The position numbers and the translations under genes are program-made. A stretch of 56,298 bases of DNA. Origin: a virus. How positions within the stretch are numbered: the stretch's first letter is position 1; the number at the start of each line of letters is the position of its first letter. Of the stretch, positions 1 to 56,298 are shown piece after piece. Under the pieces are notes generated by a model. That model ran no database searches. It worked only from the letters and a program-made list of their open reading frames with translations, and was not told the DNA's origin. Where the stretch lies: positions 1 through 56,298 of the IMG/VR virus record IMGVR_UViG_3300027749_000131; one strand, 5' to 3'.

Positions 1-492
1 ATCCATGACGCAGCCACAAAAACCGACGGGTCTTTATGGTCTTGGGGATATAACGCCATCGGGCAGTTAGGATTAGGCGATGTTACTTCGAGGAGTAGCC
101 CAGTTCAAGTCGGAAGTTTATTGACCTGGAATAATGTGGCAGGCGGTGGATACCACATCGTAGCCACGAAAACCGATGGGTCTTTATGGTCCTGCGGATA
201 TAACCTCAATGGGCAGTTAGGATTAGGTGATATAGCACATAGAAGTAGCCCAGTACAAGTCGGAAGTTTATTGACCTGGAATAAGGTAGCAGGCGGAATC
301 GACCACACCGTAGCCACAAAAACCGACGGATCTTTATGGATCTGGGGACATAACCCCTACGGGCAGTTAGGATTAGGTGATGTTACTAATAGAAGTAACC
401 CAGTTCAAGTCGGAAGTTTATTGACCTGGAATAATGTGGCAGGCAGTGGATACCACACCGTAGCTACAATTACACTTCCTACAAGTTGGTAA
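1..492 (+). CDS. RCC1-repeat protein, C-terminal part (5' end outside window)
   Basis: The reading frame is open from base 1, so only the last 163 residues are present. They hold about three RCC1-type repeats of about 50 residues, each with GQLGLGD, SSPVQVGSLLTWN and ATKTDGSLW motifs, the signature of seven-bladed beta-propellers. The array ends abruptly in the middle of a repeat unit with TITLPTSW. It is probably a surface or tail-fibre-associated adhesin, because it lies beside other fibre genes; this role is inferred. A second RCC1 gene follows after one small gene, and the DNA repeats are nearly identical between the two, so recombination between them is likely. Confidence 0.85.
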   Translation: MHDAATKTDGSLWSWGYNAIGQLGLGDVTSRSSPVQVGSLLTWNNVAGGGYHIVATKTDGSLWSCGYNLNGQLGLGDIAHRSSPVQVGSLLTWNKVAGGIDHTVATKTDGSLWIWGHNPYGQLGLGDVTNRSNPVQVGSLLTWNNVAGSGYHTVATITLPTSW

Positions 493-497
493 CTCAT

Positions 498-893
498 ATG
501 ATAATATTAAATAAAATTTACCAAGACGATTTGTTAACAGATTTAATTAAAGATTTAGAATTTGAAGATTTCCTGCATGGCCAGATTATTCCTGATTTTG
601 AATATAATCCACCTGGAATTGAAAACTTCTTAGAATCTATTGTACAATTTAAACCCATAATTAGTAATTCTGTATTTTTTAAACCTAATACCGGAATGAT
701 TATAAATCAACATTTCTCTTTGTATATATGTTTGTCTGATGTCATTATGACTACATATCGAGGCGATGAACAATACAACAAAATAGAAATTAAAAATGGC
801 CAAGCAATAATTTTAGAGCCAATGGTATATCATAGTTTTGAATCAGAATTATTACAATACATAGAGTTTAAAGGAACGGACAATGCCGAGTAA
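498..893 (+). CDS. Cupin-like small protein between two RCC1 genes
   Basis: The predicted protein has 131 residues if translation starts at the ATG at 498; an in-frame ATG lies at 486. The second half (NQHFSLYICLSD, then KNGQAIILEPMVYHSF) reads like a cupin or oxygenase-type beta barrel with a late histidine, but no full metal motif is obvious. It overlaps the next RCC1 gene by about 11 bases, which suggests translational coupling. Its composition is far less repetitive than its neighbours, so it looks like a separate gene placed between two RCC1 genes. Function is unknown. Confidence 0.6.
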   Translation: MIILNKIYQDDLLTDLIKDLEFEDFLHGQIIPDFEYNPPGIENFLESIVQFKPIISNSVFFKPNTGMIINQHFSLYICLSDVIMTTYRGDEQYNKIEIKNGQAIILEPMVYHSFESELLQYIEFKGTDNAE

Positions 894-2025
894 TTATTTT
901 ACGAGTGGAGTAGATTTAGTTCCTCAATTAGTAAGCCGAGATTATTATCCTTCTACGCTACCACCAAATGGACTATTCTCCTGCGGATATAACTTCTATG
1001 GGCAGTTAGGATTAGGTGATGTTACCCATAGAAGTAGCCCAGTGCAAGTCGGAAGTTTATTGACCTGGAATAAGGTGGCATGCGGATACCATACCGTAGT
1101 CACGAAAACCGATGGGTCTTTATGGTCCTGGGGACGGAACCTCTATGGGCAGTTAGGATTAGGTGATATTGTCAATAGAAGTAGCCCAGTACAAGTCGGA
1201 AGTTTATTGACCTGGAATAATGCGGCATGCGGTGGAAACCATACCGTAGCCACGAAAACCGATGGGTCTTTATGGTCCTGGGGACGGAACACCTATGGGC
1301 AGTTAGGATTAGGCGATAGTACCTCTAGAAGTAGCCCAGTACAAGTCGGAAGTTTATTGACCTGGAATAAGGTAGCAGCTGGATACAACCATACCGTAGC
1401 CACAAAAACCGATGGTTCTTTATGGTCTTGGGGACGGAACCTCTATGGGCAGTTAGGATTAGGTGATGTTACTGATAGAAGTAGCCCAGTTCAAGTCGGA
1501 AGTTTATTGACCTGGAATAATGTGGCATGCGGATACGACCATACCGTAGCCACAAAAACCGATGGGTCTTTATGGTCTTGGGGATGGAACCCCTACGGGC
1601 AGTTAGGATTAGGTGATATAGCACATAGAAGTAGCCCAGTACAAGTTGGGTCATTATTGACCTGGAATAATGTGGCAGGCGGTGGATACGGTGGATACCA
1701 CACCGTAGCCACGAAAACCGATGGGTCTTTATGGTCTTGGGGATCTAACCCCTACGGGCAGTTAGGATTAGGTGATATTGTCAAAAGAAGTAGCCCAGTT
1801 CAAGTCGGAAGTTTAATGACCTGGAATAAGGTAGCAGCTGGATACAACCATACCGTAGCCGCAAAAACCGATGGTTCTTTATGGTCTTGGGGAAGGAACA
1901 ACTACGGGCAGTTAGGATTAGGCGATATTGTCAATAGAAGTAGCCCAGTACAAGTCGGAAGTTTATTGACCTGGAATAATGTGGCATGCGGATACGGCCA
2001 TACCGTAGCCACAATGAAGTCTTAA
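883..2025 (+). CDS. RCC1-repeat protein (seven repeats), putative fibre/adhesin
   Basis: A 380-residue protein with a distinct N-terminus of about 30 residues (MPSNYFTSGVDLV...) followed by seven RCC1-type repeats of about 50 residues. The repeats differ mainly at a few positions next to GQLGLGD and around the YHTVATKTDG segment, as in an array kept uniform by recombination while surface loops vary. The start follows AAAGGAACGGACA, a good ribosome binding site. RCC1 repeats form beta-propellers; in a phage fibre region they most likely act in host binding or as a virion appendage, by inference. No catalytic motif is seen. Confidence 0.85.
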   Translation: MPSNYFTSGVDLVPQLVSRDYYPSTLPPNGLFSCGYNFYGQLGLGDVTHRSSPVQVGSLLTWNKVACGYHTVVTKTDGSLWSWGRNLYGQLGLGDIVNRSSPVQVGSLLTWNNAACGGNHTVATKTDGSLWSWGRNTYGQLGLGDSTSRSSPVQVGSLLTWNKVAAGYNHTVATKTDGSLWSWGRNLYGQLGLGDVTDRSSPVQVGSLLTWNNVACGYDHTVATKTDGSLWSWGWNPYGQLGLGDIAHRSSPVQVGSLLTWNNVAGGGYGGYHTVATKTDGSLWSWGSNPYGQLGLGDIVKRSSPVQVGSLMTWNKVAAGYNHTVAAKTDGSLWSWGRNNYGQLGLGDIVNRSSPVQVGSLLTWNNVACGYGHTVATMKS

Positions 2026-2072
2026 GTTTTTAATACTATATAACTATATTATTAACAAAAGAGAATTATATC

Positions 2073-2840
2073 GTGAAAGAATACAACTTCATTACTGGAT
2101 TACCCCGTTCAGGAACTACATTATTATCAACAATATTAAATCAAAATCCAGATTTTAATGCATCTATTTCTGGTCCAGTTGCCAGATTCACTAGAGCAAT
2201 TATCGAGCAATCATCCGATCAAGGCGGTTATAGATTTCAATGTAAAGAATCAAAACGTAAAGAAATTATAAAATCTGTTTTTGATACTTATTTTGAAGGC
2301 GATAAAGTACATTTTGATACAAATCGTGGATATCCGTTGATGTTACCATTATTGAAGGATTTATTCCCTCAGACTAAAGTAATCGTTTGCGTTAGGGATA
2401 TTAGATGGATTTTAGATTCATTTGAAACATTAATTAGAAAAAACCCATATACAGCTTCTAGTATGTTTTCTTCTGAGGAGAATGTTAATGTTTATACAAG
2501 AACTCAGACATTGTTAAGTGAAACTAGAACTCTTGGGTTTGCTATTCAGGCATTGAAACAAGGATATTTTTCAACAGAACGTTCAATGATGTTAATAGTA
2601 GAATATGATAACTTGGCTAAGAATCCTAAAGATGAGATGCAAAGAATTTATAAATTTATAGGTAAACCATATTTTGAGCATGATTTTGATGATGTTGAGT
2701 TTTCATTTGATGAGTTTGATGCTGATGTTAATATGCCTGGATTACATACTACTAGAAAAAAAGTGTCATTTATTAATAGACCATGTATTATTCCGCCAGA
2801 TATTCAACAGCATGTAAAAGGTATGGAATTCTGGAAGTAA
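2073..2840 (+). CDS. Sulfotransferase family protein
   Basis: A 255-residue cytosolic protein with a GTG start. Residues 9-18 (GLPRSGTTLL) form the 5'-phosphosulfate-binding P-loop of PAPS-dependent sulfotransferases, and residues 108-117 (RDIRWILDSF) match the 3'-phosphate-binding segment. The length is typical. The enzyme would transfer sulfate from PAPS to a hydroxyl or amine on a glycan or protein; the acceptor is unknown. An APS-kinase-like gene 2.5 kb downstream could supply PAPS. It lies among fibre genes, so it could modify virion fibres or host surface glycans. Confidence 0.85.
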   Translation: MKEYNFITGLPRSGTTLLSTILNQNPDFNASISGPVARFTRAIIEQSSDQGGYRFQCKESKRKEIIKSVFDTYFEGDKVHFDTNRGYPLMLPLLKDLFPQTKVIVCVRDIRWILDSFETLIRKNPYTASSMFSSEENVNVYTRTQTLLSETRTLGFAIQALKQGYFSTERSMMLIVEYDNLAKNPKDEMQRIYKFIGKPYFEHDFDDVEFSFDEFDADVNMPGLHTTRKKVSFINRPCIIPPDIQQHVKGMEFWK

Positions 2841-2847
2841 CATATAA

Positions 2848-4164
2848 ATGGGAACTGATATTATGACGCTGTTAGAAATAGCTATGTTTTTATTTAACAA
2901 TAATAAAAACAATTTAGCACGCGAATTACTTAAGACTTTTGAAACGCAAGCGAATACGATCGATCAGATGGAGCAAATTATCGTAATTTATGATAAACTT
3001 CATTTTTATCAAGAAGCGGTAGATTTAGCTCTTAAAGAACTAGAGCTTGCTAATACTCAAGAAGAATACTCTATCAAAGTTAATTTAACTCGAGTTTATA
3101 ATTTATTAAATGAGCCATACAAATCATTGGAATTATCAAACTGGGTGCTTGATAGAACTCCTAATAATTTAGATGTGTTGATTGAAAAATCTCTATCTCT
3201 ATCGTTGTTAAATAATAAAGAAGAAGCTAATAAACTTCTATTAGAACTTCAACCAAAGTCTAATAATCCAGTAATTCTTGATGTAATTAAACACAATCTT
3301 GGTGCATATTATTTAGGGCGACATGAATTCAATAAAGGATTAGATTCCATTTGGGATAATGCTAAACCCCCAGAAACTAACAAATACAATCTTGATTATT
3401 GGGACAAAACTCCTATTCAAGATGCAATATTATTAATTGAATCGTATGGCGGATACGGCGACGAAATCATCAACATACGATTTCTTGAAAATATAAAAGC
3501 ACTTGGAATGATTCCTGTATGGAAAACTCACAGAAAAGACATTCGCGATATTATTATTCGAATTGGATACCAAGCAATTGAACATATAACTGAATTAGAT
3601 TCAACTAAATATGCAGTTTGGTGCGTTTCTATGAGATTACCTTATCTATTAAATTTGGATGAACATGAAATTGATAACGGACCTTATTTAACAGCTACTC
3701 CTGAATCTATCGAAAAGTTTAAAAAATATAGAGGGTGCGTTGGTATCAAATATTTTGGTGAAATAGGATACGAACATAATTTACATCGAACATTAAATTT
3801 AGATGAATTGGTATCAAATATTCCAGAACAAGCAGTATTAGTTTCGCTACATCAAGAACCAATTCATTCTAGCATTAGACCAATAATTGATTTGTCAAGT
3901 GAATTAAAAACATTTGACGATACTTTGGGATTAATATATAATCTAGATTATGTTGTTTCTAGTTGTACGTCAGCACCGCATGCAGCTGGAGCATTAGGTA
4001 AAGAAACTTATATTTTTACTCCAATATTTGAATATTATTTATGGAGTTCTACTACAGATACATCAACTATCTGGTATAAAAATACGACTCTATTAAGACA
4101 AACTAAATGGAAATCGTGGGCGGAACCAATGGCTCAACTCAAATCAAAATTGGAAATGAGATAA
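2848..4164 (+). CDS. TPR protein with GT9/GT41-like C-terminal domain
   Basis: A 438-residue protein. The N-terminal 140 residues are helical with TPR-like character (YNLLNEPYKSLELSNWVL). The C-terminal half carries SCTSAPHAAGALGKETY from about residue 372, which matches the donor-binding motif of glycosyltransferase-9-like domains, followed by a W-YKNTTLLRQ tail common in TPR-GT fusions. It may glycosylate fibres or host glycans. The start may be the ATG at 2848 or the one at 2863. A terminator hairpin overlaps the stop codon. Confidence 0.75.
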   Translation: MGTDIMTLLEIAMFLFNNNKNNLARELLKTFETQANTIDQMEQIIVIYDKLHFYQEAVDLALKELELANTQEEYSIKVNLTRVYNLLNEPYKSLELSNWVLDRTPNNLDVLIEKSLSLSLLNNKEEANKLLLELQPKSNNPVILDVIKHNLGAYYLGRHEFNKGLDSIWDNAKPPETNKYNLDYWDKTPIQDAILLIESYGGYGDEIINIRFLENIKALGMIPVWKTHRKDIRDIIIRIGYQAIEHITELDSTKYAVWCVSMRLPYLLNLDEHEIDNGPYLTATPESIEKFKKYRGCVGIKYFGEIGYEHNLHRTLNLDELVSNIPEQAVLVSLHQEPIHSSIRPIIDLSSELKTFDDTLGLIYNLDYVVSSCTSAPHAAGALGKETYIFTPIFEYYLWSSTTDTSTIWYKNTTLLRQTKWKSWAEPMAQLKSKLEMR

Positions 4165-4182
4165 AAATCTCATTTCTTTTTC
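4153..4182 (+). terminator. Rho-independent terminator after the TPR gene
   Basis: GAAATGAGAT-AAAA-ATCTCATTTC, a perfect 10-bp stem with a 4-base loop, is followed by TTTTTC. The stem starts inside the last codons of the TPR gene. Confidence 0.85.
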
Positions 4183-4216
4183 AATAAAAACTTACTATGA
4201 TTTTGGATGTAATATT

Positions 4217-4774
4217 ATGAAACTAAACATTGGCTCAGGATTTACTAAAATAGATGGATTTTTAAATGTTGATGGTGATCCATTAGTATATCCAGATTAT
4301 CTAGTGGATTTTACTAAAGATTTATTACCATTTGATGATAATTCTGTAGATGAAATTAGAGCTCATCATATATTTGAACATTTGAATGCATGCTTTTTTG
4401 ATTTAATTAAAGAAATCTACAGAGTATGTAAACCAGATGCTATAATTGATATCGAAATACCTTACTACAAACATGATGAATTTTATGGCGATCCGACACA
4501 TTGTAGACCATTTACTTTAGGTACTTTTGAATTATTCAGTAAAAAACATAACTACGATCATATAAAACAATACAATTCATCTAATGGATGCGGTATAAAA
4601 TTTGATGTTGATTTTGAAATTCAACAGTATGGATACTTGTTCGATGCACAATTAAAAGAGTATGTGGACAGTTTGCCCGAATCGGATCGCGAACGGTATA
4701 TACATACACATTGGAACGTAATTCAAAGATTACGAGTTATTTGGAAAGTTATTAAAGGCGTAAAATATGATTAA
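4217..4774 (+). CDS. Class I SAM-dependent methyltransferase-like protein 1
   Basis: A 185-residue protein starting MKLNIGSGF, the glycine-rich SAM-binding motif I, then FDDNSVDEIRAHHIFEHL, the post-II region of type-11-like methyltransferases. YYKHDEFYGDPTHCRPFT is typical of small phage and cell-surface-glycan methyltransferases. It overlaps the next gene, a paralogue in tandem. Substrate unknown; a glycan or fibre modification role is inferred from the neighbours. Confidence 0.8.
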   Translation: MKLNIGSGFTKIDGFLNVDGDPLVYPDYLVDFTKDLLPFDDNSVDEIRAHHIFEHLNACFFDLIKEIYRVCKPDAIIDIEIPYYKHDEFYGDPTHCRPFTLGTFELFSKKHNYDHIKQYNSSNGCGIKFDVDFEIQQYGYLFDAQLKEYVDSLPESDRERYIHTHWNVIQRLRVIWKVIKGVKYD

Positions 4775-5327
4775 ATTAAACCTCGGATGCGGATACAATA
4801 AATTAGATGGATATATTAATGTTGATCAAGATCCAAATTGTAATCCTGATGTAGTAGCAAACTTAGAAACTGCATTACCTTTCGATGATAGTTCTGTTGA
4901 CGAAATCGTTCTTAATCACGTATTAGAACATTTAGGGCAACAAACAGATGTTTTTTTAAATATTATTAAAGAATTTTATAGAATATTAAAAGATCAAGGC
5001 GAATTAAAGATTTCGGTTCCTCATCATAATCATGAGAACTTTCATCACGATCCAACGCACTGCAGAAAAATTACGCCAGTTACAATTGATATGTTTAATC
5101 AATATAGAAATAAACGAACAATTGAATCTGGAGGTCAAGAAACTACACTGGGTTATCAATGCAATGTTGATATAGAAGTATTACAAGTAGCCTATGATTG
5201 TGAAAATGATATGTCTAATCATAATATGCAAGAAATTATTGATATGTCTAATACATATGGAAATGTATGTAGTCAAGTTAGAATTAATTCGATAACACAT
5301 AAGCCACCAAGATACCATAATAATTAA
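4767..5327 (+). CDS. Class I SAM-dependent methyltransferase-like protein 2
   Basis: A 186-residue paralogue of the preceding gene, with LNLGCGYNKLDGYINVD at the N-terminus, FDDSSVDEIVLNHVLEHL in the middle and HHDPTHCRKIT later. It starts inside the end of the preceding gene (8-base overlap). Two adjacent copies suggest duplication and specialisation on different acceptors. Confidence 0.8.
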   Translation: MIKLNLGCGYNKLDGYINVDQDPNCNPDVVANLETALPFDDSSVDEIVLNHVLEHLGQQTDVFLNIIKEFYRILKDQGELKISVPHHNHENFHHDPTHCRKITPVTIDMFNQYRNKRTIESGGQETTLGYQCNVDIEVLQVAYDCENDMSNHNMQEIIDMSNTYGNVCSQVRINSITHKPPRYHNN

Positions 5328-5328
5328 T

Positions 5329-5748
5329 ATGAAAATTTTAATAATGGGATTACCTAATTCCGGCAAGACAACATTAGCTAGAGAATTATCTAAGATTTTA
5401 CCAAATTCAGCATGGTTTAATGCTGATGAGATTAGACGGCAGTATGCTGATTGGGATTTTAGCTCTCAAGGAAGAATGCGTCAATGCGATAGAATGAAAC
5501 AGTTGGCTGTGGAATCTGAAGCCGATTTTGTTATTTGCGATTTTGTTGCTCCAACTAAAGAGATTAGAAAATATTTTAGAGCAGATTTAATGGTATTTAT
5601 GGATACAGTTGATAGGTGCGAATATGAAAATACCAATAAGGTATTTGAAAAGCCAAGTAATTTTGACATTAGAGTTGATAGCAAACATGCATATTATTGG
5701 GCTATGCAAGTAAAAAAGGAAATAATAAATAGAAGTAATAAAACGTAA
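5329..5748 (+). CDS. APS-kinase-like P-loop kinase
   Basis: A 139-residue protein. Residues 7-14 (GLPNSGKT) are a Walker A motif; WFNADEIRRQYADWDFS and RMRQCDRMKQLA match the APS-binding region of CysC-type kinases, and FVICDFVAPTKEIR the segment that follows. The C-terminus (VFEKPSNFDIRV) also fits. Adenylylsulfate kinase makes PAPS from APS and ATP. It is shorter than bacterial CysC (about 200 residues). Together with the sulfotransferase at 2073 it may form a small sulfation pathway. A generic small-molecule or polynucleotide kinase is the alternative. Confidence 0.7.
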   Translation: MKILIMGLPNSGKTTLARELSKILPNSAWFNADEIRRQYADWDFSSQGRMRQCDRMKQLAVESEADFVICDFVAPTKEIRKYFRADLMVFMDTVDRCEYENTNKVFEKPSNFDIRVDSKHAYYWAMQVKKEIINRSNKT

Positions 5749-5764
5749 TTAATCAGGGATAATA

Positions 5765-7294
5765 ATGACTAAAAGTCTCTCAAATGTATTAAAATCTACT
5801 AGTATTTCTAATATATTACCGACTCCAGGAAATACTGGTAATATATTGTTGAGCACTGGAATTTCTTGGACTAGCTCAGCATTACCAACATATACATTGC
5901 CAACTGCTAATACAACAACGTTGGGTGGAGTTAAAGTTGATGGAACGACTATAGTTGCTAATAATGGTATTATTAGCGCAAACGTTAGTTCCGGAGCAAG
6001 CTCAACTAAAACACTAGTTAATAAAACAGGCGCATATACAATTGTAGCAGGTGATTTAGGTAAAATTATCAACTGTACTAGTGGTACTTTTACAGTAAGC
6101 TTAACTGCCGCTGCTACACTCGGAAGTGGGTTTACTTGTACTATTTGGAATACATCTAATTCTGCTGCAACAATAACAATTGACCCCGATTTAAGTGAAA
6201 CCATAAGTGGTTTTACAACCTGGACATTAAGAAGCGGTGAATTTGTTACTATAGTTTGCGATGGAACTGCATGGCAATTAGATTCAAAAAGTCCTATGAG
6301 GAGTTATTCCGAGAATAACTCTGCTACAATATCTAGTGTTGCAAATGCTTCTGGTCAGGCAGCAATAGCAGTTGGTAGTGCAGCTACAGCTCCAGGGCTT
6401 GCCTCTCAATCTTTTGGATTTGCGACTAATGCATCTAGCGAAGGTTCAACTGCTATTGGGTATAGATCAACTGCCGGATCCTTGCTGTCCACAGCAATAG
6501 GAGCAGGCTCTGGTTATAAACAAGCAATAACAGCCACAGGCGATGGAGCAATGGCATTAGGCGGTTCATATGCTTCTGGTACAGACAGTTTTGCTGCGGC
6601 TATTGGGAATAATACGAGTAGCTATGGGGCGACTAATTCAGGAAATATAGCGTTAGGAACTCAATGTAAATCTTCTGGCGCGTTTAATGCGGTTGCAATG
6701 GGAGGATATTCAACTGCATCTGGGGGTGCTTCCATAGCAATGGGATATATTAATCAAGCTACTGGAGATTATGCGTGTGCAATTGGTGGCGGAAGTAATC
6801 TTGCTTCTGGGCAATACTCGGTTGCTTTAGGACGTTATGCAATAGCAGCGCAAATTGGAAAATATAGTTTTGCTTCGGGGGCTATAGCTAACGCTGGAGA
6901 TGCTCAATATGGGTTAATAGTTCTTCGTACAGCAACCACAACCACAACAGCCGTAGTATTAACCTCCGACGGCGCAGCAGCAACAACAACTAACCAGCTT
7001 ATCGTAGCAACCAACCAAGCTATGACATTCTTTGGCACTCTAATAGCAAAGCAATCTGCATCTGCTAATATGGCATCTTATATGTTTAAAGGTTCTATTG
7101 TTAACAATGGCGGAACAGTATCAATTTCAAGTATTTCTATAGATACTATTGTTGATACAATAGGATTAGGAGCAGTTCCAACTTTTACTGCCGATAATAC
7201 AAATAAAGCGTTAGCGGTTACAAGTGGATATAAATCAGCTACAAATATTCGCTGGGTCGCAAATATTGATTCAGTTGAAGTGACGTATGCATAA
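5765..7294 (+). CDS. Tail fibre with YadA-like head repeats
   Basis: A 509-residue protein with AGGGAT upstream of the start. The N-terminal region has the fibre motif TLPTANTTTLGGVKVDGTT. Residues about 195-375 hold YadA-head repeats (SFGFATNASSEGSTAIGYRS and further A-IG-x-x-S units), the left-handed beta-roll of trimeric adhesins. The last 120 residues are a different globular tip. It is a probable trimeric receptor-binding fibre. Confidence 0.85.
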   Translation: MTKSLSNVLKSTSISNILPTPGNTGNILLSTGISWTSSALPTYTLPTANTTTLGGVKVDGTTIVANNGIISANVSSGASSTKTLVNKTGAYTIVAGDLGKIINCTSGTFTVSLTAAATLGSGFTCTIWNTSNSAATITIDPDLSETISGFTTWTLRSGEFVTIVCDGTAWQLDSKSPMRSYSENNSATISSVANASGQAAIAVGSAATAPGLASQSFGFATNASSEGSTAIGYRSTAGSLLSTAIGAGSGYKQAITATGDGAMALGGSYASGTDSFAAAIGNNTSSYGATNSGNIALGTQCKSSGAFNAVAMGGYSTASGGASIAMGYINQATGDYACAIGGGSNLASGQYSVALGRYAIAAQIGKYSFASGAIANAGDAQYGLIVLRTATTTTTAVVLTSDGAAATTTNQLIVATNQAMTFFGTLIAKQSASANMASYMFKGSIVNNGGTVSISSISIDTIVDTIGLGAVPTFTADNTNKALAVTSGYKSATNIRWVANIDSVEVTYA

Positions 7295-7300
7295 TAAATA
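7292..7300 (+). promoter_or_regulatory. Late-promoter-like motif TAATAAATA
   Basis: TAATAAATATTT lies about 22 bases upstream of the start at 7323. It resembles the T4 late -10 element TATAAATA and recurs before other structural genes in the window. Confidence 0.5.
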
Positions 7301-7322
7301 TTTAATTTAACAAGGAATAACA

Positions 7323-7616
7323 ATGGCTTTACAATTAGACTTAACAACAAGTAATTATGGCGTGCCATTTTCTGGTGCATATTTTCGTGTAGTAACTGCA
7401 TCAGTTTCAAGACAACGCGGAGCGTCTTTTTCGGTAATGGTTGACGTTGTTGGTTATGCAACTAGACCAACTAACGAAGATACAAGAGATATCGATTTTC
7501 GTAGATATCACGCGCCATTAGATCAAGTTGAATCTCAAACTGGAGCAACATTCCTAGAAAAAGTATATAACTGGGTTGCTTCTCAAGAAGATATGACAGG
7601 TGCCATAGGAGTTTAA
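7323..7616 (+). CDS. Small phage structural-type protein
   Basis: A 97-residue protein preceded by CAAGGAATAACA. It is beta-rich at the N-terminus (QLDLTTSNYGVPFSGAYFRV) and charged in the middle. It lies between fibre genes and is separated from the next gene by one base. I recognise no family; a virion role is inferred from position. Confidence 0.65.
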   Translation: MALQLDLTTSNYGVPFSGAYFRVVTASVSRQRGASFSVMVDVVGYATRPTNEDTRDIDFRRYHAPLDQVESQTGATFLEKVYNWVASQEDMTGAIGV

Positions 7617-7617
7617 A

Positions 7618-8100
7618 ATGGCTATTAACTTTAACCATGCAACTGAACAATTATCTTCTAACGCAAATCCTATCGGATTTCCCGGATCATCATCATTATT
7701 ATCTTCAGTATTTACTAATATGGCTGAAACAGTAACTGTAAGCGCAACTGCTGCAACAGGAACAATTGCATATTATACAGCAACACAATCAGTTTTATAT
7801 TACACGACTAATGCCGCTGCAAATTGGACAGTAAATTTAACGCATTCTTCTGGAACGACTTTGAATAATGCTATGGCAATAGGTCAAGCAGTAACAGTTG
7901 CATTTGCAGTAACTCAGGGATCTCCTGCATTTTATAATAGTGCAGTTCAAGTAGATGGTTCAGCTGTAACTCCTAAATGGCAAGGTGGAACTGCGCCATC
8001 AGCAGGGAATGCTAGCTCAGTTGATGTTTACACATATACTGTAATTAAAACTGGATCCGCGGCATTTACTGTATTAGCATCATTAACTAAATATGCATAG
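7618..8100 (+). CDS. Putative virion structural protein
   Basis: A 160-residue protein rich in Ala, Thr, Ser and Val, with alternating beta-strand patterns (ETVTVSATAATGTIAYYTAT) and almost no charged residues. This composition is typical of myovirus fibre accessory or head-decoration proteins. It is spaced closely with both neighbours in a co-transcribed structural block. No precise function can be assigned. Confidence 0.65.
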   Translation: MAINFNHATEQLSSNANPIGFPGSSSLLSSVFTNMAETVTVSATAATGTIAYYTATQSVLYYTTNAAANWTVNLTHSSGTTLNNAMAIGQAVTVAFAVTQGSPAFYNSAVQVDGSAVTPKWQGGTAPSAGNASSVDVYTYTVIKTGSAAFTVLASLTKYA

Positions 8101-8109
8101 GATTATAGC

Positions 8110-9747
8110 ATGCCTACTTTAACTACATTTGGTGGTGGTTCATTAAAAGCTTTTGGTGGAACAAAATATATATTATTAGTTGAAGCACTCAGCTCGCAAT
8201 TATATTCTACTGCGGGAACATATACTTGGGTTGCTCCAGCTGGAGTTACTAGTGTATCTGTAGTTGCAGTTGGTGGCGGTGGCGCTGGCGATGCAAATGC
8301 AAATCCAAATGCGGGCGGTGGCGGAGCTTTAGCATATGTAAATAACGTAACTGTTATTCCTGGAAATTCTTATACTGTAACAGTAGGCGCTGGCGGAACA
8401 TATAATTCTATTTCCCCTGGTGGAAATTCTTCATTTGCGGGTTTTGTAAATGCTGGCGGAGGTCAATCAGGCGCTAGTGGATCATCTGCAGGAGGAACTG
8501 TAATAATAGGAACTGGTGGTGCCGGTGGAACTGGAGCTAGAAATCCTACAGGTTTAAATGGAACAGGCGGAGGTGGTGCTGGAGGGTATTCTGGAGCAGG
8601 CGGTTTAGGTAGCGTTGGCTTTCTTATCACCACTCAGGGGAATGGCGGCGGAGGTGGCGGCGGTTGCGGAGTCGATACCGGTCCAGGAGGAGGTTGGGGG
8701 GGTGGAGGCGTCGGACTTTTTGGCCGAGGCGCAGATGGCAATGCATATTCAGGAAATGTTGGATCATATGGTGGGTCTGGAGGTACTGGATCTATTCAAG
8801 TTACAGGGCATAGGTATAGCGGTATTTACGGCGGTGGTCAAAGTGGTGGGCAAAGCGATCCAGGAGGTTCAGGCGCAGTGAGAATTGTATGGCCTGGAAC
8901 AACAAGACAATTTCCGTTAATTAATGTTGGAGATGATTCTATTCAAACACCTTATATGCTGGCTACTGCGACTGGAGGAACAGTAACAACATCCGGAAAT
9001 TATAAAATTGCTGTATTTAATGGATCAGGTAGTTTTGTTGTAGCAAATACTGGTATTAATAGTACTGAAGGTAATAAAATTGAATATTTAGTTGTTGCAG
9101 GCGGTGGTTCTGGTGGATATTATGCTACTGGTACAAATGGCGAAGGTGGTGGCGGTGCGGGCGGGATGTTGGCCAATACATTAATATTAACTGCTAATAG
9201 TTATACCATAACAGTAGGCGCGGGAGGATCAACCTATTCTAAAGGTAGCAATTCATCTATAGGATCTTTTGTTGTGGCATATGGAGGTGGTTATGGAACA
9301 GGTTTAAACACAGTTATAGCCAATCAAAATGGAGGTTCAGGTGGCGGTGGCGGTTTAAATAACTCAGCAGGAGGAACTGGCATAGCTGGCCAAGGAAATA
9401 ACGGTGGCGCAGGTGGTACTGGTATGAAAAATACAACGCGTAGGGGTGGCGGCGGTGGCGGTGCAGGTGCTGCAGGTGCTGTCGGTAATCCTGCTGGTTT
9501 ATCAAAAGGCGGCGATGGGTTACAATCATCAATAACTGGAACAACAATTTATTATGCAGGTGGCGGTGGCGGTGCAGGTGCTATTTCTGGTACTGGCGGC
9601 TTGGGCGGCGGTGGCGCAGGAGGTGCTAGTGGAGTCTCCGGAGTTGCTGGCTCAGCCAATACTGGCGGCGGTGGCGGTGGAAGTTCAACAGCTACTAGTG
9701 TTGATGGCGGTTCAGGTACAGTAATTATAAAATGGAGATTCCAATAA
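8110..9747 (+). CDS. Glycine-rich tail fibre protein
   Basis: A 545-residue protein with two copies of a glycine-rich domain. Copy one begins at YSTAGTYTWVAPAGVTSVSV (about residue 32) and copy two near EYLVVAGGGSGGYYATG (about residue 325). Both continue into long GGGGAGG runs, as in the polyglycine-II sandwich tips of phage adhesins such as those of T4-like long tail fibres. The start is ATG after a short gap. The final WRFQ-stop overlaps the start of the next gene by one base. Confidence 0.85.
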   Translation: MPTLTTFGGGSLKAFGGTKYILLVEALSSQLYSTAGTYTWVAPAGVTSVSVVAVGGGGAGDANANPNAGGGGALAYVNNVTVIPGNSYTVTVGAGGTYNSISPGGNSSFAGFVNAGGGQSGASGSSAGGTVIIGTGGAGGTGARNPTGLNGTGGGGAGGYSGAGGLGSVGFLITTQGNGGGGGGGCGVDTGPGGGWGGGGVGLFGRGADGNAYSGNVGSYGGSGGTGSIQVTGHRYSGIYGGGQSGGQSDPGGSGAVRIVWPGTTRQFPLINVGDDSIQTPYMLATATGGTVTTSGNYKIAVFNGSGSFVVANTGINSTEGNKIEYLVVAGGGSGGYYATGTNGEGGGGAGGMLANTLILTANSYTITVGAGGSTYSKGSNSSIGSFVVAYGGGYGTGLNTVIANQNGGSGGGGGLNNSAGGTGIAGQGNNGGAGGTGMKNTTRRGGGGGGAGAAGAVGNPAGLSKGGDGLQSSITGTTIYYAGGGGGAGAISGTGGLGGGGAGGASGVSGVAGSANTGGGGGGSSTATSVDGGSGTVIIKWRFQ

Positions 9748-10106
9748 TGGCATATTTTGCGGAATTAGATCAAAATAACACTGTTCTTAGAGTTATTAGC
9801 GTAAATAACGAAATGTTATTAGACGAAAACGGTATTGCACAAGAACAAATAGGTATTGAATTTTGTCAATCATTATTTAATGGCGGTAAATGGTTGCAGA
9901 CTAGTTATAATACTTGGGAAAATAAACACGCATATAACAAAGAACCATTTAGAAAAAATTATGCAGGAATTGGTTATACATATGATGAAATGCGAGATGC
10001 ATTTATTCCGCCAAAATTAGAAGATTTTTATGTATTAGATGAAGAAAAATGCACTTGGTATGATCCACTTTATGAACCATTGACAATAGGAGTTTCCCGT
10101 GTCTGA
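9747..10106 (+). CDS. Conserved phage protein in the fibre block
   Basis: The ATG at 9747 overlaps the preceding stop (TAATG) and has GGAG about ten bases upstream, so it is preferred over the in-frame ATG at 9732. The 119-residue product begins MAYFAELDQNNTVLRVISV and contains WLQTSYNTWENKH and a GIGYTYDEMRDAFIPPK segment. This layout is common in aquatic myophage fibre regions, but the function is unknown. Confidence 0.7.
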   Translation: MAYFAELDQNNTVLRVISVNNEMLLDENGIAQEQIGIEFCQSLFNGGKWLQTSYNTWENKHAYNKEPFRKNYAGIGYTYDEMRDAFIPPKLEDFYVLDEEKCTWYDPLYEPLTIGVSRV

Positions 10107-10464
10107 ACCAATTACTGATATTCAAATTGTAGATAATGTATTTGTGAAAATGTTTAAATTTTTACGAGAAGGAGATACTCATTGCGGGCATTCTCATGTA
10201 TTTGACCACATAACTTTGCTGGCAACTGGTTCTGTTAAAATGATTCATGATAATGGAGAACAGATTTATACTGCTCCACATTTAATTGTAACGCCAAAAG
10301 GAATTGCTCATCAATTTACTGCATTAGAAGCAGGAACAACAATTTGTTGTATTCATGCAATTAGAGATGGAGATGGAGTAGAAGATGTTGCATCTCAGGA
10401 TATAACTCCAGAACAAGCATTTGATTTGCTGACAACGTATGATTTAGCTCATCCAGTAAATTGA
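10099..10464 (+). CDS. Cupin-domain protein
   Basis: A 121-residue protein starting at GTG and overlapping the previous gene by 8 bases. GDTHCGHSHVFDHITLLATG matches cupin motif 1 with several metal-ligand histidines; TPKGIAHQFTALEAG is motif 2. Single-domain cupins bind metals and small sugars or acids. It is a possible sugar-modifying or structural protein; its role is unclear. Confidence 0.75.
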   Translation: MSEPITDIQIVDNVFVKMFKFLREGDTHCGHSHVFDHITLLATGSVKMIHDNGEQIYTAPHLIVTPKGIAHQFTALEAGTTICCIHAIRDGDGVEDVASQDITPEQAFDLLTTYDLAHPVN

Positions 10465-10471
10465 ATGTAAT

Positions 10472-10500
10472 AAAAAAGGGAGCCGAAGCTCCCTTTTTTA
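10472..10500. terminator. Bidirectional terminator
   Basis: GGGAGC-CGAA-GCTCCC is flanked by AAAAAA on the left and TTTTTTT on the right, so it can end transcription from both sides. It sits between convergent genes ending at 10464 (+) and 10504 (-). Confidence 0.9.
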
Positions 10501-10503
10501 TTC

Positions 10504-10947
10504 TTAGTTATCCAGCTGGATAGATAAAGCAGCAGCCGAGAATGTCGGAGCTGCGTCACCATTATTTACTGTTTTCGCAGTAGTTAATGTTCCATAAAAT
10601 AATAAATTACCACCAGAAGCTGCATCATACATACCAAATGCAGTAATAACGCCCCAAGACGCAGTAGGAGCAGGAAATGTAATAGGAGCAATATTATAAG
10701 TTGTTCCAGATGTTCCTGTACTTGCAGTATTTGCAGTAGTTCCCTGTGTTCCAGACCAATTCAATAATGTTGAACCAACTTGTACCCTAGCATAACTTCC
10801 GCCGGAAACTTCAGTTTGTCCTGTATTTGTATCACTTGTTCCAGTTGTTAACAACCCAATCCAAGTGTTTCCAGGTGGTGTATATGTTTGACCTCTAAAA
10901 ACATAATCGATTAATTTATTTTCAAGATAATCGGACATTGCGCTCAT
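10504..10947 (-). CDS. Phage tail-fibre-type structural protein (Gp80-like)
   Basis: A 147-residue protein beginning MSAMSDYLENKLIDYVFRGQ, with TYTPPGNTWIGLLTTGTSD and a beta-rich C-terminus. The YLENKLIDxxFRGQ...TPPxxxxxGLxT pattern is shared by a widespread family of small phage tail-fibre proteins. The start is supported by AGGAG six bases upstream. A TAATAAATA late motif lies about 35 bases upstream. Confidence 0.75.
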   Translation of the reverse strand: MSAMSDYLENKLIDYVFRGQTYTPPGNTWIGLLTTGTSDTNTGQTEVSGGSYARVQVGSTLLNWSGTQGTTANTASTGTSGTTYNIAPITFPAPTASWGVITAFGMYDAASGGNLLFYGTLTTAKTVNNGDAAPTFSAAALSIQLDN

Positions 10948-10981
10948 GTATAACTCCTTATTTATTTGTGAATTTGTATAG

Positions 10982-10990
10982 TATTTATTA
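10982..10990 (-). promoter_or_regulatory. Late-promoter-like motif TAATAAATA
   Basis: Read on the minus strand, TAATAAATACTA lies about 35 bases upstream of the structural gene starting at 10947 and overlaps the stop of the upstream gene. It matches the other late-type motifs in this window. Confidence 0.5.
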
Positions 10991-11497
10991 AGTTGCTTTA
11001 TTTACGGAAATGGAATTGCCTGCAGCAATGTCAATTATATTAAGCCTACCGTATGGCCATGGTGATGTAATATTTGTATAATTTGTATTATTGTTTGCTG
11101 TTGTTACCGCTAAAGTTGCAACATTAATCCAATTAACTTGATTTGTTGAAACTTGAATTAATACATTTGAATTTCCGCCAGTAGAAAATGCTTGTAAAAT
11201 TGCACTTGGGTAATTGGTAAAACTAAATGTAAACGTTTCTTGTGGTCCAGTTAATCCAGATCCATAATTAGGAGTTCTAGCAGCAACTCCTGTGCCATTA
11301 TATTGCGGATTTGCAAAATCAATAACTGCAGTATTTCCTGATACAGAAACAACTTTTGACGCAAATCTTGCATCATTGTTTGTAAAATACAATGTTAAAT
11401 CATTATTGGCAAGTAAATATGGATTTGAGTCGAATATAATAGATGTGTTACTATAACTGTAAACTCCTGTTAAGACTCTAGTTAGTTCTGTTATCAT
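10988..11497 (-). CDS. Putative phage structural protein
   Basis: A 169-residue protein rich in Asn, Thr and aromatic residues, with beta-sandwich character (ETFTFSFTNYPSAILQAFS, NVLIQVSTNQVNWINVATL). The latter segment resembles discoidin-like or fibronectin-type fibre domains. A late-type TATAAATA motif lies upstream. The exact role is unknown. Confidence 0.65.
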   Translation of the reverse strand: MITELTRVLTGVYSYSNTSIIFDSNPYLLANNDLTLYFTNNDARFASKVVSVSGNTAVIDFANPQYNGTGVAARTPNYGSGLTGPQETFTFSFTNYPSAILQAFSTGGNSNVLIQVSTNQVNWINVATLAVTTANNNTNYTNITSPWPYGRLNIIDIAAGNSISVNKAT

Positions 11498-11534
11498 TGT
11501 GAATTATTCCTAATAATATGAGTAATTTTCATAT

Positions 11535-11546
11535 TATTTATAAATA
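11535..11546. promoter_or_regulatory. Overlapping divergent late promoters
   Basis: TATTTATAAATA contains TATAAATA on the plus strand (11539-11546) and on the minus strand (11542-11535). One copy points to the small gene at 11567 (+) and the other to the structural gene starting at 11497 (-). Confidence 0.6.
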
Positions 11547-11566
11547 ATAATAAACGGAGATAATTT

Positions 11567-11737
11567 ATGATAGAGATAATGACGACTTTAGAAGATCGTT
11601 ATAAATTTTTGAAATTAATGTCTTTAGAGGAAAATTACCAGCAATATGTAACAAATACTACTGGCAATTTAAAAGAAGAGAAAAAACTAATAGAAGAATT
11701 ACCTTCTGATGTTGCGTGGATAATGAAATACTTTTAA
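11567..11737 (+). CDS. Small hypothetical protein (56 aa)
   Basis: ATG at 11567 with CGGAGA nine bases upstream and a late-type promoter motif at 11539. The product is helical and acidic (LEDRYKFLKLMSLEENYQQY, then EEKKLIEELPSDVAW). Its end overlaps the stop of the convergent phosphoesterase gene by 4 bases. No family recognised. Confidence 0.6.
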   Translation: MIEIMTTLEDRYKFLKLMSLEENYQQYVTNTTGNLKEEKKLIEELPSDVAWIMKYF

Positions 11738-12609
11738 ATAGAAACGTATGCCAATTTAAAATCATCAGCAATTTCTTCTCTCCCTGCATAACCGCGAGGA
11801 TTAGCTAGAATTTTTGTTTGGCCAATAATATAATCTTGCGGGTGATGAATGTGACCTGAAAACCAAACCAAAATATCTGGTCTATCAATAATAAATTGTT
11901 CTAAATCTGATGCATAAGCTCCATTAAGTAATTCATCATGAACGTAACTTGGGTGAATTGATTTAAATGATGGTGCATGATGTGTTACTACTACCAACTT
12001 GTCAATTGTAGTTGACTTTCTAACCATATCAATCCACGCAACAGTTGCATTAAATTGCGCAACAGCATCTAATGGAGTCCATCTAGCTCTAGCATCTGTT
12101 GGATCCCATAAATCAAAAGCTGTTGACAATCTATTTTCGTCGTTAGAATCAGAATTGTCGGAATTGTAAATAATTCTAAAATCATTCATTGCGTAACTAA
12201 CGCGCTCGATAGTTTCATCATGACAGCTATTCATATCAGTCCATAATGTTGCTCCTAAAAAAGTCACGCCATCAATTACTATGCTTTCTCGTTCAAGGAT
12301 ATGTAAATTTTTAATGTATCCTAGATGCTTTTTCAAATCGTCCAAAGAATCTTTAATGTTATATCGATAGTGTTCGTGGTTACCAAGAACATAAACAATA
12401 TGTTTAAATTCTTTAGAACAATTTATAAAAAAATCATGTATTCTACCATTTTTTCCATACAAAAATTCATCTGAATTATCTGGGTATGAACCAAGTTGGC
12501 TTACTAAACAAATATCCCCAGCTAAAACCAGTACATCAGCTTTTTCTGTGTTTTTTAGTGTAATTTGATCAAACTCCAAATGTAAATCATCGCAGTAAGC
12601 TATTTTCAT
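11734..12609 (-). CDS. Calcineurin-like metallophosphoesterase
   Basis: A 291-residue protein with all metallophosphoesterase blocks in order: CDDLHLEF near the N-terminus, LAGDI at about 30, VLGNHEHYRY at about 95, VVTHHAPS in the second half and FSGHIHHP near the C-terminus. These residues bind two metals. The family hydrolyses phosphomono- or diesters; such phage proteins are often annotated as serine/threonine phosphatases or nucleases of unknown substrate. It forms an early operon with the small membrane protein gene upstream. Confidence 0.85.
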   Translation of the reverse strand: MKIAYCDDLHLEFDQITLKNTEKADVLVLAGDICLVSQLGSYPDNSDEFLYGKNGRIHDFFINCSKEFKHIVYVLGNHEHYRYNIKDSLDDLKKHLGYIKNLHILERESIVIDGVTFLGATLWTDMNSCHDETIERVSYAMNDFRIIYNSDNSDSNDENRLSTAFDLWDPTDARARWTPLDAVAQFNATVAWIDMVRKSTTIDKLVVVTHHAPSFKSIHPSYVHDELLNGAYASDLEQFIIDRPDILVWFSGHIHHPQDYIIGQTKILANPRGYAGREEIADDFKLAYVSI

Positions 12610-12617
12610 ATTCTTCC

Positions 12618-12851
12618 TTATTGGCAGTCATTAGCGCATTTTCTTATTTCTTCAAGAGTATAAACTCTATCGTGTACAATGGTCATTAATCCTATTTTAG
12701 TATTTAAAATTTTAAAATATGAATTTTTTGTTGAGCTGTAAATAGTTACAGATGATATCACAATACCAATAATAAGACCATAAATTGCATAAATTAAATT
12801 GGTTTTGGTTATGTTCAAATCTATTTTTATTTCGGGTAAATTTTTAATCAT
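12618..12851 (-). CDS. Small membrane protein
   Basis: A 77-residue protein when the ATG at 12851 is used; GAGAG lies eight bases upstream. One transmembrane helix (LIYAIYGLIIGIVISSVTIY) is followed by a soluble tail with two cysteines (RKCANDCQ). First gene of an early operon. Function unknown. Confidence 0.65.
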   Translation of the reverse strand: MIKNLPEIKIDLNITKTNLIYAIYGLIIGIVISSVTIYSSTKNSYFKILNTKIGLMTIVHDRVYTLEEIRKCANDCQ

Positions 12852-12886
12852 AATATAAAAGTCTCTCGTCAAATTAGTTACAGCCT

Positions 12887-12915
12887 ATTATAATATATAT
12901 GCTGCAGAATGTCAA
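12887..12915 (-). promoter_or_regulatory. Early sigma70-type promoter
   Basis: Minus strand: AAGTGC then TTGACA (12915-12910), a 17-base spacer and TATAAT (12892-12887). It drives the operon 12851 to 11734 and is a member of the repeated promoter family. Confidence 0.85.
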
Positions 12916-12942
12916 GCACTTTTTCTAAAAAAGTTTTCCAGC

Positions 12943-12950
12943 CTAAATAT
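12943..12950 (+). promoter_or_regulatory. Possible late promoter CTAAATAT
   Basis: CTAAATATAGG, 36 bases before the endolysin start, resembles other late-type motifs (CTAAATAC at 20706 and at 45350 on the minus strand). The assignment is tentative. Confidence 0.35.
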
Positions 12951-12985
12951 AGGTAATGTTAATCAAATAAATATGGAGTTTAAGT

Positions 12986-14023
12986 ATGTTTAGCGGAATA
13001 AAAAACTGGATTGAAGTTGCAAAAACAGTTTCCGAAGTTATAACGGAAAAAAAATTATTAGAAAAAGAAGGAATAACTTCTACAATGGATGACCTTAAAT
13101 CTATTGCAGTAGCAAAAGTTAATCCTGCTCCGGTTGAAGAACCGAAACCTGTTATCGAAGAAGTTAAATCACAACCAGTTGTGGTTAAAACTTCAAAAGT
13201 TGAACAAAAACCTACTGGACCTGTTATGGCAGCTAAAGGCGATCCAAAAGTATTTGAATTACAAAAACAATTAATCGCTAAAGGCGCAAAAATTACTGCT
13301 GATGGTCTTATGGGACCAGCCACTAAAAAAGCTCAACAGCAATTTGCAGAAAAACCTGCTACTTCTGATACAGCTCCAGCTATTTGTCATATAGCATCTG
13401 CAAGTGATTGCATTACTGCTGATTTATTAAAAAAATTATTTCCTACAAATAAAAATTGCGATGCTCTTTGTACGGCTTTATGTACTATCCTACCAAAATA
13501 CGAAATTAACACGCCAAATAGAATTGCAGCTTTCCTAGCTCAATGCGGTCATGAATCAGGTGGATTTACAGTTCTACAAGAAAACTTAAATTATTCAGCT
13601 GAGGGATTAAGAAAAATCTTTCCTTCTAGATTTGCAACAGTGGCTGCTGCTCAACCATATCATAGACAACCGGAAAAAATTGCCAATAAAATTTATTGCG
13701 ATAGAATGGGTAATGGTCCAGAATCTTCAGGCGAAGGATATAAATTTCGTGGACGCGGAGCTATTCAGTTAACAGGCAAAGAAAATTATAGTAATTTTGC
13801 AAAATCAATTGGTAAATCTCTTGATGAAACAGTTGCTTATTGCGAAACATTAGAGGGAGCTATCTGTTCAGCAGCATGGTTCTGGACAACTCGTAAACTT
13901 AATGTGTGCGCTGATTGTGGTGATATTCTTTCTATGACTAAAAAAATAAATGGCGGGACTATTGGATTGGAAGATCGTAAGAAACATTACGAACATGCAT
14001 TGTATGAAATTAAAACGAGTTAA
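12986..14023 (+). CDS. GH19 endolysin with peptidoglycan-binding domain
   Basis: A 345-residue protein. Residues about 86-120 (DPKVFELQKQLIAKGAKITA, then DGLMGPATKKAQQQF) form a PG_binding_1 domain. Residues about 150-340 form a glycoside hydrolase family 19 domain, with CGHESGGF (catalytic Glu190) and GYKFRGRGAIQLTGKENY at 251-268. A Pro/Val/Lys-rich linker precedes the binding domain. The N-terminal 25 residues are amphipathic and not a typical signal peptide. GH19 lysins cleave the glycan strands of peptidoglycan. Three small membrane-protein genes follow directly. Confidence 0.9.
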   Translation: MFSGIKNWIEVAKTVSEVITEKKLLEKEGITSTMDDLKSIAVAKVNPAPVEEPKPVIEEVKSQPVVVKTSKVEQKPTGPVMAAKGDPKVFELQKQLIAKGAKITADGLMGPATKKAQQQFAEKPATSDTAPAICHIASASDCITADLLKKLFPTNKNCDALCTALCTILPKYEINTPNRIAAFLAQCGHESGGFTVLQENLNYSAEGLRKIFPSRFATVAAAQPYHRQPEKIANKIYCDRMGNGPESSGEGYKFRGRGAIQLTGKENYSNFAKSIGKSLDETVAYCETLEGAICSAAWFWTTRKLNVCADCGDILSMTKKINGGTIGLEDRKKHYEHALYEIKTS

Positions 14024-14025
14024 TT

Positions 14026-14319
14026 ATGGACGTTCAAATACCAGCAAATTTTGATTATTTTGGTTTAATAGAAGAGGTTGGATTTCCAATTACTCTTGCT
14101 ATGGTTTGTGGTTGGTTTATTATGCAAGCTATGGAATTGGTATTAGGTAGCGTTGTTAAATCAATTAAAAAATTAACAGGTTTAATTCGTTCAATGGATG
14201 GAAGAGTTCGTCAAATGAATACTGATGTATTAGAATTGGATGGATTAGTTTCTGGTTCGTTAATGGTTGACCCATTACCTGAAAATAGTTATTATACAAT
14301 TAATCAGGAGGATAAATGA
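14026..14319 (+). CDS. Holin-like small membrane protein A
   Basis: A 97-residue protein. LIEEVGFPITLAMVCGWFIM is an N-terminal transmembrane segment like those of YvrJ/BhlA-type small phage membrane proteins. A helical segment follows with heptad-like RQMNTDVLELDGLVSG. It is two bases downstream of the endolysin stop and overlaps the next gene. It shares its layout with the next two genes. Holin or lysis-accessory role inferred. Confidence 0.65.
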   Translation: MDVQIPANFDYFGLIEEVGFPITLAMVCGWFIMQAMELVLGSVVKSIKKLTGLIRSMDGRVRQMNTDVLELDGLVSGSLMVDPLPENSYYTINQEDK

Positions 14320-14600
14320 ATCCGGAATATGTAAAATTTTTTACAGATGTATTGGCTCCGACATTAGCGAGTTGTGTTGCAGGAAGTTTTATTTTTACTG
14401 CATTAAAATTTGTATTAAAAGATGTTATTGCAGCAGTTCATATTTTAGCGATTAGCGTTAAAGCATTAGAAAATAGGGTTAGATCTAGTTCACACGAATT
14501 AATTAAAATAGATGTAACAATTTCTTCAGTTTTAGGTTTACGTCCAGATTTAGAACGTATTTCCAGAGCTGATGGAAAAAATGACGCAAGAAAAGATTAA
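14316..14600 (+). CDS. Holin-like small membrane protein B
   Basis: A 94-residue protein with AGGAGG upstream of the start. LAPTLASCVAGSFIFTALKF is the membrane segment; it is followed by a coiled region (ALENRVRSSSHELIKIDVTI) and SVLGL like its neighbours. It overlaps gene A by 4 bases. Likely arose by duplication and strong divergence. Confidence 0.65.
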   Translation: MNPEYVKFFTDVLAPTLASCVAGSFIFTALKFVLKDVIAAVHILAISVKALENRVRSSSHELIKIDVTISSVLGLRPDLERISRADGKNDARKD

Positions 14601-14612
14601 AAGGAAAAAATT

Positions 14613-14885
14613 ATGGGTGAAATAGGAGATTTAATATCTAAATACGGATTTCCAATTGTAGCAGCAGGTTACATGTTAAAGATGGTAAAATATGTTTGGT
14701 CATATACCATCGATGAAATTAATCCAGTATTAGGGGAAGCAAGTAAAGAGTTGATTGCTCTTATCGATCGTATTAGATTATTAGATAATGATTTACTACG
14801 TTTAACTGCTAAATTAAACACAGTTCTTCAAATGCGAGAACAGCAACAAGATCCAGTAGCAAAAAGAAATAATAGACAGAGATAA
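14613..14885 (+). CDS. Holin-like small membrane protein C
   Basis: A 90-residue protein. DLISKYGFPIVAAGYMLKMV is a membrane segment like that of gene A (shared GFPI). The tail LDNDLLRLTAKLNTVLQMRE parallels the LD-x-x-L tails of A and B. The start follows AAAAGGAAAAAATT. Third of three tandem genes between the lysin and the curli genes. Confidence 0.65.
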   Translation: MGEIGDLISKYGFPIVAAGYMLKMVKYVWSYTIDEINPVLGEASKELIALIDRIRLLDNDLLRLTAKLNTVLQMREQQQDPVAKRNNRQR

Positions 14886-14888
14886 TAT

Positions 14889-15332
14889 ATGAAAAAATAT
14901 TTACAATTATTTTTCATTATGTGTTTTTCAGTAGGAGTTAATGCAACACCATTGACGTTTGAATTTAAAGATCCATCATTTTCAGGAAATGGTTGGTCGG
15001 CTCAGGTTATAACTTTAGAACAAATTGAAGCGCAACGTAAACAAAAAATTAAAGACGATCAATCGGCAGCAATTGCTAAAGCCGAAGTTGCTGCAAATAA
15101 TAGCAATTTATCTAAATTTTTAGTTAATGTTGAATCTAGAATTTATGCTCAATTATCAAAACAATTAACTGATCAACTGTTTTCTGATACAGGAGCAACA
15201 TCAGGGACAATGGATTTCCAAGGAACATCGATTAATTGGATTAAAAGTGCAACTGATGTAACATTAACAATTATGGAAACAAACGGTAATACAACAGATA
15301 TTACTGTGCCAATTGGACAATTTGGATTCTAA
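14889..15332 (+). CDS. csgF: CsgF-like curli assembly protein
   Basis: A 147-residue secreted protein. A Sec signal peptide (KKYLQLFFIMCFSVGVNA) is followed by TPLTFEFKDPSFSGNGW, the conserved N-terminus of mature CsgF, which plugs into the CsgG pore. The middle KFLVNVESRIYAQLSKQLTD matches the helical part and the C-terminus is beta-rich. CsgF couples secretion of curlin through CsgG to surface nucleation. It is directly followed by csgG, as in the bacterial gene set. Confidence 0.85.
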   Translation: MKKYLQLFFIMCFSVGVNATPLTFEFKDPSFSGNGWSAQVITLEQIEAQRKQKIKDDQSAAIAKAEVAANNSNLSKFLVNVESRIYAQLSKQLTDQLFSDTGATSGTMDFQGTSINWIKSATDVTLTIMETNGNTTDITVPIGQFGF

Positions 15333-15333
15333 T

Positions 15334-16128
15334 ATGAAATATATTATTCTATCATTATTTTTATTACTTTCTGGTTGTTCGCAACTTGCTCTAGAATTAG
15401 CAAAAGAAGAACCAGTTTCTGTTAAACCAAGAGCAAATCTATCAGAAAAACTTCCTTTTCTTGAAGGGGATTCAATTCCTATTTCTGTGTACGAATTTAC
15501 CGATAAAACTGGGCAACGTAAACCGTCTGATAAATTAGCTCAATTATCAACAGCTGTTCCACAAGGCGCAGAATCTTTTGTCATTAAAGCTCTACAAGAT
15601 TCAAAAAATTGGTTTAAAGTTGTTGAACGCGTCGGTTTAGATAGTTTAGTTAAAGAACGTCAATTAATTAGAAATCAAAGAGAAGTTTACGAAAAAACTG
15701 AAGCAAAACCATTAACTCCATTGATGGTTAGCGGATTAATAGTAACAGGAAGTATATCTGGTTACGATTCTGACATAAGATCTGGCGGTATTGGTTTACG
15801 ATTATTTAAATTAGGTTTTACTGATGAATATCGTGTAGATAAAATTACTATTTCAATGAGAGTTATCTCAGTTGCAACTGGAGAAGTTTTGTTATCGGTA
15901 ATAACAACAAAAACAATTTATAGTTTTGCCTCAGGTGGCGGAGCTATGATGTTTATTGGAACTGGTAATGTAACTGCTCTTGAAGCGGAAGTTGGTGATG
16001 CTGTTAATGAACCAATCACCGAAGGAGTTAGAGTAGCTATTGAAGATAGTGTTTATTCTATGATACTTGAAGGTGAAAAGAAAGGTCTCTGGAAATTTAA
16101 AAAAGAAATGCAACCATTCCGCATATAA
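15334..16128 (+). CDS. csgG: CsgG-like outer-membrane secretion channel
   Basis: A 264-residue lipoprotein if started at the ATG at 15334; the lipobox is LLSGC. Segments YEFTDKTGQRKPSDKLAQLS, LSTAVPQGAESFVIKALQDS, WFKVVERVGLDSLVKERQLI and GSISGYDSDIRSGGIGLR match CsgG closely, and ISMRVISVATGEVLLSVITT is the transmembrane-barrel region. CsgG forms a nonameric outer-membrane pore. The length agrees with bacterial CsgG (about 277 residues). It lies between csgF and a curlin-like gene. Confidence 0.9.
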   Translation: MKYIILSLFLLLSGCSQLALELAKEEPVSVKPRANLSEKLPFLEGDSIPISVYEFTDKTGQRKPSDKLAQLSTAVPQGAESFVIKALQDSKNWFKVVERVGLDSLVKERQLIRNQREVYEKTEAKPLTPLMVSGLIVTGSISGYDSDIRSGGIGLRLFKLGFTDEYRVDKITISMRVISVATGEVLLSVITTKTIYSFASGGGAMMFIGTGNVTALEAEVGDAVNEPITEGVRVAIEDSVYSMILEGEKKGLWKFKKEMQPFRI

Positions 16129-16139
16129 AGGAAAAATAA

Positions 16140-16775
16140 ATGAAAAAAATACAAATATATTTAATTATGTTTGTTATGCTTTTTGCTAAATCTGTATTAG
16201 CTAGTGACGTTTTTATTGAACAAATTGGAAGTTCTTCTGAAATTAAAGTAACTCAGCAAGGAACTTCGAATAGAATAGGTAGTTCTTTAACTCCTTCGTT
16301 TTTTGGTGGAGATAGTAATAAATTTACAATTGAACAAGTTGGCGCTGTTAATGAATTGGATTTATTAATTAATGGTAACAATACAAATGTAACATTAGAA
16401 ACATATGGTGCTGGTAATATCGAAAGTATTATTTGCGGAAGTAAAACTACACCAAATTCTTGCGATAATTCTACAATCGATTATACAATATCAGGTAATA
16501 ATAATAAAATTACTACAAATTTAGGAGCTGCTGATAAATCTGCTACAAGTAAAATGAATATTTCCGGTAATAATAATATTGTTACTCATACAGGGACTCA
16601 TACAAGTACTCTTGGTAGTAAAATATCGGCAGATTTAACTCTTATCGGAAATTCAAATAAAATTGATATGACTCAATCAGGAAGTTTGGATGAAAACATT
16701 AAAGTCACCAGCACAGGCAACAACAATAACATTAGCATTACTCAGTCTTCTGTTATTACTTTACTCGCCCCGTAG
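16140..16775 (+). CDS. Curlin-like amyloid repeat protein
   Basis: A 211-residue secreted protein with a signal peptide (LIMFVMLFAKSVLA). It has about six imperfect repeats of the I-x-Q-x-G-x-x-N-x-I type, such as FIEQIGSSSEIKVTQQG, NISGNNNIVTHTG and STGNNNNISITQS, which resemble CsgA/CsgB curlin repeats. Two cysteines lie in CGSKTTPNSC. It is the likely export cargo of the CsgG/CsgF pore. It is longer than CsgA (about 150 residues) and its last 80 bases overlap the next gene in another frame. Confidence 0.75.
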   Translation: MKKIQIYLIMFVMLFAKSVLASDVFIEQIGSSSEIKVTQQGTSNRIGSSLTPSFFGGDSNKFTIEQVGAVNELDLLINGNNTNVTLETYGAGNIESIICGSKTTPNSCDNSTIDYTISGNNNKITTNLGAADKSATSKMNISGNNNIVTHTGTHTSTLGSKISADLTLIGNSNKIDMTQSGSLDENIKVTSTGNNNNISITQSSVITLLAP

Positions 16776-17769
16776 TTTTGGAGCAATTGGTAAAGTTTCT
16801 GAACAAACTGGAGTAGCTGAAATACAGCGAAATAAACAATCGCTACCAAGTGCTGTTAATACAGAAATTGAATCTATGGATGTCGTGGTTACTGCAAAAG
16901 GTAAACTCGACATTACTTTTAATGATAATACCAAAGTTTCCGTTGGCGAACAAAGTAAACTTGTAATTGACGATTTTGTTTATGACGCTAAAAAATCCAC
17001 AGGAAAACTTGGATTAAAAATTGCATTAGGAACTGTTCGTTATGCCTCTGGGCAAATAGCAAAACATAATCCACAAAATGTTGGAATACAAACTCCAACG
17101 GCTACCGTTGCTGTTCGTGGTACAGATTTTTCTACAACAGTAGATGAATTAGGTCAAAGTACATTTATTCTGTTACCAAGTTGCGATTTATCTGGTTGCG
17201 TAACAGGAGCTATTGAAGTTTCTACAGATGCAGGTTTTGTTTTATTAAACCAAGCATTTCAATCAACTACTGTTTCTGATAAAACAAATTCTCCATCAAA
17301 ACCAACTATAATTAATATTGATCCATTAAATATTAACAATAGCTTAATTGTATCTTCTCCAGTAAAAGCCGCTGACACAACAGTAACAGTTCAACAAATA
17401 AAAACTGGATTAGATGTTAATTTTCTTGATCAAGATTTTTTAACGTACAAACAATTAAGTATCAATTTATTAGATGTAAAAACTGATTTAGATAAAAATA
17501 AATTGGATGAAAAATTATTAACAAATGCATTAGACGAACCGATTGATAATATTAGCGATATGTTGCCTGGATATGATGAAAAAACAAATTTAAAATATAA
17601 TACAAATGGAAAAGCATTAGTTCTTGATAAAGAAGCAGCAAAAAATAAATTTCAATTAAAAGTAGATAAAAATTCAGATGCAACTTTAAAATTAAATCAA
17701 GAAGGAACTGTTTTGACTCAAAATATTAACATGGGCACAACCACGAAAATAGATATTACACAAAAATAA
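16690..17769 (+). CDS. FecR-domain secreted protein
   Basis: A 359-residue protein. GGAAG lies five bases before the ATG, inside the curlin gene. A hydrophobic segment (ITLALLSLLLLLYSPRSFGA) is a signal peptide. Residues about 35-160 are a FecR domain: GVAEIQRNKQSLPSAVNTEI, DITFNDNTKVSVGEQSKL and IQTPTATVAVRGTDF. The C-terminus (LKLNQEGTVLTQNINMG) resembles a curlin repeat. FecR domains are periplasmic or surface modules. Overlap with the curlin gene implies coordinated expression; it may anchor the curlin fibre. Confidence 0.75.
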   Translation: MKTLKSPAQATTITLALLSLLLLLYSPRSFGAIGKVSEQTGVAEIQRNKQSLPSAVNTEIESMDVVVTAKGKLDITFNDNTKVSVGEQSKLVIDDFVYDAKKSTGKLGLKIALGTVRYASGQIAKHNPQNVGIQTPTATVAVRGTDFSTTVDELGQSTFILLPSCDLSGCVTGAIEVSTDAGFVLLNQAFQSTTVSDKTNSPSKPTIINIDPLNINNSLIVSSPVKAADTTVTVQQIKTGLDVNFLDQDFLTYKQLSINLLDVKTDLDKNKLDEKLLTNALDEPIDNISDMLPGYDEKTNLKYNTNGKALVLDKEAAKNKFQLKVDKNSDATLKLNQEGTVLTQNINMGTTTKIDITQK

Positions 17770-17772
17770 TAT

Positions 17773-18546
17773 ATGGATAAAAAATACCAAAGCATTTTTA
17801 TTAGCGATATACATTTAGGAACAAAAGATTCTAAGGCAAATGAATTAATTGATTTTTTAAAAAATAATACTTGCAATAAATTGTATCTTGTTGGAGATAT
17901 AATAGACGGTTGGAAAATACAACAAAATAAACTTAAATGGAAACCTAGTCATACAAAATTAATTCGTAAATTTTTATCTTTATCGAGGAAAGGAACTGAA
18001 GTAATATACATAACAGGAAATCATGATGAATTTATTAGACCAATGGTTAACCTTAACATTACCTTTGGTAAAATTTCAATTCATAATCAATATGAACATA
18101 ATGGAATTGATGGTAAACGTTATTTGGTAACTCATGGGGATTTATTTGATGGAATTACTAGGCTTGCTCCATGGTTAAGTTTTCTTGGAGATAAAGGCTA
18201 TGATTTAATTTTATCATTAAATAATAAATTTAATTGGGTACGACATAAATTGGGATTTGGTTATTGGAGCCTAAGTAAATATTTAAAACATAAAGTTAAA
18301 AAAGCTGTCGATTTTATGTTCCAGTTCGAAATAAATTTAACAGACTATTGTAAAAAACGTGGATATGACGGTGTTATCTGCGGGCACATACATAATTTGG
18401 AAATAAAACAAATTAATGGTATAATTTATATGAATTCTGGAGATTGGGTAGAAAGTTGTAGTGCCATCGTAGAAAATCACGATGGCACTTGGGAAGCTAT
18501 ATTATGGGTTGATGGAATTGGAATTACTAAAGAAACTTTCCATTAA
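17773..18546 (+). CDS. plcP: PlcP-like phospholipase C / LpxH-like metallophosphoesterase
   Basis: A 257-residue calcineurin-like phosphoesterase: SDIHLG (D12, H14), LVGDIIDGW (D42), GNHDEF (82-87), THGD (120-123) and GHIH (204-207). The segments GFGYWSLSKYLKHKVKKAVD and NSGDWVESC are hallmarks of the PlcP group, often annotated as UDP-2,3-diacylglucosamine hydrolase. In alphaproteobacteria PlcP cleaves phospholipids to diacylglycerol under phosphate limitation. An Agt-like glycosyltransferase lies 1.15 kb downstream, the known partner. Its 3' end overlaps a convergent homing endonuclease gene by 45 bases. Confidence 0.75.
   Translation: MDKKYQSIFISDIHLGTKDSKANELIDFLKNNTCNKLYLVGDIIDGWKIQQNKLKWKPSHTKLIRKFLSLSRKGTEVIYITGNHDEFIRPMVNLNITFGKISIHNQYEHNGIDGKRYLVTHGDLFDGITRLAPWLSFLGDKGYDLILSLNNKFNWVRHKLGFGYWSLSKYLKHKVKKAVDFMFQFEINLTDYCKKRGYDGVICGHIHNLEIKQINGIIYMNSGDWVESCSAIVENHDGTWEAILWVDGIGITKETFH
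18461..18488. other. 10-bp inverted repeat in the plcP 3' region
   Basis: GTGCCATCGT-AGAAAATC-ACGATGGCAC is a perfect 10-bp stem inside plcP, just beyond the 3' end of the endonuclease gene. It has no T-run. The degenerate second copy of this region (near 19480-19510) lacks it, so it may have come with the insertion. Confidence 0.55.
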
Positions 18547-19344
18547 TTCTTCTAAACTGATCGAACATTTTTCTTTTTTTGATGAATTTTCTTTAGATGG
18601 TATGAATTCTAAATTACAAATGTTTCCTATAATATACGGAGGAATATTGTTTTTGAATCCAGCTTGTACAGAAAATTTATGATCTAAAGAATACGAAGAT
18701 TTTGCGCGGCTATGTCCGCGCAATTCACAATAGTTTAGCATTTGTATTGGTTGTTTATTTGTAATTTTATTTACTTCTAATCGATATAACTTAAATGCTT
18801 CAATTTTATGTTTCGGTAACCATATATTATTATTTTCACTAGTTAATCTAATTTTAGATTTAATACCAAAAGATTTATTTGGATGATCTACCCCATAATT
18901 TAAAATATAAGTATTTTTTCTTTTTTCTAAAGATTGTTTAGTTTTCATATTATGGTCTACGCCATATTTTAAGAGCATTCCTTGTTTTCTTAATAATATA
19001 CCGGATTCTCCAGAAAATGGATTTTCTCTCTGCGATAGTTGATATATAGAATTACAACTATAACAACAAAATTTTCGAGGGTATCCGTTTTTAAATTTCG
19101 TTATTTTATTATTACAACTTTCTAAATAACATATTTTTGGATAATCTACTATATCATATAATATCCAATAAATTTTTTCCGTTAATTTTCCTGAACAATT
19201 TTTAGTATAATATTCTATACTATCAATTATATTTGAGGATAGAGATTTAAATTTTCCCTGAGAAATTTTACCATTTTTATCTAGAATAGTAGTTTGTAAT
19301 ATTAATTTTAATTCGAAAATGGTATAAATATGTGTGCTGATCAT
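18502..19344 (-). CDS. Putative homing endonuclease inserted at plcP
   Basis: A 280-residue protein. The N-terminal half has a Cys-rich site (CYLESCNNKI, RKFCCYSCNSIYQ). LLKYGVDHNMKTKQSLEKRK and LNYGVDHPNKSFGIKSKI are two copies of the YGVDHPxxS motif seen in phage-encoded endonucleases. The C-terminal SYSLDHKFSVQAGFKNNIPP followed by NICNLEFIPSKENSSKKEK resembles an HNH nuclease core. It is convergent with plcP, starts after AAGGATTAACG and has higher A+T than its neighbours. Mobility is inferred from the flanking plcP duplication. Confidence 0.75.
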   Translation of the reverse strand: MISTHIYTIFELKLILQTTILDKNGKISQGKFKSLSSNIIDSIEYYTKNCSGKLTEKIYWILYDIVDYPKICYLESCNNKITKFKNGYPRKFCCYSCNSIYQLSQRENPFSGESGILLRKQGMLLKYGVDHNMKTKQSLEKRKNTYILNYGVDHPNKSFGIKSKIRLTSENNNIWLPKHKIEAFKLYRLEVNKITNKQPIQMLNYCELRGHSRAKSSYSLDHKFSVQAGFKNNIPPYIIGNICNLEFIPSKENSSKKEKCSISLEELMESFFSNSNSINP

Positions 19345-19381
19345 CGTTAATCCTTTTAACTGTAAGAATGATTAGAATAGG

Positions 19382-19524
19382 TGGATATGTCCAGTATCGC
19401 GACCTATACCTATTTATAATTTAAAAGAAATTAATGGGATTGTTTATATGAATGATGGTGATTGGGGTTGAATCTTTAACAGCTTTGGTTGAACATCATG
19501 ATGGTAGATGGGAAATTATAACAT
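19382..19524 (+). pseudogene. Degenerate duplicate of the plcP 3' end
   Basis: Translation of 19409 onward reads IPIYNLKEINGIVYMNDGDW, matching NLEIKQINGIIYMNSGDW of the intact PlcP. One extra G at the GATTGG site shifts the frame, after which VESLTALVEHHDGRWEII matches VESCSAIVENHDGTWEAI. The GHIH metal site just before it is destroyed. The copy lies on the far side of the homing endonuclease gene, as expected for a displaced original 3' end. Confidence 0.8.
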
Positions 19525-19542
19525 ATAGCGGGGAGGAAAAAA

Positions 19543-19713
19543 ATGTGGACTCTGATAATGTTAGTAGTTAATATTTACGATCCAACTGATGTTCCTGGAA
19601 AAATGAAATTGCAATTTCCTACAGAACAAGAATGTGTACATGCAGCGGAATCGTTGTCATATACAGTGAAATTTGATTGGTTTAAGGTAACAGCTGAATG
19701 CAAAAAATCTTAA
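19543..19713 (+). CDS. Small hypothetical protein (56 aa) between plcP remnant and agt
   Basis: ATG at 19543 with GGGAGG seven bases upstream, a strong site. The product (MWTLIMLVVNIYDPTD..., ending VTAECKKS) has a short hydrophobic start and two cysteines, like small secreted phage proteins elsewhere in the window (51935). It overlaps the start of the glycosyltransferase gene by 16 bases. Confidence 0.6.
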   Translation: MWTLIMLVVNIYDPTDVPGKMKLQFPTEQECVHAAESLSYTVKFDWFKVTAECKKS

Positions 19714-20696
19714 TAATAACAGATAATCTACCGAACCAAATTAATGGCGTGGTAACTACATTTAATAATTTAAAACTTGTTGGCGAACAAGAGGAGTTTA
19801 CTTTTGAATTTATAACTCCTCTGGATTTTAAACATATTAACATGCCAAAATATCCAGAAGTTAAATTAAGTTTTCCTTTTGGATTAACTAAGAAAATTAA
19901 AAAAATAAATCCAGATTTTATTCATATAGCAACAGAAGGTACTATTGGAATTGCAGCTAAATTGGCGTGTAAGAAAAATAAATGGAAATATAACACGAGT
20001 TATCACACGAATTTCCCAGAATTCGCTAAAAAGATTTACGGAATGCCAAAAAAAATTACATACAAATTTTTACGTTGGTTTCATAATCGTTCTTATAAAG
20101 TTTTAACAACAACCAATACTATGGTTCAAGAATTAAAATCTAATGGATTTAAATGTGATGTTATTTCATGGACTAGAGGTATTAATAGAGAAGAATTAAC
20201 TCCAACTAAACCAAAAGAAAATAGAGAACAAATTATATTGTTATCTGTTGGTAGGGTTTCTAAAGAAAAAAATTTAGATGTATTATGTCAATTATCAACT
20301 AATCCGCAATATCACATTCAAATTGTCGGAGATGGTCCATATAGAAAAAAACTTGAAAAAAAATACCCATTGGTAGAATTTGTTGGTTATAAATCTGGAT
20401 CAGAATTAGCCGATTATTATGTTAATGCTGATGTATTTTGCTTTCCAAGTAAAACCGATACATTTGGAATTGTAATGATTGAAGCAATGTCATTGGGATG
20501 CCCTGTAGCTGGATATCCAGTTGCTGGTCCAATTGATGTTATTGAATCTGATGTTAATGGTTACATGGATGAAAATTTTGAAAACGCTATATTAAAATGT
20601 TTATCTCTTGATAGGCATAAAGTTTATGTTAGCTCATTCAAATGGACTTGGGAAAATTGCTGGAAAATATTTAAAGAAAATCTTGTTCTTAAATAA
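19698..20696 (+). CDS. GT4 glycosyltransferase, Agt-like
   Basis: A 332-residue GT-B enzyme. The N-terminus has TDNLPNQINGVVTTFNNLK (acceptor side) and IHIATEGTIGIAAKLACKK, then YNTSYHTNFPEF, typical of lipid and diacylglycerol glycosyltransferases (SqdX, Agt and PimB-type). The donor side has GRVSKEKN at 185-192 and FPSKTDTFGIVMIEAM at 249-264, with the E-x7-E signature. Paired with PlcP it would put a sugar on diacylglycerol to form phosphate-free glycolipids; this pairing is known in alphaproteobacteria. LPS or O-antigen modification is the alternative. Confidence 0.75.
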   Translation: MQKILIITDNLPNQINGVVTTFNNLKLVGEQEEFTFEFITPLDFKHINMPKYPEVKLSFPFGLTKKIKKINPDFIHIATEGTIGIAAKLACKKNKWKYNTSYHTNFPEFAKKIYGMPKKITYKFLRWFHNRSYKVLTTTNTMVQELKSNGFKCDVISWTRGINREELTPTKPKENREQIILLSVGRVSKEKNLDVLCQLSTNPQYHIQIVGDGPYRKKLEKKYPLVEFVGYKSGSELADYYVNADVFCFPSKTDTFGIVMIEAMSLGCPVAGYPVAGPIDVIESDVNGYMDENFENAILKCLSLDRHKVYVSSFKWTWENCWKIFKENLVLK

Positions 20697-20705
20697 ACAA
20701 CTACA

Positions 20706-20713
20706 CTAAATAC
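20706..20713 (+). promoter_or_regulatory. Late-promoter-like motif CTAAATAC
   Basis: CTAAATACAG lies 50 bases before the start at 20762. It is also the loop of a short hairpin (ACAACT...AGTTGT). Confidence 0.35.
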
Positions 20714-20761
20714 AGTTGTGTCAGGTGGCATAATACAATATTTTTATTATAGGGGAAAATT

Positions 20762-21406
20762 ATGAGATTAGAAGATTTAGCAGCAAGATTATTACTAGTT
20801 GAAGCAAAATTATCGACATTAACCGGAACAACAGTTAACACAGAAAACGCTACAAGTATTGATCAATTAGATACAAGATTATCAATTGTTGAAATTCAAG
20901 TTAGCCAATTAATCACGGAAAAAGCTCAAAGTCATATTAACGATATTATTTCAGCTCCAGCTGATCAATCGCCAGTATTAGCTGAAAATGTAGTTATATT
21001 ATCTGCAAGTTTTTCTGTAGCTGAAGCTGCAGATATAGTTGAAGATGTAGTTCAAATGCAAATAGAATCGCCTGAAATAGAACATTCAGAAGTTGCTGCA
21101 GTCGTTTCAGCTGCTGTTGCTGCAGTCGTTTCAGCTGAACCTGAAGTAGTAACTAATCCTGATGCAATTACTGTTGCAATAACAACAGCTATAACTGAAG
21201 CTCCTGCATTAGATTTAGAATTACATGAACAAGCTACTGATGCAATCGTTCAAATTATTTCTGCTGCGATTGGAGATGAAGTTTCTCCTGAAGTTCAACA
21301 ACAAGTATCTGAAGCACTTGCTACAGAATCTGATCCTGCGTTAGACGCTATTGAAGCTCGTTTAACAGTTGCCGAAGCAAAGGTTGATAGTTTATTGGGG
21401 AAGTAA
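20762..21406 (+). CDS. Ala/Glu-rich coiled-coil protein
   Basis: A 214-residue, strongly acidic protein with AGGGGAAAATT before the start. Its ends are similar: RLEDLAARLLLVEAKLSTL at the N-terminus and LDAIEARLTVAEAKVDSLL at the C-terminus, both coiled-coil heptads. The middle is low complexity (EVAAVVSAAVAAVVSAEPE). A structural or scaffold-like phage protein is possible; I do not recognise the family. Confidence 0.65.
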   Translation: MRLEDLAARLLLVEAKLSTLTGTTVNTENATSIDQLDTRLSIVEIQVSQLITEKAQSHINDIISAPADQSPVLAENVVILSASFSVAEAADIVEDVVQMQIESPEIEHSEVAAVVSAAVAAVVSAEPEVVTNPDAITVAITTAITEAPALDLELHEQATDAIVQIISAAIGDEVSPEVQQQVSEALATESDPALDAIEARLTVAEAKVDSLLGK

Positions 21407-21464
21407 TAAATTCAATCCAAAATTGGATTGGAAAGTTATTTATGCGTTAAAAATATGTAAAATT

Positions 21465-21491
21465 GGAAAAGACCTTTCGGTCTTTTCCTTT
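21465..21491 (+). terminator. Terminator before the nuclease gene
   Basis: GGAAAAGACC-TTTC-GGTCTTTTCC, a perfect 10-bp stem, is followed by TTTATT. It separates the coiled-coil gene from the nuclease-cyclase pair. Confidence 0.8.
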
Positions 21492-21509
21492 ATTAAATTT
21501 GGAGTAATA

Positions 21510-22268
21510 ATGAAAAAAATTGTTTTAGCTTTATGTCTTTTATTTTCTACAGCTGTTTTTGCAAATCCAATCGATGATAAATGTTCACATTTTGCAACTT
21601 GGGGTGCTCCGCAAATTAAAACTGAAGGCGATAATCAATATATCTGTAAAACTGGATATGCTGTTAACCTAAACTATAAAACCAAAGTTCCGTATTTTGT
21701 TATTGAACATATCACAGCTGATCACCTAAAAAAAGCAGTTGGTAGAAAAGATGATTTTCGTGAAGATGCAGAAGTTCCTGCTGAATACCGTGTAACATTA
21801 AAAGATTATGTTGGTTCTAACTTAGATCGTGGACACATGGCACCCGCAGCAGATTTCGTTTATGATGCTAAAGTAATGAGCGAATCATTTTTTCTTGATA
21901 ACATGATGCCTCAAAGTCAACCATTAAATCGCGGAGCATGGAAATTACTTGAAGAAAAAACCCGCGACCTAGTTGCTCATGGCGATGTTTATGCTATTAC
22001 TGGAACAATTTATGAGGGTGAATACAAAACTATTGGAAATAAAGTTGGAGTTCCTACTCATATTTACAAAGTAATTATTCAACCAAGCAAAGAACGAATG
22101 GTTGCATTTTTATTCCCTAATGAAAAAGTCGACCCAAAACAATTGGCAAAATATATTGTTCCTGTTGCTGATTTAGAAGTTAAAGCTGGTGTTGATTTTT
22201 CTCCAACAATTCCAGAAAATTTAAAAGCATTAGAAACAGTGGCAGCGAAATATGAAGATTGGTTCTAA
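21510..22268 (+). CDS. Secreted DNA/RNA non-specific endonuclease (NUC1 family)
   Basis: A 252-residue protein starting at the ATG after GGAGTAATA. Residues 1-18 are a signal peptide (KKIVLALCLLFSTAVFA). Residues 106-112 (DRGHMAP) are the catalytic motif of NucA-type nucleases with His109, and DNMMPQSQPLNRGAW holds the metal-binding Asn. Two cysteines in the mature part suit the periplasm. It overlaps the cyclase gene by 17 bases, so the two are probably co-translated. It could degrade host or incoming DNA/RNA outside the cytoplasm or salvage nucleotides. Confidence 0.85.
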   Translation: MKKIVLALCLLFSTAVFANPIDDKCSHFATWGAPQIKTEGDNQYICKTGYAVNLNYKTKVPYFVIEHITADHLKKAVGRKDDFREDAEVPAEYRVTLKDYVGSNLDRGHMAPAADFVYDAKVMSESFFLDNMMPQSQPLNRGAWKLLEEKTRDLVAHGDVYAITGTIYEGEYKTIGNKVGVPTHIYKVIIQPSKERMVAFLFPNEKVDPKQLAKYIVPVADLEVKAGVDFSPTIPENLKALETVAAKYEDWF

Positions 22269-24267
22269 GTTAAAAGCATTATTAAGTCCTTATTGGGCAT
22301 TGGTAACTCTACTGCTAGTTTTAGCAGTTAGGGTTGCCGATCCATACTTTGTGTCTTCCACCCGATTAAAATATTTCGATACATTAATTACATCTAAAGC
22401 TCCAACAGAAAATAATGTTTATACAGTTAACATTGACGAAGCAGCATTAGATAAGTATGGTCAATGGCCATTTAAACGCGATTTTTATGCAGATACAATT
22501 GAAACATTATATTTACATAATGCAGGATTAGTTGTATTTAATGTTTTAATGAGCGAAACTGACCGTTTAGGTGGAGATGATAAATTAGAACAAACTTTAA
22601 AAGTATTACCTGTTATTTTACCTAGTGTTCCTGCAAGTAAAACTAAAAATACTCCAAAGAATCCTGGATCGGTAATTTTAAATCCAGAATATCAAGATAA
22701 AATAGTTAGCTATCCTGGAATAATCTCTAACATTCCTGCTTTAGAAAATAGTTCTGCTGGTGTTGGAACTGTTAATACGCTACCGGAAATTGATGGAGTT
22801 AATCGCAGAGTTCCATTACTAACATCAGTTAACAATGTATTGTATCCATCATTAAGTCTAGAAACGTTAAGAGTTCTTGCACAGGATACAACATTTCAAG
22901 TAAAATTAAATGAATTGGGTGTAGAAAAACTGCGCATTCCACAATTTGGTCCAGTTACAACAGATAGTCTAGGTAGAATCTGGATTGATTGGAGTCAAAA
23001 AAATCAAGCAGTAAGCATTACTGATATTCCTGCTGATTTTGGTGGAGCTGTGGTTATTGTTGGAACAACTGCTGCTGGTATTGTAAATCCATTATCAACA
23101 CCAATTGGAGCAGTTTATCCGCAAGATGTTCAGGCGGCTGTTATTTCTACTATGATTAATGGCATAGTTATAGAACGTCCTGATTGGACAGATATGGCTG
23201 AAGCATTGGCTATATTCTTAGGAGGAGCCTTAGTTGTCGTTGGATCGCGCTGGACGTATGCATTTGTTCCGGTAATACTAACGTTAGGTGCAAGTCATTT
23301 CGCAGCTGCATGGGTCTTTAAGAGCTATAATATGCTCATTGACATTACAGCTTTTGTAATTGGAATTGCATTAGTTTACGGGCATGCATATACCGTTAAA
23401 TTTCTTTCTGAATATTTACAAAAAGAGCAAATTAAAAAACAATTTGGCGGATACGTTTCCCCTGTAATGGTTGAAAGATTACAAAAAAATCCAGATTTAA
23501 TTAAATTAGGCGGAGAAAGAAAATTAATCTCCTCTGTTATGACGGATCTTCGCGGATTTACTACTTTAGGCGAATCATATGGTGATGATGTTGAGGGTTT
23601 AACTCAAATCATGAACGATTATATGACTGCTATTTCTGAACCTGTATTAAAAAATGATGGATGTATTATTAAATTTATTGGCGATGCAAGTTTACACATT
23701 CATGGTGCTCCATTAGATGATGAAAATCATGCGAAAGTTGCTGTTCAAACTGGATTAGAAATGGTTGAGGCTGTTACTCAATTTAATAAACAGTTAATTT
23801 CTCTGGGTAAACCTCCAGTTGGTATGGGTGTTGGTGTAAATTCTGGACCAATTTTAGTAGGTAACATTGGATCGAAATATAGATTCGGTTATGATGTACT
23901 AGGAGATACTGTATCATTAACTTCTAGATTAGAAGGGCAAACAAAAGGATATGGCGTGTTACTAATCCTTGGGGAAACAACAGCTGAATTAGTTAAAGAT
24001 GATTTTAAATTAGCAGAATTGGATTGCATTGCAGTTAAGGGTAAACATATTGGTGTAAAAATGTTTACAGTAGCCGAAACTTTACCTGCGCATCAACAAT
24101 ATTTGAATGCATATTATGCAGGAGATTGGGGATCTGCTAGAGTTATATGTAAACATTTAGCTGAACAACCTGGACCTCTACAACATTATTATGAATTAAT
24201 GCTAGAAAGAATCTCAGGCGAATGTCCAGCTAACTGGGATGGTGTATTCCACGCCCTCTCCAAGTAA
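22252..24267 (+). CDS. CHASE2-class III adenylate cyclase (membrane receptor)
   Basis: A 671-residue protein. An N-terminal transmembrane helix is followed by a CHASE2 sensor domain (about 35-320: VYTVNIDEAALDKYGQWPFK). Three transmembrane helices at about 320-385 lead to a class III cyclase domain (about 400-610). The metal aspartates are D432 (MTDLRGFT) and D478 (FIGDAS), with K474 and D548 as adenine-selecting residues and R559 as the transition-state arginine. The usual Asn in VNxxSR is Ser555. This predicts an extracytoplasmic-signal-responsive cAMP synthase, possibly with altered activity. Confidence 0.85.
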   Translation: MKIGSKLKALLSPYWALVTLLLVLAVRVADPYFVSSTRLKYFDTLITSKAPTENNVYTVNIDEAALDKYGQWPFKRDFYADTIETLYLHNAGLVVFNVLMSETDRLGGDDKLEQTLKVLPVILPSVPASKTKNTPKNPGSVILNPEYQDKIVSYPGIISNIPALENSSAGVGTVNTLPEIDGVNRRVPLLTSVNNVLYPSLSLETLRVLAQDTTFQVKLNELGVEKLRIPQFGPVTTDSLGRIWIDWSQKNQAVSITDIPADFGGAVVIVGTTAAGIVNPLSTPIGAVYPQDVQAAVISTMINGIVIERPDWTDMAEALAIFLGGALVVVGSRWTYAFVPVILTLGASHFAAAWVFKSYNMLIDITAFVIGIALVYGHAYTVKFLSEYLQKEQIKKQFGGYVSPVMVERLQKNPDLIKLGGERKLISSVMTDLRGFTTLGESYGDDVEGLTQIMNDYMTAISEPVLKNDGCIIKFIGDASLHIHGAPLDDENHAKVAVQTGLEMVEAVTQFNKQLISLGKPPVGMGVGVNSGPILVGNIGSKYRFGYDVLGDTVSLTSRLEGQTKGYGVLLILGETTAELVKDDFKLAELDCIAVKGKHIGVKMFTVAETLPAHQQYLNAYYAGDWGSARVICKHLAEQPGPLQHYYELMLERISGECPANWDGVFHALSK

Positions 24268-24603
24268 TTAACAACCTGTATAAACGTTGTTAAACTCGGT
24301 AATAGAATCTGAAATTTCTTGATATGTTTGATAGAAAATATCCGGTTTACAGGCATAAAATTCACCCTGTATTCCTTTAATGATATAATCACCTTCTGTA
24401 GCGACATGGGCAATTTTATTTTTCCCATGTCCATCTTCTAGGGTTCCAATCTGTAACCACCCTTTGGCATCAGGATGCCAATCCTTTCCAGAGGCTATGA
24501 ATTCGCTTCCAAGCCAATCTTTTAGTTCCTGAATACACTTATCGTTATATTCAAATTTAATCGCCTCAATGGTCACTGGGCGTTTCATATATTGTTTAAT
24601 CAT
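24268..24603 (-). CDS. Conserved phage protein (PVTIEA type)
   Basis: A 111-residue protein starting MIKQYMKRPVTIEAIKF with a C-terminal half GDYIIKGIQGEFYACKPDIF. This pattern (KPVxIEAxxW... PGDWIIKGxxGExYPCKPDIF) is widespread in phage genomes with unknown function. It abuts the cyclase stop and overlaps the GroES-like gene by 8 bases. Confidence 0.75.
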   Translation of the reverse strand: MIKQYMKRPVTIEAIKFEYNDKCIQELKDWLGSEFIASGKDWHPDAKGWLQIGTLEDGHGKNKIAHVATEGDYIIKGIQGEFYACKPDIFYQTYQEISDSITEFNNVYTGC

Positions 24604-24835
24604 CTTCGAACACCGCTACGACTTCATCTTCTGAAACAACCCATAACTCTCCAGAAACATTTTTTGCTTTATTCCAATTCAAAAGAATAATGTCGCCTAA
24701 TTTAAGTAATGTAACATCATGACCTAAGTTCATGACTTTTCCTTTTGTATTATCTTCAGAGTTAACGCCATAAATTAAACCCTGATATTCCGCTTTTTGT
24801 TTTAAAACAAGAACGTTTTTTCCCAATACTTGCAT
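24596..24835 (-). CDS. GroES-like co-chaperonin (putative)
   Basis: A 79-residue protein: GKNVLVLKQKAEYQGLIYG at the N-terminus, GKVMNLGHDVTLLKLGDIIL and LWVVSEDEVVAVFED at the C-terminus. The order of strand, mobile-loop-like segment, GxVxxxG and GDxVL resembles Cpn10/GroES; T4 gp31 and many phages encode such proteins to help fold capsid proteins. It is shorter than GroES (about 97 residues), so confidence is moderate. Confidence 0.6.
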   Translation of the reverse strand: MQVLGKNVLVLKQKAEYQGLIYGVNSEDNTKGKVMNLGHDVTLLKLGDIILLNWNKAKNVSGELWVVSEDEVVAVFEDD

Positions 24836-24855
24836 AATATTTTCCTATAGTTAAT

Positions 24856-24877
24856 AAAAGGGGATGTTTCCATCCCC
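24856..24877 (-). terminator. Terminator of the tmRNA gene
   Basis: Minus strand GGGGATG-GAAA-CATCCCC followed by TTTTATT is a rho-independent terminator directly after the tmRNA coding piece. Confidence 0.85.
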
Positions 24878-24917
24878 AAGCCGTTCTGTTTCCAAGTGGC
24901 TTAATCTCAGGCTAATC

Positions 24918-24962
24918 TCACGCTGCTAGAGCGTAATCTCCATAGTTTGCATCATTTGCTGC
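24918..24962 (-). other. tmRNA tag-peptide reading frame
   Basis: GCA GCA AAT GAT GCA AAC TAT on the minus strand starts a 14-codon frame encoding AANDANYGDYALAA and ending in TGA. The ALAA end is the usual ClpXP degron. The resume codon is one of the two leading GCA codons. Confidence 0.9.
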
Positions 24963-25048
24963 ATTTACTTTGATTTATGCTGATTACGTCAGTCATCTCT
25001 CGTGTTGCCTTCTCTACTATCTCACCTGATCGAAACCATGACAGCCCC

Positions 25049-25136
25049 ATCAAAAACATACTATTTGAGTCTTTAAACTCAATCACCATTCAGTAGATTA
25101 CCGCGAATAGTCTACCTTCTGAGTCTAATATGTTTA
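25049..25136 (-). other. tmRNA intervening segment
   Basis: The 88 bases between the CCA end of the acceptor piece and GGGG of the coding piece contain TTGAGTTTAAAGACTCAA, a hairpin, and pairs GGTAGACTATTCGCGGTAATCT. In two-piece tmRNAs this segment is excised. Confidence 0.7.
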
Positions 25137-25201
25137 TGGTGGAGCTGGAGGGATTCGAACCCTCGTCTCAGATGCCTTCATTTTGAAGGAGTTACAACAA
25201 T

Positions 25202-25360
25202 TCAGTTACTTTCCTGAGAAAGTTTACACAGTTTACGCTTTAATAATAAAAGTTCAATAGTATTATCAAGCGTTTTTCTATAATTTAATATTTCTACTTT
25301 TTTCTTTAGTGAAAGATTATTAAAGTTTTTTCGAGTTACTGGCCAAATCTCACCGTTCAT
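25202..25360 (-). CDS. Small hypothetical ORF overlapping the tmRNA promoter (52 aa)
   Basis: ATG at 25360 overlaps the stop of the upstream gene (ATGA) and has GGAAAACC nearby. The product (MNGEIWPVTRKNFNNLSLKK, then KVEILNYRKTLDNTIELLLL) is helical and basic. Its end runs into the tmRNA acceptor piece. It could be a real overlapping gene or chance. Confidence 0.45.
   Translation of the reverse strand: MNGEIWPVTRKNFNNLSLKKKVEILNYRKTLDNTIELLLLKRKLCKLSQESN
25241..25269 (-). promoter_or_regulatory. Probable tmRNA promoter
   Basis: Minus strand TTGATA (25269-25264), then 17 bases, then TTATTA/TATTAA (25246-25240). It differs from the repeated early promoters and lies inside the small upstream ORF, directly before the acceptor piece. 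Confidence 0.5.
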
Positions 25361-25503
25361 CTAGGTTTTCCTACATTTAGTAGAACAACCAAAAAGAAAA
25401 CAATTAATGCTAATTCAGAAATTCTAATCGCTATAGCTGGCACCGCCAACAATAACAAAAAGAATAATACAATTGCCAATATAAATTTTTCAATAAGTTT
25501 CAT
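25357..25503 (-). CDS. Small two-helix membrane protein (48 aa)
   Basis: MKLIEKFILAIVLFFLLLLA opens a 48-residue peptide with two transmembrane helices separated by AIAIRISEL. It lies two bases after the exonuclease stop and is coupled to the next ORF by an ATGA overlap. No known family. Confidence 0.55.
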   Translation of the reverse strand: MKLIEKFILAIVLFFLLLLAVPAIAIRISELALIVFFLVVLLNVGKPR

Positions 25504-25505
25504 AA

Positions 25506-26087
25506 TTAACTTGGGTAAAGTAACATAAGAGCGTCTAATATAACATCGTCTTGAGGGCGATGTTTAACAACCACATTTCGATCCCATGTTCCAGGATAAG
25601 TTTCTGGATTAATATCACAATAACCGCGAGTGGATTTAGTAGCCGCCAAATCAACATACGTTCTCATATCTCGATAATTTGAATATTGCATAATTGGCTC
25701 ATCGCCAGTTGCTTTACATAAACTATCTATAACCATTTGATCCAGCGAACCTCGAACCCAAATTAACGTAGTTTTTGGATCGCAATGAGAAGCAATATAA
25801 TTTCTAATACATGCAATTGCTTGTTTAGCTGGTAAATCTTTTTCGTTTGGATAAAAACTTTGTTTCTTTGCTAAATCACATTGTTTATTCCACCAAGTAA
25901 TGGTATCTTTTTCGGTAACGCGATTGTATTGTTTAACTTGTTCTTTTACATTAAATTTAACAAACAAGGTATTTGCATATAACGATTCCCATGTATGTTT
26001 TTCAGCGGGATTCATATAAACAATAGCAGCAGATAAAATAACTGAATTAGATTCAGCTCCAAGGGTTTCAACATCGAACACTAACAT
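25506..26087 (-). CDS. DnaQ-like 3'-5' exonuclease
   Basis: A 193-residue protein. LVFDVETLGAESNSVILSAA holds the first DEDD motif (D-x-E). LIWVRGSLDQMVIDSL carries the second acidic motif and HRPQDDVILDALML the final H-x4-D motif. This is the small exoribonuclease subtype found in phages and actinobacteria. GGAG precedes the ATG. It probably trims RNA or DNA ends during host takeover. Confidence 0.8.
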   Translation of the reverse strand: MLVFDVETLGAESNSVILSAAIVYMNPAEKHTWESLYANTLFVKFNVKEQVKQYNRVTEKDTITWWNKQCDLAKKQSFYPNEKDLPAKQAIACIRNYIASHCDPKTTLIWVRGSLDQMVIDSLCKATGDEPIMQYSNYRDMRTYVDLAATKSTRGYCDINPETYPGTWDRNVVVKHRPQDDVILDALMLLYPS

Positions 26088-26111
26088 AATAACTCCAGAA
26101 ATTAAACACTA

Positions 26112-26549
26112 TTATTTTTTTTGTAATCTAGCTAAATCTCCATCCATCATAGAAAGTTTTTTAGTTCGTTGTGTATCTTTAATTAATTCGTTAATTAACA
26201 GAGAAGATAATTTAATCAATTCTTTTGTTTGAGGCTCATCTAATTGATTATTGTTAAACCCATTAAGAAGTTTTCCATATTTTGCTAATGGCGTTTTTAA
26301 TTTTGGGTTTGTATAATTTATTTTCATTTCTTTTTCTATTAATCTAAGGTGATAATATTCCGGAGCATCTTTGATTTTAAGCGGAAATCCATTAGCATTC
26401 CATATAATTGGATAACGATAATTTCCAAACAAAACTACTCCTAAGATTTTATCATTAAGAGTATCGCTAATTTCAAATTTATATCCAGCTGCAACCACTA
26501 TAGTTTTATTTATAGTATCTGGAGTAATTAAATCGATAATTCTCTTCAT
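26112..26549 (-). CDS. Hypothetical protein downstream of DNA ligase
   Basis: A 145-residue protein whose ATG overlaps the ligase stop (ATGA). The N-terminal half is beta-rich (KTIVVAAGYKFEISDTLNDK) and the C-terminal half helical and basic. I recognise no domain. Coupling suggests a role alongside the ligase. Confidence 0.65.
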   Translation of the reverse strand: MKRIIDLITPDTINKTIVVAAGYKFEISDTLNDKILGVVLFGNYRYPIIWNANGFPLKIKDAPEYYHLRLIEKEMKINYTNPKLKTPLAKYGKLLNGFNNNQLDEPQTKELIKLSSLLINELIKDTQRTKKLSMMDGDLARLQKK

Positions 26550-27847
26550 GATAGATCTTCTAACGAGTTTGCTGTAGTTTTGTCATCTCTAATACCATCA
26601 TAAATTGGTAGGAATAATGACTTTTTATCAGAGCCTTTGCTTGAAATAATACAGTTATATTTTACTTGAATGATTTTACCAACATATGATTCTGGATTAT
26701 CGCGTTCGCCTTGTTTATGTTTAAATCCGCTACCAACATTCACTTCTAATTGACCGCATGAAGTTTGACAAAGCAACGATCCAAGCATACCATCGAATTG
26801 AGTTCCAGGAGTTCCTAAAGTAAACCCAATCACTAACAAATCTACAGGATCTTCCGCTTTGAGCTTTAATTGATACTTGGAGCGTTTTGCTTCCCAGATA
26901 CCATTAATTGATTTGAGGATGCAACCTTCTTCGCCGCGATCTAAATTGCGTTGATATTTCTCCATTACTTCTTCACGAGAATTAACAATTTCAGTTTCAA
27001 CTAATTGTAATTTGTTATCAAAACTTGTTGATAATTCTTGTAAAGTAGCAAGTCTTTGGTTATATGGAATTTTACTAACTTCTTTTAAAAAATCTTCATA
27101 TGGAATGTAATCCCAAACAACAACATACAAACCTAATTCTTCTTCAGGAGTAATAGTTCCACGAACAGCTTTTGTTACATAACCATTTGATACTTTTCTT
27201 TCTGCTACTGTACCATTTTGATGTAACCACATTAATTCACCATCAAGAATAAAACGATCTTTATTTGGTAGCGTTAAATTATCGAAACAAGAAATAGATA
27301 AAACGCTACCATTACGAGTTGTTGCTGATACAAATTTACCATCAGCAAATTCAAGGTTGATTCTTGATGAATCCATTTTACACTGTAAGATCGCAGGATA
27401 TTGGATATTTTTTTCAGTTTTTTCGTTGAATTTACCACATAATAAAACAGGGTATTCTGGAATTAAATCTTTCCAAACTTTGTTAATTAGTTTAGTATTA
27501 ACGCCACATTTTAAATCGCGTTCAATAACTCGATATAAAACTTCTTGGTCAAATTTCGTTAAATTATTTAATAGGTTACTAACGAATTTAATTGCAGCAT
27601 TACCTGTTAATTTTCTATTCGCTATATTTTCAACCAATTCATTTAATGCTTTAGTTAAATCGCCTTTGTGATATACAGTAGAAAAGTAAGATGATTCTGG
27701 ACGTTTTTTAATCCAAAATTTAATTCTAGGGTTATATGCTAATTCAAATACTAATCGTTTATTAGTATCATTTTTTGCTGATTCTAGGATAGCAAGTTTA
27801 TCATTAGTGCTTGCAGTTTCAGCTAATAAGTTTAAAAAGTTTAACAT
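26546..27847 (-). CDS. ATP-dependent DNA ligase (T4 gp30-like)
   Basis: A 433-residue protein with the nucleotidyltransferase motifs in order: motif I KMDSSR (157-162; Lys157 is the adenylated residue), motif III LDGELMW, motif IV EEGCILKS and motif V YQLKLKAED. The N-terminal 140 residues match the helical DNA-binding domain of T4-type ligases. Motif I normally reads KxDGxR; here Gly is replaced by Ser160. It seals nicks in replication and repair. GAGGATAATTAA precedes the ATG and an early promoter lies upstream. Confidence 0.85.
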   Translation of the reverse strand: MLNFLNLLAETASTNDKLAILESAKNDTNKRLVFELAYNPRIKFWIKKRPESSYFSTVYHKGDLTKALNELVENIANRKLTGNAAIKFVSNLLNNLTKFDQEVLYRVIERDLKCGVNTKLINKVWKDLIPEYPVLLCGKFNEKTEKNIQYPAILQCKMDSSRINLEFADGKFVSATTRNGSVLSISCFDNLTLPNKDRFILDGELMWLHQNGTVAERKVSNGYVTKAVRGTITPEEELGLYVVVWDYIPYEDFLKEVSKIPYNQRLATLQELSTSFDNKLQLVETEIVNSREEVMEKYQRNLDRGEEGCILKSINGIWEAKRSKYQLKLKAEDPVDLLVIGFTLGTPGTQFDGMLGSLLCQTSCGQLEVNVGSGFKHKQGERDNPESYVGKIIQVKYNCIISSKGSDKKSLFLPIYDGIRDDKTTANSLEDLS

Positions 27848-27878
27848 TTAATTATCCTCAAAATATTCATTATAGTTT

Positions 27879-27907
27879 ATTATACTCTAAGAGTAATTTA
27901 ATGTCAA
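27879..27907 (-). promoter_or_regulatory. Early sigma70-type promoter
   Basis: TTGACA (27907-27902), 17 bases, TATAAT (27884-27879) on the minus strand. It drives the ligase operon. The TGA of the upstream gene lies inside the -35 box. Confidence 0.9.
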
Positions 27908-28464
27908 GCACTTTCTTCATACCACGATGGAGTATTTCTACCATTTATTTTACCTTTCCAGTTAGCAATATGTCGTTTTTCTGTATTGTAATAGTTTCTA
28001 TAGGATGCAATTGAATCCCCTGGAACAATACAATGAACTGGCATCGCAGGAGTCGGTTCAGTAAAAAGTTTTGTTGAAATATTAAATGGAGCATACTGTA
28101 ATTTATCAACTAAACCAATTTGCTCGCATTTGTGTATTTTACCATAACGATAAGTGTATTCTTTACATAATTCCACAAGTAAAGAATGAAGCCATTGATA
28201 ATTTTCAAATCCATGGCGAACCCAAATAGCCGATGGGTGATTTATATGAGTTGCTAAATATAAAATATCGTCGTAAGAATTGTTAAGTTTCCATACTGTT
28301 TTTTTACGACCTGATGCAGAAAAACCTGCAGTTTCTACGCCATCTAGAACTCGATGAGCAGTAGACATCAATTGAGCTGTTTCTTTTATTTGAGAAACTA
28401 CGTGCCTATTTGTGTGCTCTAGAGCACAAATTGTTGTATCATTATTAAGATAGAAAATATTCAT
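27904..28464 (-). CDS. Conserved phage protein (HVVSQIKETAQLMSTAHR family)
   Basis: A 186-residue protein; ATG at 28464 follows GGAG. It contains NRHVVSQIKETAQLMSTAHR, THINHPSAIWVRHGFENYQW and ELCKEYTYRYGKIHKCE, a family known to me from cyanophage-like myoviruses with no assigned activity. Its last codons (E-E-S-A-stop) are made by the AGTGCTTGA of the promoter of the next operon. Confidence 0.75.
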   Translation of the reverse strand: MNIFYLNNDTTICALEHTNRHVVSQIKETAQLMSTAHRVLDGVETAGFSASGRKKTVWKLNNSYDDILYLATHINHPSAIWVRHGFENYQWLHSLLVELCKEYTYRYGKIHKCEQIGLVDKLQYAPFNISTKLFTEPTPAMPVHCIVPGDSIASYRNYYNTEKRHIANWKGKINGRNTPSWYEESA

Positions 28465-28495
28465 AACAAACTCCAATAAAAAAGGGTATAGAGTT

Positions 28496-28524
28496 ATTAT
28501 ACCCTATACCCTAGACATTGTCAA
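28496..28524 (-). promoter_or_regulatory. Early sigma70-type promoter
   Basis: TTGACA (28524-28519), 17 bases, TATAAT (28501-28496), minus strand, upstream of the gene at 28464. An A/T palindromic GGGTATAGAGTTATTATACCC spans the -10. Confidence 0.9.
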
Positions 28525-28533
28525 GCACTTTTT

Positions 28534-29013
28534 TTAAATTCCTAATCCTGTATATCGATGACAATCTTTTTCGCATCGATATGGAGTTAAATCCAAATCA
28601 GGAGGAGATTCGCCAGTTCGTTCTGCTTCGTCTTTTTGAATCGGACCAGAATAAAATTTAACATATTTGTTATGGTCTATTCCATCAGCTTTAACGGCAA
28701 CTAATTCTTCGTGGCTTGCAATATGATGTGCCTGTTGATAATCCAATTTAAAAATATCAATTAATGCTTTTTCTATTTTTTCGTGAATTAAAAGATATGG
28801 CATTACATCAGTTCCATCTTTCATTATCGAATTAAAATGTTTATCAACATAAATTGTTTTGCCATTTTTAGAATATCCGGCTAAATATGGAACATTATAT
28901 TCTTTATTAATTTTAACATCTTGTTGAACATGTTTAATGACTCTAGGATCGGTAACCATTTGTCGTTCTTTAAATGTTTGAATTTTTATCAATTCAGTAT
29001 GTCTATGAGTCAT
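28534..29013 (-). CDS. Hypothetical phage protein with HE-rich core
   Basis: A 159-residue protein. LLIHEKIEKALIDIFKLDY followed by QQAHHIASHEELVAVKADGI includes HExxE-like and His-rich stretches that resemble a zincin site, and it ends with a Cys-His motif (RCEKDCHRY). Metal binding is plausible. It overlaps the next upstream gene by 11 bases. No function known to me. Confidence 0.65.
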   Translation of the reverse strand: MTHRHTELIKIQTFKERQMVTDPRVIKHVQQDVKINKEYNVPYLAGYSKNGKTIYVDKHFNSIMKDGTDVMPYLLIHEKIEKALIDIFKLDYQQAHHIASHEELVAVKADGIDHNKYVKFYSGPIQKDEAERTGESPPDLDLTPYRCEKDCHRYTGLGI

Positions 29014-29683
29014 TAAAAACCTCGTTTAATTTTGCTAAATTTGTTACCGTAGAGTCGCGTTTGCATAATGAAACGTATTTATCTATATCATCAGACCATT
29101 CAGATCCTGACCACCATTCAAAGCCTGGAAATCTAGATTTATAAATCCCTCCTAATCCATATCCGCAACCAATATAAAGATAATCTAACCCCATATCTTT
29201 TGCTTGTTTAACTTCATAATCAACAATTTTTCTACCAATAGAAAGTTTTGGTTCAGCATAATCCCAAATTGTAAATTGACTTTCTAATCCGCCATTGTAT
29301 TTTATAAATTTAGTAAATGCAACAATTTTACCATCTTTTTCTACCGCTAATATTGAGCTACGATCTAAATCTGAATCTAAATCATAAGTAAATGTATAAT
29401 TTTTAACGTTTAAAAAATTTGAATATAATTGTTTAATTTCATCTGTATATTCAAATGTTTCATAATATACAACATCATGACCTTTTATTGGTTTAATATT
29501 TAAATCATATTTCGAAAGATTAATTCTAGTAATTCTAGATTGAAACCAATTGTTATAATAGATAGTCCAACCAGATTCTAATGCTAAAGATTCTTCGTGC
29601 GGTTCTAAATTTAATATAGGTTTACATACTTGTATGTCAAAATTCTCTTGTTCCCCATACACATGGTTAAATAATATTTTCAT
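29003..29683 (-). CDS. Ate1/GNAT-like acyltransferase
   Basis: A 226-residue protein. The second half, KIVAFTKFIKYNGGLESQFT, then PKLSIGRKIVDYEVKQAKDM and LDYLYIGCGYGLGGIYKSRF, resembles the C-terminal GNAT fold of arginyl/leucyl-tRNA-protein transferases (Y-x-YLGY...YK motif). It could attach an amino acid to protein N-termini. It overlaps the GNAT gene upstream. Confidence in the specific activity is low. Confidence 0.55.
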   Translation of the reverse strand: MKILFNHVYGEQENFDIQVCKPILNLEPHEESLALESGWTIYYNNWFQSRITRINLSKYDLNIKPIKGHDVVYYETFEYTDEIKQLYSNFLNVKNYTFTYDLDSDLDRSSILAVEKDGKIVAFTKFIKYNGGLESQFTIWDYAEPKLSIGRKIVDYEVKQAKDMGLDYLYIGCGYGLGGIYKSRFPGFEWWSGSEWSDDIDKYVSLCKRDSTVTNLAKLNEVFNDS

Positions 29684-30080
29684 GCATTCTCTTCATGAAG
29701 AAAGCGTCGCTGCCGTCTTCGTAAAAATTATCTTCTTTTCGTATTATACGAAAACCAAAAGATGAATATAGGTTAATTGCTGAAATATTTTCTGTGTTAG
29801 TATGTAAAGTTTTATCCTTATCGTTTACATCTAAAAAATGTTGCAACAACAGTTTTGAATAACCTTTTCCTCTATGAGTATTATTTATCAATAATGTAAA
29901 AAGATATGGCTGGTCATCTTCATACCACATATAATGACCAGCCATATCTTTATCAAGAACTAGAACTATTGTATTTTTAGTTTGGCAATCTTCTAAAGTT
30001 ATCCAATCGCTGGCAAATTGAGTTAATTCATTTTCGATAAGAATTGAATATTCATTAGGAGTTGCGTTTCTAATTTGCAC
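29667..30080 (-). CDS. GNAT-family N-acetyltransferase
   Basis: A 137-residue protein with the GNAT core: YLFTLLINNTHRGKGYSKLL contains the acetyl-CoA pyrophosphate-binding R-G-K-G-x-[SG] motif, and NTENISAINLYSSFGFRIIR is the typical C-terminal part. Substrate unknown. It abuts the small secreted protein gene upstream (shared base) and overlaps the Ate1-like gene downstream. Confidence 0.8.
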   Translation of the reverse strand: MQIRNATPNEYSILIENELTQFASDWITLEDCQTKNTIVLVLDKDMAGHYMWYEDDQPYLFTLLINNTHRGKGYSKLLLQHFLDVNDKDKTLHTNTENISAINLYSSFGFRIIRKEDNFYEDGSDAFFMKRMHENII

Positions 30081-30277
30081 TATTCAACTATACCAAATTG
30101 TCCGCTTGGTAATTTGCACATTTCACCAACAGGTCGCGCCCATTGAATGGGATAAATCCAATATTCTCCCGTTGGAGCAACGCATACATTGCTAACCCAC
30201 ATAAAACCGTTCCACCATGCAGCACTAGCTGTTAGCGAAACAAAACACAACATTAACGCTAAAATTAATTTTTTCAT
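30080..30277 (-). CDS. Small secreted protein
   Basis: A 65-residue protein with a signal peptide (KKLILALMLCFVSLTASAA) and a short Trp-rich mature part with two cysteines (WWNGFMWVSNVCVAPTGEYW). Probably periplasmic and disulfide-bonded. Function unknown. Confidence 0.65.
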   Translation of the reverse strand: MKKLILALMLCFVSLTASAAWWNGFMWVSNVCVAPTGEYWIYPIQWARPVGEMCKLPSGQFGIVE

Positions 30278-30283
30278 ATATTT

Positions 30284-30811
30284 TTAAGGTTTAATTAAAT
30301 ACCATACATCGCTTTCATATGAATCAGAATATAAATTTTTTTGATCAATTTCAGTAAAAAATTCATTTACTGCATTTCTAACGCCCTCAATTACTCTGTA
30401 ATCATGACCAGCAAATACACCACCAGATTTAATTTTAGAATAATAATTTTTACAATCTATTAATACTTGTTCGTAAGTATGAAGACCATCAATAAAAATA
30501 AAATCGTAAGATTCATCTACAAAATCCGATACTGCATCATCAGATGTTTTTCTAACTAATTCGTGTCTATCTCCAAAACTAGATAACCTATCTTTTGCAT
30601 GTAAGTAGAAAAAATCTCTGGTGTTTTCATTTACGCCATTCCAATCAACGTAATTTATATATGGATCGATACTGGTTAATTTTAAAATATTTGGAAAATC
30701 TTTTAATAATCCAACAGAAGAATCTCCTCTATCGCATCCAATTTCAAGCCCAACTAATGGTTTATCTGTAGGTAAAACATCAAGCAACGGTTTAGCAGAA
30801 TATTCAAACAT
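30284..30811 (-). CDS. Class I SAM methyltransferase (Methyltransf_24-like)
   Basis: A 175-residue protein. VGLEIGCDRGDSSVGLLKDF is SAM motif I, LTSIDPYINY motif II, YDFIFIDGLHTYEQVLIDCK the acidic motif with DG-H-Y, and KSGGVFAGHDYR the final strand. This subtype occurs in glycan- and small-molecule-modifying clusters. GGGAAAAATA precedes the start. Confidence 0.8.
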   Translation of the reverse strand: MFEYSAKPLLDVLPTDKPLVGLEIGCDRGDSSVGLLKDFPNILKLTSIDPYINYVDWNGVNENTRDFFYLHAKDRLSSFGDRHELVRKTSDDAVSDFVDESYDFIFIDGLHTYEQVLIDCKNYYSKIKSGGVFAGHDYRVIEGVRNAVNEFFTEIDQKNLYSDSYESDVWYLIKP

Positions 30812-30822
30812 TATTTTTCCCT

Positions 30823-31095
30823 TTAATTACAAAATTGATTTAATTGAGTTGCAGTTAATAACCCAACCTTTCTTTTGACTTCTTCGCCGTCTTCAACAAT
30901 AATTAAAGTTGGAACGCCACGAACTTTATATTTATCTGCCAATTCATAATCGACATCAATGTCAATCTCTACGAGAGGAATCGCTGGTGGATTAGCATCA
31001 ATTATTGATGCTAGCACTTTACAAGGTGAGCACCAACTACTTTTAAAAATAATTAAAACTTTTTTACTGTCTGTAATAACAAAATCTTTTGGCAT
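30823..31095 (-). CDS. Thioredoxin
   Basis: A 90-residue thioredoxin fold: KVLIIFKSSWCSPCKVLASI with active-site CSPC (22-25), IDIDVDYELADKYKVRGVPT with the cis-proline, and VGLLTATQLNQF at the end. The CSPC site is less common than CGPC. It could reduce ribonucleotide reductase or other phage enzymes. Confidence 0.85.
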   Translation of the reverse strand: MPKDFVITDSKKVLIIFKSSWCSPCKVLASIIDANPPAIPLVEIDIDVDYELADKYKVRGVPTLIIVEDGEEVKRKVGLLTATQLNQFCN

Positions 31096-31164
31096 AAATT
31101 TTCCAAATTATAAATAATAAAAATGCATCAATATTAGTTTCGATTAAAAAATTCGTTTTTATCC

Positions 31165-31395
31165 TTAGTTAATTAAAATTGCATTAGTTGGTAAATCGCT
31201 TCCGTCATTTTCGATATCATTTTCAGTAACAAAATCTCCACGCAAATTATAATAATTTCCAGGAGTCGGTCCATAATGTACAATTTTATAATCGTTACCT
31301 TCGTCATCGATAGAGTAAATAACTTCAGCATCAATTAATTCTGGTCTATCGTGCAATAAGTCTTGTAAATTTTCTAAATATTCACTAAATTTCAT
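31165..31395 (-). CDS. Conserved small phage protein
   Basis: A 76-residue acidic protein (MKFSEYLENLQDLLHDRPEL, IDDEGNDYKIVHYGPTPGNY, then GDFVTENDIEND). AGGATAATA precedes the ATG. The layout is familiar from phages, but no function is known. Confidence 0.6.
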   Translation of the reverse strand: MKFSEYLENLQDLLHDRPELIDAEVIYSIDDEGNDYKIVHYGPTPGNYYNLRGDFVTENDIENDGSDLPTNAILIN

Positions 31396-31410
31396 ATTAT
31401 TATCCTAAAT

Positions 31411-31806
31411 TTAAATTAATTTAATTTCAAATCTATCAGCCATATTTTGAACAGCTTGATTTGAAACGCCATGAATATTTTTATTACCATGGCGATTTTC
31501 TACTATTAAACACGTTACTTGATAATCATGTTCTTTGGCCATGTTAAAATATGGTTGCATTTCCCACTCTTGTGTGAACGTATTGTGGACAGCAATGTTA
31601 TCAATAAATGGAGATTGTAGTGCGCGGTTAACTTCTGCTTGACACCATGCGTGACCAGCTTTAGATTTTTCTGGAGTCCAGTTATAATTACCATCTGCAT
31701 CTGTGTGAAAATCATCAGCAGAAACCGCAAGGTTAACATTTAGGGATTTAATTAGTGTAGATTTACCAGCCCCACAAACCCCCCTAACGAGAAAAAGTCT
31801 TTTCAT
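31411..31806 (-). CDS. P-loop kinase / polynucleotide-kinase-like ATPase
   Basis: A 131-residue protein started at the ATG at 31806. MKRLFLVRGVCGAGKSTLIK holds Walker A; SADDFHTDADGNYNW and AGHAWCQAEVNRAL match the AAA_33/N4BP2-like kinase family, and NTFTQEWEMQPYFNMAKEHD the lid region. Such phage enzymes phosphorylate nucleotides or polynucleotide ends. A truncated copy of its first codons remains 0.95 kb upstream, beyond a homing endonuclease. Confidence 0.8.
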   Translation of the reverse strand: MKRLFLVRGVCGAGKSTLIKSLNVNLAVSADDFHTDADGNYNWTPEKSKAGHAWCQAEVNRALQSPFIDNIAVHNTFTQEWEMQPYFNMAKEHDYQVTCLIVENRHGNKNIHGVSNQAVQNMADRFEIKLI

Positions 31807-31824
31807 AATATACATTCCACCCAT

Positions 31825-32709
31825 TTAAAGTTTATTAAATTTTTTATCATATTTTGGTAACCATTTTAGCGATCCATCATTATACATATTTTTTATTTCA
31901 ATTTCAGATAATCTTTGAATATCATTTTCCGTAATTATTTTAAAATTTTCACCAAAAAGATTTTTAGCGACATTAAATTTATCTAAATTTAAACCAGAAT
32001 TTATTAGTTTTTTAGGTTTTATTTCTATATAAATTTTAGAATCTATTAAATAATAGTCAGGAAAATAATTTCTATATTTGTTTTTTATTGAATCAAAATA
32101 TTTTATTTTATGTTTATCTAATTCACCAGATTCAAATTTTATTCCATTATCCAATAAATATTTTAAATAAGACAATTCTAATATAGATCTAAAATATATA
32201 TCAAAATACCAACCTGACCAACCATTTCCAGAACCTTGCGGAGAAGGTTTACCAAACATAGGATTTAATTCACCAGAAGTTAATTTAGAAATTTTGTTTC
32301 TATATTCTTGTTTTTTAATATCAACAGTTTCTTTATCATATTTACTTTCCCAAACTGTAAATGGGTGTTTTTTATTAGCAACAAGTTTTAATAATTCTCT
32401 AGATTTTTGTCTATCTTCATCAGTCCAAATTTTTTTTCCTTGTTTTGATTTAGATTCTTCGGTGTGTTTTTTACCGAAAAATGGGTTGTTCTCCCCTTTT
32501 TGTTTTTCGTTTAACATTTGTAAAGAACATTTAGCGCAAGGTTTATCTTTAGAAAGAGCGGCATTACTCTCATTAGATAATTTTCGCTCTTCTTTACAAA
32601 CAGGACATATTATTAAACATCTACAATGTTCGCACAAATTTCTTTGTTTTCTAAAATTTTTAAATTCAACATTACATTTAATACAATTTTTTAGAGTAAA
32701 TTTTTCCAT
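31825..32709 (-). CDS. NUMOD3/PD-(D/E)XK homing endonuclease
   Basis: A 294-residue protein. A CxxC zinc-like N-terminus (KNCIKCNVEFKN, LCEHCRCLIICPVCKEE) is followed by two NUMOD3-type motifs (GENNPFFGKKHTEESKSKQG and GELNPMFGKP). The C-terminal part, YFRSILELSYLKYLLDNG and NYFPDYYLIDSKIYIEIKPK, fits a PD-(D/E)XK nuclease (D...E-x-K). It lies between the P-loop kinase gene and a stub of the same gene, the mark of a homing insertion. Confidence 0.8.
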   Translation of the reverse strand: MEKFTLKNCIKCNVEFKNFRKQRNLCEHCRCLIICPVCKEERKLSNESNAALSKDKPCAKCSLQMLNEKQKGENNPFFGKKHTEESKSKQGKKIWTDEDRQKSRELLKLVANKKHPFTVWESKYDKETVDIKKQEYRNKISKLTSGELNPMFGKPSPQGSGNGWSGWYFDIYFRSILELSYLKYLLDNGIKFESGELDKHKIKYFDSIKNKYRNYFPDYYLIDSKIYIEIKPKKLINSGLNLDKFNVAKNLFGENFKIITENDIQRLSEIEIKNMYNDGSLKWLPKYDKKFNKL

Positions 32710-32735
32710 AAATAATTTCCGATAAAATAAATTAT

Positions 32736-32786
32736 TTAGTAAAATTCGTCTCCTGGAACTCCACGAATTAAAAATAACATTTTCAT
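32736..32786 (-). pseudogene. Stub of the P-loop kinase 5' end
   Basis: Translation from 32786 gives MKMLFLIRGVPGDEFY-stop, matching MKRLFLVRGVCGAGKS of the intact kinase up to the start of Walker A, then diverging to a stop. It lies upstream of the homing endonuclease in the same orientation and keeps a plausible ribosome binding site. Confidence 0.7.
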
Positions 32787-32799
32787 AATATAATTTCTC

Positions 32800-33015
32800 T
32801 TAACAATTATTTGTATCAATACCTAGATAATTTTGATAACGTGTTTCTTTACCGCTTTCGCTATATTCTTTTCTAATCCAAAATCCTACATAATCTTCGT
32901 GAAATATACAATTTCCTCGATCATCGTATTCTTTTTTCCACCAAAAGCCTCTATCCATAGCAGCATAAAAAACAACATTTCCATTCTTATCGTATTCAGT
33001 TATTACGTCATTCAT
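32800..33015 (-). CDS. YD-repeat-like small phage protein
   Basis: A 71-residue protein with three YD/RHS-like units: TEYDKNGNVVFYAAMDRGFW, KEYDDRGNCIFHEDYVGFWI and KEYSESGKETRYQNYLG. Proteins of this type occur in many T4-like phages, function unknown. AAGGAATTAAA precedes the ATG, which overlaps the upstream gene. Confidence 0.65.
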   Translation of the reverse strand: MNDVITEYDKNGNVVFYAAMDRGFWWKKEYDDRGNCIFHEDYVGFWIRKEYSESGKETRYQNYLGIDTNNC

Positions 33016-33191
33016 TTTAATTCCTTAAAAGTTCTACCTTTAGTAAAGAATCTTAATGGTTTTTTAAATGTAATCATTTCGGTTGTTCCGCTTTTAATGT
33101 AACCAATCATTTTAAATTTATCATTTGTAAGAAGATAAGTGTGTAAAATATGTTCAGGAAAAGACTTAGTTGTTTCTACCACAGTAATCAT
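33012..33191 (-). CDS. Small hypothetical protein (59 aa)
   Basis: ATG at 33191 follows GGAGG (five-base spacing). The product (MITVVETTKSFPEHILHTYL, ending TKGRTFKELK) is basic; no family recognised. First gene after an early promoter. Confidence 0.6.
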   Translation of the reverse strand: MITVVETTKSFPEHILHTYLLTNDKFKMIGYIKSGTTEMITFKKPLRFFTKGRTFKELK

Positions 33192-33215
33192 AATATCCTC
33201 CAATTAGTATAACTT

Positions 33216-33244
33216 ATTATACTATATTGAAAAATTAATGTCAA
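33216..33244 (-). promoter_or_regulatory. Early sigma70-type promoter
   Basis: TTGACA (33244-33239), 17 bases, TATAAT (33221-33216), minus strand. Its AGTGCTTGA supplies the Ser-Ala-stop end of the upstream gene. Confidence 0.9.
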
Positions 33245-33942
33245 GCACTTTGTTTTTCCTGTAAATATTGCATATATTCTTCTGTACATCCATAATCGCT
33301 TATAACTATAATTTTTTTACCAGAAATTGGGTGTATTATATATCCTAAATTTTCTAATGTAAACTCTTGAGGCATTAATTTTTTGTCAATTAATAACGAA
33401 ATATACAATTTTATCCATGGATGGTTCATAATAATATCATATTTTTCATCAGAAATAAATTTCGGATAAATGCCTCCTTTTCCATCAGAACTACAAAACC
33501 ATTTATGCATACATAATGCAGCATCAGGAAAATACAAACCTGCTGGATAATTTTCTGTTGTGTTTTCCAAACAAAAATCTCGTATAGTCATTGGAAAAAC
33601 TCTAATCATTTCTTCCCAAAAATAATCTGGATTATGCGCTATTATCGGAGTTAATATGCCATTGTAATTTGTTGTATACGATCCATCAGTATTTTTTAAA
33701 AATAAACTATATTTTGAATCATTTAATTGACATTCTATTTTATTTTGAAATTTACCTAAAAAACATTCATCGCTATTAATTTCCAATGTATGCGATTTAA
33801 CAATTTTTAATACAGTATCAATTTTAACTTCAATTCCATCTAATATTATCTTTCTTGAATTAATAGGAAAATAAACTAATCTAGTTGAACCTTTTTTTAT
33901 TTCTTTTGATACTTGCCCTACCAATTTTTCTATATCAATCAT
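33241..33942 (-). CDS. Hypothetical protein (233 aa)
   Basis: An early-region protein with a beta-rich N-terminal half (TRLVYFPINSRKIILDGIEV) and a C-terminal half with FCLENTTENYPAGLYFPDAA and HKWFCSSDGKGGIYPKF. It ends K-Q-S-A in the promoter of the next operon. It overlaps the gene upstream by 4 bases. No known family. Confidence 0.65.
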   Translation of the reverse strand: MIDIEKLVGQVSKEIKKGSTRLVYFPINSRKIILDGIEVKIDTVLKIVKSHTLEINSDECFLGKFQNKIECQLNDSKYSLFLKNTDGSYTTNYNGILTPIIAHNPDYFWEEMIRVFPMTIRDFCLENTTENYPAGLYFPDAALCMHKWFCSSDGKGGIYPKFISDEKYDIIMNHPWIKLYISLLIDKKLMPQEFTLENLGYIIHPISGKKIIVISDYGCTEEYMQYLQEKQSA

Positions 33943-34121
33943 GTAAATTCTGCAGTTACAATTAAAGATCTTCGGTTATCATATTCAACAACAGCAATCG
34001 TTTCATTATTTTCAGATAGATAGGTAACTTTATTCATATATCCATAATATTTACCTTTCCAACCCCTATCTGTTAATTTTTTGTGTAAATCAAAATCAGA
34101 AAATTTAGTAGATTTTAACAT
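33939..34121 (-). CDS. Small hypothetical protein (60 aa)
   Basis: ATG at 34121 follows CTGGAG and overlaps the stop of the DUF3307-like gene (TAATG). Product MLKSTKFSDFDLHKKLTDRG ... VAVVEYDNRRSLIV is soluble. Function unknown. Confidence 0.6.
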   Translation of the reverse strand: MLKSTKFSDFDLHKKLTDRGWKGKYYGYMNKVTYLSENNETIAVVEYDNRRSLIVTAEFT

Positions 34122-34492
34122 TATGACTCCAGTAAAATAATATAAACGATAACAAGATATGTTAAATAATGTAAATACTGATCGCACCCTAATTGCACCC
34201 AAAACTTTTTATCTGATACATCTGATAAACCATAATGAGCTTTGAAATAATCAATAAAATAATGTACATTAATTTCAGCGTAAACGATTATAAATAAAAG
34301 AGTAGGATCTACGAATGGAAGTAATACTACGCCTGTCGCAAGACCTTGTTTGATACTGTGTTTTGCTCCAGTAAAGTTTCCAAATATACCTTTACATTTT
34401 ACTTCTTCGTATGTTTGATTGATAAAATCTATATAGAAATGTTTAGTAAACAAGAGAAAAAAACATATAAAAATTATATTATATTGATGCAT
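34121..34492 (-). CDS. DUF3307-like membrane protein
   Basis: A 123-residue protein from the ATG at 34492. It has three or four hydrophobic segments and HFYIDFINQTYEEVKCKG, GAKHSIKQGLATGVVLLPF and NVHYFIDYFKAHYG, the conserved His/Asp pattern of DUF3307 phage membrane proteins. Function unknown. Translationally coupled on both sides by TAATG. Confidence 0.65.
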   Translation of the reverse strand: MHQYNIIFICFFLLFTKHFYIDFINQTYEEVKCKGIFGNFTGAKHSIKQGLATGVVLLPFVDPTLLFIIVYAEINVHYFIDYFKAHYGLSDVSDKKFWVQLGCDQYLHYLTYLVIVYIILLES

Positions 34493-34716
34493 TATAAACT
34501 TTCCCAATCAACCCATTTTGTTAATTCAATATTAACTGCTTCGTGCGTAATATTACCATTATTATCATAACTCTCCGGAATATACACCGTAATCCCATTT
34601 ACTGCAGCACCAAAATCATACATTTCAACAGAAACGTCAAGTTGCGCATTATATTTTTTTAAAAGATTTCGTAAATCTCTTTTAAATGAACGCTCGATAA
34701 CCTCATTAACTTCCAT
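34492..34716 (-). CDS. Small hypothetical protein (74 aa)
   Basis: MEVNEVIERSFKRDLRNLLK begins a helical part, followed by a beta-rich middle (DVSVEMYDFGAAVNGITVYI). Common early-region style; no family known to me. Confidence 0.6.
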   Translation of the reverse strand: MEVNEVIERSFKRDLRNLLKKYNAQLDVSVEMYDFGAAVNGITVYIPESYDNNGNITHEAVNIELTKWVDWESL

Positions 34717-34724
34717 AAGCCACC

Positions 34725-34757
34725 AAAAAATAAAAGGTGCCTCAGTAACGAGGCAAC
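34725..34757 (-). terminator. Terminator in the early region
   Basis: Minus strand TTGCCTC-GTTACT-GAGGCA followed by CCTTTTATTTTTTT. It sits between the genes at 34774 and 34716, so it may attenuate the operon. Confidence 0.7.
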
Positions 34758-34773
34758 TAAAATAATTACAACC

Positions 34774-35109
34774 TTAAAAAATAAAAGTTGCGTCTTCCAT
34801 GTAATATTCTTTTTCTTTGACGTTATCGCTAACATCTTGAAGATATAATCCCGAATATTTATTCCCTGAAATTAACTCTTTAAGATTATCTTTTAAAAAT
34901 TTAGATGCAAATTGTGGATAATCTAATTCTTCTTTTTTGTCAATTTTATACATATATTCAACACAACGCTCAATTCTTGATGCTTCTGATTGAATACTAT
35001 CGTTGTTAAAAGGTTTATCTAGTTTTTTTAATCTACCAAATGCAACCACAGTAAATGCTTGTTCTAATCCGTCAACTGATGGTCTTTTAATTTCTGCTGT
35101 TTTTTTCAT
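34774..35109 (-). CDS. Hypothetical protein (111 aa)
   Basis: A charged, mostly helical protein (DGLEQAFTVVAFGRLKKLDK, ASRIERCVEYMYKIDKKEEL). Preceded by AGGAATATATC. No family recognised. Confidence 0.6.
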   Translation of the reverse strand: MKKTAEIKRPSVDGLEQAFTVVAFGRLKKLDKPFNNDSIQSEASRIERCVEYMYKIDKKEELDYPQFASKFLKDNLKELISGNKYSGLYLQDVSDNVKEKEYYMEDATFIF

Positions 35110-35118
35110 GATATATTC

Positions 35119-35211
35119 CTAGGCTTTATTGATTTTGTGTTTAAAATGATAGACTGTCAACCAAACTGTTGATGCTATTAAAATACCAGATATGATTGCT
35201 ATTAAAATCAT
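35119..35211 (-). CDS. Single-helix membrane peptide (30 aa)
   Basis: MILIAIISGILIASTVWLTV followed by YHFKHKINKA; AAGGTG precedes the ATG. A transmembrane helix with a basic cytoplasmic tail. It lies between two early genes in the same direction. Confidence 0.5.
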   Translation of the reverse strand: MILIAIISGILIASTVWLTVYHFKHKINKA

Positions 35212-35220
35212 ATAATCACC

Positions 35221-35841
35221 TTATCGTTTACCAGCTGAAGATAACCGACTCATATTCATACTAGAACTAGGTCTGCTAATAGGAGCTGATGGTTTATAAG
35301 AACTCGTTGAATTAAATTTACTTGTATCCATATAATTAACCTTTGGTGCAACTGGAGCAACGGTTGAAGTTGATACAGGAGCTATTGGAGCAGAAGCAAC
35401 TTGATTAATTGTAACATTTTTAGTAACATTAGTTACAGTTCGTGAACTAGAACCGTAATCATGATTATAGCTAGGAGATGAATTATTAGAAGAATTTCCC
35501 GAGCTACCAATAGCATGACCAATTAACCCTCCAACCAACATATTAGTCATAATATTATCATGTTGTTGCTGTACTACCACTGGTTGTTGCGCAGCAGGTT
35601 GTTGAATAATAACTGGAGCTTGCGCTTGAACAGGTTGTTGTACTTGTTGTTGAATTTGTTGACCTTGCTGCTGAACTACTGCGCCTTGCTGTTCAATTTG
35701 TTGCTGTTGAGCTTGTTGATTTTGTAAGATTTGTTGTTGTTGCGCAAGAATTTGTTGGGTTTGTTTTTTAGCCTTTTCTTCTTCGCTTTCGCCACAAGCA
35801 ACAAGACTTAAAATCGCCAATGTTAAAATCATTTTTTTCAT
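35221..35841 (-). CDS. Gln-rich lipoprotein
   Basis: A 206-residue protein from the ATG at 35841. The signal peptide has a lipobox (ILSLVAC). Residues about 20-95 are Gln-rich (QQILQNQQAQQQQIEQQGAV) and likely coiled-coil; GGLIGHAIGSSG is a glycine-zipper-like segment; the C-terminus is Ser/Pro-rich. It would sit in the periplasm. A role in envelope modification or superinfection exclusion is only a guess. Confidence 0.65.
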   Translation of the reverse strand: MKKMILTLAILSLVACGESEEEKAKKQTQQILAQQQQILQNQQAQQQQIEQQGAVVQQQGQQIQQQVQQPVQAQAPVIIQQPAAQQPVVVQQQHDNIMTNMLVGGLIGHAIGSSGNSSNNSSPSYNHDYGSSSRTVTNVTKNVTINQVASAPIAPVSTSTVAPVAPKVNYMDTSKFNSTSSYKPSAPISRPSSSMNMSRLSSAGKR

Positions 35842-35882
35842 TATATAATTCCTCAATAAGTTTAAAGTTACGGTACAGTTAT

Positions 35883-35911
35883 ATTATACTAGATTAGACA
35901 TATTATGTCAA
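35883..35911 (-). promoter_or_regulatory. Early sigma70-type promoter
   Basis: TTGACA (35911-35906), 17 bases, TATAAT (35888-35883), minus strand, upstream of the lipoprotein gene. Confidence 0.9.
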
Positions 35912-35918
35912 GCACTTT

Positions 35919-36065
35919 TTAAATATTTATTTTTTGCGCATATGCGATTAAATGTAAAATACCTGCTGCAGCGAATAAACCATAAATAGAAACGATAGCA
36001 AAACTAAAAATTAATCCCACGATATAATACACAACATATAACATTGTTTGAGATGATTCTTTCAT
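35919..36065 (-). CDS. Small membrane protein (48 aa)
   Basis: ATG at 36065 follows TGGAATTTTTT. Two hydrophobic segments (MLYVVYYIVGLIFSFAIVSI and LFAAAGILHLIAYA). It lies between a terminator and an early promoter. Function unknown. Confidence 0.5.
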   Translation of the reverse strand: MKESSQTMLYVVYYIVGLIFSFAIVSIYGLFAAAGILHLIAYAQKINI

Positions 36066-36090
36066 AAAAAATTCCATAAATTTTATGCAC

Positions 36091-36116
36091 AAAAAAAGCC
36101 TGCGAACAGGCTTTTC
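36091..36116 (-). terminator. Terminator of the late structural gene
   Basis: Minus strand AAAAGCCTG-TTCG-CAGGCTTTTTTT, a 9-bp stem with a TTCG loop and T-run, 16 bases after the stop at 36132. Confidence 0.85.
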
Positions 36117-36131
36117 TCATTTATCCCTAGA

Positions 36132-37157
36132 TTAAGCGTCTGGGAAAATTTTATCGTCTACTGCATCGGTTGTAACTGAACCAATAGCAACTAATGTTTC
36201 GTATTGAACGCGACCTGAACGACCACCAGTTCCTGTGGTTTTCTTAATCCAACCAGCATGCGGAACTTTAGATTTAGAAGTTGAACCAACACCTAAAACC
36301 GCAACAGCAGTAGCAGCACCAGAAGTTAATGTTAATGTATGAGCAGTACCAACACCAACGCCAGTTAATGCAATTTGTGTGTTAGATGTTGCATTTGCTG
36401 CACTTGAAGCAAGAGCAAGAGCATTTGCTGTTGTTTTAATTATGTAATATGTATTTCCACTAGTTAAACCAACAACTGAAGTTCCGCCACCATTATTATA
36501 CACAGCTGCATCACCAGTAGCAAATAAATGCCCTGTATATGTAACTGTATTTGCAGCGGTTGTTACTGCAGCACTAGCAAAAGTAATAAATGGAGCGCCA
36601 ATAGTTACAGTTGGAATAGAAGTATAACCTCCGCCAGTACTATAAACAGAAACATTTGCTACAGAACCAGTTGCGTTTATATAAACATTCGCACTTGCAT
36701 TAGCACTTGCTCCGCCATTAGTTATTGATATTGATGGAACTTCTTTATATTTTGTTCCAGCAGACCCAACAGAAATAGCTGTTACATTAGCGCCACCGCT
36801 TGTAATTTCGGCAGTATCAACACCATATGTATTTTGCATAGCATCAAAACCGCTTTCACCGTTTGTTCCGCCATTTTGGTAAACGTATTTTGGCTGTTCG
36901 TTAATTTTAACTAAAGAAATCGGTAAAGTTGTATTAGAAGTTCCAATAAATGGATCTGCTAATGTTAAAATTGTATTATTTGCAATAGAAAGAATACGAT
37001 TTTTTGTATACAAATCTGAATGAATACCGATAATATCACCGATTTCTAAATTTGCTGTGAATTGTGTCCCAACACCAATTACTGTGTTAGAACCATTTGT
37101 TACATTGATGCTTGTTCCATATACTGATCTAGCATCATAATTACCCCATTCTGACAT
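36132..37157 (-). CDS. Putative virion structural protein (341 aa)
   Basis: It begins MSEWGNYDARSVYGTSINVT and has TNGSNTVIGVGTQFTANLEI plus LTLADPFIGTSN, a start typical of a myovirus virion protein family I know from cyanophage-like genomes. The middle is Ala/Thr/Val-rich with repeated beta-sheet motifs. It has its own late-type promoter (TATAAATA at 37194-37201) and terminator, as an isolated late gene inside the early region. Confidence 0.75.
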   Translation of the reverse strand: MSEWGNYDARSVYGTSINVTNGSNTVIGVGTQFTANLEIGDIIGIHSDLYTKNRILSIANNTILTLADPFIGTSNTTLPISLVKINEQPKYVYQNGGTNGESGFDAMQNTYGVDTAEITSGGANVTAISVGSAGTKYKEVPSISITNGGASANASANVYINATGSVANVSVYSTGGGYTSIPTVTIGAPFITFASAAVTTAANTVTYTGHLFATGDAAVYNNGGGTSVVGLTSGNTYYIIKTTANALALASSAANATSNTQIALTGVGVGTAHTLTLTSGAATAVAVLGVGSTSKSKVPHAGWIKKTTGTGGRSGRVQYETLVAIGSVTTDAVDDKIFPDA

Positions 37158-37193
37158 TTGATTCTCCTGTATTGAGTCTGAATTTTATTCAAG

Positions 37194-37201
37194 TATTTAT
37201 A
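37194..37201 (-). promoter_or_regulatory. Late promoter TATAAATA
   Basis: Minus-strand TATAAATAC, 37 bases upstream of the structural gene start; exact match to the T4 late -10 element. Confidence 0.7.
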
Positions 37202-37217
37202 TCAATACAGAACTGGA

Positions 37218-37553
37218 TTAATCAGGGCAAAAATTAACAACCCAACCATTATCATTACTAAAAAATCGTAAAACTTTCAAAGGATAAATTCCATCATATT
37301 CAAATGAATGATGTACTCCAGGTGGAATTTCTATATAACTTCCTGGACTACATTTATAATCTTTTCCGTCAATATTAAAAATAGCAGATCCTTCTAAAAA
37401 TAATCTTGCTTCATAATCGTCATGTGTATGTTTAGCAACAATTATAGCTGTATTTGCATTAAATGTATCTTTAAACGGAAATTTTTTTGAGAGATTCTCT
37501 ATAAATTTACATAATTCAAGGTTATCTCTCATATCCATATTTTTATATTTCAT
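37218..37553 (-). CDS. Cupin-domain protein (111 aa)
   Basis: VAKHTHDDYEARLFLEGSAI matches cupin motif 1 with the H-x-H-x4-E metal ligands, and SYIEIPPGVHHSFEYDG is motif 2 with the last His. It resembles small cupins of the acireductone-dioxygenase-like fold. Placed between a late structural gene and the tRNAs. Substrate unknown. Confidence 0.75.
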   Translation of the reverse strand: MKYKNMDMRDNLELCKFIENLSKKFPFKDTFNANTAIIVAKHTHDDYEARLFLEGSAIFNIDGKDYKCSPGSYIEIPPGVHHSFEYDGIYPLKVLRFFSNDNGWVVNFCPD

Positions 37554-37571
37554 AAAATACCGAAAATAAAT

Positions 37572-37658
37572 TGGCGGAAGGTATAGGGTTCGAACCTATA
37601 CGCCCATTTCTGGACGACGGATTAGCAATCCGCTCTATTACCATTCTAGCAACCTTCC
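37572..37658 (-). tRNA. tRNA-Ser(GCT)
   Basis: Acceptor stem GGAAGGT/ACCTTCC is perfect, the anticodon loop TTGCTAA gives GCT, the long variable arm is class II, the T arm TATAGG-TTCGAAC-CCTATA is canonical, and CCA is encoded. Confidence 0.9.
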
Positions 37659-37663
37659 ATAAT

Positions 37664-37740
37664 TGGTATCCCCGATAGGAATTGCACCTATAACCTTTCG
37701 CTTAGAAGGCGAATGCTCTATCTTGTTGAGCTACGGAGAC
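37664..37740 (-). tRNA. tRNA-Arg(TCT)
   Basis: Anticodon stem TTCGC/GCGAA with loop CTTCTAA gives TCT, reading AGA, a codon frequent in this A+T-rich genome. Acceptor GTCTCCG/CGGGGAT has wobble pairs; CCA is encoded. It lies five bases upstream of tRNA-Ser. Confidence 0.85.
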
Positions 37741-37796
37741 AAATAAAAAGGGCGTTTTCTGTTTTTTACATGGGGCACGCCTACCACCATAACATA

Positions 37797-38168
37797 CTAA
37801 TCCCAATATTCACGTTTGGGTTTTCGTAATAATTGAACGTCTATATCATTATCTATATAGCGTTTTATTTGACGTTTTGCATCTCTGCGATATGGTCTTT
37901 GTGAATATAAATTGTGAAACCATCCAGGACCGATATGATTCCAGTAACGCCATTTTTTATCTGAATGAAATTTAGCTAATCGTTTTTTGCCTTCTTCGCT
38001 ATCAGCATAAAATACAAATTTATAAAAATCTCTAATACCGTGATCGTGATATTCTTTGATTTCATAATCTTCGAGGTTATATTGACCTATATTGTAATCC
38101 CATTCTCTTAAAACGCAATTACTTTTAATTTTCCATTCATCGTGTTTAAATCTATAAGTTCTACTCAT
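37797..38168 (-). CDS. Hypothetical protein (123 aa)
   Basis: A highly charged, aromatic-rich protein (CVLREWDYNIGQYNLEDYEI, RYWNHIGPGWFHNLYSQRPY). GGGGGAAAA precedes the start. It probably binds nucleic acid given the basic C-terminus, but this is only inferred. Confidence 0.6.
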   Translation of the reverse strand: MSRTYRFKHDEWKIKSNCVLREWDYNIGQYNLEDYEIKEYHDHGIRDFYKFVFYADSEEGKKRLAKFHSDKKWRYWNHIGPGWFHNLYSQRPYRRDAKRQIKRYIDNDIDVQLLRKPKREYWD

Positions 38169-38236
38169 TTTTCCCCCGTTAAGTTAAAATACTTACCGGA
38201 AGATCACCTGTTCGTTAATTTTCATAAATATTTCCT

Positions 38237-38647
38237 TTAATTTTTAGGTTGAGGATAAAATATAACTTTATTCTTGCCCGTTTTTTTCGCATAATCATGG
38301 GTATATTTAGTCCCGCTTTTTCTTTGAAATGTATCTTCTTTAGGAACAACTATTAACATATCAACAGAATCTACGATACGTCTATCTCTGGTTAAATAAT
38401 TATCAGATTTTAATACAATATCGCTATCATGGAAAGCGCGAAGATCTTCTTTAATAGGTGGGTGGCTAACAACTCTAATACCAAGATTTCTTGCCATATT
38501 TGCCACTTGCATATCTACTCCAATACAATCGCCATGATGCAATTCAAGCTCATCATGTTTTCTTTTAAGGTGCGTAAGACCTTTTCTGATATTATTATAT
38601 TGATACTCAGTCATTCCATTGCGAGTTCCCGTAACACCTACTTTCAT
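38237..38647 (-). CDS. SLOG-family (DprA/LOG-like) nucleotide-binding protein
   Basis: A 136-residue Rossmann-like protein: KVGVTGTRNGMTEYQYNNIR, ELHHGDCIGVDMQVANMARN, RVVSHPPIKEDLRAFHD and NYLTRDRRIVDSVDMLIVVP. This is the YspA-like SLOG pattern, in which the G-x-TG-x-R and HGDC motifs bind a nucleotide or its derivative. SLOG domains often sense signalling nucleotides. Confidence 0.75.
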   Translation of the reverse strand: MKVGVTGTRNGMTEYQYNNIRKGLTHLKRKHDELELHHGDCIGVDMQVANMARNLGIRVVSHPPIKEDLRAFHDSDIVLKSDNYLTRDRRIVDSVDMLIVVPKEDTFQRKSGTKYTHDYAKKTGKNKVIFYPQPKN

Positions 38648-38659
38648 TTTTTCTCCGTT

Positions 38660-38848
38660 TTAATTATCTGTCTCGTAATCGTAATCTTCTGGATGTCTTC
38701 CAGGTTCTCCTCGATAATGAGGATTACGTTCCCATGAATCAAATGGACTTAAAATCCATTCATCTTCTTCGCGTTCTTCGCCATAAACATACGCATATTG
38801 ACGCACTGCTTCACTTAAATAATTACCGCCATATTCATCACCAAACAT
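38660..38848 (-). CDS. Small acidic protein (62 aa)
   Basis: MFGDEYGGNYLSEAVRQYAY then EEREEDEWILSPFDSWERNP. Very acidic; GAGGAATTGAT precedes the start. DNA-mimic or inhibitor roles are possible but untested. Confidence 0.6.
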   Translation of the reverse strand: MFGDEYGGNYLSEAVRQYAYVYGEEREEDEWILSPFDSWERNPHYRGEPGRHPEDYDYETDN

Positions 38849-38857
38849 ATCAATTCC

Positions 38858-39364
38858 TCACTCAACTTCAATAAATTCTACAAATGGTAAATTGTGTAAT
38901 TGTCCATGTAAAAAATAAAATTCTACATCTTCAACTAATACTTCTGACAATGGATATTCAGTTCTCTGCTCTTCAGTAACAAAAGTATTTACATAATCAA
39001 TAAACTCAGGCGAATAACCCTCAACATGAATCAATTTAACAGATGGATTAGCGTGTTTATCTCCAACTGGAAATATGGTAGTCGCTACTAAATGTTTGCG
39101 TTTATCTTTACGGTCATTTGTATTTTGTTGATGACTAAACGCTACTGCTTGATTATGTTTTCTTGAATAAACCAAAAATTTAGATTGGTCCCCATAATCG
39201 TTATTTTTTAAATGATCAACAGCTTTACGAAAAATATCTTTCGTTGCTTTTTCGTCATTATGTCGTGTAGCCAATCTGTCATAATAATGATGAGTTGTAA
39301 TCAATTTTTTTCCGCCATAATTATCAGCGACCAATTCGTTAATAAATTCTTTAAATTTTTTCAA
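38858..39364 (-). CDS. Hypothetical protein with possible RelE/barnase-like fold
   Basis: A 168-residue protein that starts with TTG after GGAGAAACG. HHYYDRLATRHNDEKATKDI, FLVYSRKHNQAVAFSHQQNT and ATTIFPVGDKHANPSVKLI give a His/Arg pattern like phage proteins of the barnase/RelE/colicin nuclease group. This is a weak resemblance and the function is not established. Confidence 0.55.
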   Translation of the reverse strand: MKKFKEFINELVADNYGGKKLITTHHYYDRLATRHNDEKATKDIFRKAVDHLKNNDYGDQSKFLVYSRKHNQAVAFSHQQNTNDRKDKRKHLVATTIFPVGDKHANPSVKLIHVEGYSPEFIDYVNTFVTEEQRTEYPLSEVLVEDVEFYFLHGQLHNLPFVEFIEVE

Positions 39365-39388
39365 AACGTTTCTCCAATAGTTTTATAT

Positions 39389-39417
39389 ATTATAATATAT
39401 CTATTTAGAAACGTCAA
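39389..39417 (-). promoter_or_regulatory. Early sigma70-type promoter
   Basis: TTGACG (39417-39412), 17 bases, TATAAT (39394-39389), minus strand, with the same AAAGTGC upstream element. Confidence 0.85.
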
Positions 39418-39426
39418 GCACTTTAT

Positions 39427-39729
39427 TTATCGAACTCCCCAATTTTCTTCAAACTCCCCATCATCAGTCCAGTTATCTTCAATCTCACGAAGATGAATAA
39501 ACTTGGGATTATACCAAAGCGCATCAATTGACTGTTTAGTTATCTCTTCAGTATCTTCGATAACTTTATAACTGGTATCCGGATAACGTTCCTGTAACTC
39601 ATTAGCAGCTGCAATTGCTGTTTCGACATTAGGAAAATCTAACTGTAAATCTCCAATCGAACCCTTTCCTGTACAATAAAACCTATCATCAACAAAATTA
39701 TCATCTGAACCAATAACTCTAATACTCAT
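39427..39729 (-). CDS. Hypothetical protein (100 aa)
   Basis: Start at 39729 after GAGGAATAT. The product is acidic (MSIRVIGSDDNFVDDRFYCT, ending DGEFEENWGVR) with a helix NVETAIAAANELQERYPDTS. No family recognised. It follows the RNA ligase gene. Confidence 0.6.
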   Translation of the reverse strand: MSIRVIGSDDNFVDDRFYCTGKGSIGDLQLDFPNVETAIAAANELQERYPDTSYKVIEDTEEITKQSIDALWYNPKFIHLREIEDNWTDDGEFEENWGVR

Positions 39730-39760
39730 ATATTCCTCAAAGTTAAAACTGGACCTAAAC

Positions 39761-40828
39761 CTAAGATTCTTCTTTAAGCAAAAAAGAATTACTAATTGCT
39801 TTAAAACTAAATAAACCATCAATAGATTTAAATACAACACCTTCTCTAGTTTTAGCATTTATTGAAATTCCTTCAGCAAATGCTAAAATTTTATCAATTG
39901 AATCTAAACCTAATTCTTTTAATGTAATAGATTCATATAAAACAGGAACATGTTGTAATCCTAATTCTTGGGTAATTTTTCTTCTAATTTCTCCAGGAAT
40001 ATATTCTCTAGTGTCAACATCTAAAATATCATATACGAAAAATTGTGTATTACCAAAATTTTCTCTATTTTTTTGAATTCCTGGACCCATTAATTCCGAT
40101 GAAATAAAAATATTTTTTCCGTAATTTGTCAATTTTTCTAATAAATTAGCTTTATTTGCAGCATCGACAAATGCATTATTTTCCTGATCTAATTTTAATG
40201 ATAGATTTCTAGAACAAACAACTAAATCTTCGTTATTTCGTCCAACTGACATACTCGAACCATCTAATTTAATAGTGATTTCAAATTTACAATCATTATT
40301 ATATGCATCTTCAATTTCATATTTTAAATTTTGACATCTAGGTTGATCTGTTTTACGCCCCCAGATAGGGGAATTTCCTTTAGCCATACCAGCTAACTGA
40401 GTTGACATTGGTGGTTCATATTTGTGAATATTTAATAAATCTGAAACATCCATATCTTCTTCAACGATTACAGGAATAGTTTCTAAACGAATTCCTAACC
40501 CAGCAAGTACAGATTCAACACCATCATAAACTACATTAATTGGTAACAATAAACCTTGTGAAATTTGTTTACGCAAGCGAACAGTTCTTAATCGTTCACC
40601 TTTAATATCATTGTATTCTCGCGGTTCTTTGCCTTCGCTAGTAAGGAATGGAGCAAGCTCAGTAGGGATCCAACTATCGATCTCAAAGTAAACTGCTAAT
40701 TGTCCGACAGAGAACTCTCCTTTTTTAACTACTACTTTCCAGCCACCGATAGTAGCTGTTTCAATTAAATTCGCGCCATCAATAGGTTCTAATGCATCAA
40801 TTTTTCTAACAGTTGCTAATTTTCTCAT
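39761..40828 (-). CDS. RNA ligase (Rnl5/DRB0094-like)
   Basis: A 355-residue protein; start at 40828 after AGGAGATTAT. The N-terminal 130 residues form an OB-fold domain (RTVRLRKQISQGLLLPI); the ligase domain starts with motif I KLDGSS (Lys187) and has ISSELMGPGIQKNRENF, FVYDILD and a C-terminal EGVVFKS (motif IV). The OB-before-ligase order matches the Deinococcus-type RNA ligase. It probably repairs tRNA or mRNA broken by host defences. Confidence 0.8.
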   Translation of the reverse strand: MRKLATVRKIDALEPIDGANLIETATIGGWKVVVKKGEFSVGQLAVYFEIDSWIPTELAPFLTSEGKEPREYNDIKGERLRTVRLRKQISQGLLLPINVVYDGVESVLAGLGIRLETIPVIVEEDMDVSDLLNIHKYEPPMSTQLAGMAKGNSPIWGRKTDQPRCQNLKYEIEDAYNNDCKFEITIKLDGSSMSVGRNNEDLVVCSRNLSLKLDQENNAFVDAANKANLLEKLTNYGKNIFISSELMGPGIQKNRENFGNTQFFVYDILDVDTREYIPGEIRRKITQELGLQHVPVLYESITLKELGLDSIDKILAFAEGISINAKTREGVVFKSIDGLFSFKAISNSFLLKEES

Positions 40829-40839
40829 AATATAATCTC

Positions 40840-41172
40840 CTAATCCATTCTCGAACGCCAAGTAATATTTAAATCGCTACCAAGCATTGTTTTTATTGTT
40901 GCAGCAAATGCTTTGGCTGCTGCTTCATGTACTGACATGCTTTGAGTTGGTTGGTTTCCAGGCATCCAGATACTATATCCGCCACCATATTCGCTACCAC
41001 CAATACCCATTTTTTTAAGATACGAAACCAGTGGTCCACGCGCAGGTCTAATTAACACCCATCCAAAACCACAACAATCTCGCTCACCAACACGAGCATA
41101 CTGTTCTCGACCAGCTGTCTCTGCAGCTGCAAACGCAGCAGTAACGGCATTAGCAATTAAATCTTTATTCAT
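40840..41172 (-). CDS. Hypothetical phage protein (110 aa)
   Basis: Start at 41172 after GGAGATGATT. An Ala-rich helix (ANAVTAAFAAAETAGREQYA) precedes DCCGFGWVLIRPARGPLVSY and a Gly-rich KMGIGGSEYGGGYSIWMPG. A compact fold with many Ala helices; I know it only as a conserved phage protein type. Confidence 0.65.
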   Translation of the reverse strand: MNKDLIANAVTAAFAAAETAGREQYARVGERDCCGFGWVLIRPARGPLVSYLKKMGIGGSEYGGGYSIWMPGNQPTQSMSVHEAAAKAFAATIKTMLGSDLNITWRSRMD

Positions 41173-41200
41173 AATCATCTCCAAATTTCAAGTATAACTT

Positions 41201-41229
41201 ATTATACTAGATCGAGTACAGTATGTCAA
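41201..41229 (-). promoter_or_regulatory. Early sigma70-type promoter
   Basis: TTGACA (41229-41224), 17 bases, TATAAT (41206-41201), minus strand. Confidence 0.9.
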
Positions 41230-41234
41230 GCACT

Positions 41235-41462
41235 TTATTTTAAATAATTTAAAATTTCTTCGCCATATTTTAAATAAAAATTATATCCACCAAACGCAGA
41301 AAACGACAACAACGCTGTCCAGAATAAAAAATCTCCATATGCCCAAAAAAATCTACGAAATTTATAATGTATCACGTGACATATATATCCAACAGATACA
41401 GCAATAAAAATTATTACAACACTAGCAAAAAAGCACATTGAAAAATCTACTATAAATCCCAT
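41235..41462 (-). CDS. Small membrane protein (75 aa)
   Basis: Two hydrophobic segments (CFFASVVIIFIAVSVGYICH and AYGDFLFWTALLSFSAFGGY) joined by a basic loop KFRRFF. Last gene of its operon. Function unknown. Confidence 0.6.
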   Translation of the reverse strand: MGFIVDFSMCFFASVVIIFIAVSVGYICHVIHYKFRRFFWAYGDFLFWTALLSFSAFGGYNFYLKYGEEILNYLK

Positions 41463-41464
41463 AA

Positions 41465-41698
41465 TTAACCTTTGTATATTCGTGTAAAATCAAATTTTCG
41501 TTTTGCTGGATTTACCAATTTAAATCCGCGTTTTTTACGCCTAATGTTAAATTTTCGTAGCGGAATCGTGTTATAGTAATGATAGAAATTAGGATCGAAA
41601 TCCCCGCGCATGTTATAAATTCGCTCCCAAATTTGATGACCTAACCACCAGTGTCTACCGATTAGGTTTTCAATTTTTCTAATTTTATCTTTAATCAT
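41465..41698 (-). CDS. Small basic protein (77 aa)
   Basis: ATG at 41698 lies just after the preceding stop. Strongly basic (MIKDKIRKIENLIGRHWWLG, FNIRRKKRGFKLVNPAKRKF), so it may bind nucleic acid. Unknown family. Confidence 0.6.
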   Translation of the reverse strand: MIKDKIRKIENLIGRHWWLGHQIWERIYNMRGDFDPNFYHYYNTIPLRKFNIRRKKRGFKLVNPAKRKFDFTRIYKG

Positions 41699-41699
41699 T

Positions 41700-42641
41700 T
41701 TACCAAAATTTCGCTTTTTTAAATGCTTTGTTAATATCATTTCCTACGTTTTTGGCAACGTGAGCTGCTTCATTTGCCAATCGTTCAGATTCTCTTGCTG
41801 CAGCTTCTGCAACTGCTTGAGCTTGTTCTGCTGCTTGTCTGGCATTCTGCTCAGCAATTTGAGCTGCTTCGCTTGCTAATCTTTCTGTTTCTGCAGCAGC
41901 GCGTTGCGTTTCTTCAGCAATTCTATTTGCTTCTTCTTGTGCTGTTCTTGCCGCATTTTTAGCTAAAATTGCTTGTTCTCTAGCTAACCTTTCTGTTTCT
42001 TTAGCTACATCATTTGCTACATCAATAACAGGAGTTACATCCACAGCAATACTGCCACTCAAATCAACTCCAACTAATAAATCTAACTCACCGTCTATAC
42101 CAATTTCGATAGTGTTATCTTTAAATGTTGCTCCGCCACCAATTTCTGCTCCAGCTTGAAGTCCAATACTTACCCCAGCAGTCCCCTCAGCAGAAACTCC
42201 ATTACCAGAGATAACTGCGCCTGTTTCAACTCCAGCGCTTGTTCCGATAGATGCTTCAGCATGCCCTTCGGCTCCATGTAATCCAACAGAACCGTCTGCT
42301 TCTACTCCAGCATGCGCTTCAGCATATACCCCTACGTTTACTTCAACATTAATATCTTCGTTACCTACAGATGCGCTTGCACCTGCTTCAACTGATACCT
42401 CGACGCCTGCCTCTGTATGCGCAACTACATCAGTTCCGGTCCAACCAATTTCTACTCCTGCTCCTGCTTCAATAGTAGCTGATGCGTGAGATTCTTCGGA
42501 TAAATTAACTCCAGCAATAGTAATTGATTCCTCTTGACTTGCTTCTACCCCAACTTCAACAGATACTTCTGCGCTTGCTGATGTATCTGTTACTTCTGTT
42601 TCTGCTGTAGCATCTATAATTGTTTGTGATTTTTTTGCCAT
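41700..42641 (-). CDS. Ala/Glu/Val/Gly-rich repeat protein with C-terminal coiled coil
   Basis: A 313-residue protein. Residues about 20-200 are a repetitive AEAGVEVSVEAGASASVG-type sequence with almost no basic residues, likely a long beta structure. Residues about 210-310 are a continuous Ala/Glu/Arg helix (AKETERLAREQAILAKNAAR). This organisation resembles the long repeat regions of polymorphic toxins or surface proteins. No signal peptide is seen. AGGAGTCACGG precedes the ATG. Confidence 0.7.
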   Translation of the reverse strand: MAKKSQTIIDATAETEVTDTSASAEVSVEVGVEASQEESITIAGVNLSEESHASATIEAGAGVEIGWTGTDVVAHTEAGVEVSVEAGASASVGNEDINVEVNVGVYAEAHAGVEADGSVGLHGAEGHAEASIGTSAGVETGAVISGNGVSAEGTAGVSIGLQAGAEIGGGATFKDNTIEIGIDGELDLLVGVDLSGSIAVDVTPVIDVANDVAKETERLAREQAILAKNAARTAQEEANRIAEETQRAAAETERLASEAAQIAEQNARQAAEQAQAVAEAAARESERLANEAAHVAKNVGNDINKAFKKAKFW

Positions 42642-42659
42642 TCCGTGACTCCTGATATG

Positions 42660-42974
42660 TTATTTTCCTGACTGTTTATCTAAACACGGTTTTATTCTTA
42701 AATAAATTTTCCGGTGCTCTTCATATATAGCTGATGCCAATGCTGTCTTTGTAGGATCCAATGTATATTCTAATGGAACAGTTTTATGCGCTGTTAGATA
42801 TTCTTTTTCTTTAGGAGTAGTACAAGCATCCATTCTTATTTGCCATATTTGCGACCAAGATTTTGGTTTTGGTGCAGGAGTACACGTTTTTTCTGGCTGT
42901 TTAACTGTAACAGCAGGTTTTTCTTTAGCTAAAACTAATCCAGGAATTAATAATAATAATAATATTTTTTTCAC
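42660..42974 (-). CDS. Small secreted Cys protein (104 aa)
   Basis: A GTG start at 42974 with GGGG five bases upstream is preferred to ATG 42989, which overlaps the previous gene. Signal peptide KKILLLLLIPGLVLA; the mature part has three cysteines (KTCTPAPKPKSW, RMDACTTPKEKEY, KPCLDKQSGK). Periplasmic; function unknown. Confidence 0.6.
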   Translation of the reverse strand: MKKILLLLLIPGLVLAKEKPAVTVKQPEKTCTPAPKPKSWSQIWQIRMDACTTPKEKEYLTAHKTVPLEYTLDPTKTALASAIYEEHRKIYLRIKPCLDKQSGK

Positions 42975-42975
42975 G

Positions 42976-43209
42976 TTAACCCCATTCACATAAAATAATT
43001 GCAGTTTTACCTGCGACTTTTACATACTGTTCTGTTACTCCATGATATTTACGGTTATGTGAACCTTCAAAACCATCAAACCGCATTTCATTGTATTTTG
43101 CATCATTTTTTGTTTCAGATTCAAATACAAAATATAAATTTCGCATTTTTACATATTTTTGAGCTTTAAACCAAGAGATAGCATCTTCTTGTGTGTTAAA
43201 TTCAGGCAT
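42976..43209 (-). CDS. Small hypothetical protein (77 aa)
   Basis: ATG at 43209 after AGAGGTTAAT. Product MPEFNTQEDAISWFKAQKYV ... FDGFEGSHNRKYHGVTEQYV is soluble and mixed alpha/beta. Coupled to the transglycosylase gene upstream. Confidence 0.6.
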   Translation of the reverse strand: MPEFNTQEDAISWFKAQKYVKMRNLYFVFESETKNDAKYNEMRFDGFEGSHNRKYHGVTEQYVKVAGKTAIILCEWG

Positions 43210-43210
43210 A

Positions 43211-43774
43211 TTAACCTCTTTCATATTCAGTCATTACTCTATCAACATAAACAATAGTTTCTGGATATGGAGGAATTTTATAGTTGTGACGTTGTACTGC
43301 ATGTTCACCTGCATTATATCCAGCAACTGCTAATTTTTTATCTTTAAACGTATTCATTAAAAATTTAATAAATCTAATTCCACCTTCAATATTTTGTTTA
43401 ACATTAGTGCGATCTTCTACGCCAAATCGTTCTGCAGTCGCTGGCATCAATTGCATAAGACCAACTGCGCCTTTGCTACTAACAGCTTCAGTTCTATATG
43501 TACTTTCAGCTTTAATTATCGCATGAACTAATTTTTCGTCAACGCTATATTTAACGCAGGCATTATGAACCCATCGATTAATATCTTTTAATGTTGGTTC
43601 TTTTGGTGTATTATTAATCGCTATAGTAACAATCGGCTGATTATTAACCATTGCAACTTTCTTTTCTACCTGAACTTTGTGTCTGGTAAAATGTATATGT
43701 CCTTGTGCATCTGTAGATATTTGTACAAACGCAGGTGTAATAAACAACGATGATACTATTAACGTCTTAATCAT
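43211..43774 (-). CDS. Soluble lytic transglycosylase (SLT domain)
   Basis: A 187-residue protein. A signal-like N-terminus (KTLIVSSLFITPAFV) leads to an SLT domain: LVHAIIKAESTYRTEAVSSK with catalytic Glu90, GAVGLMQLMPATAERFG, and VAGYNAGEHAVQRH. It cuts peptidoglycan between MurNAc and GlcNAc. It may help DNA entry or lysis. Confidence 0.85.
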   Translation of the reverse strand: MIKTLIVSSLFITPAFVQISTDAQGHIHFTRHKVQVEKKVAMVNNQPIVTIAINNTPKEPTLKDINRWVHNACVKYSVDEKLVHAIIKAESTYRTEAVSSKGAVGLMQLMPATAERFGVEDRTNVKQNIEGGIRFIKFLMNTFKDKKLAVAGYNAGEHAVQRHNYKIPPYPETIVYVDRVMTEYERG

Positions 43775-43780
43775 AATAAA

Positions 43781-43882
43781 TTATCCAAAAATAGTTTTAA
43801 CAATAGTCCAATCAAATACTGGCTGGTTAACTGCATCTAATTCATTTGCAGAGATAAATTGCACACTTAAAATAGTTTCCAT
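43781..43882 (-). CDS. Small hypothetical peptide (33 aa)
   Basis: ATG at 43882 after GAGGATTTTATT: a good site. Product METILSVQFISANELDAVNQ and PVFDWTIVKTIFG. First gene after an early promoter. Confidence 0.5.
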   Translation of the reverse strand: METILSVQFISANELDAVNQPVFDWTIVKTIFG

Positions 43883-43914
43883 AATAAAATCCTCAAAGTT
43901 TTAAAATATAAGTT

Positions 43915-43943
43915 ATTATAATATATCCCAATAAATAAAGCAA
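43915..43943 (-). promoter_or_regulatory. Early sigma70-type promoter (weak -35)
   Basis: TTGCTT (43943-43938), 17 bases, TATAAT (43920-43915), with AAAGTGC upstream; minus strand. Confidence 0.8.
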
Positions 43944-43951
43944 GCACTTTT

Positions 43952-43960
43952 TAATAAATA
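43952..43960 (+). promoter_or_regulatory. Late-promoter-like motif TAATAAATA
   Basis: Plus-strand TAATAAATATTT, 20 bases before the holin-pair start. Identical 12-mer to that at 7292. Confidence 0.55.
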
Positions 43961-43980
43961 TTTCTAAACAGGGAGAAATA

Positions 43981-44304
43981 ATGGAAACGCCAAAAAACGC
44001 ATTAATTGAAAAAATAACATTTGCTGTATTGCCATTTTTATTCAGCGGGTTGGTTTACCTAATGAGCGCATTAAACGATGTTAGAGAAAGTATCAACACG
44101 TTAGAAAATAAAGTATCAGTTGTTGTTACTCCAGAAAATGCTCCTAGACCAAATTCAGTATCAGAATTGGCAAGAGAAAAATTGCGACAAGATTTTATGG
44201 TTGAACATAACGAAAGCGAAATTAAACGCACAGAATTAGTTGGTTCTATTGCATTACTTAAATGGAGGATAGCACAATTGGAGGAAAAAAATGGCAGCAA
44301 GTAG
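43981..44304 (+). CDS. Membrane-anchored coiled-coil protein (lysis accessory?)
   Basis: A 107-residue protein: one transmembrane helix (ITFAVLPFLFSGLVYLMSAL) then a coiled-coil tail (RTELVGSIALLKWRIAQLEE). GGGAGAAATA precedes the ATG. It overlaps the holin gene and shares the late promoter. A spanin-like or holin-regulator role is possible. Confidence 0.65.
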   Translation: METPKNALIEKITFAVLPFLFSGLVYLMSALNDVRESINTLENKVSVVVTPENAPRPNSVSELAREKLRQDFMVEHNESEIKRTELVGSIALLKWRIAQLEEKNGSK

Positions 44305-44554
44305 TAAAGTTTTAGATGGTGGATGGAGAACATGGTTGGCATATGCTTATGTAGCAATTTGCCTTTATGATTTTATGATTGGACCAATCATATTTAATTT
44401 TTTACAATATTATAATCCAGGGCAAGATGTTACTGCATATACAGCGATAACTCTACAAGGCGGTGGTTTATTTCATTTAAGTATGGGTGCTGTATTAGGT
44501 ATATCGGCTCATGGTAAAACGCAAGAGCAAATATCCTCGTCTAAAAATGAATAA
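44291..44554 (+). CDS. Holin (3-TM type)
   Basis: An 87-residue protein with GGAGG upstream. WRTWLAYAYVAICLYDFMIG, IFNFLQYYNPGQDVTAYTAI and TLQGGGLFHLSMGAVLGISA match the phage holin type with three transmembrane segments and the GGGLFHLxMGAxLG motif. It would permeabilise the inner membrane and release the endolysin. Confidence 0.8.
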   Translation: MAASSKVLDGGWRTWLAYAYVAICLYDFMIGPIIFNFLQYYNPGQDVTAYTAITLQGGGLFHLSMGAVLGISAHGKTQEQISSSKNE

Positions 44555-44557
44555 AAA

Positions 44558-44582
44558 TAAAGGCTCTTAACGAGCCTTTTTT
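44558..44582. terminator. Bidirectional terminator
   Basis: AAGGCTC-TTAAC-GAGCCTT is flanked by A-rich and TTTTTT sequence; it separates the holin gene (+) from the lipase gene (-). Confidence 0.85.
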
Positions 44583-44583
44583 A

Positions 44584-45318
44584 TTAATCTAATTTTTCTA
44601 AATTTTTAATATAATTTCCAATTTCGTGATTAATGAAAAAATTAATTTTTCCTTTTTTAATACCAGTCCAAAATCCTTTTACTCTATCTTTTGTAGTTTG
44701 CCACCAATTTAAAACCGATAAATTACCATTGTGGTCAAAATAATGTAATTCCCCGTGATGTGTGTATCTACCTATTGGATTTCTTGTAACGATATCTTCG
44801 TTGTTTACCCAACGATAATGTTCGATATTTAATCCTTGCATAAATCCAACATATTCTCCATTACCAACTTTCGGGCTTCCGAATGTAAATAATACTGGAT
44901 TTTTAATTCCCTCAGTTCTACAACAACGAGTAACAATTAATGTTGCCATTGCTGCACCAAGGCTATGACCAGTGCACCAAACTCTACGGTTGGATCCATA
45001 TTTTTTAATTAATTTAGACAGTTCTTCCCAAATAAGATCTACGCTGTGTTTAAATCCTCTATGCACCAATCCAACTTTACAACTAGAAGGTACTAAAGCA
45101 AATTTAACGTCAGCGGCTATATCAGAAAATTGCGTTGGTTGGGTTCCACGACATACAATGATAATATCATCTTTATCATAAAGGAAATAAGCCTGTGTTC
45201 CTTCTTTATCTAAGAATTTACTATCGTATCCATCAAATGATACGTTATCTGTATATGCAAGGCTACTTAATTTTGCCATTAATAATGACTGTTTGTTGAG
45301 AGTTAAATCCGAAATCAT
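44584..45318 (-). CDS. Class 3 lipase
   Basis: A 244-residue alpha/beta hydrolase. RRVWCTGHSLGAAMATLIVT holds the GHSLG nucleophile elbow (Ser119), the acid is probably Asp175 (NNEDIVTRN) and His187/188 (YTHHGE) completes the triad. No signal peptide. Class 3 lipases cleave acyl glycerides or phospholipids. Behind a late-type motif and next to a holin gene, it could help break membranes at lysis. Confidence 0.85.
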   Translation of the reverse strand: MISDLTLNKQSLLMAKLSSLAYTDNVSFDGYDSKFLDKEGTQAYFLYDKDDIIIVCRGTQPTQFSDIAADVKFALVPSSCKVGLVHRGFKHSVDLIWEELSKLIKKYGSNRRVWCTGHSLGAAMATLIVTRCCRTEGIKNPVLFTFGSPKVGNGEYVGFMQGLNIEHYRWVNNEDIVTRNPIGRYTHHGELHYFDHNGNLSVLNWWQTTKDRVKGFWTGIKKGKINFFINHEIGNYIKNLEKLD

Positions 45319-45349
45319 TGTATACTCCTATTTACAAGTTGGTTAAACC

Positions 45350-45357
45350 GTATTTAG
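45350..45357 (-). promoter_or_regulatory. Late-promoter-like motif CTAAATAC
   Basis: Minus-strand CTAAATACGG, 32 bases upstream of the lipase start, which has its own TAGGAG site. Confidence 0.4.
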
Positions 45358-45374
45358 GAGTAAACACTATTTTG

Positions 45375-45710
45375 TTAATCTACTACTTTTTGATATACAT
45401 TTTCAATTGTTGCATTAACAATATCTCTAATACAATGATCGCTATAATCGCACATTCCTTTTGGCCAATCGTCTATTTTAAAATCATAAGTAAATTTAAC
45501 TTCTCTATCGTCAAACATTAATCGAAAAGCATCAATAGATAATGTATTTTTTAATAATGCTAATCTAAATTCTTGTAAGATTAATTCTTGACCAAAAATT
45601 AACTTAATATCTTTAGTTTTGTTTAAACGAATGAATTCTGTAACAAATGGCTTTACCATTCCTTCAGGTAAAGCCATGCCATTTAACGCATCATATTCAA
45701 GGGTAATCAT
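45375..45710 (-). CDS. Hypothetical protein (111 aa)
   Basis: ATGA overlap with the gene upstream. GLALPEG-like start, then EFIRLNKTKDIKLIFGQELI and KIDDWPKGMCDYSDHCIRDI. Soluble; no known family. Confidence 0.6.
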   Translation of the reverse strand: MITLEYDALNGMALPEGMVKPFVTEFIRLNKTKDIKLIFGQELILQEFRLALLKNTLSIDAFRLMFDDREVKFTYDFKIDDWPKGMCDYSDHCIRDIVNATIENVYQKVVD

Positions 45711-45907
45711 TCTGCATCTTCTGCGTCAATAAGTTCTTCCATTACATCTTCAATACGCCTAACCATAGCCTGCGCAAAAATAGTTGTAGTGCCAACAGCA
45801 ACACTTATTCCGCCATGAATAACCCAACCTTGTTCAACCCAATTATTTACTCGCTCAATAATTTCAGTTTCATAACGCCCTGTTACAACTTTATATGTTT
45901 CTGCCAT
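45707..45907 (-). CDS. DUF1737-like small protein
   Basis: ATG at 45907 after TAGGAATTAAA. MAETYKVVTGRYETEIIERV and NNWVEQGWVIHGGISVAVGT and FAQAMVRR match the YKVV...WxxxGGISV...QAMxR pattern of DUF1737 proteins. Function unknown. Confidence 0.7.
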   Translation of the reverse strand: MAETYKVVTGRYETEIIERVNNWVEQGWVIHGGISVAVGTTTIFAQAMVRRIEDVMEELIDAEDAE

Positions 45908-45915
45908 TTTAATTC

Positions 45916-46044
45916 CTAATGATGGTGATGATGTGGATATGGTTGTAAATACCAAGAGTCATAATTATATCTAGTATCATGCCGTTGATGATAATGCTGT
46001 GTGCATCCAGATAATAATAAACAAATAAAAATTAATCTAGTCAT
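45916..46044 (-). CDS. His-rich small lipoprotein (42 aa)
   Basis: MTRLIFICLLLSGCTQHYHQ carries a lipobox (LSGC), and the protein ends YPHHHHH. Eight histidines in the mature 28 residues suggest metal binding. AGGAATTATAC lies upstream. Good small gene within an operon. Confidence 0.55.
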   Translation of the reverse strand: MTRLIFICLLLSGCTQHYHQRHDTRYNYDSWYLQPYPHHHHH

Positions 46045-46058
46045 ACTTTGTATAATTC

Positions 46059-46544
46059 CTAAGCAGCTTTTAATTTATGTTCTTGATATTTTTGTTGATT
46101 TTCTTTTACAGTAACCCATTCTAAATTAGATGGATGAAAATTGTTATGATCATGATCGATATGATTTACTTGATAACGATCAGCATGCGTAACAAATTCT
46201 TGTAGAATTTTTCGTTCTTTATCTGGAATATTATTCCAATCTAACCCTCGTAATTCTTCTGGCATTGGTTTTTCGTGGAATGTTTCACAAACTAATCTGT
46301 GAACCATAAGCGTTTTTGATTTTCCTTCTATAGATAAACCAACTTTAGGATAAGGATTATGTTTACAACCTTTGGCTATTTTTAGTTTTTTTAAACCAAC
46401 TTGTTTATGAGAATAAATTTCCCCATATTTGTTTACATAATAACCGGAAATACAATTTCCTTGATACATAACAAATCTAAAATTGAACCCTGGATTAATT
46501 CTGTTCATAGTATCTAATCTCTGTTGAGCATAATCAATAAACAT
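46059..46544 (-). CDS. HNH endonuclease (NUMOD4-like)
   Basis: A 161-residue protein from ATG 46544 (TAATG overlap). ISGYYVNKYGEIYSHKQVGL is a NUMOD4-like start; YQVNHIDHDHNNFHPSNLEW and VTVKENQQKYQEH form an HNH core. It is a free-standing homing-type nuclease. No split gene is seen next to it. Confidence 0.85.
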   Translation of the reverse strand: MFIDYAQQRLDTMNRINPGFNFRFVMYQGNCISGYYVNKYGEIYSHKQVGLKKLKIAKGCKHNPYPKVGLSIEGKSKTLMVHRLVCETFHEKPMPEELRGLDWNNIPDKERKILQEFVTHADRYQVNHIDHDHNNFHPSNLEWVTVKENQQKYQEHKLKAA

Positions 46545-46885
46545 TATACCAACTCCCAATGGTCGCGATGTGCTTTAAGGTAATCTGGAATCAACGGTGT
46601 ATCTTTAAAATCCCACCATTCGCTACCATCATATTCTGCTCGTTCTAACCAACAATTATCTTGTAACCAAACATATCCAAATACTTGTTGACGACCATAA
46701 CCATTATTATAATCAAAATCTAATTTATCTAAAAATTCAGCTAACTGTTCTCCGGTATAACCAATCGGCAATCTAAAATGAACTTCTGATCCATAATCGG
46801 GTTCATATGTAATATCAGCACATAGGATAATAGAATTAAAATTATCTTTTAAATCTTTAATTAATTCTTTTTTTGCATTTTTCAT
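46544..46885 (-). CDS. Hypothetical protein (113 aa)
   Basis: Start at 46885 after GGGGTTATATT. FNSIILCADITYEPDYGSEV and IGYTGEQLAEFLDKLDFDYN then GYVWLQDNCWLERAEYDGSE. Conserved style of T4-like early proteins; unknown. Confidence 0.65.
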   Translation of the reverse strand: MKNAKKELIKDLKDNFNSIILCADITYEPDYGSEVHFRLPIGYTGEQLAEFLDKLDFDYNNGYGRQQVFGYVWLQDNCWLERAEYDGSEWWDFKDTPLIPDYLKAHRDHWELV

Positions 46886-46895
46886 AATATAACCC

Positions 46896-47162
46896 CTAAA
46901 CAACAATCAAGTAAAGTAGCACAGATTGAGATAAAAATCCAATGCTATTTGAAATAATATACAACATATCTTTTTGAATAATCGCGCGAATTAAAAACAA
47001 AAATAATCCGCTCCAAATTAACAATACCATACTTAATGGAGGCATCGCTACGGTTGGATCAAAAATTTTATTAATGATTGTAGGTAAAGTAGCTGATTGA
47101 ATCAACACCATACCAATCCAACCAGAAATATCTCCTAACCGTTTAATCGGTTTTTTAGTCAT
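46896..47162 (-). CDS. Three-helix membrane protein (semiSWEET-like topology)
   Basis: An 88-residue protein with three transmembrane helices: ISGWIGMVLIQSATLPTIIN, SMVLLIWSGLFLFLIRAIIQ and LYIISNSIGFLSQSVLLYLI. The topology and the small polar residues recall PQ-loop/semiSWEET transporters, without a clear PQ motif. AGGAAAACT precedes the ATG. Confidence 0.55.
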   Translation of the reverse strand: MTKKPIKRLGDISGWIGMVLIQSATLPTIINKIFDPTVAMPPLSMVLLIWSGLFLFLIRAIIQKDMLYIISNSIGFLSQSVLLYLIVV

Positions 47163-47190
47163 AGTTTTCCTTATTAGTTAGTATATAACC

Positions 47191-47219
47191 ATTATACCGG
47201 ATTCTAATAAGGAAAGCAA
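47191..47219 (-). promoter_or_regulatory. Early sigma70-type promoter (weak -35)
   Basis: TTGCTT (47219-47214), 17 bases, TATAAT (47196-47191), with AAAGTGC upstream; minus strand. Confidence 0.8.
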
Positions 47220-47236
47220 GCACTTTTAAATTTATT

Positions 47237-47704
47237 TTACCAACTAGATTGATAAGTGAAACGCCAGCGTTTCCATAAAGATTCATCAGATTCGTTAATT
47301 AATGGTTCTAATTTTTCTATAGTTTGCTCAAGAATTTCAAAATACCAATCATCGTATTCAGTTGTTCCAAAAAAGAATCCACCCGCTGTAGGAAGTAAAT
47401 CCTCTGCAGAGGATCGATCCGCTAATACCTCTTTACAAGTATCATATAACTGTTTTAATTTCCTTTTGTCAATCTCATACTCTTTACAATCATCAATACC
47501 ATCCTGAACATATTGTACGAACCAGTTGTGAATTGCATTGGCTTTTCGCCAATAGGCTGCTTCAACTTGAATTTTTTGAATTCTTACGCCTTGTGGAAGT
47601 AAACGTTTAACTGCATCGCTGTTGATATTTTTATCGAATTCTTGGTCAACTTCGCTATATTCAGAAATATAACGGTTACCACTCAAATAACAATCAAGAC
47701 CCAT
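47237..47704 (-). CDS. Conserved protein (MGLDCYLS family)
   Basis: A 155-residue protein starting MGLDCYLSGNRYIS, with EAAYWRKANAIHNWFVQYVQ and TAGGFFFGTTEYDDWYFEIL. This family occurs in many phages and some bacteria; its role is unknown. AGGAGTGAGAAA precedes the ATG. The region upstream holds a structured RNA candidate. Confidence 0.75.
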   Translation of the reverse strand: MGLDCYLSGNRYISEYSEVDQEFDKNINSDAVKRLLPQGVRIQKIQVEAAYWRKANAIHNWFVQYVQDGIDDCKEYEIDKRKLKQLYDTCKEVLADRSSAEDLLPTAGGFFFGTTEYDDWYFEILEQTIEKLEPLINESDESLWKRWRFTYQSSW

Positions 47705-47734
47705 TTTCTCACTCCTAATTATAATAAAAAAATA

Positions 47735-48020
47735 AAGATAGTTGTCGGTACTGAATTCCGACTTTCCTTTGTGACCCAGTTGAGCTAAACTGCGACTACT
47801 GTTATGAAGTGCTCACTTCACCCTAATCAACACACAAAGACTTATAGGTTCAGCGTATCAGCCTACGCATTAACTATCAATGATTGGTTGATACTGGCGG
47901 TTGGGTTAAGCTCCACTCATCATGGCTGTGACAGTTCGGCGCAAATCAACCAATCATTCATAGTGCTTGTCTTTCCAAGCTGTCAGTACGGTAAACTGCA
48001 AAAACCCCCGTGACTTGGAG
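47735..48020 (-). ncRNA. Candidate structured RNA / leader (about 285 nt)
   Basis: This non-coding stretch has an unusually even base composition for the window and many paired segments: a perfect 14-bp inverted repeat (AATGATTGGTTGAT at 47879-47892 with ATCAACCAATCATT at 47945-47958) extended by CTAT/ATAG, GCGTA/TACGC at 47853-47868, TGAAGTG/CACTTCA at 47805-47820, CAGTT/AACTG at 47777-47792, and GTCGG/CCGAC at 47744-47762 followed on the minus strand by a T-rich run. It probably lies in a minus-strand transcript between the genes at 48026 and 47704. Confidence 0.6.
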
Positions 48021-48025
48021 CCGTG

Positions 48026-48304
48026 TTAAAACTCGTAAAATTCGTCTACTATTTCACCGGATATAGTTTCTGCTGTGCCACGATAAAAACTCATAGCAGT
48101 TTCACCCAATTTAACTGTATGTCCTGCTTTTAATTCAAACCGATAAATTTGACTAGTTTCTCCGCCATAGCTAACCTCTATTCGTAACCCATCAGGTCCA
48201 GGATCGGTATAACCAACATATTTAAACGCATATTTATAATAACTTTCAAATGTCACTTCAACTTCAGCATACTTTTCTAGAAATTCATCTTCGCTTAATT
48301 CCAT
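48026..48304 (-). CDS. Hypothetical protein (92 aa)
   Basis: ATG at 48304 after GGAGAAAATA. Product MELSEDEFLEKYAEVEVTFE and GLRIEVSYGGETSQIYRFEL. Acidic, beta-rich; no family. Overlaps the stop of the membrane protein gene upstream. Confidence 0.6.
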   Translation of the reverse strand: MELSEDEFLEKYAEVEVTFESYYKYAFKYVGYTDPGPDGLRIEVSYGGETSQIYRFELKAGHTVKLGETAMSFYRGTAETISGEIVDEFYEF

Positions 48305-48450
48305 TATTTTCTCCACATATCAACAATCCAAAAAACAGTTCTATTAAACCACTTTTTAAATCCATTAACTCCGTCATATTCAGTCATACACGCATAAAAC
48401 ATACCTACTGCAAAATAAATCCCTATAATCAGCAATGTCATAAATTCCAT
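48304..48450 (-). CDS. Small membrane protein (48 aa)
   Basis: MEFMTLLIIGIYFAVGMFYA is one transmembrane helix followed by a soluble part with FKKWFNRTVFWIVDMWRK, a possible second helix. Stop overlaps the next start (TAATG). Confidence 0.55.
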   Translation of the reverse strand: MEFMTLLIIGIYFAVGMFYACMTEYDGVNGFKKWFNRTVFWIVDMWRK

Positions 48451-48451
48451 G

Positions 48452-48706
48452 CTATTTCTCGTTTGCCAGAGTTAATGTACCAACATATGGTACCCAATCG
48501 TGCACCCCAACATATTGTACCAAATCGTGCATCCACTGTTTTGTATGAGTTCCAATAGGCAAGGATGTAAATTCTCCCTGTTTAAGTAATGTTCCCTCAG
48601 ATATACTGGTAAACAAAACAATTTGTTTGTTTGGAAAAATACCTAAACATGGATAAGATATGCCATTTTCTGTTTTATGTTCAGTTGATTGTACTATAAT
48701 TGCCAT
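48452..48706 (-). CDS. Small protein, paralogue 1 (84 aa)
   Basis: MAIIVQSTEHKTENGISYPC then LGIFPNKQIVLFTSISEGTL. The next gene upstream encodes a similar protein. The C-terminus contains an extra duplicated segment (YVGVHDWVPYVG), from a short tandem DNA duplication. Unknown function. Confidence 0.65.
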   Translation of the reverse strand: MAIIVQSTEHKTENGISYPCLGIFPNKQIVLFTSISEGTLLKQGEFTSLPIGTHTKQWMHDLVQYVGVHDWVPYVGTLTLANEK

Positions 48707-48707
48707 T

Positions 48708-48926
48708 TTATTGTCCGTTAGTTAATGTTACTTTGCTATCAAATTTTTCCCAAGTATTAATCCAATAATCTTTATGAGTTCCCATTTTGTGGCTTGAATG
48801 ACCTTGATGAATTACCGTTCCTGTGTGTTGGTCAGTAAACAAAACAAGCATATTATCGGGATATCTACCGATACAAGGATATTCAGGCGATATTTCATTT
48901 TTGATTAATTTTGATTTAATTGCCAT
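48708..48926 (-). CDS. Small protein, paralogue 2 (72 aa)
   Basis: Shares YPCIGRYPDNMLVLFTDQHT, GTxxHQG and MGTHKDYW with paralogue 1, in the same order. It has TAATG overlap with the upstream gene. The pair probably arose by tandem duplication. Confidence 0.65.
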   Translation of the reverse strand: MAIKSKLIKNEISPEYPCIGRYPDNMLVLFTDQHTGTVIHQGHSSHKMGTHKDYWINTWEKFDSKVTLTNGQ

Positions 48927-49093
48927 TAATTCATCTTTTTTATGTTTATAAATTCAACAACATTAACATCAAAACCATTCATACTTGCCTCGAGGATAGC
49001 AGCAAAACGCGCACCATCAGAAGTTCTAGCTTTTTTATAAACTGTTAATCTGGGTTCGTTTTTAAATTTCATTTCAACTTCAAATTCGTTCAT
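48926..49093 (-). CDS. Small hypothetical protein (55 aa)
   Basis: ATG at 49093 with GAGAATTAAT upstream. MNEFEVEMKFKNEPRLTVYK and GARFAAILEASMNGFDVNVV. Coupled to paralogue 2 by TAATG. Confidence 0.55.
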   Translation of the reverse strand: MNEFEVEMKFKNEPRLTVYKKARTSDGARFAAILEASMNGFDVNVVEFINIKKMN

Positions 49094-49094
49094 A

Positions 49095-49355
49095 TTAATT
49101 CTCTAATAAATCCCATGATTTTTGCGTATTATCTTTCATACCTAATATAGCAAGGATACGATTAATTTCTGATTTACATTCCGCTATAGTATTCTCAGCG
49201 AAAAACCGTTTTCCACCCTCAATAGGATCGAGGATTTCATAGTATTCAATGTCTGAGGATTTAACTCGTTTCGCTACTACAGATCCATGTTTATCTAAAC
49301 GCCAATCAGCGCAAAGCGAATAAACAGGATTTATAATAAAACCTTTGTATTTCAT
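49095..49355 (-). CDS. Hypothetical protein (86 aa)
   Basis: MKYKGFIINPVYSLCADWRL then DPIEGGKRFFAENTIAECKS. AGGAGAGAATT precedes the ATG. First gene after an early promoter. Unknown. Confidence 0.6.
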   Translation of the reverse strand: MKYKGFIINPVYSLCADWRLDKHGSVVAKRVKSSDIEYYEILDPIEGGKRFFAENTIAECKSEINRILAILGMKDNTQKSWDLLEN

Positions 49356-49404
49356 AATTCTCTCCTAACCTTTAATAAAGAACACAGTTGTTAGAGTATA
49401 ATAA

Positions 49405-49433
49405 ATTATACTCTATTGCAATAGATTAGTCAA
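49405..49433 (-). promoter_or_regulatory. Early sigma70-type promoter
   Basis: TTGACT (49433-49428), 17 bases, TATAAT (49410-49405), minus strand. The TAA of the upstream gene lies inside the -35. Confidence 0.85.
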
Positions 49434-49581
49434 GCACTTTTTGTGCTTCAGCACGAGATTTATAATAATAAAATAATTTTACATAATGCGCGAATTGTAT
49501 CGGCTCTTGACGATGATTGGGTAAACTCCCAAACATTTCTATCATCTCGTCATAAATTGCTTGCATTTGAACGTCACTCAT
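49426..49581 (-). CDS. Small hypothetical protein (51 aa)
   Basis: MSDVQMQAIYDEMIEMFGSL begins a helical protein ending in KSRAEAQKVLD, whose last codons are formed by the promoter of the next operon. Overlaps the gene upstream by 4 bases. Confidence 0.55.
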   Translation of the reverse strand: MSDVQMQAIYDEMIEMFGSLPNHRQEPIQFAHYVKLFYYYKSRAEAQKVLD

Positions 49582-49784
49582 TTTAAATCTTCGTCAGCGA
49601 ATATGGTAGATACAGAGGTATATAACCCCCAAAGGACGATTGCAACTCCAAAAAATGGCCAAAAGAAAATTTCCAATAATCTCAATGGTTTTGAGTGATG
49701 CAGAATTCTACCAATATGCCCGCTCCAAATTCCCATACAAGCATACACAACTCCGACAATAATATAATCAACAATATCGTGCAT
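49578..49784 (-). CDS. Small membrane protein (68 aa)
   Basis: ATG at 49784 after GGGGATTTATA. Two transmembrane helices (YIIVGVVYACMGIWSGHIG and ILHHSKPLRLLEIFFWPFFG with VAIVLWGLY). Function unknown. Confidence 0.6.
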   Translation of the reverse strand: MHDIVDYIIVGVVYACMGIWSGHIGRILHHSKPLRLLEIFFWPFFGVAIVLWGLYTSVSTIFADEDLK

Positions 49785-50014
49785 TATAAATCCCCTAAAG
49801 TTTTTCCGTGGCAATCTAATTTGTCTTGTGGAATATAATCTAACTGATACACGTTAACCACATATTCATATTTTCCAGCACGCCATGTTTTCTCTGCTTC
49901 ACCTGCCAAAGCCGCTAAAGTCTGCGAAGAATAAACTCCAATAACGTAGCTGTGATTTTCTCGATCACCCCATCGCAACATTTCCACTACAAATAAAACA
50001 CCATTATTTTTCAT
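49784..50014 (-). CDS. Hypothetical protein (76 aa)
   Basis: MKNNGVLFVVEMLRWGDREN and SYVIGVYSSQTLAALAGEAE. A short phage protein with an alpha/beta pattern. CGGAGATTAAA precedes the ATG. Confidence 0.6.
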   Translation of the reverse strand: MKNNGVLFVVEMLRWGDRENHSYVIGVYSSQTLAALAGEAEKTWRAGKYEYVVNVYQLDYIPQDKLDCHGKTLGDL

Positions 50015-50015
50015 T

Positions 50016-50255
50016 TTAATCTCCGAATATTTCTTTTTCGCTATTTTTTTCTAACGCAATCATATCAGTTTTCATGGTTATAAGCATACCAACATTATCT
50101 TCTAATGCACGAGCAATTCGCATTTTTTCAGCATCACCAGTTTCATTATATTTTTCGATAAGTTTCATTCTACGATTAATAGTTTCTTCCAAATTGTCTA
50201 AAACTAATTTCATATTTGCTTTTGTTTTCTGACCAACTTTTATTATTTTGCTCAT
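50016..50255 (-). CDS. Coiled-coil small protein (79 aa)
   Basis: ATG at 50255 after GAGAAAATA, with TAATG overlap. MSKIIKVGQKTKANMKLVLD followed by a long helix (LEETINRRMKLIEKYNETGD). Unknown. Confidence 0.6.
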   Translation of the reverse strand: MSKIIKVGQKTKANMKLVLDNLEETINRRMKLIEKYNETGDAEKMRIARALEDNVGMLITMKTDMIALEKNSEKEIFGD

Positions 50256-50434
50256 TATTTTCTCACACAATAACCGTTGATCATAACATTCTTATCCATT
50301 TTTACTCGTAAATCATTAACGATAAGTTGTCTTGCAGTTTCACAATTTTCCACTGATCCAAATATCTGAGGATCTGGACCTGGCTCTAAATTTGATCCAG
50401 CAAACGAAATAAAAAAATATAAAATGTAATTCAT
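50255..50434 (-). CDS. Small secreted protein (59 aa)
   Basis: A short signal-like start (MNYILYFFISFAGSN) precedes a mature part with two cysteines (VENCETARQLIVND, INGYCVRK). Parallels the gene at 51935. Function unknown. Confidence 0.55.
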   Translation of the reverse strand: MNYILYFFISFAGSNLEPGPDPQIFGSVENCETARQLIVNDLRVKMDKNVMINGYCVRK

Positions 50435-50445
50435 ATCAATCCTTT

Positions 50446-50676
50446 TTATCCAATACGATGACCTGATTTATTTAAAATATCAGAATCTTCTGTTAATTTT
50501 GCTACACCGATATAATTGCCATTTATATCTCGTAGAGTAAATTCTTCTTCTGTTATATCAGATAACGTATGATGAATTTTATCGGCTAAACGAACAAGGG
50601 TATTCGCTATCATACCATTCATGTCATCAACAAATGCATCGTTTTCACATTCAAATTGTAATTTAAATTTTAGCAT
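50446..50676 (-). CDS. Hypothetical protein (76 aa)
   Basis: MLKFKLQFECENDAFVDDMN then VRLADKIHHTLSDITEEEFT and GNYIGVAKLTEDS. Overlaps the gene upstream by 14 bases in another frame. Unknown. Confidence 0.6.
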   Translation of the reverse strand: MLKFKLQFECENDAFVDDMNGMIANTLVRLADKIHHTLSDITEEEFTLRDINGNYIGVAKLTEDSDILNKSGHRIG

Positions 50677-50929
50677 CGTTGACCTGAATTAACATTTGTT
50701 TTTGTTTAAGGGTATGCTGAACAGGATACCAAATTTCATCAATTTTTACGCCAACAATATCATGAGCGTAAATCTCGCCAGTTTCATGCCATGTACCAAA
50801 TACCTCGGCATAACGATAGTTTCCGCGTTTGTTATCGCGCATAATTGCTTCCCAACCGTTGCGCAATTTAACTCTAACGCCTTCTTTTAAGTCATTAGTA
50901 TAGATTCGTTTTTCAAGTAACTCAGCCAT
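50663..50929 (-). CDS. Hypothetical protein (88 aa)
   Basis: ATG at 50929 after GGAGATAATA. KEGVRVKLRNGWEAIMRDNK and GTWHETGEIYAHDIVGVKID suggest an SH3-like beta barrel, like small phage proteins with KxGxxVxLRNGWEA. Unknown function. Confidence 0.65.
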   Translation of the reverse strand: MAELLEKRIYTNDLKEGVRVKLRNGWEAIMRDNKRGNYRYAEVFGTWHETGEIYAHDIVGVKIDEIWYPVQHTLKQKQMLIQVNDAKI

Positions 50930-50958
50930 TATTATCTCCAATTAATTAGTATAAAGTT

Positions 50959-50987
50959 ATTATACTAGAACCAATACAGTTTGTCAA
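50959..50987 (-). promoter_or_regulatory. Early sigma70-type promoter
   Basis: TTGACA (50987-50982), 17 bases, TATAAT (50964-50959), minus strand. Confidence 0.9.
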
Positions 50988-50994
50988 GCACTTT

Positions 50995-51135
50995 TTAATC
51001 TTTTTTTGCTCGTTCTAAAGCCGCATCTATAATGCCCATTGTATTAGGTAAATCCAAATCATTTGCCACCATCATATCCTTGGCTAATTGAAGCGCAGCT
51101 ACCAATTCTTCTACTAAGGTTTTCTCGTTTGACAT
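50995..51135 (-). CDS. Small helical protein (46 aa)
   Basis: MSNEKTLVEELVAALQLAKD and NTMGIIDAALERAKKD. GGAGGAAATA precedes the ATG. Acidic helical peptide; unknown. Confidence 0.55.
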   Translation of the reverse strand: MSNEKTLVEELVAALQLAKDMMVANDLDLPNTMGIIDAALERAKKD

Positions 51136-51147
51136 TATTTCCTCCGA

Positions 51148-51324
51148 TTACCAACTATTTTCTGTTATTTCTCTATGACATTCTGCGATAATTAACCTAG
51201 CAAACTCTTCTAAATCGTTTAATGTCAAATATCCGCGTTCTTGATAAGAGGGATGTATCCATTTATCATCCCCAGTTTCTACCCATCCGGCTTGTTCAGC
51301 TAATTCTTTAATTTTCTGATTCAT
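51148..51324 (-). CDS. Small hypothetical protein (58 aa)
   Basis: ATG at 51324 lies inside the end of the gene upstream. MNQKIKELAEQAGWVETGDD and EFARLIIAECHREITENSW; this LAEQAG...FARLIxxEC layout is frequent in phages. Confidence 0.6.
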   Translation of the reverse strand: MNQKIKELAEQAGWVETGDDKWIHPSYQERGYLTLNDLEEFARLIIAECHREITENSW

Positions 51325-51610
51325 CAAGCAAACCATAATGTTTTTTAACTTCTTGTTCGATAGTTCTAGCAACACTTGTTCCTGCTTCATATCGCACTTC
51401 GTCTAAAACAAAACACAAAACATCTTCGATAACCAGCTTAACCAAAAAACTTAATTCGTCGTCAAAATTTGCATCATCAGTTAATGATGTATCCCATACT
51501 TCAATCAATTCTAATATTTTTTTATTCATTTGATATAACTCCAACTTAACGGTTGGCGAATTAACCGCTATTTTCATTCGTTCTAAATCGTAATTAAATG
51601 TTTCTGTCAT
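51308..51610 (-). CDS. Hypothetical protein (100 aa)
   Basis: A helical acidic protein (NKKILELIEVWDTSLTDDAN, SFLVKLVIEDVLCFVLDEVR). The TAATAATTTTT upstream is poor, but it is coupled to the gene before it. Unknown. Confidence 0.6.
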   Translation of the reverse strand: MTETFNYDLERMKIAVNSPTVKLELYQMNKKILELIEVWDTSLTDDANFDDELSFLVKLVIEDVLCFVLDEVRYEAGTSVARTIEQEVKKHYGLLDESEN

Positions 51611-51933
51611 AATAATTTTTCAACGTGACCAACTTCATAAATTTCAATACTTTCTATTGTATGGAAACCATATTCGGTTACAGGAAGAAAATCCCAAAAT
51701 ATATCAAGAACTTCTTCGTCGTGATCAACCGTTTCCTTGTCTACATATACATCATATGCATGTTCACCATCATCACAATTATCGCGATAATTAAAATTAT
51801 GACGGTTTGGATTAGCTTTAATTTTTTCAATTAAAGGCATTATAATCGCTAATGTTTCGTCGCTGATTGCAGTAAATTGACTTGCATAATCGCCATCATT
51901 CATATCTACTTGTACTAAAATATAATTTGACAT
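51607..51933 (-). CDS. Hypothetical protein (108 aa)
   Basis: ATG at 51933 after AGGTTAATTAAA. MSNYILVQVDMNDGDYASQF, IMPLIEKIKANPNRHNFNYR, DGEHAYDVYVDKETVDHDEE. Acidic alpha/beta protein known as a conserved phage type; no function. Confidence 0.65.
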   Translation of the reverse strand: MSNYILVQVDMNDGDYASQFTAISDETLAIIMPLIEKIKANPNRHNFNYRDNCDDGEHAYDVYVDKETVDHDEEVLDIFWDFLPVTEYGFHTIESIEIYEVGHVEKLL

Positions 51934-51934
51934 T

Positions 51935-52126
51935 TTAATTAACCTCACATTTTGCTGAATAACCTAATAAACCGTCCTGTAACTCACGCTCAATAGCAGG
52001 CTTATTTTTTTCTATGTAAAACTCACATTCCGCATAGGTATCGAACTGCATAATGGTTACTTCTGGAGTTCCGTTCGCTATTTGCGCGGAAGTAAAATAC
52101 ATCATTAATGTTAACGCTGCACCCAT
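51935..52126 (-). CDS. Small secreted protein (63 aa)
   Basis: A signal-like start (GAALTLMMYFTSAQIANG) and a mature part with two cysteines (FDTYAECEFYIEKNK, YSAKCEVN). Similar in layout to the gene at 50255. TAGGAGAGATAAAA precedes the start. Confidence 0.6.
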   Translation of the reverse strand: MGAALTLMMYFTSAQIANGTPEVTIMQFDTYAECEFYIEKNKPAIERELQDGLLGYSAKCEVN

Positions 52127-52157
52127 TTTTATCTCTCCTAGTTAATTAGTATAACTT

Positions 52158-52186
52158 ATTATACTCGACTGCATGCAGTATGTCAA
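52158..52186 (-). promoter_or_regulatory. Early sigma70-type promoter
   Basis: TTGACA (52186-52181), 17 bases, TATAAT (52163-52158), minus strand. Confidence 0.9.
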
Positions 52187-52201
52187 GCACTTTGTTAAAT
52201 T

Positions 52202-52372
52202 TTATTCATTTGGTATCGCAATTAAATGACAATGTTGCGTTCTAGGTAAATTTTTTTCGCATTCATCAATTAATGTATCGCGTTGATATACTAAATACCA
52301 AAATCCACAAATCATCAACAAAATCATTAATGCAAAGGCATATGAAGCACTAGCATCTTTCATTCGTATCAT
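52202..52372 (-). CDS. Small membrane protein (56 aa)
   Basis: MIRMKDASASYAFALMILLM then ICGFWYLVYQRDTLIDECEK; one transmembrane helix and a periplasmic tail with CEKNLPRTQHC. GAGATAAACG precedes ATG 52372. Confidence 0.55.
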   Translation of the reverse strand: MIRMKDASASYAFALMILLMICGFWYLVYQRDTLIDECEKNLPRTQHCHLIAIPNE

Positions 52373-52381
52373 TCGTTTATC

Positions 52382-52723
52382 TCAAATTCTACCACTATTT
52401 TCCAACCCATGTTCTTTTTCTGCAAACCTAACGCCAGCATCAAAAGCCTGTTGTCTTTCTCGAGTGAAAGCCCACTCAGGGTATGTTATTTCGCAACAAC
52501 TCAAAGGCTCACGTTTTGGTGATTTATAAAGTGCGGTGTAGCCGTTGTTGTCCGCTGGTTTATCTGTTACTACATCTCCTAACAAATTACACATCCAAGC
52601 CACAGGCTCTTGCTCAGATTGGACGAGTAGTTCTTCTGTTTTATCATATAAGTCACTAAAATCATCCACATTTTTGGCACCGTTATACCATCGGTAAAGC
52701 AGCTCTCTTTCTTTGCTCATCAT
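52382..52723 (-). CDS. Conserved phage protein (113 aa)
   Basis: SEQEPVAWMCNLLGDVVTDK, YTALYKSPKREPLSCCEITY and RERQQAFDAGVRFAEKEHG. The EPVAW...LYxSPxxREPL layout is widespread in phages of many hosts, function unknown. GGAGAATA precedes the ATG. Confidence 0.75.
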   Translation of the reverse strand: MMSKERELLYRWYNGAKNVDDFSDLYDKTEELLVQSEQEPVAWMCNLLGDVVTDKPADNNGYTALYKSPKREPLSCCEITYPEWAFTRERQQAFDAGVRFAEKEHGLENSGRI

Positions 52724-52771
52724 TATTCTCCAATGTCCTTTTCTTTAACCCACGTACACGCAAAGCACGAT

Positions 52772-53002
52772 TTAATCATCTATCTCAATAATTCTAACTT
52801 TGTGATCTTTTGCCGCCTTTCCTGCTTTGTGAGCTTTTATTGTCCCACGAGCAGTATTTTCAAACCATGACGAAGCATGACCGTTTTCATTGTCTAAGCC
52901 TACCCAAAACAATCCCCACAATTTATACTGTGGAAAATATTCCATTGAAAGCTCACCGGAATAATCATACACTGGTTTTTCTAAAATTCTATATCTACTC
53001 AC
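52772..53002 (-). CDS. Hypothetical protein (76 aa)
   Basis: A GTG start inside the end of the gene upstream (8-base overlap). MSRYRILEKPVYDYSGELSM, then WVGLDNENGHASSWFENTAR and KAGKAAKDHKVRIIEIDD. Small beta-rich phage protein; unknown. Confidence 0.6.
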   Translation of the reverse strand: MSRYRILEKPVYDYSGELSMEYFPQYKLWGLFWVGLDNENGHASSWFENTARGTIKAHKAGKAAKDHKVRIIEIDD

Positions 53003-53249
53003 CTAAGTACGCCCAAAAGTTGTTATGAATAGACATTAAAGCATCGCTATTTAAATACATGGTACTTTCTTGATTTCTTGGATCGCTATGTAAACTTACT
53101 ATTTGATTTGATACAGTTCTAATATCTAGGACATAAAATTTAATCCCGCCATCAGCAGTTAGTGGTTGTAAAATCATCGATGTTATTTTATCCGCTGCTA
53201 ATATAATATCAGCGTCCTTGCATGGAATTCGTATTCTATTTTGACTCAT
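52995..53249 (-). CDS. Hypothetical protein (84 aa)
   Basis: CKDADIILAADKITSMILQP and LNSDALMSIHNNFWAYLGE. Overlaps both neighbours. Unknown family. Confidence 0.6.
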   Translation of the reverse strand: MSQNRIRIPCKDADIILAADKITSMILQPLTADGGIKFYVLDIRTVSNQIVSLHSDPRNQESTMYLNSDALMSIHNNFWAYLGE

Positions 53250-53562
53250 AGCCTTTTTTCTCTAATAATTCTAGGAATGTTTTTTTCTCGCAGCCGCCTA
53301 AACCGTCCATATCCTGACCAACTTGCCAAACGTTTACGTTTTTCCATAGGGCGATAACTAAGTTAAAATCATTTTGGTCTAATTCATATAATAACTTTTG
53401 GGCTTTCTTGATTACTCGGTCAGTTCGATTAAAAGAACCGCTCTTCCAGTCGCGTGTTTTGACCTTCATAGTCAAATTAATGGCATTAACTTGACACACG
53501 CTCAGGGCGATTACAGGACCGAAATCTTGGTAAAGTTCATTGTATATTCGTTGATGATTCAT
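53236..53562 (-). CDS. Hypothetical protein (108 aa)
   Basis: Helical: IYNELYQDFGPVIALSVCQV, RVIKKAQKLLYELDQNDFNL. TGGAGATATAA precedes the ATG. First gene after an early promoter. Unknown. Confidence 0.6.
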   Translation of the reverse strand: MNHQRIYNELYQDFGPVIALSVCQVNAINLTMKVKTRDWKSGSFNRTDRVIKKAQKLLYELDQNDFNLVIALWKNVNVWQVGQDMDGLGGCEKKTFLELLEKKGYESK

Positions 53563-53591
53563 TTATATCTCCAGTCAATTAAGTATAAGTT

Positions 53592-53620
53592 ATTATACTT
53601 TACGCAGTAAAGTTAGTCAA
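53592..53620 (-). promoter_or_regulatory. Early sigma70-type promoter
   Basis: TTGACT (53620-53615), 17 bases, TATAAT (53597-53592), minus strand. It encodes the Ser-Ala-stop end of the GIY-YIG gene. Confidence 0.85.
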
Positions 53621-54267
53621 GCACTTTTTTTCCACATAGGAAAAAATTTATCTTGCTCTGTTAACCAATCTAAAAATACCCATCCGTCTTTATTTTTTTC
53701 TAACCATAAATCGTCGTTATCTCTTGCCTCTATACAAATTTTTCTAATATCTTTGTCCGTATTAAAAATACAAATATCTTTGTCAAATTTTATGCTAGTA
53801 ATAAAATTGGTTGACGCTTGAGCATTTTCGCAATAAAATCCTGAAAGATAATGACTTAACTTTTCTGCTATAGATTTAGAACAATATAACATTACATTAT
53901 CAACATTTTCCTCTAATGCCATCATAAATTTTTCATAATAAGGTATTAATTCTTGCTCTATTATTTTTACATTATCTTCAACATCTTGGCTTTTTTCTTT
54001 GATTTTTTTAGGTTTAATTTTCGTAGATAAAACATGTGTTACATTATATACTGGATGTTCAGATTGAATTATTAGTTTTTCTCTTTGCTCTAATTCCGAT
54101 CTAGTACCAGTAAAAATTTCGCGATCCATTCTATCGTAAATGGATTTCCATTTGTTATTATGGTTAGACATATGTTGTTTTTGTCTAACAAGAGCGTCAT
54201 AACTGATACCAACATATAATAACGTGTCTTGTTTATAATAACGGTATATATCCCAATCTTTTATCAT
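53617..54267 (-). CDS. GIY-YIG nuclease-like protein
   Basis: A 216-residue protein. The N-terminal 85 residues form a GIY-YIG domain: DIYRYYKQDTLLYVGISYDA (Y...YVGIS), RQKQHMSNHNNKWKSIYDRM with conserved Arg and His, and RSELEQREKLIIQSEHPVYN with the catalytic Glu. The rest is novel and helical. It is free-standing, so a homing or host-DNA-degrading nuclease is likely. Confidence 0.8.
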   Translation of the reverse strand: MIKDWDIYRYYKQDTLLYVGISYDALVRQKQHMSNHNNKWKSIYDRMDREIFTGTRSELEQREKLIIQSEHPVYNVTHVLSTKIKPKKIKEKSQDVEDNVKIIEQELIPYYEKFMMALEENVDNVMLYCSKSIAEKLSHYLSGFYCENAQASTNFITSIKFDKDICIFNTDKDIRKICIEARDNDDLWLEKNKDGWVFLDWLTEQDKFFPMWKKSA

Positions 54268-54270
54268 AAC

Positions 54271-54477
54271 CTACTCTATAACACACTCAAGCCAATTTAT
54301 AATATCATAATTTTCATTAATATTTTTACCATTAAAATCCCAAAAATCGCTACCATTAAATGTAAAAAAATTCATTTCATTAACTGATATTAAGGTAAAG
54401 GATCCATCGCGTAATTGAACCTGCGCAAATCCATCGTTATTACATAAAGTTATCAATTTATCTAATTTTTTAAACAT
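54271..54477 (-). CDS. Small hypothetical protein (68 aa)
   Basis: MFKKLDKLITLCNNDGFAQV, QLRDGSFTLISVNEMNFFTF. Beta-rich; AGAGATACAAG precedes the start. Unknown. Confidence 0.55.
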   Translation of the reverse strand: MFKKLDKLITLCNNDGFAQVQLRDGSFTLISVNEMNFFTFNGSDFWDFNGKNINENYDIINWLECVIE

Positions 54478-54486
54478 CTTGTATCT

Positions 54487-54750
54487 CTAAAATCTATTTA
54501 AAATTTTTCTGCTGATTTTTAATGCTGTATTATCGAGAAAACGATCGTAATAATCTAAGTCGTCATATGAGTCAAAGGAATCGCTTACGCTCATTGTTTT
54601 ATCGCCCTCATTACAATTTTCTTTTTTAAGTTTGTATATTTGGCATTCCAGCTGTTTAACATAAACATATATTGAATGCGGCACTTTAAAATGCTCTGAT
54701 AATTTAGTTTCTAAATTTGTACAGCATATAAAATATGAGGATGCCATCAT
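54487..54750 (-). CDS. Small hypothetical protein (87 aa)
   Basis: MMASSYFICCTNLETKLSEH, then a Tyr/Asp stretch (SDSFDSYDDLDYYDRFLDNT). GGAGTTAA precedes the ATG. Unknown. Confidence 0.55.
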   Translation of the reverse strand: MMASSYFICCTNLETKLSEHFKVPHSIYVYVKQLECQIYKLKKENCNEGDKTMSVSDSFDSYDDLDYYDRFLDNTALKISRKILNRF

Positions 54751-54812
54751 TTAACTCCAAAATGTTCTTTAATATTGACCGCCTATAAATCATCAAACGC
54801 CAATCTTTGACG

Positions 54813-55187
54813 TTATTTTAAAGCATCAATTTGTTTTTGTAATTCTTGTTGTTGTTGCAACAATTTACTTAATTGTTGTTCTTTTTGTTCTTTTTCTATA
54901 GCAATTTTCTTTTTGGCTACATAATAATCATACATACTTTTATTTCGTTCATTATACTCATAGGCGTTTTCTATACGAGAAATTACTATTTCAGATGCTT
55001 CATAATAAGTATCAGTTACTTCGCTACGAATTGACAACTGAGTTGTGTTATGTATACGTTGTAATTTTTCTAACATTTCGATTAAACTTTGTGAATTTAT
55101 TATCCCAACTCGTTCAATTTCAACCCATTCATAACAAATGTTTTTTGTGTATTGTTCAAAAGTTTGTATATGATTATTTACTGACAT
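54813..55187 (-). CDS. Helical protein with Gln-rich coiled-coil tail
   Basis: 124 residues: CYEWVEIERVGIINSQSLIE, then YNERNKSMYDYYVAKKKIAI and a C-terminal Gln/Leu coiled coil (QLSKLLQQQQELQKQIDALK). GGAAGGGAAA precedes the ATG. Probably oligomeric; no function known. Confidence 0.6.
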   Translation of the reverse strand: MSVNNHIQTFEQYTKNICYEWVEIERVGIINSQSLIEMLEKLQRIHNTTQLSIRSEVTDTYYEASEIVISRIENAYEYNERNKSMYDYYVAKKKIAIEKEQKEQQLSKLLQQQQELQKQIDALK

Positions 55188-55205
55188 TTTCCCTTCCGCT
55201 ATTAT

Positions 55206-55355
55206 TCAAACATAAGTAATGCAATGTGTGTAAAGTTCCAACAATTTTTTGTTACTAAAACTGCGCAGGTTAATTAAATCGCCTAGTTCGCCACAATCTT
55301 CTAATTGTATATACAAATCAGAACTTAATATTGCATCGATAATTAAATTTCTCAT
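55206..55355 (-). CDS. Small hypothetical protein (49 aa)
   Basis: MRNLIIDAILSSDLYIQLED and NLRSFSNKKLLELYTHCITY. GGAAGGAAAA precedes the ATG. It is the first ORF downstream of the structured leader RNA. Confidence 0.55.
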   Translation of the reverse strand: MRNLIIDAILSSDLYIQLEDCGELGDLINLRSFSNKKLLELYTHCITYV

Positions 55356-55375
55356 TTTTCCTTCCGCTATTTTGG

Positions 55376-55523
55376 AAACGCTTTCAGGACGGCACTGGGT
55401 TTTCGCCAGTAACTGTGGTCAGCAGTATGGTATCCCGACTAGCCAGACCATAGGAACCACCCTACTCGCCAAACTATCGTTAAGCTGGATTCGGTCACCA
55501 GCAAAGCCGTCCTGAAAGCGTTT
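55376..55523 (-). ncRNA. Candidate four-helix structured RNA (148 nt)
   Basis: The ends form a perfect 18-bp inverted repeat (AAACGCTTTCAGGACGGC at 55376-55393 with its complement at 55506-55523), closed further by G-C. Inside are three hairpins: ACTGG/CCAGT (55394-55410), TGGTC/GACCA around 55415-55456, and GCTGG/CCAGC near 55482-55503. G+C is far higher than the surroundings and there is no ORF. A minus-strand early promoter (-10 at 55545-55550) starts about 15 bases before the RNA. It is a leader element, riboswitch-like or a processed small RNA. Confidence 0.7.
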
Positions 55524-55544
55524 CGTTTAATTTAAGTATGATTC

Positions 55545-55570
55545 ATTATACCTTTTCTCGAGAAAAGCAA
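55545..55570 (-). promoter_or_regulatory. Early promoter with short spacer before the structured RNA
   Basis: TATAAT (55550-55545) and AAAGTGC-TTGCTT (-35 at 55570-55565) as in the family, but with a 14-base spacer carrying the palindrome CTTTTCTCGAGAAAAG. It should be weak or regulated. Confidence 0.6.
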
Positions 55571-55577
55571 GCACTTT

Positions 55578-55970
55578 TTACTTAATTTTCTCGTAAATGT
55601 GATAACAATACACGACCTCGATTTCTGGTTCATCATAAATGTATTCAGCGGTAGGCGTTTGTGTACCTATATAATCACCCCATTTATGCCATCTCCAACC
55701 TCCCTCATTGGGTTGGTCGCTTTTTGCTATTTTATGTAATAGGACAACAAACTCACGCTCTGTGGAGGTCAATTCAGGGATGACTTCAAGTAAATTTTCA
55801 ATTCCATCACAAACACCGTAATACCACGCAATGTCGTTTGATGGAAATTCAGGATCGCGCGAATAACCGCTATTTCTCCCTTCTAAGGCGTGTAACTGAA
55901 ACGAATAATCACTTAGATAAACACCCTCTTGTAATTCACGGACTCGGATAATCGGATTACTTTTTAACAT
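55578..55970 (-). CDS. Hypothetical protein (130 aa)
   Basis: ATG at 55970 after GAGGAGAGAAAA. IIRVRELQEGVYLSDYSFQL, FPSNDIAWYYGVCDGIENLL, NEGGWRWHKWGDYIGTQTPT and VVYCYHIYEKIK. It has several conserved Trp/Tyr/Gly residues like known phage families, but no function is known. Confidence 0.6.
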   Translation of the reverse strand: MLKSNPIIRVRELQEGVYLSDYSFQLHALEGRNSGYSRDPEFPSNDIAWYYGVCDGIENLLEVIPELTSTEREFVVLLHKIAKSDQPNEGGWRWHKWGDYIGTQTPTAEYIYDEPEIEVVYCYHIYEKIK

Positions 55971-55997
55971 TTTTCTCTCCTCTATTAAGTATGATTC

Positions 55998-56026
55998 ATT
56001 ATACTTTACTGCGTAAAGAATGTCAA
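55998..56026 (-). promoter_or_regulatory. Early sigma70-type promoter
   Basis: TTGACA (56026-56021), 17 bases, TATAAT (56003-55998), minus strand. Its AGTGCTTGA gives the upstream gene its Ser-Ala-stop. Confidence 0.9.
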
Positions 56027-56244
56027 GCACTTTCTACTAAAGTTAAATCACTTTCCCAAAAATAAGCAACACCCACTCCAAAAGGATTGTTATCTAATAC
56101 CAACCCCAATCGTCCGCTTGGGCGTTCAACAATTGATGAGATAGCACCGTATGGTAATGTTTCTATTGCCGCTACCACGCCTACATACGTTCCTTTATGT
56201 AATCCAGTCAAGGTTACGCTAACTCTATCGCCAATTTTAAACAT
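56023..56244 (-). CDS. Small KOW/SH3-like protein (73 aa)
   Basis: ATG at 56244 after GGAGG. MFKIGDRVSVTLTGLHKGTY, VGVVAAIETLPYGAISSIVE and GLVLDNNPFGVGVAYFWESD look like an SH3/KOW-type beta barrel. It ends in V-E-S-A inside the promoter of the next operon. Confidence 0.6.
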   Translation of the reverse strand: MFKIGDRVSVTLTGLHKGTYVGVVAAIETLPYGAISSIVERPSGRLGLVLDNNPFGVGVAYFWESDLTLVESA

Positions 56245-56246
56245 AA

Positions 56247-56298
56247 TCAAACCTCCGCGCTGTTTAACATTTCATACATAAAACGACAATCCGATGGG
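56247..56298 (-). CDS. C-terminal end of a gene truncated by the window edge
   Basis: An open frame from base 56298 reads ...PSDCRFMYEMLNSAEV-stop. The stop lies inside the ribosome binding region of the next gene, as in neighbouring operons. Confidence 0.4.
   Translation of the reverse strand, partial: PSDCRFMYEMLNSAEV

Follow-up and report, generated by a model that had tools for sequence, protein, structure and literature searches.

Prophages and genomic islands can bring a substitute 3′ end for the gene in which they integrate and leave the old end downstream, as e14 does in icd. The closest known system to the locus described here is found in fungal mitochondria, where mobile-ORF hybrids in atp6 of Allomyces macrogynus and in atp6, atp9, cox2 and nad3 of Glomus sp. 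consist of a foreign C-terminus joined in frame, an endonuclease gene and the native C-terminus (PMC3630166). The native C-terminus matches insert-free relatives at 91-98% and the inserted one at 64-81%, and the native-tail differences of the fungal atp6 are all synonymous (PMC3630166). For phages, a T4 review (PMC2988022) and a paper on nuclease boundaries (PMC10448857) describe free-standing endonucleases and the genetic exchange around them; a term search of both found no replacement tail, and no instance of a gene end duplicated or replaced in a phage turned up in the open-access literature searched, outside which most subscription papers lie.

Here we describe such an arrangement in a 56.3-kb virus record (IMGVR_UViG_3300027749_000131, analyzed as a whole and called the window below), in which plcP is followed by an HNH gene on the opposite strand, a second piece of plcP, a small gene and a glycosyltransferase. 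We consider it probable that an HNH homing endonuclease brings along, as it moves, a new end for the gene that it targets, and that the whole allele later converted the plcP end of a phage resembling seven insert-free relatives (L001-L007).

A diverged repeat of the plcP end

The lipid-remodelling gene plcP (17773-18546, + strand) encodes a calcineurin-like phosphoesterase (Pfam Metallophos, 1.8e-12) and is a hybrid: its core resembles L001 up to about 18352-18384 in identity profiles against L001-L007, its tail in use (18373-18501, + strand) keeps GHIH and GDW and is marked as a foreign replacement by its differences from L001 and its unique residues, and its final 13 codons overlap, in antisense, the 3′ end of the HNH gene (18502-19344, − strand, 280 aa). 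As the initial annotation had proposed, the HNH gene lies between intact plcP and a second copy of its end: both reading frames are present, and the plcP end at 18350-18500 and its counterpart at 19373-19520 align as a diverged direct repeat with 69% identity over 152 nt (E=2e-16). A protein search of the window's own genome also picked up the second copy (match at 19415-19468), which we call the leftover tail (19422-19571, + strand). Its extent had been given as 19382-19524 and needs revision, since the clearly conserved part is 19424-19524, the frame continues to 19571, and 5′ of 19422 we see weak similarity to the plcP codons upstream of and including GHIH (shuffle p about 0.007; repeat D8). 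The frame ends in the natural plcP terminus (NVDSDNVSS and stop) overlapping the small gene, comparable to the plcP of L085, which ends in NVDINNASS and stop and overlaps its small gene too.

The frameshift noted earlier is real, consisting of one extra G in a GGGG run at 19463-19466, and the GHIH site is indeed lost: its codons are gone from the leftover and the same stretch is occupied by the TATAAATA box of the HNH gene. Beyond the extra G that breaks it, the leftover is, to judge from its sequence, hardly decayed. Twelve differences separate it from L002, distributed 2/1/9 over codon positions 1/2/3 (p=0.004 versus equal shares); being mostly synonymous, they arose while the leftover was still coding. 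Divergence at third positions reaches 27% in the leftover, while the plcP core has 6% (p=0.0007) and the glycosyltransferase 1% (p=9e-8).

The tail in use shows 30/129 differences from L001, as against 16-17/600 for the core, and first- and second-position changes make up an unusually high share of 0.85, where the median over pairs is 0.32. In a set of 123 distinct plcP ends it is the only one with Ser in place of the Asp of MNDGDW and with Ile at the position of an otherwise invariant Leu; two further strongly conserved places deviate as well. Of 79 distinct tails none is more isolated (nearest 9/39 aa), although the window's plcP core is only 1.5% from the nearest core. Two collinear copies in the same orientation could have come about if the plcP end had been duplicated in tandem inside a single phage and the copies had then diverged, but we regard this as very unlikely, as the copies are differently placed alleles, the leftover lying near L001-L007 and the tail in use near none.

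The second most isolated of the 79 tails, also strongly outlying in protein divergence, are those of L084-L091, whereas the tail of L069 is not an outlier, though a GIY-YIG-like gene is read from the sequence there too. That plcP ends near endonucleases may change to escape cutting fits these tails and is not proved by them. In L084-L091, a GIY-YIG-like homing endonuclease (phrog_314; 3230-3859 in L085) stands directly behind the same type of small gene as in the window.

Insert-free relatives and the foreign block

L001-L007 are seven contigs about 97% identical to the window outside the block (flanks about 97-100%), and in all of them plcP is directly joined to a small gene without an HNH gene, whose presence or absence is thus polymorphic at one site among close relatives. 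The initial annotation had expected insert-free relatives to join plcP to the small gene and to resemble the leftover, and both expectations hold, except that the small gene of L001-L007 is of another type. Their plcP end matches the leftover at 31/33 aa and the tail in use at 31/43 aa; the leftover is the closer of the two, which makes the tail in use the foreign one, in agreement with the earlier proposal that a donor plcP 3′ end came in with the endonuclease.

Identity between the window and L001-L007 holds to about 18352-18384 and resumes from about 19706-19724, with sharp edges of divergence around the HNH gene. In these profiles the foreign sequence is centered on the endonuclease gene, extending about 130 bp to its left and about 370 bp to its right, and it takes in the small gene (19543-19713, + strand) beside the leftover, which matches the type carried by L084-L091 (86-88% aa; 88% for the best); the glycosyltransferase starts at 19698. 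Tail, HNH gene, leftover and small gene probably entered as one block of about 1.35 kb, presumably through a conversion event. Arrival as one block around the endonuclease is what homing with conversion of the flanks would predict. In the interval between the glycosyltransferase and the next gene, a 214-aa gene (20762-21406) is missing from L001 and L005, which indicates a second insertion or replacement close by.

In a simpler history, endonuclease and donor tail would have gone straight into the plcP of the window phage, the leftover being that phage's own old end in decay and the small gene having been exchanged separately. The leftover does find its best match among all loci in L001-L007 (85.8% over 119 nt), including a 38-nt stretch near its end that is identical to them, and at another gene (L223, below) the leftover is, to the base, the original end of that genome's gene. 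What makes this history unlikely is that the leftover's third positions are several times more diverged than those of the core or the glycosyltransferase, that its differences are mostly synonymous, unlike decay, and that the adjoining small gene is foreign as well. The same observations do not support the initial annotation where it held that the displaced original had then decayed. On the strength of the third positions and the small gene, the leftover is probably not the window genome's own discarded end and most likely arrived together with the endonuclease. Neither a second plcP C-terminus nor a leftover without endonuclease occurs among the relatives' loci compared; the annotation had named two full plcP copies, or the remnant with no endonuclease in the lineage, as evidence against its own reading.

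The window arrangement rests on one contig, as a chimeric metagenome assembly would. We nonetheless consider a chimera very unlikely: at the edges, identical sequence runs for about 20 nt and 17 nt, short for a misjoin; the replicate described below is, moreover, present in several separately named contigs.

The endonuclease and a replicate at a baseplate-wedge gene

The HNH protein matches the profiles phrog_5104 (1e-18), DUF7487 (2e-8) and phrog_3339, a homing endonuclease family (5e-6), and its catalytic residues are intact, D221-H222, N244, N253 and K256 being invariant in five aligned relatives. Some of its relatives lie inside split genes, namely rnlA of Acinetobacter phage 133 (L178, 2200-4277) and nrdA of Campylobacter phage WX1 (L182, 538-3108), where they overlap the gene halves by some codons; others are placed between gp18 and gp19 (L179, L180). 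Single-protein scans of IMG/VR and bacterial genomes returned neither close relatives of the HNH protein nor a phage with the HNH gene beside the donor tail and no leftover, and the PDB held no relatives.

The leader of the HNH gene (19345-19421, − strand) contains an RBS-like AAGGAT and a T4-late-promoter-like TATAAATA ending at 19418; such boxes number nine on the two strands of the window, and we estimate that about 0.007 would be expected by chance per leader length. Just beyond the HNH stop codon lies a hairpin, annotated initially as 10 bp at 18461-18488 and in fact slightly larger (18460-18489), with a perfect 11-bp stem, an 8-nt loop and a predicted stability of -19.9 kcal/mol. No other 34-nt hairpin in the window, whichever strand is taken, is predicted to be as stable, and an exact search of IMG/VR with 28 bases of this one gave no match. 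It is a candidate 3′ end for the HNH message, although a role as terminator is a guess given that the hairpin has no T run.

An intron around the HNH gene was considered and rejected: 17000-22000 gave no group I match at E up to 1 and no Rfam match, group I or II introns included, the one sub-threshold match, to an sRNA, lying elsewhere. The positive control, L207, yielded three group I introns on one 4-kb piece (118-432, 2868-3176 and 3285-3592), with HNH-family genes nearby. Elsewhere in the window, a phage tmRNA is predicted at 24827-25229 (− strand, tag AANDANYGDYALAA), as are tRNA-Ser and tRNA-Arg at 37572-37740.

We compared left and right flanks at 84 HNH-family loci, looking for repeated gene ends, and found, besides the window, one clear case (L223), one probable case (L237) and an unclear pair (L190/L191), most loci having no tail repeat. 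In L223, a phrog_5104 HNH gene follows a baseplate-wedge gene and is itself followed by the native tail. Over about 1.9 kb this wedge gene is >99% identical to that of the insert-free L267, except for the last 27 bases, which are recoded (KIRVKTAQ versus RVRVKTAQ); the native tail behind the HNH gene equals L267 at 42/42 bases and the next 300 nt match at 299/300. L263 and L266 carry the same repeat, while L264 and L265 end inside the insert and L278 is the L223 contig again rather than a separate case. The HNH gene is broken by an internal stop in L223, L263 and L266 and also frameshifted in the latter two, as if, from the sequences, it were decaying after invasion with the recoded tail still in use. 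In L237, where the HNH gene is unbroken, its frame likewise continues into another copy of the end of the wedge gene, making this a probable further case of a replaced gene end. Gene-end replacement that leaves the native end downstream thus recurs in the HNH family, as a minority outcome.

Other repeats were set aside: that of L245 is a gene start rather than a gene end, those of L190/L191 are probably paralogous gene ends, and those of L207/L212 are group I introns (tested for L207). No left/right repeat was found for the GIY-YIG-like genes of L085 and L069, the L010 insert, the split rnlA of Acinetobacter phage 133 or the gp18/gp19 site of L179 and L180; at the Campylobacter phage nrdA it was weak.

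Ordinary homologous and illegitimate recombination could also have made the repeated end, with the endonuclease merely caught between the copies. Phage ends of this kind are mosaic, and at the corresponding place L010, L072, L096 and L115 carry genes other than endonucleases. It counts against the homing reading that most HNH relatives have no flanking tail repeat, and a mosaic could arise with homing playing no part. That the foreign sequence is centered on the endonuclease gene, and that the HNH family repeats the arrangement at an unrelated gene in L223, leads us to consider this quite unlikely as well.

Proposed mechanism and known counterparts

The reading we prefer is one in which a free-standing HNH homing endonuclease travels with a new 3′ tail for the gene that it targets. 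Endonuclease and tail would first have entered the plcP 3′ end of an earlier host phage, presumably through cutting at that place, the incoming tail completing plcP and the native tail being stranded beyond the endonuclease gene. The whole allele of tail, HNH gene, leftover and small gene would then have overwritten, by conversion, the end of plcP in an L001-like phage, and the present genome would be the product. With its protein roughly kept and its DNA changed, the incoming tail would allow plcP to stay functional, could abolish the site at which the enzyme itself cuts and would make loss of the insert by recombination less frequent. Of all this, the sequences themselves show the repeat, the foreign block, the empty sites, which of the tails is native and the replicate at a second gene, whereas cutting, immunity and the order of events are presumed.

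More tentatively, and with considerable doubt, every piece of the cassette may serve the endonuclease: the recoded tail would give self-immunity and block deletion, the hairpin in the tail would end the HNH message, and the altered native tail would act as late promoter and possibly as operator, so that the cassette could settle behind the ends of conserved genes and leave them intact.

The clean second case with its empty-site relative suggests that phage homing endonucleases also carry out gene-end replacement. The kind of homing seen in fungal mitochondria, where the endonuclease swaps the end of the invaded gene and leaves that gene unbroken, would thereby extend to phages; end swapping could in addition help to account for the abrupt mosaic ends of conserved phage genes, plcP included. 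L223 and L267 form a base-exact before/after pair, which makes the mechanism directly testable.

Like e14 in icd, the window element carries a substitute 3′ end and has the old end downstream; unlike e14, which relies on an integrase and attachment sites, it consists of one endonuclease gene. With the free-standing mob and seg endonucleases of T4 and their intronless homing, as presented in the review (PMC2988022), it shares an intergenic HNH gene adjoining a conserved gene, a late-promoter-like element and, presumably, localized gene conversion around the endonuclease, but a duplicated or replacement gene tail seems not to be described there. The review also reports that I-TevI is autoregulated through a late promoter overlapped by a homing-site-like operator (PMC2988022); similarly, the late-promoter-like box of the HNH leader lies in a stretch weakly resembling the plcP target, and by analogy we would guess at an operator function for this leader.

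The fungal hybrids come closest (PMC3630166). As in these, the window, and likewise L223 when set against L267, has a foreign C-terminus in frame, an endonuclease gene and a native C-terminus, and in the window it is the native tail, more than the one in use, that insert-free relatives resemble. Unlike the fungal elements, which encode LAGLIDADG or GIY-YIG enzymes in mitochondria, the window has an HNH gene in a phage, on the strand opposite plcP, and its leftover probably moved again inside a larger converted block. The window element works like a hybrid of the fungal mobile-ORF type without being a member of it.
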